Under the pieces are notes generated by a model. The model saw nothing but the letters and a program-made list of their open reading frames with translations, did not search any database and had not been told where the DNA came from. Below, piece after piece: positions 1 through 25,402 of a stretch of 25,402 nucleotides of DNA. Location: positions 1 to 25,402 of IMG/VR virus record IMGVR_UViG_3300031510_000035, one strand, 5' to 3'. Within the stretch, counting starts at the first letter, position 1, and each line of letters begins with the position of its first letter. The DNA comes from a virus. The translations under genes were made by a program, and so were the position numbers.

Positions 1-17
1 AGTGAGGGGAAGTAACA

Positions 18-620
18 ATGTCAAAATATTTTAGATACTATCCACAAACACAATATGCTTTTGCTAATAGCAGTTTTACGATTGAGAAGTCCGTAAAGAA
101 CATCTCTCTTAAAACAACTTTGATGGATGGATTATCGCAAGATGACCCATATGCATTTCTTCGTTATACAATATCGGAAGATGAGAAAGCAGAAGACGTT
201 GCAGGCTTCTACTATGATGATCCGTCTATGAGTTGGTTAATATATTTTGCTAACGATATTGTTGATCCATACACTCAGTGGCCGAAGTCGTATGAGAATT
301 TTACTGAGTATTTCAGAAAAAAGTATGCAAGTCAAGCACTTCCTACAGGCACTGATGCTATCGTATGGGGGCAAAATACAACTAGAACTGATAATATCGT
401 TCATTGGAAAAACACCGATGATGAGACCATGTTGATTAGCCCAGATTCATATGTAAGAGCACAGACATTCAATAGTGATTTTGTTGCTGGCGAATGGACT
501 GCTGTTCGTCGTTTTGATTACGAAATGGAGGAGAACGAAACCCTGAGAAATATCCTTCTCGTGAACTCTTCTTATTCAATCACAGCATTAGAAAATTTGA
601 GAAGTATATTAAATGGCTGA
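18..620 (+). CDS. 53: Baseplate wedge subunit, T4 gp53 family
   Basis: Structural protein of the phage baseplate. In T4, gp53 joins the wedges around the hub during tail assembly. The 200-residue length is close to T4 gp53 (about 196). The family signature is plain at residues 61-89: an aromatic YYDDP segment, then W73-L-I, N79, I81-V-D-P84 and W88-P, followed by a KY motif near residue 102. The start at 18 is supported by a purine-rich AGGGG at 5-9, eight bases upstream. The 3' end overlaps the next gene by 8 nt, which suggests translational coupling. Bases 1-15 read in frame to a TAA and could be the end of an upstream gene, but too little is visible to call it. The gp27-like and gp5 genes that follow support the assignment. 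Confidence 0.9.
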   Translation: MSKYFRYYPQTQYAFANSSFTIEKSVKNISLKTTLMDGLSQDDPYAFLRYTISEDEKAEDVAGFYYDDPSMSWLIYFANDIVDPYTQWPKSYENFTEYFRKKYASQALPTGTDAIVWGQNTTRTDNIVHWKNTDDETMLISPDSYVRAQTFNSDFVAGEWTAVRRFDYEMEENETLRNILLVNSSYSITALENLRSILNG

Positions 621-1950
621 ATATAACACATTTGACGTTGGATTTGGTGCAATTGCTAAGGCGACACTCAGTCGTTATGGTGGCTATGTGAATCGTATTA
701 CTGAAAAAGTATCATTCGATATATCAAACTATATCACTGAATTATACTTTTCAGAGTCGATTAATGCACCAGTCATGATGGGTCAAATGAAGTTGTTAGA
801 TAGTTATGGTCTTATTGATAACTTCCCCATTCTTGGGGAAGAAATATTCAATCTTACTTATGTTGATTTTTTTGGCAAGGAAATATCTCAAGAGTTTTTA
901 ATTTATAGTATAAGTGATGCTGTACCTGGAGAACAACAAAAATTTATGTACTACACTTTGAAGTTTGTATCTGCACATCATTTTCTAGATGCGAGTAGAA
1001 AGGTTCAGAAGAGTTATGAAGACAAAACTATCAAAGAGATGATTCAATTAATATTCGATGAATATTTAGTTGATGATATAAGATTTCCAAAGACTACTAA
1101 CGAAATTGAGATTGAAGATACTGCTGGGGAACAAACGATTGTTATACCTTCTTTGCATCCTATTGAAGCTATCACCTTTCTATCAAGAAGGGCATTCTCT
1201 GATGTTAATAAGAGTTCTAACTATTACTTCTATCAGACACGAGAAAAGTTTAAGATGAAAACTCATGAGCAAATGATAAAAGATGGTACAAAAAACGCAA
1301 TCGAATATACTTATGATGCAGCATTGCTCGCAAATGATATTAAAGACAGGTCTGCTGGTATGCATAATTTACTAGGTTTAAAAATACCCAATAGATTGAA
1401 TACCATAAGAGAGCTTGCTTCTGGCGCACAGTTAACTGATGTTATTGAAATAGATTTTTTAAACAAGCAGATGCTACATAATCCATACACTTACTCCGCT
1501 ACGGATTATACTCATAATGAAAAACCTCCTATCACGCTTCCACACACTGAAAAATTTAGACAAGACTTCTTTGAATTAGTTGATGGGACAGCGCTGGCAC
1601 GTCCATCAAAATCACATATGGTTTTTGTAGATTCTGATAGACCAAATCAAAGATATGTTGATATAATTGCGCCAAGGGTATCTAATCTCTACTATTACAA
1701 CGAATTTACACTGGAGGTGGAAATTTACGGTAGAAATGATCTTTTTGCTGGAGATATTATCAAATTGAACATATATGAGTTCGCACAAATTGTTGATAAT
1801 AAACAGCCAGAATTTAACAAAGGATTTTCTGGGCATTGGTTAGTTAATACTATTGATCATATTATTGATATTGATAAAGTATATAAATGTAAATTAAAAT
1901 TATCAAAAGATTTGCCCAAAGGTGATCGTGAGGTTCAGAATAATGGCTGA
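613..1950 (+). CDS. 27: Baseplate hub protein, gp27-like
   Basis: Likely the trimeric hub ring on which the gp5 needle sits, through which DNA passes. No single diagnostic motif is visible. The assignment rests on the family layout: an N-terminal beta-rich part (about residues 30-130) with a membrane-piercing-hub-like run of alternating hydrophobics; a helical segment near 135-155 (KTIKEMIQLIFDEYL); a middle part beginning HPIEAITFLSRRA near 180; and a C-terminal barrel ending with GHWLVNTIDHIID near 410-425. The order parallels T4 gp27, with 445 residues against about 391. It overlaps gene 53 upstream and gene 5 downstream by the same 8-nt ATGGCTGA junction. Being next to gp5, its physical partner in T4, is strong context. 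A generic gp44/gpD-type hub protein is the alternative name for the same role. Confidence 0.78.
   Translation: MAEYNTFDVGFGAIAKATLSRYGGYVNRITEKVSFDISNYITELYFSESINAPVMMGQMKLLDSYGLIDNFPILGEEIFNLTYVDFFGKEISQEFLIYSISDAVPGEQQKFMYYTLKFVSAHHFLDASRKVQKSYEDKTIKEMIQLIFDEYLVDDIRFPKTTNEIEIEDTAGEQTIVIPSLHPIEAITFLSRRAFSDVNKSSNYYFYQTREKFKMKTHEQMIKDGTKNAIEYTYDAALLANDIKDRSAGMHNLLGLKIPNRLNTIRELASGAQLTDVIEIDFLNKQMLHNPYTYSATDYTHNEKPPITLPHTEKFRQDFFELVDGTALARPSKSHMVFVDSDRPNQRYVDIIAPRVSNLYYYNEFTLEVEIYGRNDLFAGDIIKLNIYEFAQIVDNKQPEFNKGFSGHWLVNTIDHIIDIDKVYKCKLKLSKDLPKGDREVQNNG
1930..1933 (+). promoter_or_regulatory. Ribosome binding site deciding the gp5 start
   Basis: GAGG lies nine bases before the ATG at 1943. It sits inside the 3' end of the gp27-like gene. 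An in-frame GTG at 1922 would add seven residues (beginning MIVRFRI), but it lies upstream of this site and the added residues do not look like the family, so 1943 is preferred. Confidence 0.6.
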
Positions 1951-3241
1951 AAAAGGTTTTAGAAATTTACTTTGGTTTATGGGCGTCGTAGAACAGCGAG
2001 ACGAGCTGGATAGGCTTGGGCGTGTTCGTGTTCGTTGTTTTGGTATTCACCCGGACAGTAAAGAAGATGTCCCTACACATACTTTACCTTGGGCAATTCC
2101 TATTATTGGTAGTTATGATTTCAACTATAAGCCACCACTTGAAGGGTCGTGGGTGTTCGGATTTTTTCTTGATGGTGATGATGCTCAACATCCAATGCTT
2201 CTTGGTATTATGCCCGGTATGCCTACGACGTTTCCTGATTCTACTCAAGGATTCAATGCAAGTAAAGATAACAATCCTAAACCAGAGAATGCATACAGCC
2301 CAGATATATCTAGACTTGCAAGATCTGAAGAACTTAGCGAAACTCATGTAGTAACACAGCACATCACAAAAGAAGATATTGAACCTAAACCTCCATATAA
2401 TGCTAGGTATCCTCATAACAAAGTACAGGAAACTGAGTGTGGCCACATTATGGAATTCGACGATACACCGGCATCTGAAAGAATTAACATTCGACATAGA
2501 AAAGGCACATTTCTTGAAATTGGACCAACTGGTACACAGACAAACAAGATTGTTGGTGATTCTGTAACAATAACTGAGAGAAACGGCAAAGTGCTAATAA
2601 AAGGTGCGTCTGATGTTACTATCAGAGGAGCATCTAATATCACTGTTGAATCTGATTGCAACTTGAATGTCGATGGTAATATGACAACAACTGTACACGG
2701 CGATTATAGATTAAATGTTGCTGGTGGTATTTACATGAACTCTGGTGATACTTTCTCACAAAAAAGTTCATCTATCACACAAGAAGCTTATCTCGATGGT
2801 TACAATCTCTATGCCGAGGAGAACGTTGTAACTCAATCAGGAAAAGGTAATATTCATACTACCGCAACAACGGGTTTCATTTCAGCGTATGCTAAAACGG
2901 ACCTAAGATTCGAGAATGGAGCTAACACATATTTCAATACAACGGGTAAATATAATATCAAGTCTGCTAATAATATTGCTATTGAATCTGGCACCGATAG
3001 TAAAATTGATTTAAATACTAATGGTGCAGTTGAATTTGACCCAGGATATAGTGGATACGTTAGAGGTATTCTCACCAGTTATACTAAACCATCTGGTAAA
3101 AGATCTTCGTTAAGACCACAGAAAAAACTTAATCCTATCGCTAGAAAGTTTCCAGTAGTAACAAAATTTAAAACTCAAGAATATTCATCAATTATGGACG
3201 ATGAATCAGTTGGCCATTCTAATGAAGATGAGAATTACTAA
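1943..3241 (+). CDS. 5: Baseplate hub spike gp5: OB-fold plus beta-helix, no lysozyme domain
   Basis: Needle of the baseplate that punctures the outer membrane. With the ATG start the protein has 432 residues. Residues about 10-95 form the gp5/VgrG OB-fold (GVVEQRDELDRLGRVRVRCFG, then PLEGSWVFGFFLDGDD and HPMLLG). Residues 167-197 carry the typical GHIMEFDDTPASERI and GTFLEIGPTG linker. Residues about 205-370 are short alternating strands rich in D, N, G, T and V, as in the triple-stranded beta-helix needle. T4 gp5 is about 575 residues and has a lysozyme domain between OB-fold and needle. Here only about 70 linker residues (96-166) occupy that place and no lysozyme-like catalytic pattern is visible. 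The last 60 residues after the helix are basic then acidic, of unknown role. It overlaps the gp27-like gene by 8 nt; the next gene starts 2 nt after its stop. Confidence 0.9.
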   Translation: MAEKGFRNLLWFMGVVEQRDELDRLGRVRVRCFGIHPDSKEDVPTHTLPWAIPIIGSYDFNYKPPLEGSWVFGFFLDGDDAQHPMLLGIMPGMPTTFPDSTQGFNASKDNNPKPENAYSPDISRLARSEELSETHVVTQHITKEDIEPKPPYNARYPHNKVQETECGHIMEFDDTPASERINIRHRKGTFLEIGPTGTQTNKIVGDSVTITERNGKVLIKGASDVTIRGASNITVESDCNLNVDGNMTTTVHGDYRLNVAGGIYMNSGDTFSQKSSSITQEAYLDGYNLYAEENVVTQSGKGNIHTTATTGFISAYAKTDLRFENGANTYFNTTGKYNIKSANNIAIESGTDSKIDLNTNGAVEFDPGYSGYVRGILTSYTKPSGKRSSLRPQKKLNPIARKFPVVTKFKTQEYSSIMDDESVGHSNEDENY

Positions 3242-3243
3242 TT

Positions 3244-5637
3244 ATGTCTTTAACGTCAATCAAGATCAAGACTATCTCAGCATTTGAAATTGCTAATAAG
3301 ATGGCCGCTGGAGAAACTCAATCCGCTGTAGCAGCACTCAACTCTATTATACCTTCTGCCGCTTTCCCTTTAGATCAAATGTTCTCTTTGAAAGAAAGCT
3401 TGCAAACTACTATAGAAGGTCTGTCGGTTAGTGATGCAATTGGGCTATCTTCACTAACAGCATCATTAGAAACAGCATCAAGTGCAGATATTTCTACAAT
3501 TCTATTTCAATCAGGCGTCAATCCGGACACGTTTTCAGTAGAAAATTTTAATCTCGACCTTTCTTCGTTGACAGATTTTCAAAGTAGTGCAATGGGAATT
3601 GCAGCAAATTTAAAGGGTGGTTGTGACGCACTTTTAGAATTAGAAAGTTTGGCTACTGGTGCTGGCGATTTATTTGGCGATCTTGACCTTGATTTGGATC
3701 TTGATTTGGATCTTGATTTGGACGTTGGTAAAATAATTAAACCAATATCTGAGTATATGGAAGAATTGGCAAAGAGTGTAGAAGATGCTGCTGGAGCTGT
3801 TGCAGAGCAATTTGATCAGTTAGCAAGTGTAAAGTTTGACAGTATTGCAGGCCAAATAGGATCAGCTGCCGAAGCTGTGGTGGGAGCAATAGCAAATGAT
3901 GTTGAATCCATAATAAGTGATGTTCAGTCATTAGCTGCATTTGATTCTGGATCAGTTGACATATCAGGGTTTCTCGAATCTTTAGACTTAGAAGCGAAAG
4001 CAATAACAGCGGCATTCGAAAGTTCTATTGAAAATATTCTTGGAAGTGTTCAGCCAGATTTATCTGCGCTTAAAGATTCCGTTAGTAATTGTTTTCAACA
4101 TACTAAAAAGGTGAATGAAGCTACACTTAAAAATGTTGAGGCCTCAATTAAAGACTTGGGCGAAGGACTGCCAGAGGTTTCCGAAGGGGCTTTAATAGCT
4201 ATACAAAATAAATTATTACAAACCACAGGTGAGGTAAAGGCTTTATTCACTGACGATAATAAAAACATAACAAAAGCATTAAGTGCAGCAATCACAAACT
4301 CTATGCATAGCAATAATCCAAATGCTTCTCCGAAGAAGATACTAGCAACAACTGCAAAAATTATTGCGTCAGGAGCAAGAACTCAAGATGAAAAATTAAA
4401 TAAAGCAGTTGGTGAAATTAAAGCAATAGTGAAGGCAGTTCCAAGTTTCGTTTCGGGTGCTGACCGAAAAGCACTTATGGATGCCTCTGCCAGGGCCATA
4501 CCTGATAGGACAGACAGAAACTCACAAGCACAAACCCATAATACTAAAAACAGCATCTATCCAGAAGAATATTTTGGTCTAAGCGACTTTGCTAAACATA
4601 ATTCAGCTAAGATCACTTCCCTCCATCCTATTGTAAGAGATAGAGTTGCTAATGCGGTGAGGTCCTTTGTTTTAGAATATAAAGAAAAAGGAATTGATAT
4701 AAAAATTATAAGCGCCACCAGAACCGTAGAGAAGCAGAAACAACTTCGAAAAACTAATTCACTGGCTGCAAAAAACTCTTGGCATAGTTATGGTGCTGCC
4801 ATTGATATCAACGTATATAAACACAGTAAAAATAAACCCGTTTGGAATTATAATGCTGAGGGTAAGCGGACAACCCCCAATTCTGGTAACATTAAACAAT
4901 ATTATACCGGCATCGCAAGACTACATTTTGCAAAACATGATATGTTGAATAAACTTGATGGTACGTGGGGTAATAGTAAAACCATGGATCCAAATCACTT
5001 CATGCCTGTAGAATGTTGGGGGTTGAGTCCTGCAACCCCAACGTTGGGGTTGAAGGCTGGCGCAGGAGAGGACAACGGTTTAGCCAAACTGCTCACCCGT
5101 AAACCAATAAAACCACTTGATTTAAGTAGTAATACAGAAAAAAATAATAGCGAAAAAGCAAAACGCAAAGCAGAAAAATTTTACGGTAAATCACTGACAG
5201 ATAAAGAATGGAATTTTTTAGTGCGTGCTACAGTAGCAGAGTCATCGTCTAATCCACAAGAGCAGGCTCAGATAGCTGGGGTTATCTTAAACAGAGCAAG
5301 AACGGGCGGATGGTACGGCGGTAATGTTGTCGCAGTTCTAGAAAAAGATTGGCAGTTTCAGGCAGTAACAGGAGTTGATGCCTTTCCGAAAATTAAGGGG
5401 TTCCAAGGCACTGGACCACATGACAATTTTACTACGCCATCAAGAAATACTATAAATAAAGCAATCGAAGCTATATCAAAAAATATACCGACTTCGGATA
5501 AAAAGTTTTTAAATTTTGCATCTAACAGTCTAAATGCTTATGGCGAAGGTACTAACCCGGGTTTTCGTGAGCAGGTGAGCAACTCGCCTAATTCTAAAGT
5601 TATTGGTGGAACAATATTCGGAACGGTCAAACCATAA
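3244..5637 (+). CDS. Tail-associated cell-wall hydrolase with M15 peptidase and SleB-like domains
   Basis: Probable virion-associated lysin of 797 residues. Residues 1-440 are Ala/Ser/Leu-rich and mostly helical by composition, with a run of alternating Asp-Leu at 146-160; no family is recognised there. Residues about 455-595 match the M15 (VanY / L-Ala-D-Glu or D-Ala-D-Ala) peptidase pattern: S512-W-H514-S-Y-G517-A-A-I-D521 supplies two zinc ligands, and D582-P-N-H585 supplies the catalytic acid and third ligand. Residues about 640-797 resemble the SleB/cell-wall hydrolase-2 fold: candidate catalytic E666 in VRATVAESSSNP, then GVILNRART (679-687) and QFQAV (704-708). It follows gp5 by 2 nt with only a weak upstream AAGATGAG. 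Since gp5 here lacks lysozyme, this protein may take that role at the tail tip. M15 is the surer domain; the exact bond cut by each domain is not determined. Confidence 0.8.
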   Translation: MSLTSIKIKTISAFEIANKMAAGETQSAVAALNSIIPSAAFPLDQMFSLKESLQTTIEGLSVSDAIGLSSLTASLETASSADISTILFQSGVNPDTFSVENFNLDLSSLTDFQSSAMGIAANLKGGCDALLELESLATGAGDLFGDLDLDLDLDLDLDLDVGKIIKPISEYMEELAKSVEDAAGAVAEQFDQLASVKFDSIAGQIGSAAEAVVGAIANDVESIISDVQSLAAFDSGSVDISGFLESLDLEAKAITAAFESSIENILGSVQPDLSALKDSVSNCFQHTKKVNEATLKNVEASIKDLGEGLPEVSEGALIAIQNKLLQTTGEVKALFTDDNKNITKALSAAITNSMHSNNPNASPKKILATTAKIIASGARTQDEKLNKAVGEIKAIVKAVPSFVSGADRKALMDASARAIPDRTDRNSQAQTHNTKNSIYPEEYFGLSDFAKHNSAKITSLHPIVRDRVANAVRSFVLEYKEKGIDIKIISATRTVEKQKQLRKTNSLAAKNSWHSYGAAIDINVYKHSKNKPVWNYNAEGKRTTPNSGNIKQYYTGIARLHFAKHDMLNKLDGTWGNSKTMDPNHFMPVECWGLSPATPTLGLKAGAGEDNGLAKLLTRKPIKPLDLSSNTEKNNSEKAKRKAEKFYGKSLTDKEWNFLVRATVAESSSNPQEQAQIAGVILNRARTGGWYGGNVVAVLEKDWQFQAVTGVDAFPKIKGFQGTGPHDNFTTPSRNTINKAIEAISKNIPTSDKKFLNFASNSLNAYGEGTNPGFREQVSNSPNSKVIGGTIFGTVKP
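3679..3723 (+). repeat. 12-bp tandem repeat coding for alternating Asp-Leu
   Basis: Repeats of GATCTTGATTTG, with small variation at the start and end, encode fifteen residues of strictly alternating D and L (146-160 of the hydrolase). The repeat is perfect enough for slippage to change its length in steps of four residues without breaking the frame. Confidence 0.85.
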
Positions 5638-5673
5638 AAATAATCTTAAAGAAGAAATACGCTGATTAAATAT

Positions 5674-5681
5674 TATAAATA
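5674..5681 (+). promoter_or_regulatory. T4-type late promoter (TATAAATA)
   Basis: Exact match to the T4 late promoter -10 consensus TATAAATA, in the longest non-coding gap of the window (5638-5706) and just before gene 25. T4 late promoters need only this element, read by the phage sigma factor gp55 with the gp45 clamp and gp33. A start about 6-8 bases downstream would leave a leader of about 20 nt that includes the GGAG at 5693-5696. It probably drives the gp25-gp6-gp7-gp8 wedge block. Confidence 0.8.
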
Positions 5682-5692
5682 AAAAGAAAACT

Positions 5693-5696
5693 GGAG
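5693..5696 (+). promoter_or_regulatory. Ribosome binding site of gene 25
   Basis: GGAG ten bases before the ATG at 5707. It favours 5707 over an in-frame TTG at 5698, which lies too close to the site and would add three residues (MLH) not expected in the family. Confidence 0.65.
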
Positions 5697-5706
5697 ATTG
5701 CTTCAT

Positions 5707-6108
5707 ATGGCAACGCCATTAACACAAAGAGTTGTATACTCGGACTTCTTTACGGACTTGGATAGACATCCAATTCGTAGTACAGTCTTACGCAAAACAA
5801 ATGTTGATGCTGTAAAACAGTCTCTTCGAAATCTTATGTTGACTGATAAAGGTGAGCGTCTATTTCAACCAAATCTTGGTGGCAATATTCGTGCTATGTT
5901 GTTTGAGAATATTACAGCACAGACATTCTTAACGATGCAAGAGCATATACGAGATGTTATCGAAGCACATGAACCAAGAGCAGATGTTATTGATGTAGTT
6001 ATTGCTCAAACTTCGCAAGAGCATGAAGTTCAAATCAGCATCGTATTTCGTGTTGTCAACGTACAAGAACCCGTTACGTTAGAATTACTTTTAGAAAGAG
6101 TGAGATAA
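5707..6108 (+). CDS. 25: Baseplate wedge subunit gp25
   Basis: Small wedge protein that sits at the junction of baseplate and sheath. T4 gp25 is the sheath-initiating wedge core component, related to T6SS TssE. The length of 133 residues from the ATG matches T4 gp25 (132). Family marks are YSDF near 11-14, a helical stretch VKQSLRNLMLT at 36-46, the E50-RLFQPNLGG strand, and the conserved E89-P-R91 core at the end of the second helix. It follows the only clear late promoter of the window and has a good ribosome binding site. The next gene starts 1 nt after its stop, so gp25 and gp6, which bind each other in T4, are co-translated from one message. Confidence 0.95.
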   Translation: MATPLTQRVVYSDFFTDLDRHPIRSTVLRKTNVDAVKQSLRNLMLTDKGERLFQPNLGGNIRAMLFENITAQTFLTMQEHIRDVIEAHEPRADVIDVVIAQTSQEHEVQISIVFRVVNVQEPVTLELLLERVR

Positions 6109-6109
6109 A

Positions 6110-7888
6110 ATGGCAGGAACTATTATCTCGGAACTTGATTTTAATCGAATCAAGAGTCAGTTAAAAACATTTCTTCAGGGTCAAGCACAGTTTGCTGACT
6201 ACGATTATGACGGGTCTAATATGTCCGTCCTTCTTGACGTGTTGGCGTACAATACATTTCAGAATAGCTTTTATACGAACATGGCTCTCGGCGAGATGTT
6301 TCTCGACTCAGCGCAACTAAGAGATTCTGTTATATCTCATGCAAAAGAGTTGAACTATCTACCAAGGTCATACAGGTCATCAAACGCAAGAGTCACGCTA
6401 ACGTTTGATCCAAGTGATAGCCCAGCATTCATTACAGTACCAAAATATACGAAGTTCACAACAAACGTTGATGGCAAATCGTACACATTCAGCACAGACC
6501 AAGTGTATACTGTAACGCCAAATTCTGGTGTGTATTCTGTCAGCGATGTTACTCTCTACGAAGGCAGAATTGAAAAAGAATATTATGATGTTACATCAAG
6601 TACGAAATATATCATCTCGAACAATAGAGTAGATACAAATAGTGTCGTGGTAAACGTATATGCTTCTGCTGCTGCTAGCGCTGAAGTTAATGCATACGTT
6701 TTGAAGCCAAATCTCTTTGACGTTGGTTCAATAGATAAAGTTTTCTATCTACAGCCAGCAGAGCAGCAACGCTATGAACTAGAGTTTGGTAACAATGTGT
6801 TTGGTAGAGAACCTCTAATCGGTGAAGTTGTAGAAGTCGTCTATCGTATTGCAACAGGCGAAACGCCGAATGGTGCTACAACATTTTCGCCAAGCGCATC
6901 AATACAAGGATATACAGCAACAGTTGCAACAACATCAAACTCTACTGCTGGTGATAAAGAAGAAACCTTAGATTCGATCAAATTTTATGCTCCTAAATCT
7001 ATTCAAATTCAAGATAGAGCAGTTACAGAATCTGATTATGAAAATCTTCTGAAAAACAAGTTTTCTGAAATACAAGCAGTATCAGTTCAAGGCGGCGAAG
7101 AACTAACTCCGCCACAATATGGTAAAGTTGTGGTTCACGTTGATATTCAAAATAGTGATGGAGTATCTGACAGTGCTAAAGAAAAGTATAGAAAGTTTCT
7201 AAAAGAGCGCACGCCACTTGCGATTGACCCGATAATTAGGTCTCCCAAATTTCTTTATGTTGCTCTTGATACGACTGTATACTACAACACGAAAACTTCA
7301 GATGCTACTAATTCTGAAATAGACTCGCTTGTTAGAAATGTGATTGCATCTTATAATGTAACTCACTTGAGTGATTTTAAAAAGAATGCTAGGCAATCTC
7401 GAATTGCTCGTGTCATTGATGATACAAATGCTTCTATCATATCAAATGACACAGAACTTAGAATGATTATTGATTTTGTTCCTATTATAAGTACTGCTTC
7501 AAGTATTACTGCTGACTTTGAAAACTCTTTGATCTTAGATCATCCTTTGACTGCTGGCGAAGATATAAATCGCCATAAACCAGCAATCAAAACATCTAGC
7601 TTTTTTTACGGAACTCAAACAGCATATATACAAGACAATGGCGCAGGCGTCTTAGAAGTTCTTACTAATACATTAGACGGTTTCAGTACATTGAATGGTA
7701 ATGTTGGAAGCGTAGACTATACGACAGGGCGTGTAATTATTCGCAATTTAGATGTGAACTTTTTCTCTGGTAGTGCTATCAAAATTTATGCTAGACCGGA
7801 ATCGCAAGATATTATTGGACCAGCAAGTAAAGTTATTTCAATCCGTGATGTTGATGTTAGTGTAACAGTAGAGGCTGCGACTCAATAA
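6110..7888 (+). CDS. 6: Baseplate wedge subunit gp6 (baseplate J-like)
   Basis: Wedge protein that in T4 dimerises and links neighbouring wedges into the inner baseplate ring. The 592 residues compare with 660 in T4. The N-terminal signature is very clear at about 27-90: QFADYDYDGSNMSVLLDVLAYN, then NMALGEMFLDSAQLR and AKELNYLPRSYRSS. A baseplate-J-like segment follows near 283-350 (ETLDSIKFYAPKSI, AVTESDYENLL, then YGKVVVHVDI). The C-terminal part (about 450-592) is beta-rich. The start at 6110 is 1 nt after gene 25, preceded by a weak GAGTGAGAT. Its TAA shares one base with the ATG of the next gene. No oddity is seen apart from the moderate shortening relative to T4. Confidence 0.95.
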   Translation: MAGTIISELDFNRIKSQLKTFLQGQAQFADYDYDGSNMSVLLDVLAYNTFQNSFYTNMALGEMFLDSAQLRDSVISHAKELNYLPRSYRSSNARVTLTFDPSDSPAFITVPKYTKFTTNVDGKSYTFSTDQVYTVTPNSGVYSVSDVTLYEGRIEKEYYDVTSSTKYIISNNRVDTNSVVVNVYASAAASAEVNAYVLKPNLFDVGSIDKVFYLQPAEQQRYELEFGNNVFGREPLIGEVVEVVYRIATGETPNGATTFSPSASIQGYTATVATTSNSTAGDKEETLDSIKFYAPKSIQIQDRAVTESDYENLLKNKFSEIQAVSVQGGEELTPPQYGKVVVHVDIQNSDGVSDSAKEKYRKFLKERTPLAIDPIIRSPKFLYVALDTTVYYNTKTSDATNSEIDSLVRNVIASYNVTHLSDFKKNARQSRIARVIDDTNASIISNDTELRMIIDFVPIISTASSITADFENSLILDHPLTAGEDINRHKPAIKTSSFFYGTQTAYIQDNGAGVLEVLTNTLDGFSTLNGNVGSVDYTTGRVIIRNLDVNFFSGSAIKIYARPESQDIIGPASKVISIRDVDVSVTVEAATQ

Positions 7889-10800
7889 TGCATGACCTAT
7901 CAAAAACTATCTCAGAGTATATTGAACAGCAGTTTCCTGCTGTTTATCGGGAAGACGGACCAAATCTAGTTGCTTTCACGAAAGCATACTATGAGTTTAT
8001 GGAAAGCACCTCAACGTCTCCGTTGACGCTCAGTCGCTCTATGTTTCAGAACAGAGACATTGATGAGACATTAGATAGTTTCTTAGTGCATTTTAAAGAG
8101 AAATATCTCGCACAGTTTCCGTATGCGAAAGCTGTAGATAAAAGATTTATCATCAAGCATATTATGGATTACTATCGTTCAAAGGGTACTCCAAAAGCAA
8201 CAGAACTTTTGATTCGTATGTTGTTCAACGAAGAAGCTTCAGTATATTATCCTGCTGATGATATTCTTCGTGCTTCAGATAGTAAGTATAAGATTCCAAA
8301 ATATATTGAAGTCACACAGTCCACAAGGTCTGCTGGGTTTATCGAGAATCAAATCACGGGTTCTAGATCTGGCGCTACTGCTTTCGTTGAAGGTCTTGTA
8401 AAGAAAAGAGTTCAAGGTCGTATCATTGATATTCTTTATATCAGTAATATCAAAGGCACATTTACAACAGATGAGTTAGTTAGTACTGACGGATTGCTCA
8501 CAAACGCCCCAAAGATTATCGGCTCACTATCTTCCATGAACGTTGTTAATGGTGGTAGAAATAACGCCGTTGGTGATGTGTTCGATGTAATTCATGACAC
8601 TGGTAGACAAGCTAAAGTTCGTGTTACTGGTATTGAGGATGCTACGGGTCGTGTTGATTTTGAACTTGTAGATGGCGGAACAGGTTATACGCTTAACGAT
8701 TTAGATGACGGCGACATTCTAGACGATTACACCGATGTTCGAGTTGCTACAGCGATGATTGCTGTTGATAACTCAAACATATCAAATCAGTTTATTCCGT
8801 TTGAGACTGTAAAGCAAGAGCGTGAGATTGTCGCACTACTCAGCGCACAAGATTTTGCTGATGAATATTTTGATAACGTAGCAAATACAACAGCAATTGC
8901 TGATGACTATGCGTTAGGTGTCAAAACATATGTCCAGCAACATACGGCAAGTGGTAGTAACGGCCCTCATTTTGCAAGACCAAGTGCTACAGATGGAGAC
9001 GAACTTTTAGTTCTTGTTGATGATGTGTTGGTTGCAGAATCTCTATATTCCACCAATGCAACACACGTTATTTTTGGTAGTGACCCAGCTGATGACAAAG
9101 TTGTAAAAATAATAGAATACTCTGAAGTTGCCAATGGTAAAATTGTAGTGTTGAGCGATGATGCTGCAAGCACAAGCGCAACTCTTGTGATCACAAGTGG
9201 CACGTTTGCTGCTCAACTCTCTATTGATACAGCAGATAATACAACACTATCTGCTGGTGAAATTGTAGATGAAGAATCTACAGTTGTTTTATATCATGAA
9301 GAGAACGGAAGCACTGTGTTTGCTAATGGCGATAAAGTTGAAATGAAGGCGTTGACAACTCCAACTACTGGACCTGCATATATTTCATCATATGCATATG
9401 GATATGTAGCATCGTCAAACACTACTTCTGCGACACTTGGACCTTCTTGGGGTACATTTACACCTACCAAAACAGCAAGTGTTTATTCTGCGAACGGTAC
9501 TGTAGTCGCAGCTAAAACAGAAACTATTACTAGCGTTGTTATCTCAACAGCAGGGGCAACCGGTATTGCCACATCAGCATCAGATGCTAATACTTGGAGC
9601 ATCGAAGTCGTATCTGGAGCATTTACTGCAACTAAGAAAATACGAGGTCGAGAGACTAAAGTTGAAGAGACGATTAGTGCTGTAACAGCAACTGGTGCTT
9701 CTGATGTTTGGTACAACGGTGTTGTAACAGCAAATGGTGTGATTGATACGATTGCTAACAACACCGTGACTGGTATTGTTGTTGGCCAGAACACAACATA
9801 CGTTGGTGTGTATAGTAATACTTCAGCATTCTCGTATGTTGAAGGCGCTGGTATGACGATTAAAACATCTCGTGAAGACTTGAAAGAAATCAATCTCGTA
9901 GCCCAACCAAATCTAGAACTCACAATCAACGCTCTTGGAACTGGTGGTGGAGCAACATTCCAGCCAGGCGCATTAGAGAACGAAGAAACTGTAACGCTAA
10001 ACACCGATTTTATTGGAGCCAATAACATTGCTAATCATGCTTTCTTAGATATGAGAGTTACAGGAGCAAATAGTAGCGTTGGTTTCGTGAGTACAATCAC
10101 GATTACAAATGGCGGCACTGGATACGCAAACGGCTCGACAGCCAGTCCTAACGTTACGTTTACTGGCGGTGGGTATGCTGACGGTAGTCCAGTTGTATCA
10201 GCAGCAGGCTTTATCACAACAAACGGTAGTGGTGTTATCACTGCTATCACAATAAACAATGGCGGTGAAGGACACTATACCACGCCAACAATCGTATTGC
10301 CAGATAATAGTGGTGGAACAGATGCTGTTGTAGTTGTCAATATGAGCCATGGTTATGGGTTTATCAGAAATCCAAACGGAAATTCGACAACTGCGTTTAA
10401 TCTACTATTCACATTTGATGATTTTACAATGGGCACTATAACATCGTTGACAAGAATTAATCCAGGTACTGAATATAACACTAACCCATTCATTTCAGTG
10501 CATAATAAATATATCGCAGCATATGACAGAAAAAACATTTATCTAAACATCACTCTTATCACGAGTAACTTTACGCCCGGTGAAATCATTCAACAAGATG
10601 GTACAGAGAAAGGTGTTATAATCTCTGCAAATAGTAGTGTATTACTTCTAAAAAGGACTCGTTTTAATACAAGTTGGAGTACCTCTAACATTATTGGTAA
10701 AAGTTCTGGCGCTATTGCAGGGTTTGCCGCTGGTAATGACAGTATCGACTTAACCTCTCGTTCGATGGGAGACAATGCTGTTATCACAGGTGATGTTATT

Positions 10801-11187
10801 GTCGCTGATGGTGTTGCTACTGGGGTTGAAGTCTTAGATTCTGGTTATGGCTACTTAGGCAATCAAGCAGTGTCGCTCACAAGTAATACTAATCAGTTTG
10901 TTATTACAGCTAACTCAGTTGTAGCAACAGAAGGCACCGGCACAGGCTTCTGGGAAACAACTACATCACATCTTAGTGATGTTTCGAAAATACGAGACAA
11001 TAAATATTATCAAGAATATTCGTATGATATTCAAACTGGCGTTTCAATTAATCGATATCGAGACATTGTAAAAAAAGTGCTTCATGTTGCAGGCACTGAA
11101 TTATTTGGTACAGTAGTAAAGAACAGTGTTATAAATACTAATATTACTACTGCTACTTCGACAACTGATACCGTATCCACATCATAA
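7888..11187 (+). CDS. Large virion structural protein in the gp7 position (probable baseplate wedge)
   Basis: Probable baseplate wedge protein of 1099 residues. T4 gp7 is 1032 residues and also lies between gp6 and gp8, but I see no clear sequence match to T4 gp7, so the name rests on position and size. The N-terminal about 140 residues are well organised: helical, with FPAVYREDGPNLVAFTKAYYEFME near 15-38 and HIMDYYRSKGTPKATELLIRMLF near 91-113. This type of start is common to structural proteins of marine T4-like phages. The rest is beta-rich and low in complexity, with a repeated GG-x-GY motif near residues 261, 739, 789, 857 and 983. The C-terminus (about 1035-1080) returns to an ordered segment (YYQEYSYDIQTG, RYRDIVKKVLHVAGTELFG). 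It starts on the last base of the gene 6 stop codon. An attached fibre or decoration protein is an alternative. Confidence 0.7.
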   Translation: MHDLSKTISEYIEQQFPAVYREDGPNLVAFTKAYYEFMESTSTSPLTLSRSMFQNRDIDETLDSFLVHFKEKYLAQFPYAKAVDKRFIIKHIMDYYRSKGTPKATELLIRMLFNEEASVYYPADDILRASDSKYKIPKYIEVTQSTRSAGFIENQITGSRSGATAFVEGLVKKRVQGRIIDILYISNIKGTFTTDELVSTDGLLTNAPKIIGSLSSMNVVNGGRNNAVGDVFDVIHDTGRQAKVRVTGIEDATGRVDFELVDGGTGYTLNDLDDGDILDDYTDVRVATAMIAVDNSNISNQFIPFETVKQEREIVALLSAQDFADEYFDNVANTTAIADDYALGVKTYVQQHTASGSNGPHFARPSATDGDELLVLVDDVLVAESLYSTNATHVIFGSDPADDKVVKIIEYSEVANGKIVVLSDDAASTSATLVITSGTFAAQLSIDTADNTTLSAGEIVDEESTVVLYHEENGSTVFANGDKVEMKALTTPTTGPAYISSYAYGYVASSNTTSATLGPSWGTFTPTKTASVYSANGTVVAAKTETITSVVISTAGATGIATSASDANTWSIEVVSGAFTATKKIRGRETKVEETISAVTATGASDVWYNGVVTANGVIDTIANNTVTGIVVGQNTTYVGVYSNTSAFSYVEGAGMTIKTSREDLKEINLVAQPNLELTINALGTGGGATFQPGALENEETVTLNTDFIGANNIANHAFLDMRVTGANSSVGFVSTITITNGGTGYANGSTASPNVTFTGGGYADGSPVVSAAGFITTNGSGVITAITINNGGEGHYTTPTIVLPDNSGGTDAVVVVNMSHGYGFIRNPNGNSTTAFNLLFTFDDFTMGTITSLTRINPGTEYNTNPFISVHNKYIAAYDRKNIYLNITLITSNFTPGEIIQQDGTEKGVIISANSSVLLLKRTRFNTSWSTSNIIGKSSGAIAGFAAGNDSIDLTSRSMGDNAVITGDVIVADGVATGVEVLDSGYGYLGNQAVSLTSNTNQFVITANSVVATEGTGTGFWETTTSHLSDVSKIRDNKYYQEYSYDIQTGVSINRYRDIVKKVLHVAGTELFGTVVKNSVINTNITTATSTTDTVSTS
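11130..11137 (+). promoter_or_regulatory. Candidate late promoter TATAAATA inside the gp7-position gene
   Basis: A second exact TATAAATA, 70 nt before gene 8 and within the coding end of the preceding gene. The position suits a promoter for gene 8 and downstream genes. However, an octamer like this is expected by chance about once or twice per strand in an AT-rich window of this size, so it is only a candidate. Confidence 0.35.
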
Positions 11188-11206
11188 AGCAAAGAAAAAG
11201 ATCTAG

Positions 11207-14092
11207 ATGACGAAATTAGTTACAAACAAATTCAAGACACATATGGCTGCTCAATTTATTGAGTCTGTTTCAGAGTCTTCAAACAGTTTATACTACGTAT
11301 TTACTGGCGAGACTTTGCCCTTTGCCGACGACAATGCGCCACCTGCCCCTGCGGACAGTACGTTTGGTGTGCATAATGACGTATATGATAATATTCTTTT
11401 TGGTAAGAAAATTGTTTCAGATGATGTAAAGCATATGATTCGCCGTGTTAATTGGGTATCAAGTAATACATATTCTGCTTACAGCTACACTGGCACAACT
11501 TTAGAAACCGATAACTTTTATGCCATCTCAGAAGAGAGTGGCAACTATGCCGTTTTCAAATGCTTAGATAACAACGGTGGTGCTGCTGCAACTGATAAAC
11601 CATTGTTCTCTGAGACATCAGCAGACGATGAGTTTTATCAAACTACTGATAAGTATGTATGGAAGTTGATGTACAACATTTCAGCAGCAGATTGGGCTAA
11701 GTTTGCTACAAACGATTTTGCTCCTGTTATTCCTAATGCTAATGTATCTGCAAATGCAGTTAGTGGTTCTATTGAAGCAGTGATTATCAACAGTGGTGGC
11801 GCTAAATATAACGCATACGCAAACGGCACATTCAAAGAAGTTTCTGTTGCGGGTAACACACTAATACATGGTCTTGAAAGTTCCAGTGTAACACTCAGCG
11901 CTAACACAGATTTCTATAAAAATAGCACACTCTATGTTAGGTCTGGTACAGGTGCTGGCCAAGCAAGAGATATTTCAGAATATATCGTTACTGGTTCTGA
12001 ACGAAGAGTGTTGATTAACCCAGCATTTACTACGGTACCAGATACATCTTCTGTCTTCGAAATTGGTCCTGGTCTCACAATCAAAGGCGATGGCGACGAT
12101 GCAGTTGTGGTTGCTACGATTGATACAACAGCAAATTCTATTTCAACAATCGAAGTTGTTAATAGAGGTTCTGGATATTCTTTTGCTGATATTATTATTT
12201 CAAGCAATGGTGATAGTATCACAGCAGCAAATCTCACACCAAGTCTCTCTCCACCTGGTGGGCATGGGTCTGATGTAGTCAATGAACTATACGCATCTCG
12301 TGCAGGCATCTCAGTAACATATGCTAATAACGAATCAAATACAATACCAACAACGAATGATTATCGCTCTGTTGGTATTCTTAAAGACCCATTATTCGCA
12401 AATGTAGAACTCACACTGACAACATCAACAGCATCATCGTTCTTAGATGGCGAAACAGTCATTCATTATGTGCCACAATCATCAAATACACTTCTTCGAT
12501 CTTATACCTACACGCTCTCAAGATATCAAACTCTCACAGTCAATACATCTACACTGACTGGATTCACTGCTGGTAATAAGATATCTGCTGATACGAAGGG
12601 CGGTATGGTTATCGCTTCAGGTTCTGCTGCTAACACAATTAATGTAAGATTAAATGAGGGAAGCGCCGCTTTTGCTGCTACTGATTTTATTGGTAACAAC
12701 ACAATTACAGAAGCTGTTAGTAGTGTAACTGCCGCAAATCCTGCTGTGGTTGCAACAGTAAACGCACATGGTCTTTCAAACGGCGCTAATGTATCATTCC
12801 ATGGTTTGAATGGCACTAATTTAGATGATGACGCCTCGCCAACTACTTATTATGCTAAGACAATAGATGCAACATCATTCTCTGTGTATACTGATGCTGG
12901 ATTGGCAGTACCTTTCAACAACAGTAGCGCATCCGGCGGCGTTGCAGGATTCGTTACAAATGGCAAAGACGTATTAGATATTAATGTTGTAGCATATGCT
13001 CATACTGGTAACAATGATCCAATTATAAGAAAAGATGATGCTAACAACGCTTTTGGCTTTAGTTCAAACCTACCGTTGACATCTATAGTAAAAAGAAACA
13101 ATTTGGTTGCTGCTCACACAACAACCTCTACAACATTCACACTCACTGATATTACGCTTGTACCTGCTAGTGATGTAATTACAATTGAAATATATACTAA
13201 TACAGAAACTGTCACTCTTCCAGATTACATTGGCAGAACAACTGCTGAAGTAAGTAACAGAGCGGGCGATGTTTTAAGATTGCGTAACATTCGTGGTGAT
13301 TTTGCAACAGGTTATAAAGTCAAAGGGCTTACTTCTGGCATTGTAGCAGAAATTGAAGCAATTGATAGAAGTTTCAGTACGTTCAATCAATTGACTGAAA
13401 TGGCAGTTCAAATCGTTGATGCTGGTACTGGTGATACGGGCGTTGCTAATACCGGGTTTACAATCGACCAGTTTGTAACACAAGACCAAGGTATTGCTGG
13501 TCCAGTTCAAGCTGCTGATGGTACTACATACGCTCACGGCACAGTGTTCGCTGTTTCAAATACAATCACTCGTTTTGTGAGTAGTATTACAGCAGCAAAT
13601 CCAGCGGTTGTTACAACAACAGTAGCGCATGGTTATTCTAACGGTCAAGTATTAGCTTTCAGAAGTCTTAACGGATCAACGTTTGCTAATACAGTTCCGA
13701 CATATTATGCTGAAATTAAAACTACTACATCGTTTTATGTTACAAGTGACGCAGCGCTTACAACTCGCATTAATAACAGCGCTAATACAGCAGCAAGTAC
13801 AGGAACTATTATTGCTTCTGGTATCGGCTCTATTGGTGCAAGCGCTTATAGAACGTTCTTCTTGAGTAATGTCAAAGGTATATTCGGTATATCTGATGAT
13901 GCGTCTGCCACAGTGAATACATTTGTTTCAAATACGTCAAGTGGTGGCACCGGAGCATCTGCGAAGATTACAAGTCGTATTGACGGAGACCTTGTAGATA
14001 ACTCCGGCGAAGTTATATATAAAGAAAACATATCGCCAGTCGCTAGGTCTAATGACCAATCTGAAAAAGTAAGAATTATTTTAGAATTCTAA
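11207..14092 (+). CDS. 8: Baseplate wedge subunit gp8, enlarged
   Basis: Homologue of T4 gp8, a wedge protein that binds gp7 and gp10 at the baseplate periphery. The two ends match the family. Residues about 1-185 run VTNKFKTHMAAQFIES, then APPAPADSTFGVHNDVYDNI, VKHMIRRVNWVSSNTY, YAVFKCLDNNGG and DKYVWKLMYNIS. The last 29 residues (933-961) run SGEVIYKENISPVAR, then DQSEKVRIILEF, closely like the T4 gp8 end. Between them the protein is far longer: 961 residues against 334. The extra part includes GG-rich strands like those of the preceding protein (near residues 190 and 325) and a duplicated module at 503-585 and 789-872 that resembles the FCCH-type module seen in phage tail proteins. It starts 19 nt after the gp7-position gene, with only a weak purine-rich leader. 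Confidence 0.85.
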   Translation: MTKLVTNKFKTHMAAQFIESVSESSNSLYYVFTGETLPFADDNAPPAPADSTFGVHNDVYDNILFGKKIVSDDVKHMIRRVNWVSSNTYSAYSYTGTTLETDNFYAISEESGNYAVFKCLDNNGGAAATDKPLFSETSADDEFYQTTDKYVWKLMYNISAADWAKFATNDFAPVIPNANVSANAVSGSIEAVIINSGGAKYNAYANGTFKEVSVAGNTLIHGLESSSVTLSANTDFYKNSTLYVRSGTGAGQARDISEYIVTGSERRVLINPAFTTVPDTSSVFEIGPGLTIKGDGDDAVVVATIDTTANSISTIEVVNRGSGYSFADIIISSNGDSITAANLTPSLSPPGGHGSDVVNELYASRAGISVTYANNESNTIPTTNDYRSVGILKDPLFANVELTLTTSTASSFLDGETVIHYVPQSSNTLLRSYTYTLSRYQTLTVNTSTLTGFTAGNKISADTKGGMVIASGSAANTINVRLNEGSAAFAATDFIGNNTITEAVSSVTAANPAVVATVNAHGLSNGANVSFHGLNGTNLDDDASPTTYYAKTIDATSFSVYTDAGLAVPFNNSSASGGVAGFVTNGKDVLDINVVAYAHTGNNDPIIRKDDANNAFGFSSNLPLTSIVKRNNLVAAHTTTSTTFTLTDITLVPASDVITIEIYTNTETVTLPDYIGRTTAEVSNRAGDVLRLRNIRGDFATGYKVKGLTSGIVAEIEAIDRSFSTFNQLTEMAVQIVDAGTGDTGVANTGFTIDQFVTQDQGIAGPVQAADGTTYAHGTVFAVSNTITRFVSSITAANPAVVTTTVAHGYSNGQVLAFRSLNGSTFANTVPTYYAEIKTTTSFYVTSDAALTTRINNSANTAASTGTIIASGIGSIGASAYRTFFLSNVKGIFGISDDASATVNTFVSNTSSGGTGASAKITSRIDGDLVDNSGEVIYKENISPVARSNDQSEKVRIILEF
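12713..12961 (+). repeat. FCCH-like module, copy 1 within gene 8
   Basis: Encodes residues 503-585 of the gp8 homologue: V-SSVTAANPAVVATVNAHG, then LSNGANVSF, YYAKTIDATSFSVYTDAGL and an NNS-rich tail. It pairs with copy 2 at 13574-13822. Similarity is mainly at protein level, so the duplication is old. The pattern ANPAVV...HG...NG...Y..TSF resembles what databases call the ubiquitin-activating E1 FCCH domain in phage tail proteins; this is from memory and was not searched. Confidence 0.6.
13574..13822 (+). repeat. FCCH-like module, copy 2 within gene 8
   Basis: Encodes residues about 790-872: F-VSSITAANPAVVTTTVAHG, then YSNGQVLAF, YYAEIKTTTSFYVTSDAAL and an NNSANTA tail. It aligns with copy 1 along its whole length with few gaps. 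Confidence 0.6.
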
Positions 14093-14103
14093 AGGGATAA
14101 GAA

Positions 14104-17100
14104 ATGGGATTAGATACCAATTTTAACCAAGACCCGTATCATGATGACTATGATGCTGATAAAGATTTCCATCGAGTTCTCTTTAAGCCGGGCGTTGCTG
14201 TTCAGGCTCGTGAACTAACACAGCTACAGACAATTCTTCAAAATCAGATTGAGCGTTTTGGCGACAATATTCTCAAAGAAGGTACAATCGTAAAGGGTTG
14301 TAGTTTTATCTATTTGACCAGACTTCCTTATGTAAAAATTAAGGATTTGCAAGTTGATGGTCAGCCTGTTGTTATGTCTAACTATCCAGAGCTTCGTGCT
14401 GTTGGTCTTTCTACTGGCGTTGAGGCATATGTTCTTCTTGCTCAATCTGGTTTAGAAACACAAACGCCAAATTTAAATACCTTATTTGTTCGTTATGTAA
14501 AAAGTAGTGGTGCAAATAAGACTTTTTCTTCGACGGAACAGATTCGTCTTGAAAACTTTACCTCTGCCGCTGTTATTACAACTGTCGAAGCAGCAGGCAC
14601 AGTAACAGGCGAAACTACAACTACTATTGGTAACGGTGTTGGTCTAAAAATATCTGATGGCGTCATCTATCAAAAGGGTTCTTTCGTATTAGTCGATGAA
14701 CAAACTATCGTTGTTGAAAGATATAGCATATCACCAGATAATATCTCTGTTGGTTTCGTTACAAAAGAAACTATCATCAATAGCTTTTCTGACACAACTC
14801 TTTTAGACAACGCTCAAGGATACAACAACGCTAACGCTCCTGGTGCTGATAGAATTCAACTAACTCCAGTCTTGACCGCTAAAACTACAGCGCTTGCAAT
14901 TGCTGATGAAAATTTCTTCACGATAATCGAATATCAGAATGGGCGACCAGTCAGAATTAAAGATTCTACGCAATATTCTGTCATTGGAGAAGAATTTGCT
15001 AGACGAACTGAAGAAGAATCTGGCGATTATGTCATTGAGAATTTTCCATTATCAATAAAAGCGGGTTCTAATTCTAGCTTTTTGGATATTGGTGTTGGGA
15101 AAGGTCTTGCTTATGTTGGCGGTAAAAGAATCCAAACTTCTGGAACAATTGACGTTCAGATTGATGCTGGTACCGAATTCGAAAGCGTTGATGAGCAGAA
15201 CATAACAACCAATATTGGTAACTATGTAATTGTTGATGAAATGATGGGGCATTTTCCTTTTAATCATATCGTTAATGTAGCACTATACAATACCGCACAA
15301 AACGTTTATGCTGGCACCCTTACTGCGACTCCATCCGGTACCGCTATTGGCACAGCTAAAATTAGAGGTATTGAATATCATAGTGGTACAATTGGCACTA
15401 ATACCTGTAAATATAAGGCTTATATTTTTGATATTAAAATGTCAAATGCTTCGTATACATTTGATACTCACGTCAAGCATATATGGTACGATGCCACAGT
15501 AGACGCCAAGGCTGATATTGTTTTAGATAATAGTAAAGCAAAACTATACGAAGTATCGTTTAAAAGAACTTTATGGACTGTAGGTCTCTCGTCTATCAAA
15601 ACGATCCCAACAAGCACAGCAGATTTCGTTTACAGAACAGTAAAATCTACTGGGCTAGTAGTATCTGATGGCGGTGCATTAACTATCACATTGTCAGGCA
15701 CAGACCGTTGGACATATGGCGCTTCTGCAACATTAACCGCAGCACAAAAAGAAGAAATCGTTTTAATCTGTAACGAAACAGTTACGAACTATACTTTAGG
15801 TAAACCAATTCCCATAGCTGGTGCCGTTACTACAAGCTCAGATGCTAAAACTTTAACTGTTGCCATTGGAGGCTCCAATCCAGGCGATGCGATGGACGTT
15901 ATTGCCTACTACAATGTGAAAAAGATTACTGCTGCTCCTGCTGAAAAGGTGACAAGAACTGCGTATATAAAAGTGGACGCCAGCGCACCTGCCAATATCA
16001 CTGGTACTTATTCACTTGGTATGCCCGATGTATATAAAATTCTAGCAGTATATAAAGGAACAGGCACTGCTTACAGCGAAACAGCAAACTCTACTAACGT
16101 TGACGTGACTAGTAACTTTATTTTGTTTCCCAATCAAAGAGATGCTTATTATGACAATTCGTATGTAAAGAAGAAGTCTGCTCTAACGATTGCCACTACT
16201 GATAATCTACTATTCAAGGTTTCTGTATTCCAAGAAAACAACTCTAGTGGCGATGGATATTTCAGCGTAGATAGCTATACGGATATTGATCCTGAAGATA
16301 TTCCTACGTATGAATCTGAATTTGGCGTATCATATGACCTTAGAAATGTTGTTGATTTCAGACCCTATTGTGTTAACACTTGTGTAGTTTCAACAACAAT
16401 TGGCAATGCTAATGTATCTGCTACTGCTGTAGGTTCTGCTGTAACTTTCCCTGCTGCTGAACAATATGTTGTTGCACCAAATCAGAATATGGAAATTGAT
16501 TACGAATATTATCTACCAAGAATTGATAGGCTCTTTCTTGATAGTGAAGGTAATATTAAAGCAATCAAGGGTGTTGCATCAGATAATCCAACAGCCCCGT
16601 CTCCTCCTTCAATGGGTATGCCTCTCGCTGTTATTAAAGTTCCGCCATTTCCTTCTTTGACTTCATTTGTTGCTAATAGAGCAGGTAAGCCCGCATATGC
16701 AGTAAAACTTATTCGTGATAACGTGAATAAGGGCTACACTATGAGAGATATTTCAAGATTAGACCGTAGAATTTCTCAATTGGAATACTATACTGTTTTG
16801 AATGCTCTTGAAACTGAGACAAAAGACAAAGAAATCTTAGATGAAGCTGGATTAAATCGATTCAAAAATGGTATCGTCTCGGATAACTTTGAGAATTTGC
16901 GTTTCTCTGAAGTGACTTCTCCTGAATTTTCTGCTGCTATTGACCCAGCATATAAAGAGATTACCCCAAAAATAAGACAGTTCGATATTGACCTTAAAGT
17001 AGCCGCCACAAGTAATGTAACAAACTTTGGCAATACTCTTATGTTGTCTAAAACTGACGTTTCTTTAATCAACCAAAGCTATGCTACAAAGACTAGAAAT

Positions 17101-19659
17101 TGCGTTGGCGACTTCTATTCATTCTCAGGCACGCCATTCATTTCTCCAGAATATGATGCTGGTTATGATCTAACAAGAGCGCCAGATTACAATTTGGATA
17201 TTGATCTCGCTGCCCCTTTCATGGATTTTGCTGAAGCAATAAATGAATTTGTTCCTCTCACGCAGGTGAATCGTTCAGTTGCAACAAATGTTGTAACTAA
17301 TAACGTAGCCGCTACTAGAGCAACATTTGGTGGCACATCAACTACAATCACAAGAACAACCACACAAACTGTTAACGAACTTCAAATTGGTATGGGGTCT
17401 GAGTCAACTCAACAAGTAGGCGACTTCGTAACAGACGTGCAATTTAAACCCTTTATGAGAGAACGAGAAATAAAAGTTCTTGTGTTTGGTCTAAGACCCA
17501 GCACTACTTTTCACTTCTTCTTCGATGGCGATAATGTTGATGCTCATGTAGCATCTGCCTTAGGAACTACATTAAATGGACTGAAACGTTCTTCTGTATT
17601 CAATACTGCTGTTACCACAGATGCATCTGGAATTCTAAAAGCAATCTTTAGAATTCCAGCGAGCACGTATTTTGTTGGTGATAGAAAATTGGAAATCTAT
17701 GATGTAAGTAGTTACACTGATAGAAATACTGCAATTTCTGCCTGCTCTGTAACATATAGTGCATTTAACTATTCTGTTGAAAAGCGTGGTCTGAATGTAA
17801 ATACTCGCACACCAGATATTGATATAAGTACTACATCTAGTCAAAATGTTTCTGTAACTAGTTCGTTTCAAGAGATCGACAACGATCCTAATGGTGATGG
17901 GGGTAACAACGGTGATGGCGGCGACCCAATCGCTCAATCATTCCTAATCAAGTCAGCTATGGTAAAGAATGATAACGTTTTATACGCATCAAAGATTGAC
18001 TTGTATTTCCAAACTAAATCAGCAACTGCTGGGTTCACACTATACATACCAGAAGTAGAGAATGGCATATTAACATCTAGAGTTTTGCCATTCTCTAAAG
18101 TTCACGTCAATGCAAGTGATGTTAATGTTTCAGTAGATGGATCTGTTGCGACTACCGTAACGTTCCCGTCTCCTCTTACTCTGGTGGTTGGGTCAGAGTA
18201 CGCCTTTGTTGTGAAACCAGACGGCAATGACCCAGATTACAGAATTTGGATTGCTAAGACTGGTGGAACAGACGTTATTACGAGCAAACAGATTACTCAA
18301 GATGTAAACGATGGTGTGCTATTTACATCAACTAATGCTAGGACATGGACTCCACATCAAGACGAAAACATTAAATATAACCTTTACATGGCAAACTTCT
18401 CATCGGCATCTGGCCATGTTGATTTAACAAATAAGGAAAGTGAATACTTTAGTGTTGGAAGCACTTCTGGAACGTTTTCAAACGATGAATACGTGTTCGT
18501 AAATGATACAGTTGTGTCATCGCAAACTGTTAATATCGCTGCTGGTAGCACAACAATCGCTGGTGTCGGTACAAAGTTCTCATCTTACTTTAACGTTGGT
18601 GGGCATATTGTTGCTGCTGCTAATAGCACTGTATTTGATGTGTTGAAAATCTCAGCTATAGCGTCTAATACAAGTATGACTGTTGAAGATGTTCCTAAAT
18701 ATTCTAACACAGTTGCTACTTTCTTTAAGTCTATTGTTGGTAATGTAACATTATTCGATAACAATGATCCTGCCATTCTCTATCTTGATAACTCAACAGC
18801 AATAGCAGCTAATAAATTTGCTGCTGCTGATGTATTGGTTGGGGCAACATCTAATGCTCGTGCAACAATATCAAGTGTTGATGATAAAAACATAAGTTTC
18901 GTTGCTCCAAATATCTATCGCACAAATACAACACAAACAAAAACGACTTTATCTGCTACAAGATTGTTTAGGTCAGATACGAATGCGAACTACACAAAAG
19001 GTAATATTGAATTTAACAACTATACGTTCTTGAATTCTTTGCCTACTGTAATCAGGAGTCGAAGCAATGAAGCTGATGCAACAAGATCGTTTACTCTGAG
19101 AACAACACTAGAAAATACTTCAGGCGCAACTCCTAGATACAGTTCGCCATTAATTGATGGTGATATTGCTTCTATGAAAGTGTTCGAGTATATTATTAAC
19201 AATGTTTCGACAGACGAAGATACTTCTATAGGATTGGCTTCTTCTAAATATATCACTAAAGTAGTATCTCTTGCTGATTCACTAGATGCTGAAGATTTGA
19301 AAGTGTTTTTGACTGCATATAGACCTGCTGGTACGTCGATTGAAGTTTATGCTAAGTTGTTATCAGAGTCTGATTCTGACCCGTTAGATCAAAAGCCTTG
19401 GACATTATTTAGCAGTGAAGCTTCAAATCCGATTTCTCAGAATACAAATCGATTTGACTTTAAAGAGTATGCTTTTAATCTACCAACAAGTGTTGGTGTG
19501 ACCGGTTCTGCTTTTCTTAACTCAGGCGCATTTAAATATACTGATGGCACTTTTCAAGCATCAAATTTCAGATACTTTGCAATCAAGATAGTGCTTAAAG
19601 GTGCTTCGTTCCATAGAGTACCGAGACTTCGTGACCTTCGTGCGATTGCATTAGCATAA
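14104..19659 (+). CDS. Giant DUF4815-type virion structural protein
   Basis: Probable outer baseplate or fibre-attachment protein of 1851 residues, following gp8 where T4 has genes 9 and 10. The N-terminus has the DUF4815-type pattern: FNQDPYHDDYDADKDFHRVL, then FKPGVAVQARELTQLQTIL, NQIERFGDNILKEGTIVKG (residues 7-66). Near 1105-1150 lies a segment seen in marine T4-like structural proteins (VGDFVTDVQFKPFMRERE, VLVFGLRPSTTFHFFFDG). A flexible G/D/N-rich linker (about 1258-1272) leads into DPIAQSFLIK and a beta-sandwich-like domain with FPSPLTLVVGSEYAFVV and YRIWIAKTGG. The C-terminus (from about 1655) ends with FRYFAIKIVLKGASFHRVP and RLRDLRAIALA. A strong ribosome binding site (AAAGGGA, 14091-14097) precedes the ATG. 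The gene stops 1 nt before the next start. Its exact place in the virion is inferred from position. Confidence 0.75.
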   Translation: MGLDTNFNQDPYHDDYDADKDFHRVLFKPGVAVQARELTQLQTILQNQIERFGDNILKEGTIVKGCSFIYLTRLPYVKIKDLQVDGQPVVMSNYPELRAVGLSTGVEAYVLLAQSGLETQTPNLNTLFVRYVKSSGANKTFSSTEQIRLENFTSAAVITTVEAAGTVTGETTTTIGNGVGLKISDGVIYQKGSFVLVDEQTIVVERYSISPDNISVGFVTKETIINSFSDTTLLDNAQGYNNANAPGADRIQLTPVLTAKTTALAIADENFFTIIEYQNGRPVRIKDSTQYSVIGEEFARRTEEESGDYVIENFPLSIKAGSNSSFLDIGVGKGLAYVGGKRIQTSGTIDVQIDAGTEFESVDEQNITTNIGNYVIVDEMMGHFPFNHIVNVALYNTAQNVYAGTLTATPSGTAIGTAKIRGIEYHSGTIGTNTCKYKAYIFDIKMSNASYTFDTHVKHIWYDATVDAKADIVLDNSKAKLYEVSFKRTLWTVGLSSIKTIPTSTADFVYRTVKSTGLVVSDGGALTITLSGTDRWTYGASATLTAAQKEEIVLICNETVTNYTLGKPIPIAGAVTTSSDAKTLTVAIGGSNPGDAMDVIAYYNVKKITAAPAEKVTRTAYIKVDASAPANITGTYSLGMPDVYKILAVYKGTGTAYSETANSTNVDVTSNFILFPNQRDAYYDNSYVKKKSALTIATTDNLLFKVSVFQENNSSGDGYFSVDSYTDIDPEDIPTYESEFGVSYDLRNVVDFRPYCVNTCVVSTTIGNANVSATAVGSAVTFPAAEQYVVAPNQNMEIDYEYYLPRIDRLFLDSEGNIKAIKGVASDNPTAPSPPSMGMPLAVIKVPPFPSLTSFVANRAGKPAYAVKLIRDNVNKGYTMRDISRLDRRISQLEYYTVLNALETETKDKEILDEAGLNRFKNGIVSDNFENLRFSEVTSPEFSAAIDPAYKEITPKIRQFDIDLKVAATSNVTNFGNTLMLSKTDVSLINQSYATKTRNCVGDFYSFSGTPFISPEYDAGYDLTRAPDYNLDIDLAAPFMDFAEAINEFVPLTQVNRSVATNVVTNNVAATRATFGGTSTTITRTTTQTVNELQIGMGSESTQQVGDFVTDVQFKPFMREREIKVLVFGLRPSTTFHFFFDGDNVDAHVASALGTTLNGLKRSSVFNTAVTTDASGILKAIFRIPASTYFVGDRKLEIYDVSSYTDRNTAISACSVTYSAFNYSVEKRGLNVNTRTPDIDISTTSSQNVSVTSSFQEIDNDPNGDGGNNGDGGDPIAQSFLIKSAMVKNDNVLYASKIDLYFQTKSATAGFTLYIPEVENGILTSRVLPFSKVHVNASDVNVSVDGSVATTVTFPSPLTLVVGSEYAFVVKPDGNDPDYRIWIAKTGGTDVITSKQITQDVNDGVLFTSTNARTWTPHQDENIKYNLYMANFSSASGHVDLTNKESEYFSVGSTSGTFSNDEYVFVNDTVVSSQTVNIAAGSTTIAGVGTKFSSYFNVGGHIVAAANSTVFDVLKISAIASNTSMTVEDVPKYSNTVATFFKSIVGNVTLFDNNDPAILYLDNSTAIAANKFAAADVLVGATSNARATISSVDDKNISFVAPNIYRTNTTQTKTTLSATRLFRSDTNANYTKGNIEFNNYTFLNSLPTVIRSRSNEADATRSFTLRTTLENTSGATPRYSSPLIDGDIASMKVFEYIINNVSTDEDTSIGLASSKYITKVVSLADSLDAEDLKVFLTAYRPAGTSIEVYAKLLSESDSDPLDQKPWTLFSSEASNPISQNTNRFDFKEYAFNLPTSVGVTGSAFLNSGAFKYTDGTFQASNFRYFAIKIVLKGASFHRVPRLRDLRAIALA

Positions 19660-19660
19660 A

Positions 19661-19861
19661 ATGTCAGAACATAAATTTATTCGAGATGCTACATCCAATG
19701 CTATTATAAATACTGATATAGATGGGTTGCGTAGATACAAGACTCGTAAAGCAGAATCAAGAAAGATTCTTGATTTGAAGGATGAAGTAGATTCTATCAA
19801 AAATGAAATGAGTGAGATCAAAAACCTTCTCATCAAACTTGTAGAAAACCAGAATAGGTAA
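19661..19861 (+). CDS. Small protein with predicted coiled coil, function unknown
   Basis: A 66-residue protein placed between the DUF4815 gene and the fibre gene, starting 1 nt after the former's stop. Residues 1-25 are polar (FIRDATSNAIINTDIDGLRR). Residues about 33-66 form a clear heptad-like amphipathic helix (KILDLKDEVDSIKNEMSEI, then KNLLIKLVENQNR). The packed spacing and same strand argue for a real gene. Short proteins ending in a similar coiled coil occur among T4-like marine phage structural genes (recalled, not searched). A role as an assembly helper or a trimerising link for the fibre is only a guess. I do not recognise a named family. Confidence 0.7.
   Translation: MSEHKFIRDATSNAIINTDIDGLRRYKTRKAESRKILDLKDEVDSIKNEMSEIKNLLIKLVENQNR
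19705..19712 (+). promoter_or_regulatory. Candidate late promoter TATAAATA inside the small gene
   Basis: Exact octamer within the 66-residue gene, about 160 nt before the fibre gene start. It could give the fibre gene its own late transcript. It could equally be the chance codon run ATA-AAT-ACT within the gene, so confidence is low. Confidence 0.25.
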
Positions 19862-19870
19862 GAGAAAAGA

Positions 19871-22800
19871 ATGGCCAAAGCATATACCAATGTAAACTCT
19901 ACAACAGGAACTTTTGCTGGCTGGTTGAGTAAAGCAAACGAACTTTACTATGATATGTCAACGATCATAGTAACAGCAAAAGCAGTCTCTCTGGCTAATT
20001 TAACGAATGAGTCCACAACGACGGGCAACAGTTACGTTAACGGTATCTTTTCGTCTAATGAATTAGTCGTTAAAACTGCCCTTAGAGGTGGTACTGTAAC
20101 AACCAGTTTTGCAAACTCGCAAACTCTTCTCATTACTTCGAACACACAAATTGGTAGTGGTTCATCGGCCGACAACTTATTCGTATACGGCGATGCAACA
20201 GTTAAAGATGACTTAAATCTTACATCAGATGGGTCAATTGTCTCATTTGGTACTAACTCTGAAATCACATTGACCCACGTTCATGATGTAGGATTAACAC
20301 TAACCCATGTTACTGCTGGTGATAATCTTCCTGTTGTTCTACAACTTAAATCAGAAGAAGATGTTGTTGAGGCTAATGAAGTTATTGCTTCTCTCGAATT
20401 TGCTGCTGGCGACTCAGATGGTACAGACGGTGCAACGATTGCTGCGGGTATTCATGCAATCGCTGAAGGAGCATTCTCTGCTAGTTCCAATGCGACTAAA
20501 TTGGTCTTCACTACAGGCGTGTCTGAAACTGCTGCCTCTAGCGCAACTGCTAAAGCAACACTAAGTTCTATTGGTGATTTCCAAGTCGCTGGTGATTTAG
20601 TGCTCAAAGATGGCGGTCTTATTGGTTCTGCTTCAGACTTAGATGCATTAAGCATTTCTTCTGCTGGTGTGGTTAACTTCACTGCTAGACCTACTTTTGC
20701 TGCTTCCCTAACGATTCAAGACGGTGGTTCATTAGGCTCTGCTAGTGACCTTGATGCTGTTACGATTAGTTCTGGTGGTGTAGTTGCAGTTACTGCTACA
20801 ACTGTATCAACTTCAAAAACAACTGGTGCCTTAACGGTTGCTGGTGGTGCTGGCGTTGCGCTTGACCTAAGCGTTGGTGATGACCTTAGACTGATTAGTG
20901 ATGCAGCGGTTCTAGGATTTGGCGCTGATGGTGATGTGACTCTGACTCACGTTGCTGACACTGGTCTGTTACTCAATAGCACAATGGCTATTCAGTTCAA
21001 CGATGCAAGCCAGTCTATCAATGCGCCTACTAATGCTACTTTGAATATCAATGCTACTGATGAGATTGAACTTAACGCAACTCTCTTAGATGTTAATGCA
21101 AATATCAATGCTAGTGGAACTTACACTGGCGCTGGTCTTATGACCACTGGCGGTAATATCATTATACCTGATGCTGGAACGATTGGTTCTGCTTCAGACT
21201 TAGATGCGATTGCTATCGGTGCTGATGGTGATGTAACTTTAACACAAGACTTAGAACTCCAACATGACGCTGCTACAATATCCTTTGGCGCTGATGGTGA
21301 TGTGACTCTAACCCACGTTCATAATACTGGTATCCTATTGAATAGCACAATGGCTATTCAGTTCAACGATGCAAGTCAATCTATCAATGCGCCTACTAAT
21401 GCTATTCTAGATATTAATGCTACCGATGAGATTGAACTGAACGCAACTTTGTTAGATGTTAATGCGAACATAAACGCAAGTGGAACATACACTGGTGCTG
21501 GTCTTATGACCACTGGTGGTAGCATTATTATTCCTAATGCTGGAACGATTGGTTCTGCTTCAGACACTGACGCAATCTCAATCTCCTCTGGTGGTGTAGT
21601 TGCAGTTACTGCAACGACTGCTTCTAGTGCTGTTAACAACGGAGCACTAACTGTTGCTGGTGGTGCGGGTATTGCTGGCGACTTGTCTATCGGTGATGAT
21701 TTAAGATTCCTTTCTGATGCTGCTGTAGTTTCGTTTGGCACTAACTCTGAAATCACATTGGCTCATGTCCATAATGTTGGACTTACACTAACCCATGTTA
21801 CTGCTGGTGATAATCTACCAATCGTTCTTCAACTGAAATCTGAAGAAGATGAGATTCTAGCAAATGAGGTTATTGCTTCGCTAGAATTTGCCGCTGGGGA
21901 CTCAGATGGTACAGATGGTGCTACAGTCGCAGCGGGTATTCATGCGATTGCTGAAGGAACATTTAGCGCAAGCGCAAATGCAACCAAGTTAGTATTTACA
22001 ACAGGCGTGTCTGAAACTGCTGCCTCTAGCGCAACTGCTAAAGCGACACTAAGTTCAATCGGTGACTTGCAAGTTGCTGGTGACTTGGTTATTAAGGATG
22101 GTGGTCTTATCGGTTCTGCCAGTGACTTGGATGCATTAAGCATTTCTTCTGGTGGTGTGGTTAACTTTACTGCTAGGCCTACCTTTGCTGCTTCTTTGAC
22201 AATCCAAGACGGTGGTTCATTAGGTTCTGCTAGTGATCCTAATGCTGTTACGATTAGTTCTGCTGGTGTAGTTGCAGTTACTGCAACGACTGCTTCTAGT
22301 GCCAATAATAACGGAGCACTAACGGTTGCTGGTGGTGCTGGCATCGCTGGCGACTTGTTTGTTGGAGATAATGTAGATATTACTGGCAATTTAGTTGTAG
22401 ATGGTACTGCTACTTTTGCTGGCAGTGGTAATTTTACGGTCAATAATTCTATTGTTACAACATTGAGTGTTGTTGGCGACACAGATATCGGTGACGCTAC
22501 TTCTGATACAGTTACGATTACAGCAAGAGTTGATAGTGACGTTGTTCCATCATCGGATTCTGCACGAACTCTTGGCACGGACGCCCTTCGTTGGACACAC
22601 GTTTATGCTGATAATGTTCACGGCATTGGCACAACACTCACAGCATTAAATGCTAGTAATATCTCGGATGGCACTATTGCTGACGCTAGACTACCAGCAT
22701 CAATTTCGTCTAACATTACAGGCAATGCTGCAACAGCAACAACACTTACAAGTCTCACTACAACAGTTACAGAACTGAATAAAGTTGATGGTGGTACTGC

Positions 22801-25402
22801 TGCGTCTTCAATCACTGCCGCTGGCGCAGATAGAGTTGTATACAACGATGCTGGTGCAATGAAGCAAGTTGCACTAACAACTCTTGATACATATTTCAGC
22901 GGCACAACAAAAACACTAACGAATAAAACACTTACTTCACCTTCTATTGGCACAGGCTTTACTTTTGACGGTATTACGTTTACTACTGCTCAAACAAGCG
23001 CTGAGACTTTCGCTGATAATGATACATCGTTGATGACCGCTGCCGCTATTGATGACCGTGCAGCAGTAGTAGCACAAGCAACAATTGACGCTGATAGCAC
23101 TCTCATGCAACTTACCGCCGCGGCGGTGAAAACTGCCGGCGATTTAACGTTCAATGATAGTGTTGCTATCAATCTTGGTACAGGCGCTGATACTGAAATC
23201 TTTCATAGTGGTTCACATCTATACGCTGATATCAACACTGGTAACTTCTATATTCGTGACGGCACTGATAGTAATGCTACTGCATTAACATTCGCACCAA
23301 CAACTGGTGCATTAACACTCTGGAATAATGATGCTAGTGATGATGGACCAACACTAACACTAAGGCATAATAGTGCATCTCCTGCTGCGACTGATGAAGT
23401 TGGACAAATATTCTTTCAGGCTGATAATGCTGCTGGTACAAATCACAGCTACGCTTATCTTGATGGTAGAATTGTTGATCCAACAACTGATAGTGAAGAC
23501 GGTAGTCTAACAATCTATACTGTAACAGCAGGCACTAATAGAGCAACAATCAAAGCAGATTCCGGTGTTGCATATCTTTATAATGGTAGTAGCGTTAAAC
23601 TCGCTACTGCTTCTGGTGGCGTAACGATTACAGGCACAGCGACCGCAACAACGTTTAGTGGAGCATTTAGTGGTTCTGGCGCTTCAATCACAGCATTAAA
23701 CGCAAGCAATATTTCATCTGGCACTATTGCTGACGCTAGATTACCAACCACTGCTGTTAAAACGACTGGTAATCAAACTATTGCTGGAACTAAGACATTC
23801 TCATCAACGATTGCTGGGAGTATTACAGGTAGTGCTGCTACGCTAACAACTGCTAGAACAATTGGTGGAACCTCATTTAATGGTAGTGCTAATATTGCTG
23901 TAGCACTTGCTGCAACTGCAACTACGCTTGCGACTGCGAGAACAATTGGCGGCGTATCATTTAACGGTAGTGCTAATATAAATCTACCGGGCGTAAATGC
24001 TGCTGGTAACCAAAGTACATCAGGCAATGCTGCCACTGTAACAAACGGCGTCTATACTACCGGTAATCAGACAATCGCAGGCAACAAAACATTCTCTGAT
24101 ACAACAGACTTTAATGGTGCAGTTACATTAGATGGTGCTACAACATCCTCAACTTCATTTATAGTTGATGGTGGTTATATGAAGTTTGATGACGGTCTTA
24201 GCCTCCGCTTTGGTAGCGACAGTGATGCTGAAATCTATCATAATGGTTCACATCTATACGCTGATATCAACACTGGTAACTTCTATATTCGTGACGGCAC
24301 TGATAGTAATGCTACTGCATTTACATTCATACCATCAACTGGTTCATTAACAGTCTATAATAATGACTCTGGCGCCCAAGGCCCTGACCTAATACTAAAG
24401 AATGATAGTGCATCTCCTGCTTCTAATGATGAAACTGGACAAATATTCTTTCAGGCTGATAATGCTGCTGGTACAAATCACAGCTACGCTTCCATTCAAG
24501 GTCTAATCTCAGACCCAACAACTGATAGTGAAGACGGTATTCTAACAATCTATACTGTAACAGCAGGCACTAATAGAGCAACAATCAAAGCAGCTTCCGG
24601 TGTTGCGACACTCTACAACGCAGGTAATGCTAAACTCGCTACTGCTTCTGGCGGTGTAACGATTACAGGCACAGCAACAGCGACAATATTCGCTGGTTCT
24701 GGCGCTTCACTCACATCATTAAACGCAAGCAATATTTCATCTGGCACACTTGCAAGTGCTAGAATTGCTGATAGTGCTGTAACTAGTGCTAAACTTGGTG
24801 CTGATGCTGTAACTGGTGCTAAGATTGCTGATAATGCAATTAACTCTGAGCATTACACAGACGGTAGTATTGACCTTGCTCATATGTCTGCTAATTCAGT
24901 TGACAGCAACCAGTATGTAGATGGCAGTATTGACCTTGTTCATATGTCTGTTAATTCAGTTGACAGCAATCAGTATGTGGACGGTAGTATTGATCTTGCT
25001 CATATGTCTGCTAATTCAGTTGACAGCAACCAGTATGTAGATGGTAGTATTGATAAAGTTCATCTTGCCGCTGATATCGTTGATGGAACTAAGATTGCCG
25101 ATAATGCAATTGGTGCAGAACACATAGCTGCTAATGCTGTTGGTGCAAGCGAGATAGCTGCTGATGCTGTTGGAGCAAGCGAGTTAAATGTTAGTGGTAA
25201 TGGTTCATCTACACAGTTCTTGAGATCAGATGGTGATGGCTCGTTTACTTGGATAACGCCGACTGATACTGGTATTACATCTGTATCAGTTGCAACTAGT
25301 GGTTCCGGTAACGTGGTGACGGGGCTATCTGTTAGTATTTCAGGTCGTGCATTAACCATAACCCAGACAAAGGGCACCGTGTCAGCTTCTGGTCATAGTC
25401 AC
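19871..25402 (+). CDS. Tail-fibre-like repeat protein, 3' end beyond the window
   Basis: Open from the ATG at 19871 to the last base (1844 codons, no stop), so the gene is incomplete. The start follows the previous stop by 9 nt. The N-terminus (MAKAYTNVNSTTGTFAGWLS, ANELYYDMSTIIVTAK) is the likely virion-attachment part. The rest is Ala/Gly/Ser/Thr/Asp-rich beta repeat typical of phage fibres: ALTVAGGAGIAGDL, GSASDLDAVTISSGGVVAVT, ALNASNISDGTIADARLP, KTLTNKTLTSPSIGTG, ARTIGGTSFNGSANI. Long direct repeats lie at residues 125-311/621-807, 350-443/472-565 and 1109-1260/1454-1605. Four copies of a 20-residue unit (SVDSNQYVDGSIDLAHMSAN type) lie near 1657-1736. The last residues visible are GHSH. 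It probably forms an elongated trimeric fibre carrying the receptor-binding tip downstream. I saw no chaperone or tip domain within the window. Confidence 0.85.
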   Translation, partial: MAKAYTNVNSTTGTFAGWLSKANELYYDMSTIIVTAKAVSLANLTNESTTTGNSYVNGIFSSNELVVKTALRGGTVTTSFANSQTLLITSNTQIGSGSSADNLFVYGDATVKDDLNLTSDGSIVSFGTNSEITLTHVHDVGLTLTHVTAGDNLPVVLQLKSEEDVVEANEVIASLEFAAGDSDGTDGATIAAGIHAIAEGAFSASSNATKLVFTTGVSETAASSATAKATLSSIGDFQVAGDLVLKDGGLIGSASDLDALSISSAGVVNFTARPTFAASLTIQDGGSLGSASDLDAVTISSGGVVAVTATTVSTSKTTGALTVAGGAGVALDLSVGDDLRLISDAAVLGFGADGDVTLTHVADTGLLLNSTMAIQFNDASQSINAPTNATLNINATDEIELNATLLDVNANINASGTYTGAGLMTTGGNIIIPDAGTIGSASDLDAIAIGADGDVTLTQDLELQHDAATISFGADGDVTLTHVHNTGILLNSTMAIQFNDASQSINAPTNAILDINATDEIELNATLLDVNANINASGTYTGAGLMTTGGSIIIPNAGTIGSASDTDAISISSGGVVAVTATTASSAVNNGALTVAGGAGIAGDLSIGDDLRFLSDAAVVSFGTNSEITLAHVHNVGLTLTHVTAGDNLPIVLQLKSEEDEILANEVIASLEFAAGDSDGTDGATVAAGIHAIAEGTFSASANATKLVFTTGVSETAASSATAKATLSSIGDLQVAGDLVIKDGGLIGSASDLDALSISSGGVVNFTARPTFAASLTIQDGGSLGSASDPNAVTISSAGVVAVTATTASSANNNGALTVAGGAGIAGDLFVGDNVDITGNLVVDGTATFAGSGNFTVNNSIVTTLSVVGDTDIGDATSDTVTITARVDSDVVPSSDSARTLGTDALRWTHVYADNVHGIGTTLTALNASNISDGTIADARLPASISSNITGNAATATTLTSLTTTVTELNKVDGGTAASSITAAGADRVVYNDAGAMKQVALTTLDTYFSGTTKTLTNKTLTSPSIGTGFTFDGITFTTAQTSAETFADNDTSLMTAAAIDDRAAVVAQATIDADSTLMQLTAAAVKTAGDLTFNDSVAINLGTGADTEIFHSGSHLYADINTGNFYIRDGTDSNATALTFAPTTGALTLWNNDASDDGPTLTLRHNSASPAATDEVGQIFFQADNAAGTNHSYAYLDGRIVDPTTDSEDGSLTIYTVTAGTNRATIKADSGVAYLYNGSSVKLATASGGVTITGTATATTFSGAFSGSGASITALNASNISSGTIADARLPTTAVKTTGNQTIAGTKTFSSTIAGSITGSAATLTTARTIGGTSFNGSANIAVALAATATTLATARTIGGVSFNGSANINLPGVNAAGNQSTSGNAATVTNGVYTTGNQTIAGNKTFSDTTDFNGAVTLDGATTSSTSFIVDGGYMKFDDGLSLRFGSDSDAEIYHNGSHLYADINTGNFYIRDGTDSNATAFTFIPSTGSLTVYNNDSGAQGPDLILKNDSASPASNDETGQIFFQADNAAGTNHSYASIQGLISDPTTDSEDGILTIYTVTAGTNRATIKAASGVATLYNAGNAKLATASGGVTITGTATATIFAGSGASLTSLNASNISSGTLASARIADSAVTSAKLGADAVTGAKIADNAINSEHYTDGSIDLAHMSANSVDSNQYVDGSIDLVHMSVNSVDSNQYVDGSIDLAHMSANSVDSNQYVDGSIDKVHLAADIVDGTKIADNAIGAEHIAANAVGASEIAADAVGASELNVSGNGSSTQFLRSDGDGSFTWITPTDTGITSVSVATSGSGNVVTGLSVSISGRALTITQTKGTVSASGHSH
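20243..20803 (+). repeat. Long direct repeat A, copy 1 (fibre gene)
   Basis: A 561-bp unit (187 codons), from SFGTNSEITLTHVHDVGLTL to GVVAVTATT, repeated in frame at 21731-22291 with an offset of exactly 1488 bp at both ends and no net indel. Differences are mostly synonymous or conservative. Similarity carries on more weakly past the end through GALTVAGGAG. Confidence 0.9.
20918..21199 (+). repeat. Direct repeat B, copy 1 (fibre gene)
   Basis: A 282-bp unit (94 codons), from FGADGDVTLTHV through MAIQFNDASQSINAPTNA to AGTIGSASD, repeated at 21284-21565 with a constant 366-bp offset. The pair lies between the two copies of repeat A. Confidence 0.9.
21284..21565 (+). repeat. Direct repeat B, copy 2 (fibre gene)
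   Basis: Second copy of the 94-codon unit, with a handful of changes (for example N to S before IIIP, and D to N in IIPDAG against IIPNAG). Confidence 0.9.
21731..22291 (+). repeat. Long direct repeat A, copy 2 (fibre gene)
   Basis: Second copy of the 187-codon unit. Small changes are visible, such as EEDEILANE for EEDVVEANE and SASDPNAV for SASDLDAV. Confidence 0.9.
23195..23650 (+). repeat. Direct repeat C, copy 1 (fibre gene)
   Basis: A 456-bp unit (152 codons), from EIFHSGSHLYADINTGNFY to ITGTATAT, repeated at 24230-24685 with a constant 1035-bp offset. It contains a 77-bp tract (23210-23286) identical in both copies at nucleotide level, next to clearly diverged stretches. Confidence 0.9.
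24230..24685 (+). repeat. Direct repeat C, copy 2 (fibre gene)
   Basis: Second copy of the 152-codon unit. Identical tracts (24245-24321, and the segment from about 24440 to 24490) alternate with a diverged centre (NNDSGAQGPDLILKNDSA against NNDASDDGPTLTLRHNSA). Confidence 0.9.
24841..25080 (+). repeat. Four-copy 60-bp tandem repeat (fibre gene)
   Basis: Unit of exactly 60 bp (20 codons) encoding SVDSNQYVDGSIDLAHMSAN-type repeats. The first copy is degenerate (INSEHYTDGSIDLAHM), the middle two are nearly identical, and the fourth diverges at its end (GSIDKVHLAADIV). It is followed by shorter related units (GAEHIAANAVGASEIAADAV). Confidence 0.95.

Follow-up and report, generated by a model that had tools for sequence, protein, structure and literature searches.

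A putative baseplate lysin of a T4-like phage joining an M15 peptidase to a SleB-like domain apparently captured from another phage

Why a phage should carry two predicted wall-cutting domains on one protein, encoded immediately behind the gene of a spike without a lysozyme, is the question raised by a 25,402-bp fragment of a marine T4-like phage (the window, by which we mean the whole stretch of DNA analysed). The phage's relatives belong to marine and cyanophage-like T4 groups. The window holds genes for gp53, a gp27-like hub protein, gp5, the open reading frame (ORF) at 3244-5637, gp25 (Table 1) and gp6, and further genes encode fibres and proteins resembling gp7 and gp8. At 19871-25402 lies a fibre-like ORF that contains long internal repeats and runs for 1,844 residues or more until the contig edge cuts it. 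According to the original prediction, ORF 3244-5637 would encode a two-bond tail lysin that may have arisen when the lytic function was moved out of gp5 and doubled.

Table 1. Features of the window that surround or make up the putative lysin gene
Feature	Position	Strand	Evidence
Baseplate wedge gp53	18..620	+	Pfam Phage_gp53 31.7 bits; phrog_232
gp27-like hub protein, without lytic domain	613..1950	+	phrog_350 E 8.8e-65
gp5 spike, OB and trimerisation/beta-helix, without lysozyme	1943..3241	+	Pfam Gp5_OB, Gp5_trimer_C; phrog_430 E 1.3e-75
Putative tail lysin, 797 aa: helical region, M15, SleB-like	3244..5637	+	
Helical N-terminal region, residues 1 to ~429	3244..4530	+	predicted long helices, low confidence
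M15 peptidase domain, residues 438-593	4555..5022	+	motifs, Pfam, profile matches
Putatively acquired DNA cassette: linker, SleB-like domain, stop, 22 nt donor-like 3′ flank	5094..5659	+	blastn to L049
SleB-like (Hydrolase_2-like) domain, residues 635-797, putative catalytic E666	5146..5634	+	
Apparent remnant of a ribosome site and start codon, AAAGAAGAAATACG; L049 has the intact form AAAGGAGAAATATG	5648..5661	+	
TATAAATA, T4 late-promoter-like, native gp25 leader, common to relatives	5674..5681	+	
Baseplate wedge gp25	5707..6108	+	Pfam GPW_gp25 56.4 bits

The protein encoded between gp5 and gp25

The gp5 ORF opens with a GTG at 1922, and the start at ATG 1943 (protein beginning MAENGFRN) was taken from the relatives; the gp25 ORF opens with a TTG at 5698, and the ATG at 5707 is the likelier start. 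ORF 3244-5637 begins with an ATG 2 nt past the gp5 stop at 3241. Its product comprises, in order, a helical N-terminus, an M15 zinc-peptidase domain and a C-terminal SleB-like domain; the length, the spacing and the position of every M15 and SleB residue named in the original prediction were confirmed. The helical region is 47% identical to that of the relative L007. At about residues 147-162 the protein contains an Asp-Leu repeat run (DLDLDLDLDLDLDLD), where the relatives have a single DLD.

The M15 zinc-site motif (H-x6-D, D/E-x2-H) is complete, with H514, D521, D582 and H585, and is kept in the relatives. As had been expected of an M15 peptidase, the domain scored above the Pfam cut-off for the VanY-like family Peptidase_M15_4 (26.4 bits; cut-off 25), and it also scored above that for DUF5715 (40.4 bits; cut-off 26.8). 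A profile made from the window, three relatives and the Methylophilales phage Melnitz found its best matches among solved structures in the endolysin LysB4 (6akv, E 1.5e-6) and the L-alanyl-D-glutamate peptidase 2vo9 (E 8.6e-6), and because of these matches we offer L-Ala-D-Glu as a guess at the specificity. The full-length structure prediction was poor in the helical and M15 parts, with low pLDDT over the M15 domain, and placing the helical region from it was given up since the model was too poor. The same fusion gene is present on a second contig (L001), which differs at 5 of 7,734 bases; one of these differences changes an amino acid in the fusion ORF. A one-off chimera is therefore unlikely.

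The SleB assignment of the C-terminal domain is weak by Pfam alone and firm through its homologues. The domain contains E666, GVILNRA at 679 and QFQAV at 704. Against Hydrolase_2 it scored 19.2 bits within the whole protein and 22.7 bits alone, short of the curated cut-off of 27, and for this reason we call it SleB-like and not a Hydrolase_2 member by itself; searches of PHROGs, NCBIfam and the PDB with the window protein alone also gave no support for SleB. Scans with single protein stretches matched only the same phage, and the full set of SleB sequences, once aligned, proved too diverse to serve as a query. The window paired with Pseudomonas phage endolysins led to L049 (IMGVR_UViG_3300028925_011917, another T4-like phage), and the window paired with L049 led to 35 loci, among them the phage's own contig L001 and, again, the contig of L049. 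More than 30 other viral contigs carry the domain.

In a 29-row alignment E666 and the NR are invariant, and QFQAVTG and further glycines and aromatics are conserved; all 29 aligned members match Hydrolase_2, and the closest homologue, in L049, reaches 38.3 bits and so exceeds the cut-off. When a profile was built from 28 phage homologues with the window left out, it detected the window at E 1.9e-40, the E-value being scaled to 100,000 sequences. The best PDB matches of the SleB profile are the SleB catalytic domains 4f55 (E 0.0015) and 4fet (E 0.0016), and E666 aligns with the glutamate of 4f55; the catalytic glutamate of SleB has been described as essential for transglycosylase activity (PMC12331253). 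AlphaFold2 modelled the domain with a mean pLDDT of 84.9. The Hydrolase_2 match looked for on the strength of the original prediction thus failed for the window domain by itself and stood once its homologues were considered.

The position behind gp5 in related phages

In the window gp5, Pfam found OB and trimerisation domains only and no lysozyme domain, so a T4 gp5-type tail lysozyme is lacking, as had been claimed; the same search detects an SLT domain in a related gp5. The Pfam search found no hydrolase domain in the gp27-like protein either.

The proposed move out of gp5 did not survive comparison with the relatives. In the six nearest (L007-L012), whose gp5 is 71-73% identical to that of the window, an M15 protein already lies after gp5: L007-L009 encode a 622-residue helical-M15 protein and L010-L012 encode the helical and M15 parts as two genes, in each case without SleB. 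M15 genes also follow gp5 proteins that have a glycan-cutting domain of their own. In L025, L028, L037 and L038 gp5 ends in an SLT domain and the next gene encodes an M15_3 protein, and in phiM12 a muramidase is annotated on gp5 with an M15 gene behind it; in L031, L033 and L035 gp5 is without SLT and the M15_3 gene is still there. In Sinorhizobium phages (phiM12), as in the six nearest relatives, this position is normally filled by an M15 protein, and the presence of that protein with or without a glycan-cutting domain on gp5 argues that nothing was moved from gp5. Conversely, in L015-L018 and L022-L024 gp5 is short and lysozyme-less and is not followed directly by an M15 gene. Since a lysozyme-less gp5 and the M15 gene each occur without the other among the relatives, we rejected a strict link between the two, and this distribution indicates that the M15 gene does not stand in for a gp5 lysozyme that was lost.

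Two further arrangements were observed around gp5. In phage Melnitz (L003, 5434-8477) gp5 is apparently split, with the OB domain fused to an M15 domain, followed by a beta-helix protein that ends in a second, weakly M15-like stretch. In phage Astolliot (L006, 7970-8974) a PAAR tip protein is fused to an M15_3 peptidase shortly after gp5.

Tail context and apparent origin of the SleB-like end

Judged by open reading frame, the SleB-like domain ends several proteins of ~1,050-1,550 residues and is internal in others of ~550-1,150 residues, and a few short proteins carry it too; many homologues probably sit at the end of, or inside, large tail proteins. By profile, the SleB-like domain of L049 is the C-terminus of gp27 and the L087 protein matches a tape-measure family. 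In L090 the gene lies soon after tail tube and baseplate hub genes, and in L088 it precedes the gene for a gp5-like tail-lysozyme (hub) protein. The large proteins of L071, L077 and L082 gave no PHROG match, so we infer their hub identity. The M15 part has weak PHROG matches to endolysins, and its best-matching solved relatives are endolysins too, which could suggest that ORF 3244-5637 encodes a host-lysis endolysin lying among baseplate genes by chance. We regard this as very unlikely, given the more than 400 helical residues ahead of the enzyme, the fixed place between gp5 and gp25 in relatives and the tail proteins that carry the homologous SleB domain.

The likely source of the domain was visible in the DNA itself. 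By blastn, window 5094-5659 (~570 bp) matched L049 2413-2960 at 69% identity (E 7e-64), whereas gp53 and gp27 of the two phages share only 25-31% protein identity and no DNA match. The matching L049 segment is the end of its gp27-SleB gene, and the match extends 22 nt beyond the window stop codon. There the L049 flank, AAATAATCTTAAAGGAGAAATATG, resembles the ribosome site and start codon of the next gene, and the window reads AAATAATCTTAAAGAAGAAATACG, which leads nowhere; farther on, the window rejoins the gp25 leader with the promoter-like element shared by L007 and L010-L012. On the left, the cassette is joined to the conserved NGLxxLL terminus of the M15 protein, and the relatives stop within ~12 codons of it. 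At the window's site the cassette is absent from L007 and L010-L012, and in a pattern scan for its 3′ flank only the contigs of L049 and L001 matched. Empty sites were also found among relatives of L049, whose downstream DNA is 98-99% identical to that of L049: L104 has the M15-like domain without SleB and L106 has neither. From these comparisons we infer that an L049-like gene was the source from which the SleB end was captured; transfer from an L049-like phage to the window would be the simpler direction, since the flank looks functional only in L049.

Two observations concern the L049 group. The gp27 region carries both domains, the M15-like domain only or neither, at L049 1982-2960, L104 4190-4800 and L106 194-2100, respectively. 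At its end the L049 SleB gene carries a palindromic insertion of 20 bases (GCTGACCGTTCGAACGGTCA, ~2910-2930), which alters the last residues relative to the window.

A glycan cutter that had passed from the phage's own gp5 into the next gene would fit a gp5 without lysozyme, but we find this hardly credible. The gp5 of the relatives is also without lysozyme, yet they have no SleB; the SleB DNA matches that of L049, 3′ flank included; and the SleB profile did not match the SLT or muramidase ends of related gp5 proteins, nor did the converse searches match the window. The relatives and the L049 match already contradict such a relocation.

Pairs of a peptidase and a glycan cutter occur in other phages too. 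In L049 gp27 is split between two genes that overlap: gp27C bears SleB, and gp27N ends in an M15-like domain, a moderate call that draws on the motif and on an hhalign E of 2e-4 at a probability of only 46%. In L107 (5980-8265) a VanY domain is inserted within gp27 (E 1.4e-14) and an apparent SLT domain begins before the contig ends; L108 (5980-7989) and L109 (5986-8016) have a C-terminal SLT on the gp27-like hub, above the cut-off only in L108. L049, L107 and the phages with gp5-SLT and M15 together indicate that the combination recurs on different baseplate proteins; M15-only phages are also common among the relatives examined. We tentatively suggest that the wall-cutting domains of T4-like baseplates may be exchangeable cassettes, set in frame on the ends of several hub proteins (gp27, the post-gp5 protein and gp5), traded between distant phages and gained or lost between near-identical ones.

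Proposed action, precedents and implications

Taken together, these data suggest that the product of ORF 3244-5637 is probably a virion-associated baseplate-hub lysin for entry, assembled by cassette capture. Its wall-cutting domains are encoded within the tail/baseplate cluster, between gp5 and gp25, as expected of a virion-associated lysin, and the pairing of a peptidase with a glycan-cutting domain on one such protein keeps the two-bond tail lysin originally proposed plausible on sequence grounds. The helical region would anchor the protein at the hub or inside the tail. On sheath contraction the gp5 spike would open the outer membrane and the putative lysin would reach the periplasm, where the M15 domain would cut stem peptides (perhaps at L-Ala-D-Glu, as in the nearest solved relatives) and the SleB domain would act through E666 as a lytic transglycosylase on MurNAc-GlcNAc bonds. 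The two cuts together would make a local hole for the tube.

Whether the SleB-like end still cuts was considered separately. Its branch is long (0.94, vs 0.07 for L049), it departs at 5 of 33 otherwise conserved columns, its similarity to L049 is equal across all three codon positions, and a simple count method puts its dN/dS relative to L049 at about 0.9, compared with 0.10-0.33 for other SleB pairs and 0.16-0.36 for M15 pairs. The domain may be adapting to a new scaffold or losing function. These features would also suit a wall-binding or structural tip that is no longer an enzyme, leaving only M15 to cut; we judge this improbable, however, as the putative catalytic glutamate, NR and QFQAVTG are intact, both contigs keep the reading frame open and the fold prediction is a confident one.

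Two wall-cutting activities on one tail protein have precedents; what is new here is the SleB end. The phiM12 'peptidase' (AB690_gp110) also lies between gp5 and gp25 and has a long N-terminal region and a C-terminal M15 domain, but it matches the M15_3 family, has no SleB and follows a gp5 annotated with a muramidase domain. Hub protein gp15 of Anabaena phage A-1(L) has endoglucanase and peptidase domains, both active in vitro (PMC10966104). It resembles the window protein in uniting glycan- and peptide-cutting domains on one baseplate hub protein and differs in its scaffold, which is the hub barrel itself. Predicted endopeptidase and lysozyme domains occur together in some enterococcal tail proteins (PMC10194240); these tail-associated lysins likewise have two predicted wall-cutting activities in one tail protein, but they belong to phages of Gram-positive hosts and to other enzyme families. 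With the SleB/CwlJ spore cortex-lytic enzymes (Hydrolase_2; 4f55, 4fet) the window domain shares the profile match, the aligned glutamate and the NR motif, while scoring below the curated cut-off and falling in a phage subfamily with a QFQAVTG signature. The L049 hub (gp27N-M15 and gp27C-SleB) has the closest SleB domain (52-55% identity in protein, 69% in DNA), likewise paired with an M15-like domain, but on a split gp27 and with a different M15 subfamily. A literature search, with most subscription journals outside its scope, found no report of an M15-SleB fusion or of such a cassette exchange.

The range of cells that a contractile-tailed phage can enter may depend in part on the enzyme with which it opens the wall, and a second domain apparently acquired from the tail gene of another phage illustrates how phages may alter the tools with which they pierce walls. 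The transfer is readable at base resolution, with the likely donor type, the recipient and the empty sites all visible, and the putative lysin would add a compact natural peptidase-transglycosylase pair. A possible exchange of tail lysins by phages to match host peptidoglycan becomes testable. If the cassette reading is true, the tail's wall-cutting tool would turn over much like tail-fibre tips.
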